Source: Prostheceraeus crozeri | Taxonomy: Eukaryota > Platyhelminthes > Polycladida > Euryleptidae | Reading direction: 5' to 3' | NCBI GenBank assembly: GCA_907163375.1 | Contig: CAJQUW010000498.1 | Span: 310,001 to 374,000, forward strand | Length of the DNA stretch: 64,000 bases | In this document: positions 1 through 64,000 of the stretch, one piece after another | Layout: each line of letters starts with the position of its first letter | Numbering within the stretch: position 1 is the stretch's first letter | Program-made: the position numbers and the translations under genes | Notes under the pieces: generated by a model | Told to the model about the DNA's origin: nothing | Seen by the model: the letters and a program-made list of their open reading frames with translations, nothing else | The model's database searches: none

Positions 1-540
1 AAAGGTTGGGAACCCTTGCTTTAATCGCTTGATATCTTTAAAATTTCAATCAGGGATTCCTGCTACTTTTTTGATGCTAGTAATAGGGTGTCAAGTCATG
101 ATGGTCTTCGTGCAAAATGGTCTTCATAAAACTGCTCATGGGAAAGCCACAAAATAAAATTTTGATAACAGAAACAACATCAGCAACATCTAAAACCTAC
201 GTATCTGTTGAAATTTTTGCCGAGAACTCAGTAGGCTTTGGCAGTAGAACTATTTACGCTTACTTCCATGACCTGACAGAGACCATTGACTATCTTGGTG
301 AAATTTTAACAGAAACCTAAATGTACGTTTTATATGCTGCTGAAAACGTTTCTGTTACTTAAATTCCAATTCGTAACCTTCCCAGACACAGTTTTGTCAA
401 AACTTTGTTTCATGACCTTTTTGTTAAAAGACCATTTTGACTTGGAGACATCAATGGTGCAACATAAGAAATATGCACATGTAGCTTACAAAGTCTGCGA
501 GAAAATGTCGATTTTAAATATCAATTCTATCTTTCGTCTG
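1..540. other. AT-rich stretch, no gene recognised
   Basis: Short open frames occur on the plus strand near 117-320 and 334-576. Neither has a recognisable domain or bordering splice signals, and both look like chance. I see no repeat structure. Confidence 0.5.
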
Positions 541-548
541 CATACATG

Positions 549-630
549 CCCACCATGGCTTGAACCGAATCCATGACCTTTAGCATTGAAATCCAGCACG
601 CTAACCGCTGAGCTATCACGCCTCGTGAGA
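549..630 (-). repeat. tRNA-like SINE head
   Basis: On the minus strand there is a good Pol III A box (TAGCTCAGCGG) and, about 45 bases further on, a near-consensus B box (GGTTCAAGCC). The spacing is that of a tRNA gene. The acceptor arms do not pair and the anticodon stem is imperfect, so this is better read as the head of a tRNA-derived SINE or a tRNA pseudogene than as a working tRNA. I could not place the 3' end of the element. Confidence 0.5.
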
Positions 631-639
631 TTCAAGAAT

Positions 640-1230
640 GAACTCTAATACCTCATTGTCATTCTAGCTATGTCTTGAAGTATCACATCCAACTCTAATG
701 ATTGCACGTTTTATCATGCTAAAGGAAGACCTCATTTGAATTCTGACAGGACAAATTTACAAATGATTTTATTGCTTTAGTACATTTTTCACTGATGACA
801 TTTAAAGCGAATCACAGCGTTAGTTTCCGTTCACTATCATGCAATAACGGTTGATTGATTACACGATAATTAATTTTCGCTACTTTGTAATAAAGGTGCA
901 ACCAATGGATTTCAGACAACTCGCAATTATTTCCAGCGAGATTGCTTGTTTAATAGTTGATGACTGTTGTAAAATTCACTACAGCTGATCACCAGGACAT
1001 CATGATTTGTAAATTTTCAATTGATCTTATATGAAGAGATTCAATTTTCGAACAAAATCAGATTTTGAAAAATCTTCTAATTTTGATAAATTCTGCACTA
1101 AGTATATGTGCATGTATGTATGTTTGTGTTGGTAAATTTAAGTGAGTTGTATTAGACTTACACTGTAAATAGTAGACTACGAAAACGAACTACAAAACGA
1201 TAATAGCAGCATACTACTTTTTCGGGTGCA
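640..1230. other. AT-rich stretch, nothing recognised
   Basis: No open frame of note, no inverted or tandem repeat, and no splice-bounded coding segment seen on either strand. Confidence 0.4.
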
Positions 1231-1599
1231 AGACGGCAGACAGCGCAGGATGGGAAAAGTTGAATTCCTGACCTCCTTCTCGATCTCCCTCAGGTACCCT
1301 CTGGCATCCGCTTGGCTAGAGGCACTTAGGTCCGGTTAACGCCGAGCGTTAGGCGGCGGTCAATTAACCTGGCTACCCCAGTGTCTGCAGAAGTTAGTGG
1401 AACCCTGATGGAATAAATGATATCAAACCTTTGGGCATCCACCCTGTCCCTAAGTTATTAGAAAACCCATTAAACGGTTTTAAGTGATTTCCCATATGAG
1501 AAGGCTAAGTTCCGAAATCAAGCCACTCGGTCGGTAATGGATTCGGGACCCATCGACGTCACTTATCCTGTTGTGTAACATGGATTCATTGTCCCTCCT

Positions 1600-2110
1600 A
1601 GGACCCACCAGGAGGTAGGTCGCTTAGAGCTAGAAACAAAAAGGCAAACGCAGAAGGAGGCGGAGAGGCTAGATGCCGAATGGCTCGTAGGAAGATACGG
1701 AGAGCAAAGAAGAGGGATAAGGCGAAAACACTGAGATGCAAGAAGTCTTCAATACCACAACACGAAGAAGGCACACAAAGTCATTAAAGCCTTAACAAAT
1801 GACCGACAATCTCAATGTAGAAACATCAAAGACAACGATGTCTTGACTGCCTTTCAGGACATCCTATGGAGATACAAAACTATAGAAATATGCTACTTTC
1901 ATGAAGACAATTACAGTCATGAACGTCATGATAGCCAATCACCATCAGGCGACTGACCTATATTTCTGGAGAGCGAGATTGAGGGCGCCATTAGAAGATA
2001 CATAAGGGGAAAGCCACTGGCTTTGATGAAGTTCTAGCAGAATTGTACAAAACCTATTATCTGATTATTGTGAATATGCTGTGCAAATTGTGCAATACAG
2101 TGATCGAACT
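1600..2110 (+). pseudogene. decayed LINE reverse transcriptase (N-terminal part)
   Basis: Read across frameshifts, the plus strand gives a basic linker (ARNKKANAE.., GRYGEQRRG), then a stretch ending in ESEIEGAIRRY-RGKATGFDEVLAELYK. The last segment matches the start of the RT domain of RTE/jockey-like non-LTR retrotransposons, where an acidic E-V/I-E..AI helix precedes GKA.G.D.(I/V)..EL.K. The frame is broken near 2010 and by several stops, so this is a fossil. The GC-richer 1240-1600 stretch just upstream may belong to the same element, but I could not translate it into anything recognisable. Family placement is from motif shape only. Confidence 0.65.
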
Positions 2111-2119
2111 TAAATTGTA

Positions 2120-2860
2120 ACACTATCTGCAACCAACTAAACACCCGACCTTAATCTCTTTGGAATTAGTTGCAAATAACGCATTATTCATGCTTTTTGT
2201 TTATGTACTTGTTTTAGATGTACTTCACCTTTCACATAGTTTGATTCATTAAATAGTTTCATCTATGTATTTTGCAGTGTCATCGGAAGCACTGACACAT
2301 CCAAAATGACAACTTTGAATGAGATGCAAAAGAGAGCTTTTACTGTTTTATTTATTCATACTGCAGAAAATATTGATAGTCCACATTTCAGTGTTTAATA
2401 GACATTGATAGCGTTTGAACAGTCACGGATGCAAACATTTGTTGTGGAATGTAGAATATTGTACTGCAAATATGGAGATACAAATATCGATTATGCCAAT
2501 ATGCTGAGATTTATTTAATGACTGCTATTTCAGATACACAGCCGGTTTCAAGGTGCAAAATAAAAGGAAACTGGACAGCCGGGATTGAAGATCTAATTTG
2601 TGTCTGGACGATGTGCCGAAGTATACAAAATATCTGTACTGAAAATTTCATGATGAATGATAATTGAGGATATATAAAGATAGTCATGGGAAGATGATGT
2701 CTTTAAGTTCCTCATGTTCTTGTCAAAATGTAATTCAAAAAAGTATAAAAATTAAAATTTACTTCGCTTTTTTCTAATTTTTTATAGTACTTTGTACTTT
2801 TGGTCTAATCAGAGTGCGAGAAGTCCAGATGCTGTCACACCTTGCCTTAAAATGACAACC
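2120..2860. other. AT-rich stretch, nothing recognised
   Basis: No gene, no clear repeat. It lies between the LINE fossil and the first dispersed-repeat fragment. Confidence 0.4.
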
Positions 2861-2867
2861 AGAGCGA

Positions 2868-2935
2868 ATTTTAGCATGGAACGAAGCCGAAAACGAGACT
2901 TTCTCTGAATGATGTACATCGAATGTATATGACGA
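2868..2935 (+). repeat. 5' fragment of dispersed repeat family R1
   Basis: It carries the R1 opening motif (GGAACGA.GCCGAAAA, then GACTTTCTC.GAATGATGTAC) seen in the copies near 6930 and 51685, but diverges after about 65 bases. It lies just outside the inverted copy at 3011-3428. Confidence 0.5.
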
Positions 2936-3010
2936 ATCCTAAAGTTTGGATCTTTCAGTTTACAAGTTTGAAGCTTAAAGTGTCTTCAAATAATCTGATA
3001 CCATGTAGAT

Positions 3011-3428
3011 GTGTTATTATCATACTTCTGATAGGTGATGTAAGCGAGACTGTGGCTAAATGTATCTAAAAATTGAAATGTCACAAAATGCTGTGCTTGC
3101 CACTATTATAAAATCTGAATGTTTAGCTTCGTACACAGATATGGTGCACGAATATGATATGAAATGACAAGAAGATACTCCATGCTATAAATTATGGCTT
3201 TAGACCTGGTGAGCTTCCTGATCAGAGAAAATTTAGAGAATCTCAGCTTTGTCAAAAACCTCAATCTTCTTGCGATTGGATTTACATGCGTTTTTCTTAA
3301 TTCCTGTCTGACAAGATGAGGAACCGGGTATAACTCCGCAGACGAGCAGATTCATAGCAGCCTCGAGGTCCACATGATTCTGTGAAAGTCTCATTCCTCG
3401 TTCTCGTTCCCTGCAGAAAATCATTCTG
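3011..3428 (-). repeat. dispersed repeat R1, near full-length copy
   Basis: Read on the minus strand, it begins TTTCTGCAGGGAACGAGAA and runs through CTTTCACAGAATCATGT, CTTGTCAGACAGGA and AATCCAATCGCAAGAAGATT. It ends in ATCAGAAGTATGATAATAAC. The same blocks occur in the same order near 6925-7350 and 51685-52055. I see no coding capacity, poly-A tail or terminal inverted repeat, so the class is unknown. Confidence 0.7.
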
Positions 3429-3434
3429 GTGTCC

Positions 3435-4422
3435 GCACTATCTACACGCCCAGTAACAAATCGATCGCTAACACCTTTTAACGATAATGATTGGGTTAGA
3501 ATGAGTCATGTATCAAATTCATTTATCGGTCATTGGTCTCAACCAACTTGCTTCGATTGTGCGGTGACATTAAGTGCATTTAAGATAAGATGCCTGTCTG
3601 CATAATGTGATGTCGATATTACTATGACAAGAGCAGTCGGACAAAAAGAATAGAATACAAGTGTACATTGCATCATAGAAGAGGAAACTTGTCTACAAAA
3701 AACTGCGAAAAAGAAACTTAGTTCTTCCAGCATCGAATATTTTCACCCTGGTATTTTCCTTTTTATCAGCCAGTCTTTCTTTATTATAACGTTGATGGCA
3801 GATAATGCTGCACCACCAGCCTTTGTTTCAGCACGTAGTCTGTGAATAACATACTATTCATAGATATTCCTGACTTCAGCATCGGTTCTTTGCAACCCTA
3901 AAACAGATAGTTTGATACAGTAGAGTTAGTAACTTATGCATAGATGCAATGAAGAACGAGCTTCTCCGTACGAGATGCTCTGATTTCGTTTGAATTACAA
4001 ATTGGGAATATTTCTCCCTCGAATTACCTATTGGAACCTGAACGAGGACAATTCCTTCGTAACCGTCGTTTTCATGGTTACCTTCGGACCATTTACGTGT
4101 TGAGGACTACGATCTCCCTCGTATGTCAATAACGATTGTTTATTCGGATCTTCACTGCCTTGCTGACTTAGGTGACAGTCTCCTAAAGGCGTGATACTTG
4201 GATTCTACTTCCCAACTCCACACCGCTCCCCTAATGAAGGAATTCTTTCCCATTTCAACTCCCTCCCACGCACGCACGCTGAATATTCCGAGGCGTTTAT
4301 TTCACTGAAAAAATTTCATTTCTTCCATCGATCGTAGTCGTGTTGATTCCTCAAATTGACGCCCGATATTCCCAGCATCTTCCCGAACGACCGGTGTCCA
4401 CGACAGCGGGTGTGTCACTTAC
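3435..4422. other. stretch 3' of SYDE exon, no exon recognised
   Basis: The rest of the RhoGAP domain and the C-terminus should lie beyond 4423 on the minus strand. I searched this stretch by eye for the conserved KM-x-NLA-x-CFGP segment and did not find it. The next exon is either to the left of the window or too short for me to recognise. Confidence 0.4.
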
Positions 4423-4583
4423 CTGGTTGACAGGAGGCAGGCAGTCGAGGATGTTTAGCATGAGTTTTGCGCCGGATCTCGCATCGCCGGGAGTCGACAC
4501 TCGAACAGCATCTAAAATCATCCGGTAAAGCGAGTCGGTGAAGAGTGGCTCTGGTAGTTCGCGAAGATAGTCCTTGAGAATTG
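4423..4583 (-). CDS. SYDE: SYD-1/SYDE-type RhoGAP, internal exon (second half of RhoGAP core)
   Basis: This 161-base exon encodes ILKDYLRELPEPLFTDSL, then YRMILDAVRV...GAKLMLNILDCLPPVNQ. It is bounded by a CTTTCAG acceptor and a CAG|GTAAGT donor on the minus strand. Its first two bases complete the codon left open by the exon at 14377-15498. The joined reading is continuous through the conserved RhoGAP stretch (V-T-A-I-L-K-D-Y-L-R-E-L-P-E-P-L). The LRELPEPL block is a hallmark of Rho GTPase-activating domains, and the AKLMLN.LDCLP..N segment fits SYDE1/2 and SYD-1. It ends in phase 0. The downstream exons with the domain end were not found in the window. Confidence 0.93.
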
Positions 4584-5985
4584 CTGAAAGTAGAAAAGTG
4601 CTGAATATACCTCAGTTCGAGGAGTGACGGTGATACTTATCTAAATATGAAAACGAAGTACGAATTTGCATCATGTAAACATCAAACGGAAATGAATAGA
4701 TCGCATTTTCTACTAATGAGGAAGATAATTGCATTTGTTTGAGGAATACACAAGTGAAGCAAAATTTAAACATATCGCAAGAGCTTCTACAAGTTAAAAG
4801 GTTTTACATTAGTGTATGTATTGTCACTTGTCAGAATATCAAGATCAGAGACATAAAATTGAAAAATTGCACTGAGTTGACTATTCACTAGGGCGTCGAC
4901 TAAGTAGGAATATCACATCATCATGAGGAGATGAATACCGCAAGATAACCTTCAGCACGAACCAGGGTCGGTTAGAGAAAACTTATTTTCAGGTTATTTG
5001 AATAATTTGACGCATTGAAGTTATATGAATGATGCGAGACTGTAGCAGGCTTATCAATTTGCACCGTGTTTTGGCATACATATGTCAGCTTAGATGGGTC
5101 TCTTCATAATAATTGAATACAACTATCGCAGCTGCAGCTTACAACATGTCGCTTGGTATCGACAAATTTAAGTTTGTTGCTGAAAAATGTGTAAAAATTG
5201 TATTTTCGAAATTAAGTATTTCAAGATCGAGCTGTCAAATTCAAACATTCATTTTTGAAATATTTGTGGCCATCATAAAGTTGTTTATCTTCGATATGCA
5301 AACTGGCGAAAATCACCACTTTTTCTATCAAATTCAGTCGGAGTACTACAATGTACACAGCATAGCATTTAAAATGGAATGACAAAATTGAAGACATCAG
5401 TAGATCAGAGAGTCGTCGAAATGAAATCATCGTAATCAAGATCGGCCCCTTTGTATGGGTCTTGCATAGGAACATCTACGTGCATGTCCGAGATTTCTTT
5501 AAGTCTAGGGTTCAAATTTCAAATTCCCGAATTGCTGTTAACAAGATGAAAGAGTTCTTCAAGAGCGATACCACCACACCAGAAACTATTCAAAAGTAAA
5601 TTTCAGAAAGATTGAATCATTATACATCAAAATCCGGGGATACTTTGATCCCGATCCTGGTTCCTCGACTACTGCATGTATACATATGTACACAATAATT
5701 TTCGGGGAAGTCAAAAGCAATGAAATTCGTTATTTTATAGTTGTATGGAGATTTCATGTCATAACTGCATTAAAAATTTGAATTTGCATTGTTTTGGAAA
5801 TATTCCGCTTCTTTGGCAATATGATGAAGTTAGGCATTTAAGAAAGTTTCCAAGCTGCCAGCTGAAAAGAAGTATGCTCATGTAATAAATTCATTTTATC
5901 TTAGAGATATCAAGATATCCAAAACACATGTTTAAATAAATGGACAGAAGATGAAAACAGAATATGCATAAAAAGTATATGCCAG

Positions 5986-6065
5986 ATCGCCTGGACATAG
6001 AATAGAAAAATGTCCTCAGACTTGAACAATTTAAGCACGAAAATTCCTTGGCAGCCGTAGATGTT
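5986..6065 (+). repeat. half copy of small foldback repeat R3
   Basis: It contains GTCCTCAGACTTGAACAATT and CCTTGGCAGCC, matching the left half of the foldback element at 43098-43215 and about 18 bases of its left flank. The inverted right half is absent here. Confidence 0.5.
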
Positions 6066-6924
6066 ATGATTCTAAAAATGGTAGAATTACTTTCTTATAT
6101 ACATTTATATTACTGCCTATACATTTATGAGTAGCGTGGATGAAGCATGCACAGTTCAGACAGCTGTGTTCACTGTTAGATCATTACAGGTTATTGATGC
6201 TGAGTCATATGGCCATTATGTTCCAAGAAACACAAAAAATGGCTAAAAAATCACCAAATAATGTAATTACTCCATAAAACCACCAAAGTAACATTTTAAA
6301 TAGTGATCATTTATTTGACCTTTCAGAGGAGCAAAATTAAAAGTATTTCAATGACATATCAGGAATGCGCAAAAACCAAATTACTGTCAAACATATCAAT
6401 GAATGCAAAACATGGAAAGACAGAAAGCAAGCGGAAGCTTTCTTCGTGGAGGGGGATTTGTCATCACCAACTGGTCAATACTCTCACAACCTTTTGACTG
6501 TCTATCATGCCAATAATTAAAAATACATGAGATCTTGTAGGATTTTCATTAACTTTCAGTATGTATTACATCCACAAATGTCATATTGATATTTCATCGC
6601 ATCTTTGGAACCGTTTGAATTGCTGCTCAATTACTTAAATGATCATAGACGATCAAATTTTGATTTGCTACTAATATACTACTGATATGATACTAATGAG
6701 TGAATCAGAATTACCAGAAAATGTAAGATAACAAAAGTTCATGGATCAACTGTATATGTATTTCTGTACATATCAACATGAAAAAATATATATGCTAAAT
6801 TAAATTTTCTTGTGCATTGATTCTTTCAGCATCCACAACAGCATTTACACTGGTCATTACAATTTGCTGCCTGTTTACGATCCAAATATAATTTTCTCTC
6901 TAACTGGTAGCACTGCATCCAGAA

Positions 6925-7350
6925 CAAGTTTCTGCAGGGAACGAGACCGAAAATGACATTCTCACAGAATGATGTATGGTACACCCTATGCCTACCACAA
7001 ATCTGTGCGTCTGCTGAGTTCTGCCAGGTTCCTTTTCATGTCAGACACTATCAAAGAAAACCACATGTTAATCCAATAGGACGCAGATTGAAGCTTTTGA
7101 CTAAAATGAAAATTATTTATGTTTTCTCTGATTGAGTGAAAAGTACTAAGTCGGAAGCCATGATTTTTAGAATGCAACGTCCTCAGGTATTGAGCTCATG
7201 TGTTCATGTACTCTTGTCTATGAAACTAAACGTATTTGGAATTAACGAGCCTTCTAATGTCGGCAAACACAACATTTAGCACAATTTTAGCCAGAGTTAA
7301 CCCCATTGGCAATACTTTACCGATCAGAAGCATAACAGAGTAATAACACA
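6925..7350 (+). repeat. dispersed repeat R1, near full-length copy
   Basis: It starts TTTCTGCAGGGAACGAGA, passes through CTCACAGAATGATGTA, AATCTGTGCGTCTGC and AATCCAATAGGACGCAGATT, and ends CGATCAGAAGCATAACAGAG. It matches the 51685 copy closely along its first 200 bases. It stands tail-to-tail with the inverted copy that follows. Confidence 0.7.
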
Positions 7351-7354
7351 TGAA

Positions 7355-7612
7355 ATGATGTGAATCAAGGGAATACCACGCCATAAATTATGACTATAGA
7401 CTTATTTCCTTTCAGAAAGGAGAGTCAGATGTCTTTTTACAGAAAACTTCTACGTGCCTCCATTTAGCTTTGTACGCGTTTTTTCTCCTGTGTGACAAGA
7501 AGAAGAAGCGGGTAGAACTCTGCAGACGCGCAGATTCGTGGTATCCACAGGTTGTGCATCACTACGTGAAAATCCCATTTTCGGCCTCGTGCTCTTCAAA
7601 AAATCGTTCTTG
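7355..7612 (-). repeat. dispersed repeat R1, truncated inverted copy
   Basis: Minus-strand blocks GAGCACGAGGCCGAAAATGG, GATTTTCACGTAGTGATG, GAATCTGCGCGTCTGC and CTTGTCACACAGGAGAAAAA follow the R1 order. The copy then runs into a shared CATAATTTATGGC.TGG segment. It lacks the last roughly 150 bases of R1 and abuts the plus-strand copy. Confidence 0.6.
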
Positions 7613-7897
7613 CCGGCCGGATTATAGCGTCCTCCTGTCAGTTGTTTGGAGAAATAAAAACTCGGTCAATTGACAATTTCAACTTCACTGAAATTTTCCA
7701 AAATTACAAACTAAATAATTGAATATGCATTGATGGCATAGGTGTCGTCATACTAGAGGCCGTGGATTTGCGCCGTACAAGAAAAGTTGTAGAAAGAATT
7801 AATGGTATCAGATTGATGAATTGCAATTGCTTCGAAATATTTTTCGAATCATCAAACTTTCCGTGGGAGAAATTTCGATCATGATTATTCGTTCGCC

Positions 7898-8025
7898 GAT
7901 TGTCCGCCAACCGCGAGAACATGAACGTCGATTATCAACCATCGGCGGGAACATGAGCGTCGATTATCCACCATCCGCGAGACCATGAACGTCGATTGTC
8001 CTCCAACCGCAAGACTATGAACGTC
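7898..8025 (+). repeat. 32-bp tandem repeat, four units
   Basis: Four contiguous 32-base units start at 7898, 7930, 7962 and 7994. Each begins GATT(A/G)TC and ends CATGA(A/G)CGTC or TATGAACGTC, with a few substitutions per unit. The array is GC-richer than its flanks. No coding role is visible. Confidence 0.9.
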
Positions 8026-9689
8026 GTACGTGAAAGGTGTGGGCGATTTCGGAGGATCATGAAGTGCCTAAATGATATTCGCGGAGACGTCAAAAAATAA
8101 GACAGACCTAGTAAAATTTCAACAACAGTCTTCTCGTGTTAGATAAGGCAAGGTCCATGGAAAATCACGGGATTATATCGATTAATTGCCACCAAGATGA
8201 TAGACAAGACAAACAATCCATTCGTAGGCACGTGTATGCGCGTTGGAAAATCGGAATTTTTCTGATCTACGTTAATAACTTGCGCTGCACATTGATGCCT
8301 CTAATTCAAAATGGAAGCAGCAGAATACGATGAAATTTTGTGTGTGAATAGATAGTAAGTGTGCCTAAAGTTTTGGGATGATTGGAACTCGAACATGCTT
8401 TATGCAAATTTGGAATCGTGTTGGGGGTTTTTCGCATACCAAAATTACCATTCAATGCCCTCGATTGCTCCAGACAAGACTGATCCCTTGATAGTAGGGC
8501 AAAAACGTCAATTTGCTCAATGTTTATTCAATGAATCGACAAACCTTGACACAAATCTTAACTAAGTATACTTGGGCAGGAATTATATATCTCGGGAGAT
8601 CGTCTCAGAATGAATGGATGATTCTCCCCGTGAACGCTAGGTGATTTAAGAGCATTTTAGAAAGTGAACTTCCCAATTGAACAGCAGTGTCAATGCTAAA
8701 TGATTATCTGAACATTTGAGCTGTTCTCTCTCTCTCTTTCTTGTTTCCATGTTCTCCTGTTATGCATGAAAGGGTTAAATCCTTCATTTGCTAGTTGACT
8801 ACGTGTAAACATGCTCAGTCTTCTTGTAACGCGCACGCACTTGCGCCCGTCGCCTCGACAAATTCATCAATATTAATGCATCTGAGGGAAAAATTCGCTT
8901 CCAACCTACTACGAACGAATGTGTCCTCCGCTCCGTTCATTCGACTTGCCTTAGCAATAGCTCTGATGATTTCTTTTCTGCTTCAAGTGCAATGTGACTT
9001 CGGCGCCATCTTGAAGACGCTAGCTCGGATATCTTCACTTCGCATGAAGAAGAGTTGCTGAGGATGGAGAAAGGATGAGGCTGTCGCCTGGAGATAAAGG
9101 GATAATTAATGGTCGGGACGGGGGTCTAGTCACAGATACTCAAAATACAGAAATGTCCGCTATTGCCAAGCCAGCTTACTTGCAAAATCTTATGTCCTCG
9201 GTTCTCGTGCATTCTGATCCAGTAGGAGAGGTTCAGGTTGCACTTGTAATCATCAACCTCCGTATCAGCCGAGAATGATCAAATGTGCGTGAGTGTCAGT
9301 CGATTGCTATCAATTACTTGAATGCATATTGCAGAGAATAAAATGAGTTGAAAATGAGCGCTAGAGTAAAATCAGTCAAAAACCTAATTTTGTGACTGAC
9401 TGCGAATTTCGGTTCTCCCAAATGCTCTTATAGAGAACAGTTTTAGGTCAGACGACTGCTTTTGATGATTATGAAGATGACTTTATTTTTGTCATACATG
9501 ATTTCATATTTCAGCCACGGCAAATAAATGTATTGATGGAATAGTGAACTCAAAATTAGCAGGACAGTTGCGTCGGGACATTTTCACCGCTTATGCGGAG
9601 TTCCCGGTAGAGCAAAGTGCCAAGTTTCCGCTAAGTTTCAGTCTTCATTTCTTCAATTGCTGCTTTATTTTATAAATTCGTGCATCTTT

Positions 9690-9892
9690 TGCTATGTGAT
9701 GATGGTTTAACGTCACTACTCCCCATACTGGAGGCTTCGACGGTGCTGACACAGTCAGACTTTTAACTGGAGCGTTGTGATCTTCTAGCCCAGATGCCCT
9801 TCCTGACGACTTCCAATAACACTCTCGGGCTCGACCTCTGGACCGAAAGATCGCTAGGCCAAGTACTTAACCACTTTGCCATGGAGACCGCT
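9690..9892 (-). mobile_element. tRNA-derived SINE
   Basis: The minus strand shows an A box (TGGCAAAGTGG) at 9871-9881 and a B box (GGTCGAGCCC) at 9827-9836, with a tRNA-like D-arm/anticodon layout between them. Downstream is GGAAGTCGTCAGGAAGGGCA. An AGGAAGGGCATC segment is known from the 3' ends of RTE-type LINEs and of SINEs that borrow their machinery, so mobilisation by an RTE-like LINE is plausible. A related, more decayed copy lies at 47390-47508. Confidence 0.75.
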
Positions 9893-9989
9893 ATGTATTG
9901 ATGAATAATTTGCTACATGTTTCTGCTACCCCAAGTATAGACACGAAAAGTGTCTACATGATGCTTGCATAGAAATGCTCGCCTCACAT

Positions 9990-10103
9990 TTCGCTTTGTT
10001 TAAGCTTGTGAGACTTGAATGGAAAACAGCTGCTTGTTGATGAATTTCAGGTGATCGGCTATGTGCCGATTTCTAGATCTTTAGAAAGAAGCAAATTACT
10101 GAA
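9990..10103 (+). repeat. dispersed repeat R2, copy 1
   Basis: About 114 bases, from TTCGCTTTGTTTAAG through AACAGCTG(C/T)TTG(T/C)TGAT and CTTTAGAA(A)GAAGCAAATTACTGA. The same blocks recur in the same order and orientation at 32193-32304. No terminal repeats or coding frame seen; class unknown. Confidence 0.6.
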
Positions 10104-13010
10104 TCATGCAACCACAGAATTAGACGGGTCGCCTCTTCTTCTGTTTGACTGGAAAGGAAGCATTGAAACACTTAAGGCCTCAGCCACACTGAAAGCAAAG
10201 CAAACACGAGCGTCCCGAGCGTCTCGAGCAGAATCTTGAGTTGGAAGAGTTGGAATCTACCGAATACCGGCACCTACGTCAATAGGGAAGGTAAACAAAA
10301 AGTGCATGACTTTTCACTTGACGGTAGTGCGACTGAGCGACGAAGCGATCTAAATGGAAACCAGACTAAATGATATGTTGCTTAAATCAAAAGATGAAGA
10401 CAATATGCTGAACAGTCATGGGAATTCGAATATCCTAATTGATTTAGCTGCTTTTCGTCATTCTTGAAATTAAATGAAATGAATCCAATTTTGATTTGTA
10501 AGTCTTTTGACTAATCATTTTTAATGGGCCTAATACTTTCCAATACACAACAGCACCCTATGTTCGATTTATTCGAAGAAATTTTAGCGTGAACATTCTC
10601 TATTATACAACTGTACTGTTGGTCTGCAGGAGGAACCATCATAAGAGGAATACAATTTCTCTTCGTGCCTTCGTCGTATCAGTTTCCAAATCTTCAGACG
10701 AACACGACCCTACCACATATCTTCAATTGGAATAAATATGCTAGTGTAAGGGATGTGGTATAGGTCATCATCACTTCACGAGCCGTCACAAGATAACTTG
10801 CTGACCTATTGCTATCTGATCAGACGACAAGGTCAAACGAAGTCAGACTGACATTGCTAGACTTCAAGTTATTGTCTCTAATTCAAAAAGTGCATGTGTG
10901 ATTTGCATTTTTGTCAGTGGCTAGAAAATATCCTCAGCGACCGCTTTTCCCAGTTTTGTGTCGACAGGTTCATATTTACAGAATTAAATCAATTTGAAGG
11001 CAATGGGGGAAGAGATAACCCACAAGCACCCATGCAATTTACTATGTACAATTCACAACTTATTTGCAATTTAAAAGGCTAAGGCTTCTTCAATTTTACG
11101 AACTATCTACCATTGCGCTCCGAAATCTCTCAATTGTAAATCTGTTTAGGTAAATTGTCACGGTTATTTTTAGAATGAGACAAATATGACGACAGGCAAT
11201 ATCACAGAAATTTGCAACAATTAATTGTCATGTGAATTGACTGTGATTCGATTAAGCAGTCACTCACAAGCCTAATTCTAAATTCATGCAGCAACTCAGT
11301 ATCCACAACTTGGCTGAGTGGTATGTCAGCTAATTTCAATCGAAGTTTCAATATTTCAATGCAGCATTTAGTATGGCGCAAAATATTAGTCAAATGCGCA
11401 AATATAAGCAGTTCAACGTACCAAAGGATGACGGCAAAAATGAGAACTAGTATTTTACAATTGCATCGTTATTCCTGGTTCATAAAATCCAAATTTGCAG
11501 ATGACAGAGTGACAGATACAAATACAGATTAGCTGAGTTTGCAGATACAATTCACAATTTGCAGATTATTGGTCCTTATAAAATCAATTTTGAAGAAAAT
11601 TGGCTAACAGAACACAATTTACAATTTGCAAAGTGCTTGATTACAATATAGGCTGAAAGTGGCTTTGAAACTCGATTTTTAAAATTTAGCTTCATCATCC
11701 CTAATAAAATTGCAATCAATTTGAATTTCAACGTTTCGGTTGTCAAATCCCAGCAAAATAGACCTACTAATGGTTTCTAAATAAGGATGGAAATCCAAGC
11801 TATCAATAGAATGTCAATCTTCCAATTCTCGCACAATAGAAAAAAATACGTGTTTCAAAGATTATTTTCATATATTTCATTTATAGAATACATGTAACTT
11901 TATTCAAATTTCATCAATCAATGATTTAGATGAGAGAAAATAAGAATTGTATTCCACCGATTCGCATCAAAACAAAGGTGTTTATACAGTACCCATCGTT
12001 GGCCGTAGGTGCTTTCGCCTTCTCAAGACTATCTTATTCTTGTTTTCTCTCATAGGTGTAGTCAGTAATCAATGCGTCAAGATATGCCATCAGTTAATAA
12101 CTTGCTCGGCCGCAAACGCGGCTTCTGATTTGTACATTACTTACCTTGAAATCTCATGTGGTATTCCTACATTGATACTTTCAAAATCTAGGCATGATTG
12201 TTATATTGTACGACACGACATGGATATTACCAGGTTGGCTGTAAAACATGCATTGGCCTATAAAATGTTGTGAAATTCGTTATGAAGTGTGCAATGAATC
12301 GATATCATAGCTATGTGAATGAAATGGTTGAATTCATATACAACTGAACTTTCTTTAAAGTGAAGATGGATGAAAGTATCATTTCATGTAACTTCACAAA
12401 ATGCTTGATTGTGTTATAATAGAAATCCGAATTTCCGTTCCTGTTTAAGTTCTTAGCTGTATAACTAAATCCACCAATCGTATTTCAGTCGCTTATTTAG
12501 ACACCGCCTTATGTTCATTTTGCAAGATCTTAAGAAGAAATTAATTATTGAAGCCTGTAATAATTTCAGGTTCATGGCGAAAGGCAAGATATTAAAATGA
12601 TATTAGACACAAAGAGAACTTGTAATAAATATGAATATCCCAAAGTCGACTGAAAGCGGCACCGGTACTTTATCATTGTCAACCATTGGAAGCCGCCGTA
12701 CCTTGGCTACAGTTGTCATGGCAGCGCGTATCCACAATGCAAGATTGTTTTTCATGCATCTACATGTCCGTCCTTGTTCTTTAATATTATAGACGTTCGC
12801 ATTTCTATGAACCTGAATGACTAATCATTTTCATAGTTGCTAGATGCTATAGATGCCTTTTTATCAAAAACCAACTCTGAACGAGCATTGAAGTAACTGT
12901 GATCTTCAGTTGCAGATTGTACAGTAGGCCTGATTCAAATATCTAGATTCAAATATCCTACATTTTACACGTTATGCAGGTGTCCAGTCATTTAGGCCCC
13001 AGAAATAATG

Positions 13011-13553
13011 GTCATTTAGGCCCCATGTTCTATGTTATTTTAACTACAAGATTACAGTCAAAACCAAGAAAATGTTATGATACATAGGAGCCATACATTA
13101 CAGAAATATGCTTGGTTTCATCGGAGATGCCGCAGAATTGTCTAGGGAGTGGTATGTTGATTGTTCGAGAATGTCAAAAACACCGGTTCATGTTATTTTA
13201 ACCACGACGAGTTGCAGCGTGTATGAGGTCCAATTTTGAATTATTGCTATTTAATTAATTAAATACAACTATTACAATTTCTTGTAAAAGTATTGACATT
13301 TCTGGTGGTTTCAGAAAATTAGCAGTCTTTTGATACCTCATACACGCTGCAACTCGTCGTGGTTAAAATAACATGAACCGGTGTTTTTGACATTCTCGAA
13401 CAATCAACATACCACTCCCTAGACAATTCTGCGGCATCTCCGATGAAACCAAGCATATTTCTGTAATGTATGGCTCCTATGTATCATAACATTTTCTTGG
13501 TTTTGACTGTAATCTTGTAGTTAAAATAACATAGAACATGGGGCCTAAATGAC
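13011..13553. mobile_element. 543-bp foldback element with 219-bp arms that look identical
   Basis: The left arm 13011-13229 and right arm 13335-13553 are reverse complements of each other with no difference I could find, around a 105-base AT-rich spacer. Each arm starts GTCATTTAGGCCCCATGTTC and ends GTATGAGGT. An extra copy of the terminal motif GTCATTTAGGCCCC sits just outside the left arm at 12987-13000. There is no coding frame of note. Length and symmetry fit a foldback/MITE-like non-autonomous DNA element or a recent inverted duplication. No clear target-site duplication was found. It lies in the SYDE intron. Confidence 0.85.
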
Positions 13554-14376
13554 TAGGATTCGTTTTGCACGTGTAGAACTTCCTTTGTATCAAAGGCATC
13601 TGTTGAGTAAAATGAAATCATCCAAACTGGAATCATCTGCAGACGGACACGTAGACAGACGTAGTTTCTAACTTTACGTACTCACATAGAAATGCGATGC
13701 AAAGTGCATATGCATAATATTAGGAGAACATTATATAGAACGGAAATGACAGGACGGACACAATATTAAAAATAATAATCATTACGCCCTTCAGGAAATT
13801 CCTTCATGGTCTATGTAATTTGATCAAATCCGGATGACTTTTCAAATTTCGTTAATTTTAAATTTCAAAACAAACTATTCGTATTTTCTCTCATTTAATC
13901 TGTGTTTTGATTTTTTTAAATTTTGTTTTCTCAAAGTATTCCAAAATATTTTGATTTTCATATTTGCTTTTGTGTTGATGGTTCATGGAGAAGATTAAAA
14001 CTAACCAGAAGAGAAAGGTATTAAACAATATATCATTCTAAAATCATTTTTGTTTTGGGAAAAATCGCACATTGCGCTCTATGACATATTGTCTTGTTTT
14101 GAAATCAAGATGATGTTTAGCAAAACATGGAGAATGGAAAGAATGGAAAAAATTAGACCTTGAAAATTTATCGAACCTCAATGGAAAAGTTCAAATACAG
14201 TGCATAATAATTGTCTGATCAGCTAAAGTAACCATCACTAAACAACTATTCCTACTAACTAAATCAGAAACAAAAATCGGATTTCTGTGTTTGCTTCAAT
14301 TGAGTCGATTTAATTCCAATGAACAGTTTAATATGACCAGAATAACCGAATACAAGCAGATTAAGAGACTACTCAC

Positions 14377-15498
14377 CGGTTACTGCGTGAATATCAGGCA
14401 CCTTCTCTGTGGATAAATCAGCATCGTGTACACCAGACAGGAACGCATCCCTCACATGTTCCTTCATTTTGACGGACCCGGTCAGCCTGTAGACTCCTGC
14501 AACTTCCATACCTCTCCTTTCGATCTCATCTACACATTTCTGTATCACAACAGGAACACGTAAGTCAGTTTGCTCCCTGCGGACAACAACTTCTAAAGGA
14601 ACACCAAACACAGCTTTCAGATGAGCCGCAGGTCGACGTTGAAACGCCTCGGCATTCGTCACGTGACCAATGTCCATGTAGAGCGTTCCTTTCGGTTCTA
14701 ACCTGAGCGCCACCTTTTCGGAGGTTCTATAGCCCTGGGTAAGGTTGGAGACAAGAGTTCGAAGACTCAGGTTTCCGTAAAAACACAGTTTGTGACGTGT
14801 GCGTGGATCCCACTGATAAAGAAGTAGGGAAAGATACCTCCCGTTGACCATTTCCAATTCGAAGTTTTCGTCCCATTCAAAGCACTCACTGCTGGTCCGA
14901 ATCATCGATCGCGCCTTGCGCACTGAGTCGACTTCCACGACGCAATATATATCACGGAGCGATGTGTGGGAGGAATGAAGGCCAGTGCCGGCTATAAGAG
15001 TAAGTGCCAGGTATCCTTCAACGCCATCAACATGACTGCTGCCCACTCCACTGCCTGGAGTCGTTGCTTCACTGCCGTCCATCCCCGATTTGACGGATCG
15101 AGACGAAGAGTATACATGAAAATCCTCCTTTTTGTATCGAGATTGAAAACGTGCAAGCTCCCATTCGGATAAAGAATGTTTGGCAATTCCTCGATCTCGC
15201 GGAGATATACCAGGAGGAGTGACAGGGTTACCCGAACCGCGTAGACCGTAGACGGACTTCATGGTTGGCGGTGTTGAGGCAGTGTAGCGTGCACTCTGCG
15301 GCACCATTCGAGTCTCTCCAGCCCCACTTACGGGCCCGAGTTGAGAGAAGCGGTGTTGGGCTAAGTCTACTCCTGAGGTCGATTTACGACGATACACAAG
15401 CTCAGGGGGAAGCGATGAGGACCAATTATCGTAATGGCCAGTTGTGGCATGGTCTGACAGGGACTCAAAGGCTTCATCGTGTGGCAGGCGAGAGAAAC
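14377..15498 (-). CDS. SYDE: SYD-1/SYDE-type RhoGAP, large exon with C2 and start of RhoGAP
   Basis: This 1122-base exon encodes 373 codons from FSRLPHDEAFESLS to VPDIHAVT, bounded by a TTCTTTTAG acceptor and an ACCG|GTGAGT donor. Residues about 1-155 are Ser/Pro/Gly-rich linker with RRKSTSG and a SLSEWELARF-like segment. Residues about 160-276 form a C2 domain (GYLALTLIAGTGL, DIYCVVEVDS, FEWDENFELEM, KGTLYMDIG). From about 297 a RhoGAP domain begins (FGVPLEVVV, CVDEIERRGMEVAGVYRLTGS), with its arginine finger at about residue 337. In worms and flies SYD-1 organises presynaptic active zones; vertebrate SYDE1/2 are Rho GAPs. The C2-RhoGAP order and family segments support this assignment. No ATG near the exon start is needed: it is internal. 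Upstream exons were not found in the window. Confidence 0.93.
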
Positions 15499-16798
15499 CT
15501 AAAAGAATGATTGAGAATTATTGAAAATGTATCGCAGCAATTGAGATTTTACTTTTTCATCAAATTGGACAAATTTATAATAATATTAGGCATCTCCAGG
15601 AAAAAAGTCTCCAGTAACTTAGGTAATTCAGTGAACGGAATCTCTGTTGTCTGGGTAATCTATTTATGTAACAGGTCACTGACAAATAGTGCGTTGTATA
15701 TAGTTAATATGCTTCATGTTTCGTTAATATGTGACCATTTTTATTTCATGAGTTTCATGAATTTTAATATGAAAATATTCAGATAATGGAAAGCTTTATG
15801 CTGTAGAGGCCATTTGGTGCCTCTTATAACTTTTTTGATTTTGTGCCCAGATGGGCTACTCACAGAATTAGATTCATCTGAGCAATCTATCTCTGCGGGG
15901 CAACTTATTAATCACTGTTATTGATTTACTCTCTCACTTCAGTACCACTTTTTGAAAAGATACTGTTGCTATTATTATTAAAGTTCAATAAGAGGAAACC
16001 ATCACTGAAACATAGGAGATCTATAGCGTAATAATTTATGCGCTTGACTGACAGTCTACTTCTTTCATTGACGTATCGACGTCACTTCATTAAATGTGAA
16101 TTACATTCATGTTCCTCTCATAGGAAACAAAAAGGTATAAAGTGAAAATGTTGCTTCTAAAAATAGTCCTGAAACTCTATCTTGATAATTCCGTCTAAGG
16201 GAAAACCTATAAATTAAATTTGAAGATCATGAAATTTGTTACAAACATCCAAGACAAATGATCTTGCTAAATTTTTAACCGGACATTAATTTCCTCTTGC
16301 AATTGGAAAGTCTGACTATGTCCTTGCAAAGAGAGAATACCATTTTGACAAAGAACCAATGAGGCACCAGCCGGTCTCTCTCCGTGTGTGTTGTCAAAGG
16401 TTAATATTCTTCTGCAAAAAGCCTCTTGTTTTTGTGAAAACATGAGGCAATCACAATTGGGGGAATTTGTAGGTGAAAAATGCCTTGAAAAATTTCAACA
16501 TCTTCAGGAATATTGTCTATCCCTCGCTCACTGGGATATTTTTCTGAACACGCCCCAGGTCAAGGTGGTAAATATAATGATGATTATTAATCGTTATGAC
16601 TGGGATTACATCATTGTATCAGATGAGGTCAAAGGTCGAATAATTCAAACTTTCATTTCAACTCAAATTGCACTCTAAATCGCAGATTTTCGTAACATGA
16701 TTCTGAAAATTTCCAATAATTGATGATTAAATAGAGAACTATAAAGCACAAAAAATTATAAAAATCATATTTGAATTTGAATTTCAAAGTTCAAACAT
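15499..16798. other. probable upstream intron of the SYDE-like gene
   Basis: It follows the splice acceptor of the large exon. AT-rich, with chance open frames (15511-15786 and 16388-16678 on plus) and no exon I recognise. Confidence 0.4.
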
Positions 16799-18190
16799 CA
16801 CTGACATAAATAATGAAACCAACTATCATTGACTTAAATGGAAGTTTGTTTCATTTTTTTCTATGGTTTGAGATGATACCTCGCTTTCTATGTATCACCA
16901 TTGAACTCCATATGATAAGGGAAATGATATAGGACCATCAAATTTCAAAATTTGATATTGATCACAGTAACAGCTAGAAGTTAAACAGAATCACCACCTA
17001 CTGCTGGCCAGATTTGACTTATGAAATGGCGCACGATAACTTTACCAGAGGAATGGCAATTGGGATGATGCGTTGTGGGCAAAGTTCTACAACTGTTGCG
17101 AAAGAATTGAAAATTTCAAGGGTCGTTGTATGGAGGTGGTGGTGTCGTTGGAAAGCAGAAGGAAATGTGGAAAAGAAGAACGGATCAGGAAGACCAAGGG
17201 TATCATCCAAGCGGACAGATGCACGCTTAGTTTTAGCTGCTAAAAGAAACAGATTTGTGTCCGTCCCGAAGCTAATTGCGTACTGGAAGGTTGCTGGGAA
17301 CGTTGCCTGTAGCGTTCGAACTGCATATCGAAGATTGCGAGAAGCTGGTATACAGTCTCGACGACCCGCTGTGAGAACTCCGCTGAGCCTGGAACATCGA
17401 AGGAGACGAGTGACGTGGTGTCAAGGTCATCAGTCGTGGAGTGACAGTCAGTGGGAACGTGTGCTCTGGACTGATGAATCGAGGTTTACTCTCGATTTCA
17501 ACGATGGTCGGATCCGTGTTCATCGCTTGCCAAGTGAACGATTTGCTCCATGTTGCGTCCAAGAACACGACTGGTACGGCGGCGGTGGTGTCATGGTTTG
17601 GGCCGGTATCTGGCACAGTGAAAAAACACCAGCAATCGTAGTTAAAGGAACATTGACAGGACAGCGATATGCTGACGAGATCGTGACACCGGTCGTGGTT
17701 CCAACAGTGACATCGAATCAATTGATTTTTCAGGATGACAACGCAAGGCCCCATCGAGCTTCAGTGGTGTCTGACAGGATAGCAAGCAGTGGAATCCCAA
17801 CCTTGGAATGGCCCTCACGTTCTCCCGACCTCTCCCCCATCGAGCACTGCTGGGATGAACTTAGTCGCAGAGTGAGGGAGAGGTACAACCACCCACTAGT
17901 GTCTTTGAAGATGTTGACCGACAGACTGATCGAGCAGTGGAACCTCTTAGACCTGGCATTCATCCAGCGACTGTGCTCATCCATGCCCTCACGCATCGAT
18001 GCCTGTTTGGATGCTCGCGGTGGTCACACCCGTTTCTAACTTAAGTTGATAAAATCATGAGTATCAAATTAAATGTTTTTGAGTAAAGCATTCGAGTTCT
18101 CCTTTTACAAACAACAAACAAACGTACAGTACAACCAAGTTTAAGTCATAAGTATTCATATCAGGACTTGTTTCATTCTTTTTGTCACTG
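16799..18190 (+). mobile_element. Tc1-like DNA transposon with intact transposase
   Basis: Terminal inverted repeats lie at 16799-16821 and 18168-18190, beginning CACTGAC and CAGTGAC and matching at 19 of 23 positions. A further shared ATGACTTAAA-type motif lies inside each end. The roughly 1.4-kb length is normal for Tc1-like elements. A TATA follows the right end (18193-18196), as expected for TA target duplication; the left flank reads AT and seems mutated, so the boundaries are good to about 6 bases. Confidence 0.82.
17026..18039 (+). CDS. Tc1-like transposase, 337 aa, DD34E
   Basis: The first ATG in frame gives 337 residues, the usual size for Tc1-like transposases. The N-terminus has two helix-turn-helix segments (GMMRCGQSSTTVAKELKISR about 14-33; SVRTAYRRLREAGIQ about 96-110) with a GSGRPR linker at about 53-58 as an AT-hook-like motif. 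Catalytic residues are visible as D150 (WTDESRF), D238 (FQDDNARPH) and E273 (SPDLSPIEHCWDEL). D238 and E273 have 34 residues between them, giving DD34E. A glycine-rich box (YGGGGVMVWAG) lies between. There is no stop or frameshift, and base composition is clearly GC-richer than the flanks, which fits a recent insertion. A TTG 12 bases upstream is in frame but not a likely start. Confidence 0.93.
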   Translation: MAHDNFTRGMAIGMMRCGQSSTTVAKELKISRVVVWRWWCRWKAEGNVEKKNGSGRPRVSSKRTDARLVLAAKRNRFVSVPKLIAYWKVAGNVACSVRTAYRRLREAGIQSRRPAVRTPLSLEHRRRRVTWCQGHQSWSDSQWERVLWTDESRFTLDFNDGRIRVHRLPSERFAPCCVQEHDWYGGGGVMVWAGIWHSEKTPAIVVKGTLTGQRYADEIVTPVVVPTVTSNQLIFQDDNARPHRASVVSDRIASSGIPTLEWPSRSPDLSPIEHCWDELSRRVRERYNHPLVSLKMLTDRLIEQWNLLDLAFIQRLCSSMPSRIDACLDARGGHTRF

Positions 18191-18199
18191 AGTATACAT

Positions 18200-21090
18200 G
18201 CATAGCATTCAGATAATTTCAAATTCAAAAACTCAGCGTTTTGTGAAAATTGTTGTATTGATAGGAAGAATTCTTTATTTGATCTCAACGTATTTCAACA
18301 AGAATCCTGATCAACAAGCTACTGAATACCAAGCACATTTCTGCTTGTTTGTGACCTGTAGATTTAAATTACTATTTTGACTTGTTTTAAAAATTTTGGC
18401 ATAGCTGCTTCGTTTTATTTTTTGCACAATATTTGACTGCGGAAGATACTATCAGTATATCACAAATGTGCAATATATTAGTATAAGTCAGTATAGGATA
18501 AATGAAATTTATTCAATTCAATTCAATTCAGTAAAGTGGGTTAGCAATAATCTACCACTGCAGTATAGGCCAGTTTCGAATGAATTTAATTCGTGGCCCC
18601 TCCTGGAGGAACTTCTGAGTAGGTCACTGTACGTGACTACGTTCGATCGTCGAAGCCATGCGTAACTTATGTTTTGTTCCTTTTTTATCGCGGACGAACG
18701 CCGGGATGATCTACTCCTTCAATTATCCAATCATCCGAATTTTCCCGGTTGTTCCACGTGCACATATCTTTGCCAACTACTGTGAGTGCATGAGGCTAGA
18801 CTGGAGCCTCCCTATCTTGAACAAGGGTTAAATGCCTCAGTTCCACTGCTAAAAACGCGACGCTTCTCAGACAGTCACGCGCTCGAAGAATTGACTTGCG
18901 AAATGAATGGAGCTGTAGTAACTTGCCGTTGCCCAACCATGGACTAACATGCGACCACCTCATAGTCAGACCGACTGCCGATCGATGTCTTTCCAATGAC
19001 TGGTGCTCGTAATTCCTTTGAAATTCTCAATGCCCTGAGTTTGGCAGCACTACATTTCATTAGTCTGGATGCCTAGGAATATCGGTTTAACAACAATAAA
19101 GCCCGCGGATAGTGCTGCCCACAACTGTGCCGACCGATCTCAGGCTAGGCAAATATATACTTCAAAAAGTTTGCACTTCTGCAGTAAAGATTTTTTAGTA
19201 CGTGATTGCAACTCCGAGTGGTTAGCAAACTATTGCTCGAAAAAGAGCAGCGACTCTCTAAGCTTCCACACAGCGACCCGGAATTTGTGTGGCTCTCTGC
19301 ATCACAATTCACCTCTCATTTTTTGTGGTTTACCAATGTTAGATATAACTTTATCTTGTGCCCATTTCAGTTAGTGTGACGTGATTTCATGTGATCTGTT
19401 ATCCGGCCCAGTGACTACAGCCTCTTACGAGGACACACCAGACGCTCATTTTCTTGAATAGTTAAGTATGCTGAACCGTATTCAGTATATCAAATTTCAA
19501 ACCCATTTCAGCTTCGCTTTGGTTTGCCGCTCTACTAATAATCAATTTGAAGTAAAATTATATAAGTTATTTCACACTTCCGTAAGGGAGGAGTCACATT
19601 TTGTGAAAGACAAGCAATTTAATTTCATCCTCTTTGATGAAAAACTTATATTAAAAAAAACTCCACCGATACGTTTCATCTTGACTGATTGTATCAAGGG
19701 GCTTATTACGATCAGTCTAGACAAAACGTGTTGGGCAAGTTTTTGCATTTAAAAAAAGCGTATTACTTCAAACAAAAGGAAAGATTTGAAACTTTTTTTC
19801 ACAAATGAAATACAGTTCAGTTAGATTTATATAATCGTGCACTTTGACTCTATTTTGAATTGCAAACATTAGATTCATCTTGCTTCTTATTATCTTGCTA
19901 GTCTCCGTACAATTCAAGTACATAGACATCGAAGATTCACTAGCGCATAATTTCCACTGATTCGCAGGAACAGTGCGTGCTCAGAGGCTCATTTAGATCG
20001 ATTCTTTCTTTCTCTCCTTCCTTGTCATTCGCGGTTCACATCGGAATATCCCGCGGCGGTAGACAATAAGAGGTTGTCACGTGCGCGATCAAGACTTAAT
20101 TAACACGGGCTTCGCTGTTGTACGCTTTCACTATCCCAGTCTGCATCAAGTACCGCTTAAGGGTGCGTCAGTTGGACTAATCAAGCAGGGTATTGCCATC
20201 CCAGAAAAGTTTAGCGTGCGTCGAGTCGAGTTCCGACTTTCTAACTCAGTCTGAGGTTGTCAAATTGTGTAGGAGATTTGTAGTGAGAGGGAGGAACGAC
20301 AAGTGGAGAATAACACAAGATTTGGTTGAGAGTGAAGTAAAACGGGAAGACAGTTGGAAATGATAACGAGTAGAATATTTGGACGATCTATAATTTCTTC
20401 TCCAAACGTTTCCCCATCATAAGTTTATTTGTAACAAAAGAAGACTAATGAGTGACGAATGGTTCAAGTAGAACAGTCTAATGTATATTCAGTATTCACA
20501 CATACTTCGGAGCAATAAATCGGTAGTTGGCACTGGTTGCACGTAAACAAGGCCATGCTTATCATAGGAAATTATGAAGAGGCAGAGTACGCGCCAATTG
20601 TCAACTTTTCAGGGGATGCATTATGGGATTTTTAAGATGAAGTGACTTATTTTGTCATATTTTATGGAAACTCATGTTTCTATGGTAAACCATGTGCCTA
20701 AAACGTGGATCAGTCATGGTTTTGAAATGGCCCTTCTTCATTGGAAAGTGTACTCGGCGACTAAGTTTAATCAAGGCCTTCAGATGAACAGTCAATTGTG
20801 TTTTCTTTTTTTAGGACATCAAGAATGCGGAATTCGTAACAATTCGTTTATAGGTCAGTTCAAACTCCCACTGCCTCTTTGCAAGCTTGTACGTCAGAAA
20901 CTGATAGTTTAAACACATTCATATGAATACAGCACATATCACCACACAGAGAGTAAATCATCGCGGGTGACTGCAGTACTGTGACCTCAATATAGAGACC
21001 GTTTCATTTATCGTTGCACAACGGAAAGAATTTTCTTCCGTTATTCTTATCAAATGTGATTACAAAGTTAACTCACTCCACGTTTAATGT
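18200..21090. other. 2.9-kb stretch without recognised genes
   Basis: Two GC-richer blocks (about 18640-19200 and 19970-20280) contain no frame I can assign and no clear repeats. An (ATTCA)n run sits near 18510-18530. If the SYDE gene starts nearby, one of these blocks could hold its promoter or 5' exons on the minus strand, but I see no splice-bounded coding segment to support that. Confidence 0.35.
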
Positions 21091-21109
21091 CTTCTTTTCA
21101 CTGCTTTGC

Positions 21110-21265
21110 GATGGTTGGAAGTCGTCGAATACTAGTCCACCTTAATGGCATTCCTCCAAGTTTTGTGGACTAATGTTATGAAGACTAAACTTTCGCATAT
21201 CCTTCTTGATGTCATCAAACCATATATTCTTGGGGCGACTTCTTGGTCAATCATCAATTTCTGGT
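21110..21265 (-). pseudogene. LINE 3' end fragment
   Basis: The minus strand encodes RPKNIWFDDIKKDMRKF followed by SLHNISPQNLEEC. This matches the C-terminal tail of RTE-like LINE polyproteins, where (G)RPK.TW...(I/V)..D(L/M)..(L/F)(G/S)L precedes A.NR..WR. Nothing intact surrounds it. Short, so moderate confidence. Confidence 0.55.
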
Positions 21266-21339
21266 CAATTCAGGAGATCATGCTGTGTAAACAAGCTGCT
21301 GGTGTTTGTAGCACGGGCGATGTTGCAGTTTATTTATGA

Positions 21340-22505
21340 AAAAATTAAAATTCAAAAGTTCTCATCAAGTTCATCACCAAATTGCGGAAGTTCGCGACCT
21401 TCTTTGATCGTGAATGATAAAGTGGCACGTCATTAATTATAAGTCAATGATTCATCAACGTGACTTGAAATTCAGACACATTGTCCGCAAATATGATCCA
21501 CTTTGTTCACAATGTCCCGTTAGGATGTCAATCTGTCATCAGAAATGATCATATAATTCACAGATCTACCAACAATGATTATCTGTATGGACTATCTGTG
21601 GAGATGTTTTATTTACAATTGCATTTTGCGCTTCATCTAGTCACAACATAATCAAGCTTGGTGTTATTGATGCAGATCACAAATATTTCTTCGGGGTTGC
21701 GATATATTTTGCTCTATTAAAATAGCATAAAATCATCACATAAATATTATGCTCCTTGACAAGCAGCCCAGCTGAGAACTATATTGGCATAGGCATATTT
21801 GGAAATCTGGTCGATTTTTATTTTACAACATGCAATATGAACAACAGCAACTATTTTTGATCCCCTTTCATAGGAGGTTTGAATTTAGAAATGAAGCATC
21901 TTTCTGTGCCTTCCCTCTCGGATCTGGTCGCGATTATTTGGAAACTGATGCAATTGAAATGCAAGAGGTTCTCAGATTTTCAGATTTGCCAAGCTGGAGA
22001 TATCATACGTAATAAACTTTCCGTCCGTCCGTCGCCAACATATCAATAATCCTAGTTCAACTATCATGTATGTTAGCAAACAGCTGCAATTGCATGTGCT
22101 AGGGACCATGATATTGGATTTGAAGTTGCGCCTATTTATCAGTTTACAGATAACGGGACCATATCCGAGAGGGAAGGCAAAGAAAGATACTTCATTTCTA
22201 AATTAAAGCCTCTTCTCAATAAGGATCAAAGATAGTTGCTACTCATTTCATTTATTTTATGCAACTATGTCTGGCGAGGTTGAATGCGACTAGAAATGCA
22301 ATGAAATCGGTAACACCGAGAACAACAGCTCCTGGCTTTCATTTCTTTTATACCAATCTATTTTGTCCAATTTCACAACAATGTTTATGCTGTGACTGTA
22401 TTCAGATAACTTTTTCAAATAATCACTTCATTCCACTAGCAATTCAAGGAAATCATTTTCAGCAAATGAAGGCATGATGACTTTACATTATTCGATCAAT
22501 TACAT
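21340..22505. other. AT-rich stretch, nothing recognised
   Basis: No splice-bounded coding segment or clear repeat seen. Confidence 0.4.
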
Positions 22506-22508
22506 GTA

Positions 22509-23529
22509 CACTGTAAATCGCTCAATACCAATCACATACGAAGGATGCATACCAATATATTTTTTTGGTATATTTCTGTATTCTCTTGGTATATATTTGT
22601 ATGCTTTTCGTATGTTATTTCAAATGTGGTATGCTTTACATACTAAAGCCATACCAGCACAATGTTTAAAGAAATCATCAATCATCTCCAAAGTATCTTG
22701 ATTTCAGGACTTTTGTCATTAAAGATCACACTAATGTTACTACTGTTCTGCAAGTAGTGAGATAATGACATTCAAGAGTCATTCTTTCAATACTGAATTC
22801 GATTTTAATACACGTAAGTCTAAGGCATTTTATGAATAATCAATAAGATTTCAACCATCAACAATTGTGCATCATGTAATTTTGAAATAAGGCATATTAT
22901 CAATCCGAAATAAAAACACATTATAATTCATTAAACGCAAAAATAGTTATGTTTGAGATATATAAGTCAACATGATTGCACGAAAGATATCGTTTGAATG
23001 AATTGACGTTAATCAACTTGGCTCTTAAAGTAGAGCTAACTAAACGTCCTGTTAATGTTGCTAGACAAGTAGCAACAACGACAATCTCGCGGGCATATAA
23101 TTCACAATAAATCTAATCTAGTTAAATATCACTCTATCAAACAAAAAATATTCGCGACTGGTATTACTGAAAAAAGTTATTTGACAGTAGTATGTAATAC
23201 ACACATTTTTTTGCTATGTAACTTAAAGCTGCACATACCAAATGGGTACCAGATGCATACGAAGAAGGATGAATTTGCATCGGGTCTCGTACATAAAACA
23301 TACCAACAATTCGTATTTCAGTGTAAAACATCCAATCACAGATAGAATAGTTCGTATCGCTACATACCAATCACATACCAATCACATACGAAGGTAAATG
23401 AGATTTGGTATAAAAAATATACCAGATCTCTGTAAACATACGAGAATCTCGTATCAGATGTTAGTTTCAAATTGTATGTAATTTTGGTATATGTTTGTAT
23501 GTAATTTTCGTATCCAGCGATTTACAGTG
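22509..23529. mobile_element. 1.02-kb mariner-type MITE with TA duplication
   Basis: It has perfect 14-base terminal inverted repeats, CACTGTAAATCGCT at 22509-22522 and its complement at 23516-23529, each flanked by TA (22507-22508 and 23530-23531). CACTG-type ends with TA duplication are typical of Tc1/mariner elements. No transposase is encoded. The two subterminal zones are dense in ATACC, GGTAT, CATACGA and TCGTATG words. A 20-base motif (ATACCAATCACATACGAAGG) is repeated in direct orientation at 22525-22544 and 23375-23394. A TTGGTATAT-TTGTATG-TTTTCGTAT block is likewise present near both ends. Confidence 0.88.
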
Positions 23530-23667
23530 TAGATAAGCAATCTATTAGTAATATTTTGAAATTTCAGCTGATTCATGGCAGTAAGTCCTAGACTATGTTG
23601 CTAAATAATCCAACTCCTGTCAAGAAACCTGGAAAAATTATGCTTTACAATTTACTTTACATTATAT

Positions 23668-23820
23668 TCACGCTCTCAACAGATGGTCTGGTGGCCTTGC
23701 GATTATAGGATGTGGTTGCAAATCCTCTAGCTCCAATGTCACTGGTTCAAATGTACCAAAGGCTGATGAGGCTCAGCAGGATGAAACACGTCTTGTAGTG
23801 GTTGCATCTGTTGAACTTTG
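23668..23820 (+). mobile_element. tRNA-derived SINE (family H) with decayed hammerhead core
   Basis: Starts ATTCACGCTCTCAACAGATG, as the 34196 copy does. A tRNA-like head follows (A-box region TGGCCTTGCGA; B box GGTTCAAATG) with Leu/Ser-like layout. Next comes CTGATGA (23763-23769), a stem-II segment, GAAAC (23783-23787) and GTC (23790-23792), the order of a hammerhead ribozyme core. Stem II (GGCT/GGAT) and stem I pair poorly, so this copy is probably inactive. It ends CATCTGTTGA then ACTTTGAT, like the minus-strand copy at 33951-34062. Confidence 0.75.
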
Positions 23821-23829
23821 ATAAATTGT

Positions 23830-24490
23830 GCTAAATGCACCTCTCTTTCTTCCAATGAAGACGATCAATGTTCGAGCATGCACATTCTCAGTTTTGGAAC
23901 AAATTGTTCCTATTGGGTGTCGAAATAAAGAGTTCGCAATATTTTGGTAATTCATGTTGAGACTGCAAAATAACAGAGCAGCAAGAAGAAAAACGCTTTC
24001 AATTGCGGAGTCAAAAACTTAAGTACACATATTAAGTATGAGTGCAGTCGCTTGGAAGATCTTGCATGTATATCATAGGAATGTAGTGGTGAGCAAGACA
24101 GATCAGAGCTGCACATGACACCGACAAGCTCAAACTGTGCATGATGACCATTTCATTACATCATCTGTATAATTAGTTCATTGTGTCTAATTAGGCTCTA
24201 ATTAAGTGCATAATCATGATTTCTGTGAACAAAGTGTCGCGCAGATAGATATGGTATTCGAAGAAATAACTTCTTTTTCGGCTCAAACTGAAATGAGTCA
24301 TCACTTCTTTGAAATCGAAAAATTCCGTTGTAATTTATCTTACTGATTTTTAAAGACAAAGTAAACAACACAAAAAATTCACTTGGAATAAATCAGAAGA
24401 TCTGTCCAATTTTATAGATTTATTCAACAATCAAGGGTTTCTATTGTTCAAATCAGTTTTGATGTCCCATGATCGAGATGTTTCTTTAAG
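23830..24490. other. AT-rich stretch, nothing recognised
   Basis: No gene or clear repeat seen. Confidence 0.4.
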
Positions 24491-24499
24491 TTGTTTGAG

Positions 24500-24990
24500 C
24501 ATACTGTTGAAAAGCAGCAATGTCATCGAACTACTTTCACTAGCCTAAATGCAATGTCAAGCTTTAGAAAAATAGAATGAGATGGTGCGAGGTCTGGTGG
24601 ATAGGGAGCATGCAGGGTATGAAAGAGAATGACAATCGACTTTTCGTCAGAAATCAACATGCTCATAGGCATCTGCATACACTGGACTGCTGTTAAGGTG
24701 TGAAGCCATTATACAAAGGTCTTTCTCGGAGCAGAGTATTCTCTGTGTCTGTTCAGAATTTTGAGGTATTTGATTTGATGAGCTGTCGAACCTTTTCCAG
24801 CAAATCCGTTGTGCACAATTCCGTAGATATCGAAACACAGATCAGAATTGTCATGATTTGCGATTGTGACATTCAAACCTTCGCTGGTTTCGGAAATGCT
24901 GGATAACATCTCTATGCTCCGCCTTCTTTTGTTTCCGAATCTTCAAGCAGGAATCATCCTAGAACTGACTCATCAGGTGCACGGTTTCAG
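24500..24990 (-). pseudogene. decayed mariner transposase
   Basis: Read on the minus strand with frame changes, it gives FDIYGIVHNGFAGKGSTAHQ, then IKYLKILNRHREY and, further on, HAPYPPDLAPS. These align with the mariner core: FFD.(R/Y)GIVH.EF..(G/K)G.TV.Q..YL.(V/I)L.RLRE, and the (Y)SPDLAPSD motif before the third catalytic residue. The HHDNAPAH segment is unrecognisable and several stops intervene. No terminal inverted repeats found; an old, dead copy. Confidence 0.7.
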
Positions 24991-24999
24991 AGGCACTTT

Positions 25000-25700
25000 T
25001 CGCCACTTTGTTGTTCACTGAAATTCTCTGTAGGCCATCTGATTCATGAGTTTCGACAAATTTCGCATCAGGCAATTAAATGAATATAATGGACAACGCG
25101 TCGGGAGATAATTTTGTCATCAGATGTAAAGTAGAACCCCCCCCCCCAAGGTTTTGGTTGAAAAGCTTTTTTAAATCAAAAGTCAAATCATATGGGCTTT
25201 CGGCTTCCAGAGCCTTCAAGCGCTCGATGGCAACCAAAATCGATGGTTGTGTCATGTAGTCTTAGTGAGTTTAAGCAATCAAATACACGTCATCACAGTT
25301 ATTCATTTACTTTCGGCTGTGACAATGGGACGTTCTACCTAAAAGCGCTTATTCTATTATGGTGTTGGAAGGAAGCGTCGTCCATAATTTGCTATTTGAT
25401 TTGAAGAATAAGTCAGAAGAGGGACTGACATTATTCGATGCACACTGCGTATAGTTATTGTATTGCTGTCTATTCCTCTAGCAAACCATCAACCATCAGC
25501 TGCTGTCGAACAATAGATCGAATATGATTGGCATTTGAGAGAGCGGAAGGAATCACCAGCAGACAATTTCAACTTCTGCTGACTTTGAGGTCAACTTGCT
25601 TATCGAGGTTTATAAAGACAACAGATGACACCAGCTGTGTTTTGTTAATAGCTTATAGCAGTCAGAGTAGGTACAAGAGATGTATGGTACAATTTTTTTA
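25000..25700. other. AT-rich stretch with an 11-C run
   Basis: A run of 11 C lies at 25137-25147. No other feature recognised. Confidence 0.4.
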
Positions 25701-27323
25701 AAGGAAAAGTAGAAGGGTATTCAATGAACCGTTGCATTCAAAAATTTTCAGAATTTTATCAATTTCATCATGAAATATATTCCAATTGCTGGCTACCGTA
25801 TATGCTCTACTCAGCATTCCAATAACCAGACCCCGGTGCCACGCTCTTGGACAGTTTGCTTCAAAATTTAATAGCACATTTGTGAACGTTTCTTTTCTAA
25901 AGATGCTAGTTTCCAAATTATTCGTAATATTTATTTTAACATCCAAGAATGCTATACTATTGCCTCTAATATCTACAGTAAATTTTAAATTTTTGTGTTG
26001 TCTATTTAAAAATTGGTGAAACCGTTCTACTTTCTTTATATCATCAAAAACGCAAATGCAATCATCTACATATCTTGCGTAATAAAGTGGACTGCATTCT
26101 TCATTCATCCAATTTTGTTCCATATGTGACAAAAATAGATTTGCGAGTGCAGGAGTAAGGGGGGAGCCCATACTTACACCATCTATCTGCTTAAACATTT
26201 GGTCATTAAATAAAAATTGACCACTCGTGGCAAACAGGCACAGTTTTTTAAATACATCCCTGCCAAACAAAGGCTCATTAGTTGAATTCTTATCATAGAC
26301 TAAATTAGCCGCCAGCTGAATTGTTTCATTTACAGGTATGTTCGTGAACAATGATTCAACATCATAGCTAATTAAAATATGTTTGTCATGAAAAAGTTCT
26401 TGATTTTTATTAATTTCTTCTATCAAGTGAGAGGTAGAATTCAACATATGTTACGAATTTATATGTGGTTTTATTAGATTATCTAAAATTTTTGCCAAAT
26501 TGTAACTTGCAGAGCCAATAGTACTTATTATTGGTCTCATAGGTTTGTTATCTTTGTGCACTTTCACCGTACCATAGAGCCTACCGGGCTCACAGCCAGA
26601 AGGACTAATAAACTTGTACGTTTTCTCATCAATATATCTACGCAAATACTTATAAATGTAACGATACAATCTGCCTTCCTCGGTTACTGTCGGATGTTTG
26701 CGAATGTCATCCTCATCATATTCAATTTTTTGGAATTTAGTTACGTCTTTTAAAATATCACTCATTTTTTTGTTGTACTCAAATGAGTTGACTATCACCA
26801 ATCCATTCCCCTTATCAAAGGAACACACTTTTATATCCTTGCGTTTCGCCAACTTTTCCAGTACTTTGTGGGTTTCACGATTGTATTTATCATTACATAT
26901 CTTTTTTCCAGCTTTAAAGAAGTGAGTTGCAGCTTCCTGAATTTCACGTTTTACCACTGGTGTTAAATTAAATTCATTTTCATTTTTAATGTTAACAGCA
27001 ATAACTTTTTCTAATTGGTATTTAATCTTATCATTACAAATATTTTTAGGAATCCCACTATGTTTAAAGCCAAACCTTAGTACTTCACGCTCTTTTAGGG
27101 TTAATTCATAGTTACTCAGATTAACATGGCAATCCGGAGATTTGATCCGATTATTTAACCATAACCGTTTTAGTTTGTCATTATGTTTATTTTCAACCTC
27201 CTTCAACTTAGGTTGAATACTACGTATCACTGTCAGTTTTAAGACCACAAGTCTAAACCAGGACAATTGATCCTTAATTTTGCAAGTAATGTCATCAATT
27301 TGTTTGATGTTATTTTTAACCAT
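25698..27323 (-). pseudogene. Penelope-like element reverse transcriptase, one in-frame stop, no endonuclease
   Basis: The likely start is the ATG at 27321-27323; the codons upstream of it only read the inverted repeat backwards. The frame runs to a single TAA at 26448-26450, then continues in the same frame to 25698. RT landmarks in order: LYGTVKVHK, PMRPIIST, LISYDVESLFTNIP (first Asp), GVSMGSPLTPALANLFL, YARYVDDC (catalytic YVDD), LKFTVD and IAFLDVKI. The D-V-x-S-L-F-T-N-I-P and YVDD forms are typical of Penelope-like elements rather than LINEs or LTR elements. The GIY-YIG endonuclease usually found at the C-terminus is absent: the frame ends shortly after EIDKILKIFECNG. The nonsense codon and missing nuclease mean this copy is probably not autonomous. 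Confidence 0.9.
25727..25947. repeat. 221-bp inverted repeat, left copy (3' end of Penelope-like ORF)
   Basis: This covers the 3' end of the minus-strand RT frame and is repeated in inverse orientation at 27372-27592. I counted only about three differences over 221 bases. Penelope-like elements carry terminal repeats (pseudo-LTRs) that may be direct or inverted, which is the simplest explanation. Confidence 0.9.
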
Positions 27324-27371
27324 TTTTTGTACATATTTAAATGTACTTAAATGTACTTTAATGTATTTTAA

Positions 27372-27592
27372 CTTGGATGTTAAAATAAATATTACGAATA
27401 ACTTGGAAACTAGCATCTTTAGAAAAGAAACGTTCACAAATGTGCTATTAAATTTTGAAGCAAACTGTCCAAGAGCGTGGCACCGGGGTCTGGTTATTGG
27501 AATGCTGAGTAGAGCATATACGGTAGCCAGCAATTGTAATATATTTCATGATGAAATTGATAAAATTCTGAAAATTTTTGAATGCAATGGTT
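27372..27592. repeat. 221-bp inverted repeat, right copy
   Basis: Reverse complement of 25727-25947, so the plus strand here reads the RT 3' end again (ITNNLETSIFRKETF..). It continues past the repeat border into GYTKNFVLKIVSVFNEHRAHY, sequence missing from the minus-strand copy. A 14-base word, GGTATTCAATGAAC, flanks the whole unit in direct orientation at 25716-25729 and 27624-27637. Confidence 0.88.
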
Positions 27593-27639
27593 ATACTAAG
27601 AACTTTGTTCTTAAAATTGTTTCGGTATTCAATGAACAT

Positions 27640-29660
27640 CGTGCTCACTATTAACGGCCACCACTGATGATAAATATTTATGACGCATGGTTTAATTGAT
27701 TATTGATATGTGAAAAATCATTTTTTATGCTGTAATTCTGTTTATGTACCATCAGTGAGTAAGCTTCGGGTCCTATCAAACCTGAAGTTGAAATCTGAGT
27801 CAAAATAGCAGGATTGTGCATTTGGGTTAGCACTCTTTCAATAGACAAATTCGTGTTCCAAAGATAATCTGGAATTACCGTAATTCACATCTGTATAATA
27901 AATGAGCTGCTGTTGACTTTCACATGCAACGGAGATAATGCCGAACACAGTCGTCTTTTTCCTCGAATCTGTACTGTATTTTCTAATGACTGATATCAGG
28001 AAGGTCTACCTGCCGCCCATAACATCAATAATTCGTACGACATTAGAAGAGAAAGGGTTTTCGCAAGTCAACATGAGGTTGAATGATGCGTGAGCCAAGA
28101 AATATTGGCAATCCCACTCATGAAATTCTTATGCCGACGAAGCACAGAGCATTGGGTTGAAGAAAAAAGAAGGATGAAAATGAATCTGTCTTGATTCAAT
28201 CAATTTGAGATTTGGTAATGAAGAATATTTTCGTCATCATACTGAGCAGACTAAATGCTCATTAACTCTCTCATTGATGTGAGGGTAGAGGGTAAACATG
28301 ACTTGGAGTGATTCCACTTATAGCGCTACATTAATGTTTTATGAGAGAAGAGGACCTCGTCATAGTCATTCAAAAAGGCAATAGTTGGTATTTTCGTACA
28401 CTGTCTGTTGGATAGTGAAGCAGTCATGTGAAAATAATTGCAAATCTTCTTGATTCTTTCCTTTTAAAGGTGTAGACCTGCTCTCATTGCATTTACAAAG
28501 GGGACATAAGACATCCAATAGTTGCTATGACAAGAAAATTCAAGAATGACATGAATTTCAACTATAGTCATCTGTGAATGTGACATTAATAAACTCGATA
28601 CTACTTTGATATAAAGAATTAGAACCACAGAATTAGATTGTTTAAGCGTGTCAGTTTACTAAAAACTGATTCAAAATGATGGCAAAAAGTAACTTGCTAA
28701 GCGGGCAAAAAAGTATTTTTGCTGTATTACAGGAATAGGAAAAACAATCGTGTGGATTGCTGTGAATTCCTTCTAAATGCTCCAATCTCGACGAACTTGA
28801 CATCGTCTGTATTTCCTTGTTCAGAAGTCCAGCTTGAATGTCTGAAAGTTAGCACATATAGGAGTGCTTATTGTTCGATGGCTATGGTATTACGTCAGCA
28901 GATTGTGCCATTTCATTAGCACTACAAGATGCGAAGTTTCCCTTCTGGACCAACAGATGAAGAGGGTGCCTGTGAAAGTGAGTGATTAGAACGGACGTAC
29001 ATTGAAAACAATATTACACCTTGGAAACGCGTTGCCATGACAACAGTATTAGAAGATGGAGGCTTCCTGTGACTGATATTGGCTAGGTATCCTCATAGAT
29101 AACCGACACTCTATGGTATTTACGGGCAGAATTCTACATAGCTTAAGTAGAAGAAAAGTCAAAAAGTTGATGTGTTAAAACGGTTACATTTCTTTATCTC
29201 ATAGTCACTTGGAAGAATGTGAAATGAGGCAGGTTATAGATAACTTCAATAAAAATGCTCTATAATTTTGTCGAAATTCAAAAATCATACATTATATTAT
29301 CCAAAAGTCTATTAAAAGCCTGATTCAATGTCAACAATCAAAAATTTGCATTTTGTGTTATTCCTTTTGTGGACATCAGGAAATAAAATTACCAGGATTA
29401 CATAATTTTCAAATATACTGACCACAACGAAACAGACATGACATAAATAGTCTACCAAATTAACAAATGAAACAAGACCTTTCACATGCCATAACGTTTT
29501 TTGGTATAGAACTTCTCTTTCAATCAAAAAGATGTGTTTTTAGCGATAATTTTGTGATGAATCTTATTCATGGTGCTCTTCTTGTATATTCACGCAATCT
29601 TGACTTCCTTTACTCATTTGATAAGTGATGGATAGATTGTGCTGTCAGGGCACACTCGAT
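27640..29660. other. 2-kb AT-rich stretch, nothing recognised
   Basis: Possible continuation of the plus-strand Penelope fragment just after 27640, but no GIY-YIG motif was seen. No other gene or repeat. Confidence 0.35.
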
Positions 29661-29664
29661 AAAG

Positions 29665-29795
29665 CATGAGCCATAAGCCGCAAATTGAGTTCCAACACGT
29701 AAGTTTCAATGAGAACCGGCGTGCAGAATAAGCCATAAACTGTAATCAATAAGCCACAAGCCATAAGCTATTTGCCATAAGTCACTAGCCGTCAC
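29665..29795. repeat. CATAAGCC-rich array, left arm of outer foldback
   Basis: The heptamer ATAAGCC and near variants (CCATAAGC, GCCACAAG) recur about eight times. The complement of the same word set, including CAGAATAAGCCAT, occurs at 30665-30775, giving a loose inverted pair around the 30.1-kb MITE. Confidence 0.55.
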
Positions 29796-29849
29796 GCGGT
29801 TGGGAATCCTTGGGCGATTACCTTCAATAGAACAGACGTTATGATATAA

Positions 29850-29915
29850 CACTAGGTGACATGCCACGCGTGATTACGGAACACCCCAAACATCCTTGGT
29901 TAAGGACATTCTATG
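29850..29915 (+). repeat. single-ended copy of MITE M30
   Basis: It carries CACTAGGTGACATGCCACGC and then GTGATTACGGAACACCCCAA, the left terminus of the element at 30087-30546, but no matching right end nearby. Confidence 0.7.
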
Positions 29916-30084
29916 ACACATCTATGAGGACATTCTGCAATGATACAAGCATATAACCAAATAATTTTGGAAGAATAATGTTTGCTGCACGAGCTGTACT
30001 TTCAATGGATGTGAACAAGCAGTACCTTAATAAACATCATCTAAATTCAAGCAGAATTCAAGCTTCCTTTCACTGCATTCAAAC

Positions 30085-30548
30085 TTCACTAGGTGACATG
30101 CCACGCGTGATTCACGCGTAATTACGGAACACCCCAAACATCCGTGGTTAAAGACATTCTATTCTTCTACCCGCGTACATACGCGCTGCACTAAGAGTCA
30201 GAAATCACTTGATCTGATGCTGTTAAAACATGGGAAATGTTTATGAATACGCCCGGGCGAGCGTTTATAGTTTGCGCGTCGTCCACGGTTGTCTGCGCTG
30301 CCGCTTGAACCACGGATGAACCGCTAAGCATGTTCTGTCTTCCCTGAGCATGAAATTGAGGTCCTATCACATTGCATGCAGACACATGAGACGCAAAGTC
30401 TATATAACAGGACTGCCAACTATGCTAGCTTATATAAGAGATATTGCAACAATATCCCGCATAGCCACGGATGTTTGGGGTCATGTGTAATTACGCGTGG
30501 TTCACGAGTGAATTACGCGTGATTGAGCGTGGCATGTCACCTAGTGAA
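30085..30548. mobile_element. MITE M30, 464 bp, 22-bp perfect terminal repeats
   Basis: The ends are TT then CACTAGGTGACATGCCACGC at 30085-30106 and the exact complement at 30527-30548. Inside each end a second inverted stretch holds CACGCGTAATTAC and CCCCAAACATCCGTGG. The interior is GC-richer than the surroundings and encodes nothing I recognise. No clear target-site duplication beyond the repeats. It lies between the CATAAGCC-rich arms. Confidence 0.8.
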
Positions 30549-30664
30549 CGCTTTATTCTTAATGCTTTTGCTATATGCTCTTGCAAAAATTAGAAGAGTA
30601 TCACATATTTTCTTCTTCTTCTGCCTGCCTGTATTATCTGTCATGAGAAAAAATATTGTGAAAT

Positions 30665-30775
30665 TGACATATGACTGATGACTTATGGCTACAGCTTGCG
30701 GCTTAGGGCTTCTTGCTTATGACTTATGGAGGATTGTGACGTGGCTTGCGAACGATGGCCGATGGCTTATTCTGT
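30665..30775. repeat. GGCTTATG-rich array, right arm of outer foldback
   Basis: Complementary in word content to 29665-29795 (GACTTATGG, GGCTTATTCTG, GCTTGCGGCTTAGGGC), so the two arrays form an imperfect inverted pair about 0.9 kb apart. Confidence 0.5.
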
Positions 30776-30934
30776 GTACCTCCGATCTAGCAGTTTGTCA
30801 TCAGTAAATGACGAATCTTTAACATGTTTCTACAGTTTTGTATGATTTCAGTCAGCAAGTATCATGAACGAAGACTAGATGGCAAAATTCCAATAAACTG
30901 ATTTTCTGTGTTTCATTGAAGAGGAATGAGCAAT

Positions 30935-30951
30935 AGAGAGAGAGAGAGAGA
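30935..30951. repeat. short (AG)n run
   Basis: About eight AG units. Confidence 0.9.
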
Positions 30952-30989
30952 CAGTTTCTTTCATTTGAATATTACAGCCGCTGAGGATT

Positions 30990-31089
30990 TCTTGTGTCAT
31001 GCCATGCCCTAAACAGTCGAACCCGAGACCTCTCACTACTCTTACCCCGATAATTGGCTTGTCAGCAACAACTGTTTTATTGCGCCATG
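30990..31089 (-). repeat. possible tRNA-derived SINE head
   Basis: The minus strand has a weak A box (TGGCGCAATAA) and, after GAGAGGTCTC, a B-box-like GGGTTCGACTG. Spacing is tRNA-like with a longer variable region. No second copy was found in the window, so this is tentative. Confidence 0.4.
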
Positions 31090-31369
31090 ATTAATATTTC
31101 CTCCAGCAAGAGAAATCTTTCAAGCATATTGTAAATTACGTCAATCGATTGTCTAACACACGATAAAACGTCTCAAAAACATTATTTAATCTATTGTGAG
31201 TTAACATTCAGAAAAAAATCTGAAAAATGAATCTGTCTTGTCATCCTGCTCTTTTAACAGTGTTTTCTCTAGTTAAATATGTTAAAGATGATATCAAGCA
31301 AACAATTTTCGCTACTCACTTTTGAGAGCGATTATTGAATTTTTGCACCATAATGAAGTGTCGTCCGAC

Positions 31370-32035
31370 AACAGAAATGATGGTATGCAGCAGAAGAAGC
31401 CAGAATTGTCGACAGGGATGGACAGGAGCTAAAGCAAGTCGAAGCTTTCAAATACCCCGGGAGTGACCTTGGGTGAAACAGGAAGATCAGAGTTGGCGGT
31501 GAGGGCACAATTTAAGCTGCGTGGAATAAATGGAGAGAAGTGAGCGGAGTCATAGCGGACAAGAGGATGCCAAGGAAGCTGAAAGTCAATATCTACAAGA
31601 CAGTCGTGAGACCAGTGCTAATGTATGGAGCGGAAGTGTGGAAGATGAGGAAGAAGGAGACGATGATGCTGGAGACAACAGAAATGAAAATGCTGAGACG
31701 GATTAGAGGTGTTACGATAAGAAACAGACTGACGAGTGAACAGATCCGCAGGGAGCTTGGAGTGGCCAGCATCTGCAAAAAGACAAGAGCAACACACTTA
31801 AGATGGTATGGACACCTCATGCGGATGGAGGTCGACAATCCTGTTAAAGTGGTGAATGAAATAGAGGTGAACGGAACCCGAAGGAGAAGACGTCCGTGCA
31901 GGCGATGGCGGAATAATATTCAGGAAGATGCGACCAAAGTTGGACTCGACGACAGAAGACGTTGGAGAAGCATGACACATGCCCCCAACCCGGCTAACTA
32001 GCTGGAACAGGAGGAAGAAGAAGAATGAAGTGAAG
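31370..32035 (+). pseudogene. LINE 3' end, reverse-transcriptase C-terminal region
   Basis: Upstream, GQELKQVEAFKYPGSDL matches the LINE segment just after the RT core (usually G..L..V..FKYLGS). From 31540 an open frame of 153 codons follows with RPVLMYGAEVWKM, ETTEMKMLRRI, ATHLRWYGHLMRM and RRRPCRRWRNNI. These are the C-terminal hallmarks of RTE/jockey-like elements: VRP(V)L.YG.E.W, E.KMLR.I, RW.GH..R and GRP..RW.D.I. The N-terminal RT core is missing and the join needs a frameshift, so this is a 5'-truncated copy. It ends by a GGAGGAAGAAGAAG tract typical of such tails. Confidence 0.88.
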
Positions 32036-32192
32036 TGTTGTCTGAGATATGCAGCGAAACTCAGCGCAGTACTTATCAATTGGATCAAAGCGCAATGAAG
32101 TGTCCAGCAATCGCAGCGCAGCTCCGAGCTGTGCCCATCAATTTCATCAATGCGTAGAAGGGCAGTGGGGCATCTAACCACAAGTCCGACTT

Positions 32193-32304
32193 TTCGCTTT
32201 GTTTAAGTTAGTGAGACTAGTGAACAACAGCTGTTTGCTGATAGTAATTTGAGCCGCTCGGCTATGCGCTGATTGCTAGCTCTTTAGAAGAAGCAAATTA
32301 CTGA
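32193..32304 (+). repeat. dispersed repeat R2, copy 2
   Basis: Matches 9990-10103 along its whole length with scattered differences. The flanks differ, so the two copies define the repeat. Confidence 0.6.
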
Positions 32305-32309
32305 AATAT

Positions 32310-33935
32310 GTAGCAGTTGCAGATTCTTGGCGTAAGGCGATTTATTGCAACTCATTTTATCAAAATGTCTTTATATATAAAGAGAAATGATAATAGTTGT
32401 GAATATTTGCAAAGTACATTGATGCACTGTTGTTAACTTCCTATTGTCATTCATGGGAAACCGAGCCGCCACCGCTTAGGTGTCGTTGTCATGTAAACAA
32501 TTAAACACATGTCCCCGATGCACTATTGTTTTCAATATCTCTATCCTTTCTAGTCCTTTATTATTAAAGAATGTCGGATTTTTGTGCATCTACACAACTC
32601 CGAGAAGTGCATGTCAATTTTATCAATGCGTACAGAAGCTTCTAAGATTTGCAGCGAAACTAAAGTTATTACAGGATGTGATATGTGAAAATAGAAAACC
32701 ATGTTAATGGCAGCTATGGTGAACTACCGAAACTACTCTGTCATAAATCGATGCCAAATCCAAAAATATTTCCCGTTGTTGTTTGGAGTTGTCTGAGACC
32801 CCCGGGGATTCTATGAATGTCAATGCTACTGAGGAAGGAAGAAATGCTGACGCAAATGAATTTTGGGATGGAACACGTTCGGCTTCGTTCGATGGAGTCT
32901 CTCGAAAGCGGAAGAGGAGTAAATAATGGACTAAATCCTCATAGAACGCAGTGAGTTTGAGCCTTTTAAGATGAAAATACGTTTTGTGCAAGATGGCGCA
33001 TATCTACTCAAATGTCTAAAATTGTATCACTTCAAGTAGTTTCCACAATATATTCATGGAGCATCACAACTTGCAACAATATTTTGATACTGATTCATAG
33101 CTTTGTACAGTAAAATCAAAATTAATAATTAAATATGAAAACTGAATCAGTTCTAAGAGAAGAATATCATAACAGATTCTTGATTGCAACAATCAATTAA
33201 TGGAAGTGCGATTATTTTGTGGAAACTCCTGAAATGAGAGATTAAGGGATCTTAAATTTAGTCATTGCGCAAAGGAAGTACGCAATATGGGAAACGAAAT
33301 CATGCCCTTCCTGCTTCACTACCATTTCGATACGGATGTATATTGTGGTGATGAACATGCACAATTACGGCATAAAGTCTTACATGTACATATCTTTCAT
33401 CATTAATTAAATTTTTGCACATCAGTTAGGATTGTGAAGATATTAATGATTAAATATTTCGAAACAATGAATATCGGTAGAAGTGTCTAGTGGCTGGGTA
33501 GCTTAATTCTCCAAGCACTTGAAATCATGCTGTAGAACCATTTACGCCATATGGTGAGAGAAATGCACCAGTGCGTGTTGTCAGAAAGTAAAAAAATTAT
33601 ATTGAAGAATGAAACTATTCTTAATAAAGGAATTTGTCTCTTAATGCTTGACAGGGTTGCAGGTAATTGGTTTCCAACATTGCTTCCCATTTCTGTAACA
33701 CAATGTTTTATAGTTTGAAGTTTGAGAATGACAAATATCATCCTTCATCAATTCAATTTCCATAGATCTGCCGACACATCCAGTGATCAGCTTACTCATG
33801 CCCTCACATCATATCATGTCTTCTATCAAGGTTATCGGGCACAAATCGGAAATTTCTAATCTATGCCCGCCAATTTCAATGTATTTTCAATGGAGCTGCA
33901 AGTTCTGTTCTGTTTTTATGTCCTACGTTTTCCTA
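32310..33935. other. 1.6-kb AT-rich stretch, nothing recognised
   Basis: Two short blocks near 32040-32160 and 32600-32660 share ATCAATGCGTA and TGCAGCGAAACT words, hinting at an old local duplication. Open frames at 32704-32991 and 33487-33741 (minus) have no recognisable domain. Confidence 0.35.
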
Positions 33936-33942
33936 CGTTTGA

Positions 33943-34065
33943 TATATATATATATGAATCAAATCTCAACAGATGTAACCACCACGCGACATGTTTCGGC
34001 CTGTTGGGCCTCATCAGTCGTGGGTAGGTTTGAACCAGCGACGTTGGAGCTGGAGTAATGAGCAG
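33943..34065 (-). mobile_element. tRNA-derived SINE (family H), 5'-truncated copy with hammerhead core
   Basis: On the minus strand it begins inside the tRNA-like head (CCAGCTCCAACGTCGCTGG, then TTCAAACC from the B box). It runs through the hammerhead core listed separately and ends CATCTGTTGAGATTTGATTC, then an (AT)n tail. It matches the 23668 copy from the B box to the end. It stands head-to-head with a head-only copy at 34196. Confidence 0.8.
33982..34024 (-). ncRNA. hammerhead ribozyme motif (type I, very short stem III)
   Basis: Read on the minus strand: stem I 5' side CCACG (34023-34019) then A; core CTGATGA (34017-34011); stem II GGCC-CAACA-GGCC, 4 bp with a 5-base loop (34010-33998); core GAAA (33997-33994); C, AT, then GTC (33990-33988); stem I 3' side CGTGG (33986-33982). 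All invariant core bases (C3 U4 G5 A6, G8 A9, G12 A13 A14, A15.1, U16.1, C17) are present. Predicted cleavage is 3' of 33988. The stem I pair next to the core is an A-G mismatch. Within one molecule stem III is only 2 bp, but ACATGT is self-complementary, so two RNAs could form a 6-bp stem III. Animal retroelements are known to carry such weak-stem-III hammerheads. Activity is inferred, not shown. Confidence 0.78.
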
Positions 34066-34195
34066 CGCCTGCTAATGAGTAGATGTAATGAGTACCGCCT
34101 GCGTGAAGCGTCTCAATCTCGGATGCGGTATTAAGTGATTGCAGAATGCGGTGCACCCTCCACATGCCTGCGTTTAAGCAGTGCCTTCCTGGCAA

Positions 34196-34285
34196 ATTCA
34201 CGCTCTCAACAGATGGTCCGGTGGCCATGTGGTTAGAGGGTATGCTTGCACGTCCTCTAGCTCCAACGTCGTTGGTTCAAACATA
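34196..34285 (+). mobile_element. tRNA-derived SINE (family H), head-only copy
   Basis: Starts ATTCACGCTCTCAACAGATG, has A box TGGCCATGTGG and B box GGTTCAAACA, with CCTCTAGCTCCAACGTCG between. Matches 23668-23755, then diverges right after the B box, so it lacks the hammerhead portion. The head resembles class II (Leu/Ser-type) tRNA. Confidence 0.75.
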
Positions 34286-34289
34286 TGCC

Positions 34290-36190
34290 CTGCGCGCCCT
34301 CGGATATCTTCCAATTTATGCCTTCGACAGATAGCTATAATTCCTGCAGTATATTTAAAACGGTGTTCAAGCTTTTAATTTAAACATCTTGCTAATAAGC
34401 GATCAAATTGTGTTGGTGATGACTTGGTCTAAAATAATGAATTAGTAGCATCAATTGAAATTTTTGTAGGTTTTCTTGTCAGGTATTTGTAATTTCTTGC
34501 AGGTAGTATGCCGCATTACTTTCATGCATCTTTTTGTAATTTCATTTACCTTTTATCTTGTAACTTTCTGCTGTTTGTTTGTTGAATATAGAAGTGGACT
34601 CTAAAACATCTAAACATCTAAAACACATCTAAAATATCAGTATAATATTACTTTGAAGTTGCTAATTATTTCCAAAAAGTTCTTAGTTGGCGATTTTAGC
34701 TTCCAGTCATGCTGTCATACATACCCAGTCATAAAGAGGCTTCGCCAATCTTCCCGGCCTCCCCGATTACTTCACATGTTCATTGAGGAGTTTGCAAGAG
34801 CTGACCATGAGTGAGATGGAGTACTACAAAGTGATGTTACGGTCGTCTGCCTCGGAACCTATCCTACCATTTTAGCATGCCAATTTACATGTATTTTAAA
34901 GCCAATAGCATAGTAGGCTTATATTAACCTCGAAAAGCAGAGCTTTTGTATTAACGTATGCGTACGCAAGCAGCAGCTACAAAATCTAAAATACGGGGCA
35001 ATTCTAATCATTTTAATAATAATAATTCGGTTGACAGAAATATCTCATTTGCATTTTTTCTGTCGTTAATGATTGGTGCACGCAGCATTTCATGACTAGA
35101 ATTTGACACGAGACTGCTCCGAGGACTGAGGTTGTCACCCAGCATGTTATCACAAAACTTCAGATTTGATCACGATTTTTCATTATGAGTAGCGTATCAG
35201 AGTTTTCAAGGTCATTTTGCAGAAGTTAGATTAAAAATTACATTACATAAAAATGTCAAGATATGTTAGTCATAAAGAAATTCTTTACAGCTTTCTTGAA
35301 AGGACGTAAAGACTCGAGATGGAGGTAACTGAGGAAAGCAGTGGATTCCAAAGAGTGAGTATATACTAGGTAGAGAGTCGACTAAAAATATGTCAACATA
35401 CAGAGAATATTTTTATATCGATAGATTCAGTTTTTTGCGAAGATTAAGTTCCTGAGGCCCAAAAAATATTTGATCAATTTTTAAGAAGCTACATTTTTTT
35501 CAAATTATTCCTGTGTTTGTATACTAGCGATTTGGCACCTTTTTATAAGTAGTATGAAACTTATTGGATGTCAAAATTTATGGCAATTTACTAACAGGTG
35601 CTTTAAGTAAACGGAAATAAAACTGATTATTAAGGAAATTTCATGAACCTCATTTTATGCAAATCTTCATGCAAAAGTTGAGATCTCATTGTGCTTCTTT
35701 ATTGGCTAAAATTTCAAGATTTCAATTGAATTTTTATCGGCATGATTTTATGGTCAACTAAATTTATGTTTCATTTCTTGAATCTGAATAATACAAATGT
35801 GGACCTATTTACATCTTTTAAAAATACATGTAGTTATGATAATTATCTTTGATTATGATATTTTGGTCTTTCAGTAGCAGATACTTTGTGATGTGATCAC
35901 TCTTAAGAAAGTGCACTTATTTCTAAGACTGAATCACTCGTCGAATTGCTAATTTAGTAAGCATTGGCTTATTTTGTGTTGTGATTGGATCAGAAGAAGA
36001 ACTTTCCAACACGTTAAGCATGAGCGCGTCTCATCAGACGTTATTTGAAATGGTCCTACTATTTTTTATAACCCTGCCCTTTCTGTCACCGGTCGCTGAA
36101 AATATCAGATAGGAAGGATTAACCGTGTATCTCAGTTTTCTCAGACTATTCTCAGACAGTCTCAGACAGTCCAGATCGCTCACAATTTAT
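34290..36190. other. 1.9-kb AT-rich stretch, nothing recognised
   Basis: No splice-bounded coding segment or repeat seen. Confidence 0.4.
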
Positions 36191-36195
36191 ATTAA

Positions 36196-38069
36196 GCCAT
36201 TACATCCGAGCGGATCGAAAACGACCCAACTCTGTCAAAGCTATGTTTCTGAACTGCTAATCAATTACTTCATGTGCCTGTTGTCATATACTATGTATGT
36301 TATGTCTACTGAGTAATGACAGACATTTCAAGATGATCTTGTGAAATGTGATCAGAGATATTTGCTCTCAAACTGAATCAATTGCTTCTTTTTGTCGATT
36401 TTTGAAATCTATAAAAAATGAGGTTTTTTCGCAAATGTCAGAGATATTTTTACCCGATATTTCAAAAGTATTTATGGGCATTTTCTGTTTCGTTGTCACA
36501 TTAACTTCACTTAGAAATGCATCTATAATGCATTTCCTAATGAGTTTTTACACTATTTTATGCAAAACTGATGTTGGGTCGTTTTCGACCCACTCGGAAC
36601 AAATAACCCCAAAATTCGCATAAGATTCATGAAATCTATGATGAATAATTAGACAAAACTTTGATAAAATCATGCTATATATAACACTTTTCTTTTACAT
36701 GCTGTGGTTTTGTTTGATATTTCAAAATTTTTAATCGTTCTTTTTTTCAAATGGAGGATTTTGATTATACAACATGGCGACAATGTCAAAGAAAATGTAA
36801 GAATTATCTTAACTCTGTATATCGATAGAGTAAATTTATCATTTGTAATACCATATTTCAATCAGTAACTTTTTGATTCATTTGACTGCTATCTATTCAA
36901 CTATTCAATTTACCTATTCAATGATGCAAATTATCCAACTAGCTTTCCAAAGCTCTACAAACACATGTAGAAACATACGTTTTTTAATAAGACCTATTAG
37001 TTAGTATTTCATGTTTTTCAATTTTACCAGTAACGTATTGCACTTGAAAATAATTCAGCTCACGTAATGACGAAAATAGGAAATGCGAAACAAAAACTGG
37101 ACCATATCATAGATAAAAATTTAACTACTTTCTTGATAGTGTACGAACTCGAACCCAGGTAGTGTGTAACTGAACTATATTGCTATTTTAGGTAATTTGA
37201 AGAAAAGCATATCTGTCGTATACCTCATTCCGTTTCGGAATATAGCAAGTACATGGGAGGGTCCGATAGGATGAACCAATATACCAATAGATACAAGGTC
37301 CGTATACGGAGTCGAAAATGGTGGAACCCTTTGATTCGATGGGACATTGACATCTCGTTGAACAATGCCTGGATTCTATTCAAGGAATCAAAAGGTTCAA
37401 ATATGGATTTCCTGGAGTTCAGGAGACGCGTTGTGCTGGAATATTTACAAAAACATGGCAAGGATCGCAAACCGAAGAGATATCAACCTTCATGCCTGAC
37501 CGAGAATACAAATCCTCGATACGATGGCAAATGACATTTCATTTGCTCCTCATCTCGACTTCGATGTCGAGTATGTGGAAACAAAACGGTGAAATCTTGT
37601 TTGAAGTGTAAAGTAAATCTTCACGAGGATTGCTTCGTAAGCTATCATACTTTATAAACCATTTTTCTATATATACAGTATGTATGCACTTGTAATTGTT
37701 TCATTTATCTGCAGTCAGATAAGTCAAAATTAGTCGAAGTCCGCAATTTGCACGTATGTACCGGGACTTTTATAGCAAACTGCATAGATAATTGTGTATA
37801 TTCTTGCCATAGAAACTACTGTAAATTGTCCATTTTGGTTTGTATATTCTTGCTAAACTGTTTTTTTTAATTATTTGTTGAATGTTGATAATAAACATTT
37901 TTAGGGTTATTTGTTCCGAGTGGGTCGAAAACGACCCAATCCTAAAAATCGATCTGATTGTTTATCAAAACGCTTCTAAGGGAAATGATAGTTGTTTTTC
38001 ATGTTGTCGGGGTTAATAATGTTCAAAAATAATTAAATCTACAAAAATTAATTCCCAGGCACTAATGGG
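36196..38069 (+). mobile_element. piggyBac-type transposon with TTAA flanks
   Basis: TTAA occurs at 36192-36195 and 38070-38073. Just inside are related ends, GCCATTACATCCGAGC on the left and (complement) CCCATTAGTGCCTGGG on the right. A 25-base motif with the palindrome GGGTCG-AAAA-CGACCC occurs at 36205-36229 (plus; first half degenerate, CGGATCG), 36574-36598 (minus) and 37915-37939 (plus). The last two extend to a perfect 36-base inverted repeat, 36574-36609 against 37904-37939. The interior holds the C-terminal end of a piggyBac transposase. TTAA targeting and this protein together identify the family. About 1.9 kb, shorter than autonomous copies. Confidence 0.82.
37198..37657 (+). pseudogene. 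piggyBac transposase, C-terminal fragment with one stop
   Basis: From about 37208 it reads RIPHSVSEYSKY then MGGSDRMNQYTNRYKVRIRS, WWNPLIRWDIDISLNNAWIL and FRRRVVLEYL, then NPRYDGK and an in-frame TGA at 37532-37534. The same frame continues HFI...CRVCGNKTVKSCLKCKVNL, HEDCFVSYH and a final stop at 37655-37657. YN.YMGG(V)D..DQ..YR..I and the Cys-rich CxxC-CxxC-HxxC tail are piggyBac hallmarks: the end of the catalytic domain and the C-terminal zinc-binding domain. The DDD catalytic core is not present in the element, so it cannot make a working enzyme. Confidence 0.9.
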
Positions 38070-38074
38070 TTAAT

Positions 38075-38850
38075 GCCTCAAATTTGGGAAGTATTTATCC
38101 AGTCGATATGAAATTTCATGAGTAAATAGAAAGAGCACTCTCATACTAGTACGTGAAGTTTCGTGGCGATTGATGAAGTTATAAACAATTTAGAAAACCT
38201 GGGAAGGGAGATGACATATAAGCACCAAAATCAAACTTCGCTACTTGGGGAGCCTTTTTTTCATTTTCTGTGAATAATTGACTGTGAATCGGCGTGTTTA
38301 TTATAAAAGGAGATATCCAATTGATAATTAATTTCTTGCCGAGTCGTCAGACAGAAACTATGTGAGGGTAAGATAAGAGTTGGCATGTGCTAGAGAAGAT
38401 TTCGTGCAATTTTATAAGAAATTTTGAACAATTTTAGATTTGTGTTAAAAACCGCGGCAATGCTTCAAAGGCAATGGTGAACAGCCTATTGTCTCAGCAG
38501 GCTAGACAGATTAGGACGCAGTCGGTTTCATTAAAACGATTGCGAAGGAAGTCGGATGTTGCTCACCCCTGTTGAAGTTTCTTTGTTCATGAAAACTTCT
38601 TGAGAAATCCTACAATATCCTCTCACCCATTGATAAGATTCCGATAGTTAATTCACATCGAAGAAATCTCACTAGGAAAGAGAGCAACATGCGGTTTGTT
38701 TTAAATGACTAATTTATCTTTTTCGAAGAGATTGTCAGCAAAACAACACCAACTTGCACAGCTGCTCCGTCGACGTTTTGTATTCAAGCTTTGAAATGAC
38801 GATCTTTCAAAAAAATTTATTTTTTGACTTAATTTAGTCAACTTTCGGAG
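38075..38850. other. AT-rich stretch, nothing recognised
   Basis: No gene or repeat seen. Confidence 0.4.
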
Positions 38851-38871
38851 ATTGAATATGAGATGCGTAAT

Positions 38872-39001
38872 TAGCATATGAAATTAATTTCCTTGGATAT
38901 TCAATGACATTGCTGTCAATACTGCTTTCTGTTATAGATTTAATGTCAGCAGTGCGATGGAAGCAGTTGAATATCCCAGGAAATTAGTCTGATATGCTAA
39001 C
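38872..39001. repeat. imperfect 130-bp hairpin
   Basis: Arms 38872-38905 and 38968-39001 are inverted copies with about 30 of 34 matches (TTAGCATAT, TAATTTCCT, GGATATTCAA). The loop contains a further ACTGCTT/AAGCAGT pair. It could be a small MITE or a structured RNA; nothing else distinguishes these. Confidence 0.6.
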
Positions 39002-39019
39002 TTCACATCTGAAAACTAT

Positions 39020-41630
39020 TCCTAGTATAGCTGCATGTTGTTACATAAGAGGTTGTGTTGATATCGAGAAATGTGAACTAGGTCCGGAGATGATTGCTGA
39101 TATTGGATGAACTGGCCGCTATTTAGATCTGTTGACATCTTTTAACTGAGGATGCTGCTCATGAATAAGTAATAAGAAAGTTGAAGAAGCCAATTTGACA
39201 TTTAGTGCTGCTTGTTAGAGATCGAGCGTGATATGCTGCAGAGAATCTATACATCATTTATTTAAGTGTATAATGTTATTCACCTGAAGATGGAGCATTT
39301 CTTCGTACTAATATTGAGCAATATCCCAGTTTGCTTTCTGTTCTTGTGAATTCCTTCAGATATTAGTAAATACTAATTACATCAGGGCATTTTATCTACT
39401 TTTCGAGAAAGCGATTTTATCTACGAGAATCTTATCTTCATTGCGAATAGGAATTTCACTTTAAACGACTTTATACGTTTTTCTGATCAACGTATCTTAA
39501 CGAAATCTGCTGTCACCAAATAGCCATAATACGAATGAATTATATTTATAATCTGACTAAAGGGGTCTTATTCTGCAGTCTAAGTTTGGTTGAAATTAGC
39601 TCTCTGACATCACAGTATGTATGCTAAAGTATAATTTGCCTCTGAATCTGCATCTCAAAGCAGAAGTCTGATAAAAAGCTAATAAACCGGAGTTCATCAG
39701 AAAAAATTAACTACCTAAATTATGTCGAAATTCGATTGGTTCTCATGCTTTCTAACACTGTCCAACATGTCACACATCATTCGAGAGCTCACATTCTCAG
39801 CTTTCAAACAAGCTGTGATAAACTCATATCCGAATCGCTCAATTTGCAAATCGCAAGTTAAGAAATAGTCCAATAATACGAGTATGACATGTGAGCATGA
39901 TAATGAGTCAGACACGAGAAAATCCATGATTTTCTTAGCTTTTTTTGATATACTTCTCTTCGAATTCGGTGGACTAGAAAAAAATAGTGATATCACAAAA
40001 TCATTACAAATTCGCGACTCTTGACCATTGGCTGAAAATGTCATATTCTCACTTTCTCATCAGGAATGCTAATGCCTGGTATCTTCAGAATCCTTGCGAT
40101 TTTTTGAAGATCCTAATGTCATTTGATGAACTGATGTCTATGATTTTATCTTTCTTCAACAGTTGAATAAGGAGATGTGCATCAACTACACTTGCACGAG
40201 GACGCGGTGCAAATAATTTGGAACTTCATGTCGATGCGACTGAAACTATCGCTGTTAATGCACATGCCTGGTCAGGGTAGCAATAATCCACTGCTCATTA
40301 ATTTATTGTTGCAACAGATGATACTACTATCCTGAACTTCTAGATAAATCAAAGCGTATACGATAAGCACTGAATCATGATATATTTATTGATCTTCATT
40401 TCTGTATTCTGACGCCTTTCTACTACCTGACCTACTTTACTTGTGAAAATTGAAGCTCCATTGAAAAGGAAGAGTAAATCTTAGAAAGCATCTGTGCCAA
40501 ATCACAATTTGAAGCCGACCATCCTCAAGAGACAAGAAAGGGTGACTGTAATTCCGGTTGCAAATGGCGCTTGCGATAGCAGTCTATGAAGACGAGATTC
40601 TTCTTCATTCCCTATGGGAGGTGTGTTCTAGAAAAGAGAATTAAATGAAGAATTTTTCCAAGAGTAGGGACGTAGACTGATGCAGGACTGCTTTTGTCTA
40701 CCTGGCCTGATCGAGAGAAAGAAGCAATAATAAGCAATATATTGCGTCTTTGAAATATATACAGATAGATTTGATTAAAAGACGATATAACTGTTGATTG
40801 ACTACGTTGTGACAAAAAGTTGTATCTCTCATGAGACTTTGGTCGGTGAAAATCAAAAGAAATATTCATCAATATTCCTATTTGATTTAACTAATTTATC
40901 CTAGCATGAGTTTGATGATTTCGTATGGTGTTAATGATGTAGTGCAATATATCATAAAAACCATAATGTAAGAGCTGAATTAAAACATCCTAGAATCATC
41001 ATGGAAAGATTCATACTTTCCACAACTTCCGTCCTTTATAACAAGTCAAGAGTATGTGAAGTGCTATTCACACACGCATACCTGCAGCGAAGACTACAAG
41101 AGACAAATATGGGCTTTTAACTCAAATCTGTTCTGCATACGACAGCACGGTATCTCTTTGACATTGAAGAAGCAACTGCTTTGCTTTACCAAGAAAAAAT
41201 AAAACTGAAAATATTTCACGCTGATCCAAAACATCAGATGGGGATGGTTGTGGCAACGAATGTACTTCTCAATTAATGTAGGAGAAAGAAAAAACAATTG
41301 ATTGCGTTAAAAAGAGATGGCATTCACATGTGTGTGCGCGAGGTGCATTAATGACAGCAAATCATTGAGATGTAATGAGGCTTACATATAAATCATGCTT
41401 ATGAACGAATTTATAGACAGAATGCTTGTTCATAGCTCGCAGCTACTTTGTCAAATTCTAATTACGACAGAAGCTAACAAAACAATGTAATTTCATATGT
41501 GACCAATTTCTAATTTTTCTATCGCTGTTGCAGAAAATCCGACCTTGCAGTGACTTCGATTGTAAAGTGTCGATGGAAAAAGTTCCATGAATTTGCACCT
41601 TTCCTGTCATCCAAAGCTCCCACCTGAAAA
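39020..41630. other. 2.6-kb AT-rich stretch, nothing recognised
   Basis: The largest open frame (39715-40044, minus, 109 codons) has no recognisable domain or splice context. No repeats seen. Confidence 0.35.
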
Positions 41631-41639
41631 ATGAAAGGC

Positions 41640-42100
41640 CAGGTGCAATCTGCTTTTGTTCGTACCGCGATGATGTACGTGAGTGAGACGTGGGCCGTAA
41701 AAGTGATCAGATCATGAAGATTGAAAGAACAGAAAAAACAATGGTGAGAGAATGTGCGGTGTGAGGCTGGCTGATGGACACAGGAGTGAAGACCAAATAA
41801 AGAAGAACTTGGAATTTTTTCTGATGTTCTGCGAAGAAGAAGACTGTGGTGGTATGGCCACATTCTGGGAAGAGATGAGAATGACTGGACGAAAAGATTT
41901 TCCAGTTGGAGGTCGAATGTAGAAGGCTATATCTCTATCGAGATGAAGACAAAGGAATACATGGTCGCAAGTGATCTCCGAGGATCTTCGCGCTCCGGAC
42001 CTGAATCCAGCAATGGTTTACGATCGACAGGAGTAAAGGCGCGCCATCAGAAAGCAACAACCGTCTGATCCCATTCAAGGACAAGGACGAAAAACAGGGA
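41640..42100 (+). pseudogene. decayed LINE 3' end
   Basis: The plus strand, with stops and frame changes, gives RTAMMYVSETWAVK, RRRRLWWYGHILGRDENDWT then KRFSSWRSNVEG, and later ISEDLRAPDLNPAMVYDRQE followed by RRAIRKQQP. These match in order the C-terminal part of RTE-like LINE polyproteins: Y..E.W, LRWYGH(V/I)LR.(D)(E)(N)DW, (E)VEG and EDL..L.L....A.DR..WR. An old copy, more decayed than the one at 31370. Confidence 0.82.
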
Positions 42101-42109
42101 AGTAAGTAA

Positions 42110-43090
42110 GTGTTGGATTAAACATAAAGCAACCTAAAGCGAAGCTAAATGAGAAGCTGAAATCTAGGATTTCTATATATTTGCACATAGATGCGACAGA
42201 AAAATCCTTACGTCGGCATAGAATTTTACGCTCCAGCAGTAAGTAGAGATTATTGTGCATACGGCTGATTGTAAGTATTATCTACACTGTAAACTGAGCA
42301 CCGCACTAGAAAGCATCAAAGATAACCACTGAACTTCACAGAAAATATCTGTTAATGCGTCACAATTTAATGATTGATGACGTTGCAGTTCAGATCCGTT
42401 GATATTATATGACCAGCGTCTGTTTTTGCGGCGAATATTTTCTGTTTAGACTGAAAAAACAGATAAACTCATGTTGGCTGTTAATTTTAGCGGATTTTTA
42501 CTTTGTACAGTTAACAATGTACATCCAAGTCACATTGAAGCCAAATGCTTCGCTGTATAATTGATGGACCATCCGTAGCCAGTATGCAACTTGGCATTTC
42601 TTTGAAGCTGGAGAAGCTGAATATTAGCTCCGGCTTTGTTTATTCCTTTTTTTACTGAGACGTTCAGTGTGAGGCTAAAGCAATATTTTAAATCTATATT
42701 TCCCGGGGAAAAATCATCAGATTTGAGAGTACGCCTTAGCTATGCGTCCATCAGCAATCACTTGTGGACTGTTACATATTGCTAACGCAGCGTTAGAAAT
42801 GGGTAGAAAATAGATATCTAAGAATAGAATCAAAAGTCTGCCGGACTGTCGTTGTTGGATTGACACTTATTGTACTCGCCACACTTGAAACGAACTTAGT
42901 TGTATAGTCTAATTCATCATGTCCACTGCAAATACATTATTTGTTGAATGCTATTTTTCTGTATCAGAAGTGACTACTGGTACTGCTAAGTGAATTTCTC
43001 TGCATATTCTTCAATGGAGATGGTCATCAACCAATAAGACAAGCGGGTCCTTCATGTCATAATGATCGCAGAGTGCCAATGCGCCTGGGC
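42110..43090. other. AT-rich stretch, nothing recognised
   Basis: No gene or clear repeat. A CACTGTAAACTGAGC word near 42284 resembles the ends of the 22.5-kb MITE, but no partner end was found. Confidence 0.4.
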
Positions 43091-43097
43091 ATTTGAA

Positions 43098-43215
43098 GAT
43101 GTCCACAGACTTGAACAATTTAAACAAAACAATTCATTGGCAGCCACAGACGGCCAGATCTAGCTACGACCACCAAGGAAGTTTTGCACCTAAATTGTTT
43201 AAGTCTAGGGACATC
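43098..43215. mobile_element. 118-bp foldback repeat R3
   Basis: Left arm GATGTCCACAGACTTGAACA (43098 onward) and right arm (complement) GATGTCCCTAGACTTAAACA match at about 22 of 25 bases. The left half and its flank recur at 5986-6065. No coding capacity; MITE-like. Confidence 0.6.
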
Positions 43216-43359
43216 TCTCTGTTACTTTCAGTCTTTTGGCTGGTCAAAAGGATCAACCAACATGACTGCGGCAGAATTTCTAGGCTCACACACATATATG
43301 TTTTTTCCATACAACAGCAGGTGTTTCAGCCGGGCTCTTGTCGTCCTTTCTATTAAGTA

Positions 43360-44080
43360 TAATAATAATAATGTTATATTTGTCATTCACAAAGAAAAAA
43401 GTTACGCATCGAATACATAGAAACATGAATTTGACAAATATTTGCCCTTTAAGGGCGAGCAGTGCTTTAACGTAGAATAACGTACGACTCACAAATTAGT
43501 GTTATAAATTTACCATATATCATTTCTTTCAAAATAAGAAGAGACACTTCGTTTGAAATCACACATCGATGAAACATTCCTCTCAGAAGACGTCATACGG
43601 TTCCAGTGATAAACAGTATTGATTGTGAAAAATCTGCTGCGGTACTTGTGCTTACACAAAGGAGTTAACATAAGATTATGTAAAAATCTTCGCTTAGAAA
43701 CATCAAACAACTCATCAGCTTGCAAACCATTTAAATCATTAACAATTTTGTACATGAAAATCAAACTGTAGCGAAGTCGCCTGGCAGACAAGCTAAGAAT
43801 ACCCAAATTCAATAACTTTGATCTGTAGTTCAAACGTTGTAACTGAGGTAAAAAATTACAAAATCGCTTTTGAACAGTTTCAATTTGATTTGAAAGTTTG
43901 TCGATGTTAGGATGCCAAATGACACTTCCATATTCCAGAATGGAACGGACAAATGTCTTGTACATGATCAGAAGAATGTGAGGATCACGAGAGCGAATAG
44001 ACCTCTTTATAAGGCCCAAAGTCCTATTAGATTTCATGACCATTTCATGAATATGTTCTTTGAAGTTAAGAGAGTATCAT
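43360..44080 (-). pseudogene. 5'-truncated LINE with intact C-terminal frame and (ATT)n tail
   Basis: The minus strand has an uninterrupted frame from about 44076 to 43510. It reads YSLNFKEHIHEMVMKSNRTL, GLIKRSIRSRD, MYKTFVRSILEYGSVIWHP, IETVQKRFCNFL, LSARRLRYSLIFMYKIVNDL and a FFTINTVYHWNRM end. These are the post-RT segments of jockey/CR1-like LINEs: (N)K..RTLG.I.R, Y..(F/L)VR..LEY...(I/V)W.P, IE.VQ(K/R)RF and L..RR.R..L...YKI. The stretch from 43500 to an (ATT)n-like run at about 43360 looks like its 3' UTR and tail. The RT core is absent, as usual for a 5'-truncated insertion. The clean frame suggests it is fairly young. Confidence 0.9.
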
Positions 44081-44084
44081 TAGT

Positions 44085-45780
44085 AAATAGTGGAAAAATT
44101 AATGAAAATTGATAACTTAAATGTACTTAGATATTCTCTGATGCACACATGAAGAGGGCGATAAACTGTTGGCGTACATTTGGTGACACGTATCACGTTT
44201 CACTCCATATATAACATTTCTTTTGAAGCGCAATGCCATTTCTTTCATTACACAATTAAACATTACTGTATTTTCCTTTGATAATCATAAATGCGAAACT
44301 GTTACAGATGACTAATTCAAAGTAGCACAGAGAAATCTTTTCTCACCTGTAACAGATTTGCACTTTTAGCTTGATTGAGCGAGTAATCTCAACAGTTTAT
44401 CATCTCGGTAATATGAAACGCAAGTCAAGTCTCTTGACGTGTTTTTGTGACAAGATGACAATGTCCAAAGCGAACGAGATGTAAACTAATTTGTGTGTGG
44501 TTAGGGAATTCTTGTGGAAGTCAGAAGTAGGAAAGAGAACGTGGGATTAAATCTAAATGACTTTTTTTGCCAATGCTTTGGTAGTTACGTTTGTCACAGA
44601 CATTTAAATTGCAACGAAGCAAGAAATAAATGAGAGCATTTCTAGTGTCTATTTATAACAAAAATTGCCAATAAAGTTTTTCAATTATTCTACATGCCAG
44701 TAATTGATGTTTGATAGGTATCCGACGAATCATAGATTTTATTTTTAGACTAGCTTCAAATCTTTTCAATCATGCGCTGTGTGCATATCCTTTATAGAGA
44801 TGACGTCATAAGTCGAAAACTGTCACATCCTGGCGAGTGTAAAAAACAGGGCGTTTTTCTAAAGAACGGTTCCAAATCGTTCTCAATAAAAATACACATC
44901 GTGCTTTTTTACTTTCAGCATAATGACATGAATATAGAGACTTTGTTTACAAATTTATGTGACATATCCTTTGCGGCCGAAGACTTTTCAGTTCAATTAC
45001 ATAATGTACTTAAATATCAAGGAATATTTGAATTCGCAAGTACATAGTACATAGAAGGGAAGCTTCAGATTAATGCCGCGTCACCTGTATCATATACTCG
45101 ACTTTGTTTAAATCATAACCTCAGTTTGAGCGCTGAAAAATGGGGGATTTCTGGAGTAGATGATTTTTCACGCATTCTGAAGATCTGTAGACCTTGCAAG
45201 TCAGTATTAAGCGACGGTTTTCAATGTCCTCGAGAACGTCACAATTTCAACCATGACCGTGAATGATGTGATAACAAATTTTGGAAAACTAACGATGACT
45301 GTCTTTCAATAATCTAAATCATAGAAAGTAGATAATTATTTGAATTTAATATGCGGGCGCGCGCTATTCTATGATTGGACTGAAAACAGATGCCATCCCA
45401 CAGCTAAATGTAGAAATCTCAAGCTTCAAAATAGAATCAGTACTAAAGTCTTAACTTTTATTACGAGTATATGCCAATTTTAGTGGAAGTGAACATATGC
45501 CACTGGAACTGCATTAACCTCAGAAAGATTCTTTCTAAATCATGACCAAAAAATGATGATTTTGTCCTTTGAGATCATTCTCAAATGCTTTTTTGTGTTC
45601 CAACATATCATTTTGTCATTTACTTCTTTTAAATATCCGTCCTTAAAGAAAATGTCATATATCGTTTTGTAGCATGTTTAGCATGTAATGTTCTTTTTTC
45701 GACTTATGAAAGACAAACTCCTGTTTATTATGAATAATTGTTTTATGGTAAATTGTAGACAATGATAATTGGATTTTCAG
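44085..45780. other. 1.7-kb AT-rich stretch, nothing recognised
   Basis: No splice-bounded coding segment seen before the candidate exon at 45781. Confidence 0.4.
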
Positions 45781-46423
45781 GAATGCGCTCGAATAAGTAC
45801 TACGGGAAACGCCCTTGTATCAATTGGATTCCATCTGGCTTTAGGGACATACTTGATTGAACAATTAACTCATTCTGAAAAATTTGATGAAGAGTTTTTG
45901 GCAGGAAAAATGAGAGGATCACTGAAACAGTCGGTCAAAGACTTCTCATCGTTGAATAGCTGCAGAACTCAGGCTAAGAATCCAAATGGTTCGACTCCTG
46001 TGTCATTTTTGCAAAAAACATCGTTGTCAGACTTGTCTGTGGCGAGTGGCGGGAAGAGCCCGCAATCCCCATTGTGCTCAGGAATCACAGATAGAGGTGG
46101 CGACGCTGGGGCGTCTCTGCAGTCGCTTGATCCTCTTCATTTGGAATGTGGAGGCCATGGGGTCGACTGCGCTCACTGCAGTGTACTTCCGCTAAGTCTT
46201 TTTGTTTGGGAGAAGGGAGGGATGTCGGTTAAGGTGTGTGGGAACTCAAAAGCTGCATCGACGACGATCCAGCCACGTTCTATCGATCCGCTGCCGGTTA
46301 GGATGCTCAGAGGCAAATCTGGTAAGGGAGGAAGATGCCAACAACTCATACAGATGTTGGGACATCGATCTCTGGACTCTCCGACGTATCTCTCTCCGTC
46401 TCTGGCTAGTCGCAGGAGCTTAG
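45781..46423 (+). CDS. candidate coding exon of unknown gene
   Basis: An open frame of 226 codons crosses a GC-richer block in AT-rich surroundings. It is bounded by an acceptor-like GATTTTCAG|GAA before 45781 and a donor-like TAG|GTAAAC after 46423. That gives a 643-base exon entering in phase 0 and leaving in phase 1. The first 60 residues look globular (NALVSIGFHLALGTYLIEQL, FDEEFLAGKMRGSL). The rest is Ser/Gly/Pro-rich with basic patches (MLRGKSGKGGR), typical of a disordered linker. I do not recognise the family. The polypyrimidine tract is weak, and no flanking exon was identified. An unusually long chance frame or a domesticated repeat is possible. Confidence 0.5.
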
Positions 46424-46785
46424 GTAAACTGAATATGACGCAATACTGACTATTGGTGAGCGACGGAAAGAAGGAAATTCTAATAACAAGTCTGACCCAA
46501 CCAGGTTTGAATTCTATCATGAAGACAAATCTAGCCTATGCGCTTCCTGAATCAAATTTCTAATTCTAAATTCAAATCTTGCGACAAAACAAATAATAAA
46601 ATCAGAGAAACAGTTCTCTCTCATTGTCGTACTCATTGGATGTCTGGCGTTTCACTATCAATCTGGATAGTAAATTGTTAGGTGAATTTCAACCTACAGC
46701 AATTCTTTTCGACCTGAGTGACAGTGCGCGCTTGTACGCATAGACGGATGATATAGTGCTGATGGACTTTTGTGGTTATAAGGAG
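46424..46785. other. stretch after candidate exon, nothing recognised
   Basis: No further exon or repeat seen. Confidence 0.4.
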
Positions 46786-46786
46786 G

Positions 46787-47209
46787 CAGGGATTATCAAA
46801 AATTAATTGAACTTCAATTAATTGATTGCTCAGTAATTGCAATGACAATTAATTGATTGCTTAGTAATTAGCTCGCATAGAGAGTTCCTGTATCTGGACA
46901 ATTTTTTGCTTCCCTAGAGTCCACTACTCTCACGTAAGGTGGTCTTTAACAGCAGGACGCGACACGCGCGCACACGCTTCTAATATCTAGGAGTTCATTA
47001 ATGATGCAAAAACTATTACAACAAATATCAAGGCCACCTGATTGATGTCAATTAATTGATTGTATAGAATTTCAATTCCAATTAATTAATTGCCTTGTAA
47101 TTGCATGAAATTTTGATTTCAGCTAATTGATTGTTCACGAATGCCAATTTCAATTAATTGATTGATTGAAAAGAGCAATTATACTGCAATCAATTTTTGA
47201 TAATCCCTG
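46787..47209. mobile_element. 423-bp hAT-like MITE with internal 31-bp periodic repeats
   Basis: Perfect 18-base terminal repeats, CAGGGATTATCAAAAATT at the left and its complement at the right (ending 47209). CAGGG ends are typical of hAT elements, which make 8-bp target duplications; the flanks TAAGGAGG and CAAGGTGG match at 6 of 8. Inside, CAATTAATTGATTG or near variants occur at about 46815, 46846, 47049, 47079, 47120 and 47151, mostly about 31 bases apart. No transposase. Confidence 0.8.
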
Positions 47210-47389
47210 CAAGGTGGAACTATTATCAGAAATAATCACTTAATAGTTGTGAAATAGGGAATGTCTTTACAAACTGAATTGCTATCTAGCTGTAGCATGT
47301 TCATTAACATTTCATTTTCAAGCTTCTGTGTAATTACTCCCTCATCAGAGATTTGAATGTGTTGACTGCTGTCAAACTGAGATTTTTCT

Positions 47390-47508
47390 GGATCATCGTG
47401 ATACTTTTGGTGCCCTTCATGCCGACTTCCAATGATGGTTTCGGGGCTTGACTTTTAGGCCTTAAGGTCGATAGGCCAAACACTTGTCCACTGTGCAACG
47501 GAGGCCCC
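47390..47508 (-). mobile_element. tRNA-derived SINE, decayed copy
   Basis: The minus strand reads GGCCTCCGTTGCACAGTGGA, then GTGTTTGGCCTATCGACCTT, a degenerate B box (AGTCAAGCCCC) and GGAAGTCGGCATGAAGGGCA. The order and spacing match the SINE at 9690-9892. Confidence 0.65.
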
Positions 47509-47897
47509 AAGGTGAGATTAAAAAAACTGCGCAAGCAATGCACATGAATACATGAACAAAGCGAATAAACTACCGCCAGTTGGTGTTCCTGGTCGCGGCG
47601 ACGACGCTATATCTCATTCAAAACTTAATTGACTAAAGTTAACACAAGATTTGTAAAGTTACTGGAGAAAGGTGAGTTGGTGGCTAATAATGACCTGCTA
47701 ATAATTGCTAATAATGCTGTTATTTTAATCAACATGATTATGATGGAAATAGAAAATCGCTCAACGATATGGGATATCGCATGTGAGGCATATACTCTTA
47801 ATGTCTAATCAGTGAATGGATAGTGAAAAGAAAAGATGAGCTGGTTTTTTATCCTTATTATATTCTTCTGAACGAGATAGCAGCATGTTGACAATTG

Positions 47898-48046
47898 GTC
47901 ACCGCTGTGGTCGCCATCCCGGGGTCGCTCACTTCTTAAGTATCAAGCGGGTCGCCGTTGCCGGAGGCCCTTAGTTCTCCTCTAAGAACATTGATCACAA
48001 GGTAGAAAGATCGCAAAGTCAAGCATCTTGCCACTGTGTCGGGGTA
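47898..48046 (-). mobile_element. SINE-like copy with a related head and different GC-rich tail
   Basis: The head (CGACACAGTGGCAAGATGCT, then TTTGCGATCTTTCTACC) resembles the 9.7-kb SINE. The downstream part is a GC-rich segment (GGGCCTCCGGCAACGGCGAC, TGAGCGACCCCGGG) not seen in the others. The B box is poor. Possibly a second subfamily. Confidence 0.45.
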
Positions 48047-48049
48047 CTT

Positions 48050-49020
48050 TCATTAAGCAAACTTTATTTAAAGATAGATTTGCATACGTACCTTTAACGC
48101 ACTGGTGAACTCTCTAGATGTCGGACATTAACATACTACGTGGTTGTAGACTCTGCTCATTGATAAAATCATTTCAATCTATAATCACGGCCACTGGCCG
48201 TTTTCATCAAAGCTAAGACACATCTTTACGGCAGATTTCTGAGCTTCTCAAATATTTCAAATAGACTACAAGCTTTAGAAACTGTCAAGCACCTGCATTT
48301 GATTAATCAACCTTATTCATATCCTGTGATTTCATGTGCTTTCGAAACTTGCCCTCATTTGCTATAGCTTTTAACGGGTGATCAATTTGAAAGGAAGTAG
48401 AGCTTTTAGATGTAAGTGCTTCCCTTGTTCTCTTTCTGAAGTCAATGTATTTTAGTACATGTGTATAAGTTTGCATTGTCATGACTTTTGACTGACAGAT
48501 ATCATGGATGATTTGTTCCGTGGTGTACCTTGCTACTATTTCCCTACTATCATTAACTGACGATCAAACAAATGAACGAAATGAATATCTTCAAAATCAT
48601 TGTACCTCTGTATGTTAAATGAGTCTGAAACGTGCATTTATCAAGAATAGACAAATACTGATTTTTTGTTGATTCTGCAGTTGCAATGCTTATACAAGAT
48701 TGTACAAATTAATTCAACGTCCTTGAAAAAGCTGAGTACTTATCGAGGAAGTGTATGATTAAACACAAAACCGCTCCTCTCCGAATTAGAATGAAACACC
48801 AGCATCAACAGTAGACGAAATGACAGAGCAAGTACAAGTACATCCATATTAGGTAGAGTAACATCTCAGTATTAATTAAATCCCCAATGTGATCGATTTT
48901 ATGAAATGAACTCATACCACATGCAAGATGTGCCAAGGAATTGACCGCATGATTATGATAGCAACACAGAAGAGGGGACCGTATTACCTTTTAAATCTGC
49001 GTGCCATGTTATGAAAAATG
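48050..49020. other. AT-rich stretch, nothing recognised
   Basis: No gene or repeat seen. Confidence 0.4.
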
Positions 49021-49027
49021 TCGCAGG

Positions 49028-49145
49028 GCAATATAACATCAACATGGATTTTTGAGGGCAACAATGTAGGACATTAGAGGGAGCGCAAGAGCCTCAAAAT
49101 GTCCTACATTGTTGCCCGAAAAAATCTATGTTAATACTATTGTGC
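49028..49145. repeat. long stem-loop
   Basis: A perfect 20-bp inner stem (49056-49075 with 49098-49117, beginning GGGCAACAATG) has a 22-base loop. It extends outward as an imperfect stem (49028-49053 with 49118-49145). The total is near 118 bases, in the size range of a small MITE or structured RNA precursor. Confidence 0.75.
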
Positions 49146-49311
49146 GTAATTGAAATGAACTGAGCAGCAATACTATGAATGCATATGCAGATATAAACTG
49201 ATTGAGATTTCAAAAAAGTCTTTCACATGCATAGATAGAGAAATCATCATTACGGGATACATTGTTGCCTTCCTTTTTCCACATTGTACCATAGGTCAAT
49301 TACGCACAATA
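49138..49311. mobile_element. 174-bp MITE-like element with 16-bp perfect inverted ends
   Basis: TATTGTGCGTAATTGA at 49138-49153 and its exact complement at 49296-49311. It overlaps the outer arm of the preceding stem-loop, and the word ACATTGTTGCC from that stem recurs inside near 49259, so the two structures share ancestry. No coding capacity. Confidence 0.65.
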
Positions 49312-49319
49312 TATTTTAT

Positions 49320-51090
49320 CTTGCCTTCTGGGAGGGTAAGATGAGCTTTCATAGAAATATTCATGTATTGTAGTCATATTGATTATTGGACATTTGCTAT
49401 AGATTCAGAAAATAAGTTATTCTATGAATCCAGGCCGGCGAGAAGATCGCAAAAATCCTCTACTTCTTCGAGGCCTTGGATTTCTATGTTTTCTTGCCCC
49501 CTGACTTCATAGAAAGTAGCATTATATCATGTATTTTAAGGGAAGAAATATCATGCATAGACGAGGCTGTGTTAGCAGCCGAGACTGTCAGATATTTCTG
49601 ACGTCAAAAGCCATGTTATAATGCTATCGCATGCTACTCTTAAGAAGTCTATGAACATTAGACTTTTGATAACTGCTAGTAACAGATAACGGAGGGATGT
49701 AGAAATCTTTGATAAACTTTCAGTGAGGTGTATGTACAACAACCTGCTGTCTACGAGTAGTATACAGGGAGAAACTCCGGGCCGATTGCCGAGAAGATTT
49801 CTGTGTAACTACAAGTAGACAGCTAAGTTACTGACATGTGAACTACGATAGCTATGCAGTTTTGTAGAGATTTATCGGAGAACTAGATCCTCTAGTAGAT
49901 TTACTTGATTTGAAATTTGAAGTCTGAAGTATCATATAAATGCGTGCATATATATGCACACACGAATATATTCAAATATATGCATTGCACGAAGCATGGC
50001 ACGAATATGTGAAGCAATGTGGTGCAATTTCAAAAGTGTATTGCTGTTGCCGAATAGAAATACAGAAGAGGGAAGCAAAGTGTCATTTAGAGGGCAACAA
50101 TGAGTTGTCAGAGAATAAAGTAATAGAAGTTGCAAAGATACGTCAGCCAGGTAGAAGCATGAAATGTGCGCTAATTGAAGCTTTTACCACTATGGATTTT
50201 GAAACGGACGCTTGTTGATCCTTGCCCGCCTGTTGGAATATCTGACAAAGTAATTTCATTTCTATGGAATCTCAAGCGGTGATGCTTTTTTTCAAACACT
50301 AATCGATAATGCGAACAAAACAGTTTCGTCAACATTTTTCGTAATCATAATTGTCATCCTTTTGCAAATTCCTTTCAGAGAGGTTTTGCTAAAATGTACA
50401 ACAAATTTGTCCTTGGAACAATGAAACACATTTATGAGTCTCAATTGCAGTTCATCAATTTGGCTTCGAACTGATTTTGGAATCGATCACAATTTCTAAT
50501 TCACTTTGCAAACGTGCCGGATAAACAACTACATCACTTCTGCATGCATTGTAATTCATTACAACTCATTATCATTGATCAAAGGATGTTCAACACTTAG
50601 ATATAAATATTCGTTTATTTTGGAGTAATCAATAAATAAATTGTGTCGTGAATATGTTATCCATTTTGTTATCGATGATTTTTCATAAATATACACCGCA
50701 GCTGAATATCGTAAATAATGATGTATTGGGAGCTTTTGGAATTCTGATAAAAGTTACAAAGTTGCAAGGATTAGCAGTTGCGATTGAGTTGATTTAGATT
50801 TGTTATCGACAAGACAATTACCACTCTAGTACATGTTGTAGATCTTGATATGTTGCATCCGATTGTTTATGCAAAAGAAGAATCCATCACTTTTATGCAT
50901 GCTGTGATTTATTCCTGCCTTTCATCGCCAACCCTCGATAGAGTTTTCATATATATCGCAGAGAAGTCTTATTTCTAAAGATTCGGCGGAGCAAATGACA
51001 GTTTGGCCACTAGAAGACATTGAAGTAGGTTATCCATCTGAAGAGGGCTTTAGTGACGATAATCTGAGAACTCAGCAGACGGAAAATAAC
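49320..51090. other. 1.8-kb AT-rich stretch, nothing recognised
   Basis: An open frame at 49940-50218 (plus, 92 codons) has no recognisable domain. No clear repeats. Confidence 0.35.
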
Positions 51091-51100
51091 TGCGCTTTTT

Positions 51101-51168
51101 GGTGGATTTGAACCACCGACCTCTGGCATTCGAGGCCAACGCTATACCAACTGAGCTATCGACGGGCG
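51101..51168 (-). tRNA. tRNA-like sequence, CGA at the anticodon position (pseudogene or SINE head)
   Basis: On the minus strand both internal promoter boxes are consensus: A box TAGCTCAGTTGG and B box GGTTCAAATCC. A T-arm (GGTGG-TTCAAAT-CCACC) and an anticodon arm (TTGGC-CTCGAAT-GCCAG) fold well, with CGA in the anticodon position. CGA would decode serine, but serine tRNAs have a long variable arm and this one has a short one. The expected acceptor halves (CCGTCGA and AAAAAGC) do not pair. So it is more likely a tRNA-derived SINE head or tRNA pseudogene than a working tRNA. Confidence 0.5.
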
Positions 51169-51684
51169 ATAGTACAACATAAGTTCTCAATTGAAGAACC
51201 CACGTGAAAGAATCAGATGGCTTCATCCCCCAAGACAACATAGCATTAACCGTCAAACCAAACTACTGAAGCAAGATATCAGTAATTCAAAGCTAGCATT
51301 ATGCTTATAATCTGACAGCACGTTAGTGCCCGAATGAATGTCTGCTTCCACCGTGCTTTAATGCCAGTTGTACTTCCATTGTAACCGCAATAAAGTCGCG
51401 CGAAAAGAAAGCTGATGATGTGATGAACATGTATGCTACAAGCATACAAGTTATCATAGAAAATTCATGTTCATCTATGGTAAATAGAAATTTCAGGGCA
51501 TTAATATTTCTGCTCTCAATAAAGCTTCCAGAGGACACAGATATCTATTCCACAAATACGCACAAATATTCTCACCATAGAAATTTCGTGCAATAATAAT
51601 ATACCATAGACATTTTTGAAAGTAATGCATGATTTTGTCGGTGCCCTCCAAATCGTCCATCGTGCTTCAGTCCGGCAACCAGAA

Positions 51685-52055
51685 TGAGCTTCTGCAGGGA
51701 ACGAGACCGAAAATAAGACTTTCACAGAATAATGTACACCCTACGTCTATCACGAATCTGCGCGTCTGCCGAGTTGTAGTTAGTTCATCTACTTGTCAGG
51801 CAGGATCAAAGAGATACACATGTCAATCCAATAGGACGCAGATCACAGTTTTTGGCAAAAATGAAATTTTCTATGTTTTCTCCAAGGAACTAATGTACCA
51901 AGTCTAGAGCCATAACTTTTTTACACATAATGTCTTCAGATCATTTTATTATGATGATCATGAACATTTATCTATGAAGCTACATACATTCAGATTTGGC
52001 AAGTCTTTCTCGCACACATCGCCGATCAGAAGTATGATAGTATCACATACACATG
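51685..52055 (+). repeat. dispersed repeat R1, near full-length copy
   Basis: Begins TTCTGCAGGGAACGAGACCG, continues GACTTTCACAGAATAATGTA, GAATCTGCGCGTCTGC and AATCCAATAGGACGCAGAT, and ends GATCAGAAGTATGATAGTAT. It matches 6925-7350 and the inverse of 3011-3428 in block order. Confidence 0.7.
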
Positions 52056-52059
52056 ACAG

Positions 52060-55000
52060 GAAATGACCTAGAGATATGTCATGACAATTTTATTAAATTA
52101 ATTTATTTAATTGATTCTCAACTTTATTTCAAAATATCTAGGCGTCCCTAGTACAGCTCAGAACTTGAAAATGTGTGAAGCTTGAGACATCTAGGAGTCT
52201 AAATTATGAACCAAAGGAATCAACTCAATGTCATTTTTACTAGGAATGCGAAGAAGGATGTTGGAATGCTCCTACCCTAATGGTATAAAATAGCAAATTA
52301 GACAACCTTAATTCTGTAATAAAAACCGTTTAATTTGGCATTGGAGATATATAAATGACTTTCATAGAAAAATTATGGTTGAAATATTGGCTAATAAACC
52401 TACTTGCTCATTAGCAATGTTACATTTTACAAGTCGTCAGATTCATGATTATCTTGGAGAGGTAGCCTTTCCTTAAATTAACTTCGATGGAAATGAAAGA
52501 CTTATCAATAAGAGTACTTTCTTGTGCTTGATCATGTCACAAATTACCTGGCAGTGAAAGAGTAAAATATCTTAATCAAGGACTATGATCACAATTAATT
52601 TTCAGATATACACGTAAAAGTATCACAACATTATTCAGATAAGAAGCAAGCACTAAACTTCGGATGTGAATGTGGGTACTTTTGACCCGAGATAGATATA
52701 ATAGAATTATATCTAAGAAAATTCCACATACACGAGCATAATAGAGTCTTACCACATTGAGTATTACCATTATTATGATTCTAATCTTTGTAACTCAATT
52801 CTGCTCAGTGATTTTATGACGGTAGAATGCACTCAGTTAGCTAATGATTTGGGAAAGCGTCTTAACTTAACAGAGCCATTTATCTTGCTGGAAGAAGGGT
52901 CATTATCTAAATTTGCTAAACAAACAAACTCTAAAAATGAGCCAAGTAAAATAATGAATTTTCAATTTTGCATCAAGGCTCTGATTATAATGCTGTTCAT
53001 GATATTTCCATAATAATCAATATAAACTCCAATATTGAAAGATGGTGGTTTTATTTTCTTTTTCGTTATTTTATACAATTAGTTTAAGTTAACGGATGTT
53101 AACTGAAATTAATTGTAAAACACAACGGAAAAGAAAATAAAATCAGCGTCTTTCAGTGTTGGCTCTTTCCAATCACATGCATTCAAAACATGACAAATAG
53201 CTAAGGTGATATATTCAAAACTTTAATTCCTTTTCATTAAGCTTCTTATCAAGTACTCTATTTGGTATCTAATGATATGCATGTCAAAATCTCAAGCACC
53301 ACATAGCTATAGGAGCATATAACCGCATAGGAACATAATCTTCATTGAAAAATTGAATATTTTGTTATAACAATTTTCACTGTTTGCTGACACTTTTTTG
53401 GGTAGATACTCTACCTACTATATGCATGTACTTACTCTCTTGACGAAATCTTTACAATTGAATATGTTATTGAGCTACAACCAAATTAATTCGAAGTTGT
53501 AGTTTTGATCGCAGGTTTCATGTCAGTATTAAATTCTAGGAAAATAAAAAATCCAACTGAAAAAATGAAAGCATTGCTCTGTAATACTCTCGCTAAATAG
53601 TGTCACAATAAAGGAAATGACATTCCTTCAATGCATCGTTTATAGCGGTTTAGAGCGCATTTGTTGCTATTGTGGCTTTTCTGCCGTGACAGAAACATTC
53701 CATTTCCATTGTATTTTGCTTTTCTCACATTTGGTTCTGGGCTATTTTGCATGTGAAATATCGAGACCCTATGTAATCTTATAAACATTTTCTGTTTTCA
53801 AGCATTCAGCAAACATTTTGATAAGTCTAACTGACTAAAACATTTGATCACTGCCTCTGACACAGCTCAAATAGGGAAAGATTAATTTTGCACCTGCCTG
53901 CCTATCTAGTTCAAAATAATGTTTCTCTGTAGGATACACATGTCTCTATCAAGTTGAGATTCCCTACCTCATTCGACTCGAGTGTAATTAATTTTTATGA
54001 TACCGTTTGCGCACAAAGAAACCGCAATCAGAAGCCAATTTTTGACGGCACGCACTTGAAGAAAGAATCGAAGTTGCCTGTGTAAAGACTTGACAATAAT
54101 GGAAACAAGAGCACACGAAGTTTCTCGGCCATTTCTTCGAGCGGCAGGTAAACAAAACTCTGGCAATAGAACTCATTTGTGTTCTTAGAGCTGAACAAAT
54201 AGAAGAATCCCGTGAAAGATTCAATATTCAACAAAAAATGTCTTAATTTTACCGAAATTGATTTTTGCGAATCAGAAGAAATGCTTTTGACAACGATATG
54301 ATAGAAACTGTGGATCTGCTTTTGTTATATACTTCGTAAGTTTAAGTTGCATTTGTTCCTCATTTGGCTTCATTTTGAAAATAATGATTAAAGAGCAAAT
54401 TTTATCTACTAAGTGGATCAGGCATTATCATAATTGATAATTGCGCATTCATTCCAGTTTTCAAAACTATTTCAACCATGCAAGTTGATGACAGCAATTA
54501 TCAAAATACATTCGAAGGACTGACTTATGCTGTGGGAAATGAAAGTTAGAATGGTCGATCAACCAAAGAATGGGTCCAGAAAATTACGGGAAACTAACAA
54601 GCCTAGGAGAACATCAGCCAAATTAGAACATTGCCGATAAATAGCAAAAATTTGCAAATCGAATGTCGACAACTGTTCGAAATGAAAGAAAACTGATATC
54701 ATAATGTTGATTAATATGGACAGGTTGATTCAAATCTGCTCGCCTATGATATCTCATGCTGTAGCAGAGAGCAACTGTCCTGAAATCAGCTACAACTACA
54801 ATACTGTGGCTCTAGAGGAGGAGATATCAGTCATCTTGAAAGCTGATCAATGTAAGAGTGACATTTACACAAATTGCATTACTGATCTTAGTGCCCATAC
54901 AATAGATCCACCCTGGCAGGTTTACCATGATTTGAATCTCGCAGAGCTAAAATAGTACATTTGACGATGGTTACAGCGAATCTGGTTTTAAGGAATTCTA

Positions 55001-56970
55001 TTGAACCACTCAAATTGATTGTTATTTTGCATTTAACTTATTAAGAATTTCTATTTTCTTGAAGCTGTAAGTTCAGGGCAATTTGATATAAGGTAGAGCT
55101 GTCACGACAATATAGAATCGCCATTTACTCTTACATGAGATTGCTTTTCGGCGATGATTAATTGATTTTATCACTGTATACTCTTGTAATCAGAAAAGCA
55201 TAAATTCCGGTCCATTTGGTTGAATCACGAAATTACTGGCTTCCCAAATATCATTGAATTTCATGAAGCAAACTCATTTTTAATGCCGAAGAAACGGGTG
55301 TTATTTCATCGTATAAAATGCCATACTCATGAATTTCTGATAAACTGTCACGGAAATGGCTATCTGAATAATGTGGGCGTAAATTATACTTTGTTCAGAA
55401 CAATCAAATTAAAAAAAAATTTGTTTATAAGCAATCAGCAATCAATGTGTTGCATTTGGTATTTTAGTCAATTAATTCGTTGACATGGGCAATTATGCAA
55501 TCAATTACAGTCCGTTGTGAATGCGATCGCAGCTACATTATCGTTGATTGACCGAATTTCTTTATTTTTGTTTTATCAAATTATCTACTACTTTTTTACA
55601 ATCTGTAATTGGTATTTGAGATTGCTTGCCATCAAGCAGTTAAATTGGAATAACCAAGCAATCGATTAATTGAAATTCAATTATTAACGATGGCGCATGG
55701 AGATTCTTCAGATCAAGTATTTTGCTTGACAAAATTTCAAAATAGCACTCACTCTCTTTTAGCCGAAATTATATTTACTTCTAAAATTATGCAGACAGGT
55801 GGACCGGTTTCAGCACTCAGTGCATTTATCAAGACACAAAAGTAAAAACCTGCAATGGCTGAAGCAATGCACTTAAATAAGGTAACACGATGATCACTCA
55901 CACCAGTTCATCTTTACGATTGATTTTAGGCTTCAATTTTCTTATCTAGTCATTCTCAGTTAAACTAGCTTTTATTGGGTTATTCAGTATATCAATAAAG
56001 GACTATATGAAGACATCTATTTAAGAGGTCTGGTCAAAGTGTACCGAAGACATATGAACCGATAGAGCAATTTTACTATTTCTATTGTCAATGCTATGAC
56101 AATGTTCTTGGAAGCGATGTCTAAATGGACGGATTGTAGAACCTATGAAAAAATCACCTTATTAAGAACATGTGACTTTATAGACAACACACCGTCTCTC
56201 AAAAGAATGATAATTATTCAAAAGAATCACAGATTTTACAGCTCGTTAATAGAAGAATTAAAAGGATTGAACTTATTGAAAGTGCTACGTACACTAGAAG
56301 TTACACTAAGCAACATCGAAAAGTTTCCACTATTCATTCTATGAATTTCTATTCTTCATGGACGGTCGTGTGATTAATTGTCAGTTTGCCGATGACTGTG
56401 CGACTAGTCACATGCAGTATTCTGATCTTAATGCTGCATGACCATTATACGGCCAAAATTTCGTATGCCGTGCATTAATGAAATAAGAGAAGTAGTTCAT
56501 ATTTGATAACTATTATTGCACGACGTGCATGTGATGCGTTACTATGTCTACATTTATCAAATGATTTATCTCTACATGACTGTTAAAATCTTGTATCGCA
56601 CTGTGGTTGTACATCATGTATTCGTTGTATGCAAACGTTAATTACAGGACATAGAAATAGAACAAAGACTTTTTGACAAACGGCGATCAGATATCACTCC
56701 CTTTTGAGATTACTGTAATCGGCTAGCCTGCACCTTGTTATTTCTAGGCATAGAAAGCGAATTATTATCAATGGCATTTATATACTGCTATTGTCCAGAA
56801 AAGTTTTACAGTAGATCGACCAATGGCTATGCAAAAGCACATGATTCCTTCGAGTCTTCAATACTGTGGACAAGTACTCATCAATTGCTTCCAATGTCCA
56901 TCGCTATAGATTCAACTGAAGTGCGAAGAGTCCAGCGTGGCGTCATAATACACAGTGGAATGTAGCATCA
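52060..56970. other. 4.9-kb AT-rich stretch without recognised genes
   Basis: Many short open frames (for example 54704-54955 and 56096-56344 on plus) but none with a recognisable domain, splice-site pair or raised GC content. ATTAATTG-rich patches near 55480-55690 resemble the interior of the 46.8-kb MITE without its ends. Confidence 0.35.
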
Positions 56971-56975
56971 AGTTA

Positions 56976-57023
56976 GTTAATGCACGACTTCGCTTCGCGG
57001 TCTCGACGCTGTCGTGCATTAAC
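56976..57023. repeat. GC-rich hairpin with 13-bp perfect stem
   Basis: GTTAATGCACGAC at 56976-56988 and its complement at 57011-57023 enclose a 22-base GC-rich loop. Related GTGCATTAA words lie near 56469 and 57086. Confidence 0.65.
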
Positions 57024-57149
57024 CATTACATATTCATTGATAAACACATAGAAGTCTAATTTAACAAAATCGAATGCCCTATTGTAATGCATTAATGAAA
57101 AACGATAGCTGAATCCAATATAGGTACAATGTATTTAAAGAACATAAAA

Positions 57150-57772
57150 AAATCAAATTCCAGGATCAGTATCGGGTGCAAGCTTCCCTTGCCAATAACA
57201 GAGCATGCAGACGTCTGGTAGAAAACGACTTTCGTCCATAAAGATAGCCCTCTGCCATGGGTTTTGACGCCAATTGATTCGTTCAATTGCCCATTTTTCT
57301 CTTGTTGAAACATGAGCAGGAAACGGAAGAAATCGCTTTCTCATTCGCCAATATCGCATGCTCGTATCCCGTATGCGTGGACGTATGGTCCGAGCACTTA
57401 AAGGAAACCCAGATGAGCCACGCTCTCGCCACAAAAACCGGAGTAAGGGAGCAGGCGTCGTGGGGTTGCCTCTCACCAAACGAATCAAGCGTCGATCCGC
57501 CCTAGCTGAAGACTATCGCGAGCCTCTTCTGCTTTTCCGTGCGTGTTGCACGTTTCCACGAACTCAAGAAATAACATTTTTATTGCTGTGTGAGATCTAT
57601 CCATTGCCGGAGCTACTTCGAGGATGGAAGCATTGACTTCTATCATTCCGAAAGCTCGCCAGCGCTGTGATTCTGTCATTTGTCGATCCATAAGGCGGTG
57701 CTTATCAAAAGAGTGTCTTTTAAAGATCATTATGGATAGACGGTGTCCTCGGCATGAGCGATCATCATACAA
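57150..57772 (-). pseudogene. decayed Tc1-like transposase, N-terminal half
   Basis: The minus strand reads MTESQRWRAFGMIEVNASIL and EVAPAMDRSHTAIKMLF, a helix-turn-helix like those of Tc1-type transposases. After a frameshift near 57486 it continues FPLSARTIRPRIRDTSM, W.RMRKRFLPFPAHVSTREK, INWRQNPWQRAIFMDESRF and ends. W..(I/V)(I/F)..DESRF is the block holding the first catalytic Asp. The second Asp and third acidic residue are missing. Different from the intact 17-kb element, so a separate family or older invasion. Confidence 0.75.
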
Positions 57773-57779
57773 TCCGTCG

Positions 57780-59305
57780 TGCTGTGTCTGACATTGAATT
57801 AAGAGTGAACACTGTAGATTTCTATGGTGGAAACTTTTCGATGTTGCGTAGTGTATTTGCTTGCCTGCTGGTTTTTGAACGATTCTAAAGTGGACGTTTT
57901 ATAAATAATGTTACAAAACTGAATAAGTGAGTGAAAAAATATGACATGCCTGTAATTTCGGCTAAAAGAAAGGGAGTGCTATTTTGAAATTCTGTTTCGC
58001 AAAATTACATGAAATTCAATTAATTTTAGAAGATCCCTTCTCTTAAAAATGCAAGTCGATCAATTGCTACTATTCATGTTTTAATGTACTCTTTTTATCA
58101 GTCTAGACCAGACATAGCTTCGTTTTGAGGATATTGATGTTCTCTGCTCTCATGGTAACTGAATCCGTCATACGCGAACTGTTATTATTGCCAAGGGGAT
58201 ATGATGAGATACCGTTATATCTTTTGTTCATTCCATTTATAAAAGAAGGCCACTGGATAAGATGTTAATGAGATGCGAACATTGTGTACGATCACTCTAT
58301 GCATCAACTATGATTTAAAACCTGTTAAAAACATCGGTGCGCCGTAACTTTTGATTCTAATTTAATCGTTTTTAAGGGGCTTCAGTTGAAAGCGCAATGC
58401 ACGGAACATGCATTAAGGAGGCATGTAGCATTATAACACTGGTAAATACCTGCTACTATTGGCTCAGTAGGAATTATTTTGAGATAAAACGACAAAATAC
58501 GAATGAAAACACGCAGATAGAGCGCAATCATGAAGTGATCATGATAATACTATGAAGGCAAAAGCAAAAGCAATAAGAAACCGATATTAACTTATTATGT
58601 TAAGAATCCTTGTCAGTAAAGCATATAAAATTATACAAAGGCCAATACTTATACATCCATAGTAGCCTTAGATAACCTCTGGGATATTTCTGTCGTCATA
58701 GTTGAAACTGAAAAGGCATCAGTGAACTTAATATCACAATAATTGGTCATTTATACGTGTCTGCTTTTGTATTTTCGTTCGTACAAATGTGCTTTGCTTA
58801 ATTCTGTGTTTCTATTATTGCGTTAGTGTAGTAATCACATGCATGTCACATGGCGTGAATAAAATAATAACTGATATTGCACAGTGAAGTGATACAGCCG
58901 GCATACAACACTTTATTACATCATTTTTAATCATATAGCGTAATTTGTCGTCTGAAAATAACAGCATCCTATCAAATTCGGAATCGTGTTTCAAACGTAG
59001 CCGTAAGACTTCTGATGAAGTTCAAAACAACAGCTTTAGCCGACGAATCAACTACAGCGCCTTTACGAAAAATGTACTACTTGGAAAATTGTCCTATTTA
59101 TTAGTCACCACGTATGGCGGACTTATCATAGTCGTGTACTTCACAACTTGATTTATTGTGCTTCAATTTCGTGAGAAAAGCTATTGTCAGAATTATTTAA
59201 ATCATTATTAAAATATATCAATCAACAGCAGTGTTTCCAGTTTGAGAATTGTGGGAATCAGCCATTCGTGTTGCAGTGATGATAAACCTCATGAGAAAAA
59301 ACACA
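57780..59305. other. 1.5-kb AT-rich stretch, nothing recognised
   Basis: No gene or repeat seen. Confidence 0.4.
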
Positions 59306-59307
59306 GA

Positions 59308-59310
<3 letters not shown>

Positions 59311-59350
<40 letters not shown>
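59311..59350. repeat. (AT)20 microsatellite
   Basis: Uninterrupted AT dinucleotides. Confidence 0.97.
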
Positions 59351-59353
<3 letters not shown>

Positions 59354-59354
59354 T

Positions 59355-60430
59355 TTGGTAAATGGGATGCTAATCAACTTCTAAATTCTTTTTCTTACAC
59401 TAATCTTACTGGTTTTATTTAGTTTTTGCTCGTGATTTAATGTCGACTCATTTGTTGCCGGTGATCATTTATACAAGAATTTCAACTCTTAAGTTCTTCG
59501 TTGCGAAGAAGAAAGCAGATTACTGTAAACATCTGACGATGCTCAGAACACCTGCAAAATTGCATTTGACATTTAAGAAAATACCTCATTCGTCATATCA
59601 GAAGCCCCGGGCTTATAATTACTGTTGAACCAGTGAGAAGGGCCGATTATTTGAAGCGGGGATTTTATTACTTTATTTCAGAATTTTTTGATATTTAACA
59701 ATTACATTGTACCGCATTTACTTTTCATATTTCTGCAAGCTGTTTTATTAATTCAAAAAATAAAAGCAATAGTTCTGCAATGAAAAAACTACCCGGTAAA
59801 TTACTAAAAATCCAAGCACGTATAGCCATAGGGAGAATTAGAATTTGCACTTGCACTCAGAATCATCGTCATGGACTTCGACACATTGAAATACACTTTC
59901 ATCCAATTAACTAACATAATCCTCAATGTCGAATGTGCTTTCAACCTTGCGTCGATGTAGCTGGTCAAGAATATTTAACTGCTCTAAAGCATGAATGTTC
60001 ATGTCTTCACAGCCGTCCAACGAAGTGGTCAAGCCACAAACGTGAAACGCGTGTTGATGAGTTCCACTTCTAATGAACTCCAGGCAGAAACAACCCATTT
60101 GCACAATTGGAGTTTGCTCGGATGGTTTGGATTTCCCGCTGCAGTCTTGTTTGATTCTTAAACACCGATTGTACGAGCCCAATTTTCCTCCCACCCTTCC
60201 CTCTTGAAGATTTTCTTCTGTACGGCAAAGGAGTGTCTTGAACTCATCCTATCAAAATCAACCATGATCGAGAGCATCGAAAGCAGACGTCTGCGTACAC
60301 AAACGCCAGACAAATCGCTACTTTTTGTCACGCGACTGTGTGAACTAGCGTGCGCCCATAGAAATAGGACATTTATGTGCAGTGTATTCACACTGATATG
60401 ATGTAGTCCATCACTCATAATTCCATAGTT
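59355..60430. other. AT-rich stretch; minus-strand frames without assignment
   Basis: A minus-strand frame at 59907-60194 (95 codons, with SLDGCEDMNIHALEQLNILD and ESTFDIEDYV) looks somewhat protein-like. It overlaps a longer minus frame at 60158-60673. I do not recognise either, and no splice pair or repeat supports them, so I make no CDS call. Confidence 0.3.
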
Positions 60431-60434
60431 GAAG

Positions 60435-60488
60435 GGGGCTTCTAATCGGACAGGGGCCTGTAATAGAGCAGGGGCTTCTAATAGGACG
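60435..60488 (+). repeat. 18-bp tandem repeat, three units
   Basis: Units start at 60435, 60453 and 60471, each GGGGC(T/C)T(C or variant)TAAT..GA(C/G)(A/G), with about four changes between units. Confidence 0.8.
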
Positions 60489-60489
60489 A

Positions 60490-61590
60490 ATACGGTAATT
60501 TCTGAAAAAAACTTGATATCATATGGATTAAACCACTCTCTAGGCATGTACACATACTTTTCAGAACAAAATGCATTGATGATTGAATGCACTAGACAAT
60601 TATCGATCATATTCTTAGAAAATAAGAGATTTCGGTAGTAATGACGGTCTCGTTGACTGAAGGAACTTAACACGAGACGATCTCAAGCTTCAAAGCAGTT
60701 CAGAAAATCAATTGGTACCGAAGTCATTATCTTGTGAATCACATGTGATACGGGCGATGAAATGGATTCGACTGACTGCATTTGTAGTCAACATACCTAT
60801 AACAATGCACTCCGGATAGAATTTCAAAATGTCCTCATATTTCAGAGAGCACTGCCTCTGGAGAGCGTATCTCATCCTACCAAACTGATGAAGTTCTAGC
60901 TACGAATGATTCATTATCATCCATCATCTGATAGCTATGCATTGCACAACCAAATCTGCCAGACCTGTAAATCCTTGCAAAGAAAGTCACCACGAAATCT
61001 CCACGAATTAAATAATTGTTGAGTAATTGTATAAGGCCGAATAATTGTGGCGAATTTGCGGCCACTTTTGTGGTCAGGCACCGTAATTACTATTAAACGT
61101 TATTTTGTCATATTTCCATTACGAGATGCAATGTTGATATTCCGTAGAAATATTGCTATTCAACCACGACATCCGAGCGTCATTCCAAAATACAGCACGA
61201 CGAGCCGAGTATATATATTGATACATGACGCATATTTTATTTTTGCATGCCGTCATGTTAGTTAGTGGCAAAGTTGAAGGTTCACATAATTATACTACTT
61301 GTAAAAGTCACAAGTAGTTATGATAATGGCATCTTGGAAATTTGCACTTTTAATGCACTTTGATCGTGCATGCCATCGTGTATGCTCAGACTGGCGAGAA
61401 AAGTTCAAACACATGTTCAATGTGTTCCACTCTCTCTCCTCACCACTATTTGAAATACCTCACACGAAACTCCAAAAAATACTTTAAATATTTCGACGTC
61501 TTTTCGATATCGGGGAAATGAAAATTAAAATGCAATTGGCCACAAATTTCTACTTAGCATTTTACAAAGTAATTATTTTTGTATCATCAG
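60490..61590. other. AT-rich stretch, nothing recognised
   Basis: No gene or repeat seen. Confidence 0.4.
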
Positions 61591-61595
61591 CTCCT

Positions 61596-61745
61596 CTCAG
61601 TAATTTGAGATAATTTGAAGTCTCATCGAAATTCGTGAATCTACTTGCATTTTTATAAGCAAGTTCTGTCAAGATGTTACAATTTGTTTTAGAAATGCAT
61701 CCATTGATTCTGATGGGACTTCAAATTATCTCAAATTATTAAGAG
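61596..61745. mobile_element. 150-bp MITE-like element
   Basis: Left end TAATTTGAGATAATTTGAAG (61601 onward) and its complement ending at 61738 form inverted repeats of about 27 bases with two differences. The arms extend a few bases further as CTCTCAG/CTCTTAA. The interior is AT-rich and non-coding. Confidence 0.7.
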
Positions 61746-61749
61746 AATA

Positions 61750-63750
61750 TGAAGATATAAAAAATACTAGCATTATGAAATGTTAAGTAAAAATTCATAT
61801 GTACATCAATTGTTTATTAATTTCCATTCCGCGATCTCGTAATCCAGCGAAATATTTTGTGGATTCAATCGTGGTTTCTCGTGACAAATCAGGTTCTTCT
61901 ACGTTCGCTCAGGTTTCCATATTTTAGAAGTGTTACTGACTGTCAAATTGTGCAAATAAAGGCTGAATTAAGGATTGGCTGTTTCAAGAGGATTTGGAAC
62001 ATCCTACATCTCAGCAGCTATCGTGCACACAAGTAAAAATGCATATTTGGAATGCAAAATCTATGGTGATAGGAATTATTCATAATATTATATAATTGTC
62101 CTTAAGAGGAAAGTATGTGAACCAGAGACATACCCCGGTACTTTATAAATTTCATGACACTTGTTCCTTCATCTGAAAGACTACCTGAAATCCAACGCAT
62201 GTAATCGAAAGAGCACGCTTGAATTTTTTGTTTAAATACCTGACACGCTTGAATATCTGACATGTGGATTTTGTGACAATTAGTTTTTTAAGAAATAGTA
62301 AGTGCTTACGATAGTCAGCACTCACACGATTAGGTAGTACTCGTAGATAGATTAACCTGTGTTGTCAGAAACCAGTGCTGTGCAGGTGTATCTGACGTTT
62401 AATCAAATTTTCCATTGATGGTAAAGCGTACTCTCAAGCGCTGCATGCCCTTATATTCCTTATATCCTTCATTTAATAATTTATACCAATCACAGTGAAT
62501 TGTAAGCACTTCTGCAGTGGTCGATCTCTATTATTTAAACATATATATGCAATATATAGGCCTACTTATCATTTAGAACTATGTTACACAACGTTTAACA
62601 TGCATGATAAGTGAAATAACGCTAATGCTATGGCCATGTGATAAGGTAGTGCTACATACACAAAATTTTCCTCAGCTTGGTGCTTCATGCTTGATCTATC
62701 TGAAAAGTTGCGGCAAAATGAAATGTGGCTGCATAAAGTATTTCCAGTGTTATCGCAATGTAGCACCATAATTAATTAAGCTCAATATCCTACAAATAGG
62801 TGGATGACTGGGGTGTGCGCTGGACAGATTTCCCTCTAAATATTTGTTACCTCAGAAATAGCCCATAGTAGGACAAGGTACATGCCTTGCTATTTGGAAA
62901 CACGATCGGGCTGCCGATTTTCAAGATTATTTCCCTCGACTTCCTCTTAAATTTGACTTTTCATATTTGTGCTGATGTATCATAGAATATAATCTGTTGG
63001 GTTTGCAAACATGTCAATCATAACGAACGCTATCATTTGATGTTGCTGGTAAGGATATGAGCTTCCCAGAAATACGCATTAACTTCTCTCTGAGAATGGA
63101 TTTCAAGACCAGCAGAACAAGTCATGAAAAAAGGACTTCTCTGTGACGCAATTTTCACAGAATTTTATTGTTGGGATAATTTGCTGAAACTATGGAAACT
63201 TCATTTGTGGGCGTGAGTCATAATTACAGTTTGAAACGCTAGCCCATATTTTCAATCGTCAAAAAGTTGCGTTCGACTGATAACTATGCACACGATCTTA
63301 TGAACCTTAATTCCGAACAGCAAAGCATCTTGAGTGTTACTTGAAATATGAATATTGATTATTCAAGTTAAACTTGCAGCGGTGTATTCAAATGACTTTG
63401 CTAACTTTACACGGGCAGGACCCAGATCTTTACATTGAAATTACAAGCCTGGCCCACGCCGAAAAGTGAAAACCTGCACCGAATCATTTGAGTTAAGATG
63501 TAGATAGAATACTTGTACTTGCATTTCTCAAAAGTGGGCTTTTACAACAATCCTCTGGTATGATATATTGATTGAATCTTCCTGACATGATTTTAGGCTC
63601 TGCGAATTCGATGCTGTCAAACAAAAAAAATGGTTGACTTGTTGATCGAATTCCTATTGCCGCCGTAGAAAGAGGTGTTTGTTTGTTTGGATAACACGAG
63701 TATAATCTACCTGTAGGTAATTATGTACGTTCACTTCAGCTTCATAAATG
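61750..63750. other. 2-kb AT-rich stretch, nothing recognised
   Basis: No gene or repeat seen. Confidence 0.4.
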
Positions 63751-63760
63751 TGCTATCTCG

Positions 63761-64000
63761 TTAAGCCCATGCATATTTCGTGTGTTTATTATCTTTTTAA
63801 ACGATCTACCGCACAAAGATTTTCATGAAATGTCACCATACTTATAGAATTGTATCAGGCATACCTAAAGGTTCTGTACTTGCTTCTTATATTTTTGCTT
63901 GCTATTTTGGCGATTTTGGTTATTCACAACATTCAACATGCTGTGTTAACTACGCTGATGATTTAACGGCTGTGATACCAATATATGATGATGATTGTGT
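63761..64000 (+). pseudogene. LINE reverse transcriptase fragment running off the right edge
   Basis: From 63846 the plus strand reads RIVSGIPKGSVLASYIFACY, then HSTCCVNYADDLTAVIPIYD to the window end. SG(I/V)P(Q/K)GSVL and YADD are the B and C motifs of a non-LTR reverse transcriptase, YADD holding two catalytic Asp residues. Just before it, in another frame (63785-63811), FIIFLNDLP resembles the motif that normally follows GS(V)L(G/S)P, so it is out of order here. The frame is closed by TAA at 63798-63800, so the upstream part is broken. The element probably continues beyond the window. Confidence 0.72.

Follow-up and report, generated by a model that had tools for sequence, protein, structure and literature searches.

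In the blood fluke Schistosoma mansoni, tRNA-Gln-like SINEs similar to Sm-alpha are described, and hammerhead motifs lie within Sm-alpha; in the available part of that report, Sm-alpha and Sj-alpha are short dispersed non-autonomous elements with a type I hammerhead (PMC2770079). SINE-like elements with type I hammerheads also feature in the accessible text of another study, in which the Sm-alpha relative W36.2_W001 measures 335 bp (PMC8490949). The metazoan non-LTR retrozymes of Acropora, Mytilus and Ambystoma, too, are small non-coding repeats with a type I hammerhead. Retrozymes are described as tandem repeats with linear and circular RNAs of ~170-400 nt, and the axolotl hammerhead HHR_Amex1 has a weak helix III in which one pair closes a palindromic tetraloop; an axolotl hammerhead of this build cuts weakly in monomer form, and its dimers cut better (PMC7229834, available sections). 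Penelope-like elements (PLEs), in turn, carry minimal type I hammerheads that lack helix III or the loop-loop contacts (PMC7761336; PMC11167929, both in the parts available). For PLEs and Terminons, in which stem III is very short, dimer cleavage has been proposed in the accessible text of a 2020 review, according to which metazoan retrozymes bear no conserved motif revealing their helper, with PLEs and Terminons as the likely candidates (PMC7761336).

A motif of this class lies on the minus strand of a 64,000-nucleotide stretch of Prostheceraeus crozeri DNA (hereafter the window), at positions 33977-34030 (copy A), where it was delimited by sequence, the Rfam family HH9, a descriptor scan and alignment with a second copy (copy B). 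Read from 34030 to 33977, this strand consists of the outer stem I arm AACC (34030-34027), TAC, the inner stem I arm CCACG (34023-34019), A 34018, the core segment CTGATGA (C3-A9; 34011-34017), the 4-bp stem II GGCC/GGCC with its loop CAACA (34010-33998), the core segment GAAA (G12-A15.1; 33994-33997), CATG, T, the cleavage-site C 33988, G 33987, the second inner arm CGTGG (33986-33982), T, and the second outer arm GGTT (33980-33977). Inner stem I has 5 pairs and outer stem I has 4, the latter beyond a TAC/T internal loop. A 34018 and G 33987, which stand between inner stem I and the core and cleavage C, respectively, form an A.G mismatch at 1.1/2.1 that adjoins the core. The type I features of copy A are an intact CTGANGA, GAA(A) and (U)H cleavage site, a stem II, and an open-ended stem I. 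All of the letters that a preliminary description of this DNA had read as a hammerhead (CTGATGA, GGCC/GGCC, GAAAC, GTC, and CCACG/CGTGG) are found at the minus-strand positions it gave, and so is the A-G mismatch that it placed in stem I beside the core. By the hammerhead rule, cleavage presumably falls 3′ of C 33988 (GTC), the position predicted earlier. The self-complementary ACATGT (33989-33994, minus strand), which shares A 33994 with GAAA, would leave stem III of the monomer with one A-U pair closing a CATG loop, and would give a 6-bp stem III in a dimer. Having just one pair in stem III, closed by a palindromic loop, the motif differs from Sm-alpha and Sj-alpha and resembles HHR_Amex1 (PMC7229834, available sections); a very short stem III is also common to PLEs and Terminons.

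The best Rfam match of copy A is HH9 (RF02275), which scores 28.6 bits where the gathering threshold is 52, with an E-value of 0.005 per 64 kb and 5.4e-5 per 701 bases. Inner and outer stem I are parted by an internal loop in both, and the HH9 fit includes outer stem I together with this loop, whereas stem III and the loop lengths are not alike. At the gathering score, the Rfam scan of the window returned a tRNA match alone, with HH9 below threshold. Limited weight attaches to the gathering cut-off in this case, since complete-looking phage hammerheads (L049 and L002, discussed below) also escape Rfam. A covariance model had been proposed as a check; its answer is divided between a low window-wide E-value and a score well under gathering. 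Both strands of the 64-kb window were scanned with a strict descriptor, and the copy A motif was the only site found. Strong sites, defined by at least 4 pairs in stem II and at least 5 in stem I, occurred in 7 of 300 simulated first-order Markov sequences of 64 kb (mean 0.023 per 64 kb). The looser motif CTGANGA..GAAA is at background level, with 10 occurrences in the window versus 6.6 expected.

The motif sits in a dispersed repeat of ~157 bp, of which the window holds one full and two partial copies; the repeat context proposed earlier is thus borne out by the two copies other than A, of which one is full and one partial. Copy A (33958-34055, minus strand) is a 5′-truncated tail with a B-box-like GGTTCAAACCT, the hammerhead, and the 3′ end CATCTGTTGAGATTTGAT. 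Copy B (23666-23822, plus strand; 157 bp) is the sole full-length copy found, and runs from the 5′ end through the head and a hammerhead core (CTGATGA...GAAACACGTC; 23763-23792) to the 3′ end. Copy C (34196-34285, plus strand) is a head only, inverted with respect to copy A, with an A-box-like TGGCCATGTGG and a B-box-like GGTTCAAACAT. Copies A and B have the 3′ end in common, and copy C does not have the 3′ part. No further convincing copy was found in the window by nhmmer with all filters off, and no tandem copies occur in the 64 kb. In this respect the repeat, seen as dispersed single or partial copies, differs from the tandemly arranged retrozymes and their RNAs (PMC7229834, available sections); at 157 bp, it also differs in length from W36.2_W001 (PMC8490949, accessible text).

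Copies C and A (34285-33958) are separated by 140 bp and overlap by 31 bp in element coordinates. A twin-primed 5′ inversion is expected to give a geometry of this kind, and the two copies are possibly one insertion. No target-site duplication was found; the search yielded only two 5-mers at copy B and, at copy A, no match of 6 or longer. Elsewhere in the window, repeats of ~40-50 nt occur in direct and inverted copies at 29864-30510, and a SYDE-type C2/RhoGAP exon, in keeping with an animal genome, is also included.

Alignment of copies A and B covers 98 bases with 19 differences (19% diverged). These are distributed as 0/13 in the core, 6/12 in the stem I arms, 3/8 in the stem II arms, and 10/65 elsewhere; the probability of zero core differences by chance is marginal (P 0.049). 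Of the nine standard pairs of copy A in inner stem I and stem II, three are unchanged in copy B, three have become G-U through a one-sided change, and three are broken, one of these being altered on both sides. This leaves 6/9 pairs standard, none of them retained through a two-sided change, so that between these two sequences the core is conserved but no compensatory stem change is seen, a result that speaks, without deciding the matter, against the stem covariation proposed earlier as a check. The A.G mismatch beside the core in copy A is a G.U wobble in copy B, with both sides changed. Copy B gave no Rfam hammerhead match, and its stem III letters are ACACGT. The self-complementary hexamer of the preliminary description is therefore present in copy A, but not in copy B, where the letters are non-palindromic.

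These data bear on whether an ordinary SINE or MITE merely reads as a hammerhead in one copy. The simulated strong sites give chance some room, all the more as many windows were presumably scanned; copy B, with three broken pairs and no Rfam hammerhead match, is in keeping with such a resemblance, as is the best fold of copy A, which differs from the hammerhead (see below). However, the Rfam E-value is low both window-wide and locally, the outer stem I and internal loop fit HH9 in addition to the core, and the core is unaltered in a copy that is 19% diverged. We consider a chance resemblance rather unlikely. The hammerhead identity proposed earlier is instead supported by the window-wide E-value and the core kept in copy B, and the sequence of copy A is probably that of a real but decayed type I hammerhead.

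The head of the repeat had been read as tRNA-like. It carries an A-box-like TGGCCATGTGG and a B-box-like GGTTCAAA with 1-2 mismatches; of these, copy A keeps just the B-box-like one, with 1 mismatch. Pairs of boxes of the quality seen in the repeat family (at most 1 and at most 2 mismatches) number 20 in the window versus ~14 expected (mean of 10 simulations). The Rfam tRNA model matched none of the head copies at E-values up to 10, and ARAGORN called nothing in the heads at default settings; at ps60, the laxest setting, it made a single unnamed call, in copy B. The silence of ARAGORN is weak evidence, because the program also missed a tRNA-like stretch at 51101 that scores 42 bits. The boxes are therefore loosely present, as claimed, but near chance frequency, and neither Rfam nor default ARAGORN confirms a tRNA head; a tRNA origin of the head is plausible but unproven. 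Sm-alpha, by comparison, is related to tRNA-Gln, and with it a tRNA-related SINE with a hammerhead is not new, so that the 'distinctive system' of the preliminary description was an overstatement (PMC2770079, in the part available).

Two other tRNA-like stretches were seen in the window. That at 51101-51158 (minus strand; Rfam 42.2 bits, model positions 8-63) is perhaps a separate SINE head or a tRNA pseudogene, and no CTGATGA core was seen in the 400 bases downstream of it. The other, at 540-640 (minus strand), has an A/B-box pair at 615/566 and is called as tRNA-Leu by ARAGORN only at the relaxed setting ps75.

A feature absent from the preliminary description is that the ends of the element are complementary. 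The 5′ arm TCTCAACAGATG (copy C, 34204-34215, plus strand) and the 3′ arm CATCTGTTGAGA (copy A, 33964-33975, minus strand) are perfect complements over 12 bases, with a pairing energy of -22.3 kcal/mol that none of 2000 random pairs equalled. In copy B, 10 complementary end bases are left (-15.2; 20/2000 random pairs as strong), and the best fold of this copy pairs its end bases. In a linear transcript, the terminal helix would enclose both head and ribozyme, while the two arms would make up a hairpin if the RNA were circular or in tandem. Such ends might also be the 12-bp inverted repeats of a DNA transposon (MITE) in which the hammerhead is incidental, and the window does contain a Tc1-like transposase frame (16978-18039, plus strand; 353 aa from stop to stop, in which Tc1-type transposase domains are recognised). 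However, conserved sequence extends past the inverted arms on both sides (ATTCACGC and TTTGAT), the target-site duplication that was looked for was not found, and copy A is 5′-truncated, all of which makes a MITE very improbable.

The stability of the motif depends on how much sequence is folded. The 58-nt copy A motif is more stable than all of its shuffles (z -3.47, 0/200 as stable), the 98-nt stretch is less striking (z -2.01, 8/200), and the head of copy B is of ordinary stability (z -1.11, 27/200). In a nearest-neighbour model, which ignores tertiary contacts, the hammerhead of copy A without stem III has an energy of -16.7 kcal/mol, 5.4 less favourable than the best fold (-22.1), whose pairs involve core bases. 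In the ensemble, the stem I pair 2.2-1.2 has a probability of 0.004. Between two strands, the double hammerhead (-38.0) gains 4.6 kcal/mol over a pair of monomer hammerheads lacking stem III (-33.4), but stands 9.0 above the best fold (-47.0). When both units share one strand, in tandem across a 30-base linker, the double form (-34.2) is just 0.8 better than two monomers (-33.4), and the best fold (-44.2), which again pairs core bases, beats it by 10.0. By these energies, pairing in stem III is favourable, and more so with two strands than with one, yet other folds win. The models argue against efficient cutting by copy A without excluding cutting. As for the earlier proposal that the RNA cleaves as a dimer with a 6-bp stem III, the gain of the double form speaks for it, while the competing folds and the non-palindromic letters of copy B speak against it; dimer cleavage appears possible, with weak support from the modelled energies.

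At 25698-27545 (minus strand) of the window there are two adjacent stop-to-stop ORFs, the downstream one with Pfam RVT_1, which look Penelope-like by their motifs. A 221-nt piece recurs there in inverted orientation (25727-25947 and 27372-27592, 99% complementary). Comparison of the reverse transcriptase ORF with solved retron, group II intron and other reverse transcriptases gave weak matches (best E 9e-5), a comparison that is not a test of Penelope-like identity. The repeat could be a remnant of the pLTR of a PLE, its hammerhead being of the minimal PLE type and the repeat itself a PLE fragment or a satellite mobilised by a PLE. Besides the ORF, this would agree with the minimal type I hammerheads of PLEs and with the naming of PLEs and Terminons as likely retrozyme helpers (PMC7761336; PMC11167929, available parts). 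Yet the strict scan of the window, with the PLE flanks included, gives no second hammerhead site, the repeat has no match to the PLE region in within-window searches, and its outer stem I and internal loop are unlike the minimal PLE type. The PLE hammerhead, moreover, lies in the pLTRs of elements that encode a reverse transcriptase, whereas the repeat is short and non-coding, and has no sequence link to the PLE of the window. An origin as a PLE remnant is accordingly judged unlikely.

Pattern searches were extended to viral contigs and prokaryote genome contigs. The combination of B box, core and GAAAC occurs in 8 stretches of the former and 40 of the latter; 9 of these 48 sites have at least 3 stem II pairs, and two (L002 and L006) look like complete hammerheads. 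These two are IMG/VR contigs in which the hammerhead (L002, 7966-8015, and a like stretch of L006) has the stem I GTTACA/TGTAAC; ARAGORN found no tRNA in either locus, and L002 has no Rfam match at gathering. A brief look at L003 and L004 showed a 4-pair stem II. A stricter core pattern and a head pattern returned no site. A 17-base tail pattern returned 61, two of which have CTGATGA or CTGACGA at most 80 bases upstream, and by eye neither is a hammerhead. With nhmmer, copies A, B and C matched hammerhead cores best among 110 loci (L049, E 0.0029; L006 and L002, E about 0.1), and nothing matched the whole repeat. No relative of the whole repeat was thus found outside the window by the viral and prokaryote contig patterns or among the 110 loci. 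The closest core is that of Roseobacter phage CRP-125 (L049), in which 27 of 28 letters are identical to the core and stem II of copy A. By eye, positions 569-638 of L049 read as a type III hammerhead that looks complete and falls within the first 100 bases of a gene annotated as hypothetical, and Rfam lists no hammerhead there at E-values up to 5.

On balance, the 157-bp repeat seems best explained as a small SINE-like or retrozyme-like retroelement that is non-autonomous and bears a type I hammerhead close to the 3′ end, and we hold this reading to be somewhat probable. It is supported by the HH9 E-value, the single strict site, the fold z-score of the 58-nt motif, the unchanged core and the six standard pairs of copy B, as well as by the identity with CRP-125, the complementary ends, the 5′ truncation of copy A, the reverse transcriptase ORF in the window, and the axolotl parallel. 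It is weakened by the score under gathering, the lack of a match for copy B and its three broken pairs, the A.G mismatch, and the better non-hammerhead fold; the lower stability of the longer stretch, the lack of a target-site duplication and the marginal P of core conservation weaken it further. The copies present in the window are probably decayed, and either weak or inactive.

For such a retroelement, the following course of transcription, cutting and circularisation with an outside helper may be envisaged. Transcripts would arise from an internal tRNA-like promoter or by read-through, and would fold with their ends paired, over 12 bp with the arms of copies C and A or 10 bp in copy B. The ribozyme would then cut after GTC. 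Since stem III amounts to one A-U pair capped by the palindrome CATG, a single unit would do so weakly, and tandem units or a dimer would do so better, as reported for the axolotl hammerheads. Cutting would release a unit-length RNA with 5′-OH and cyclic-phosphate ends, which might be circularised or reverse transcribed by the enzyme of another element. A more elaborate version, which we regard as quite improbable, is that of a very small (157 bp) SINE with a Pol III-type promoter and a terminal helix, in which the hammerhead, owing to its palindromic stem III, cuts only in tandem or dimer form. This would lead to sensing of multimers or copy number, and to RNA circles that carry their own promoter.

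No report in the open-licence literature was recognised as describing this hammerhead repeat family, and the available portions of PMC10886601, PMC8704543, PMC4918200 and PMC6155905 contain nothing on a tRNA-headed hammerhead SINE. The repeat is likely to represent a new family of hammerhead-carrying repeats, similar ones being known from blood flukes and salamanders. A family that combines a recognisable head and fixed ends with a dimer-type ribozyme would provide defined RNAs with which promoter activity, monomer and dimer cutting, and the source of the reverse transcriptase may be tested.
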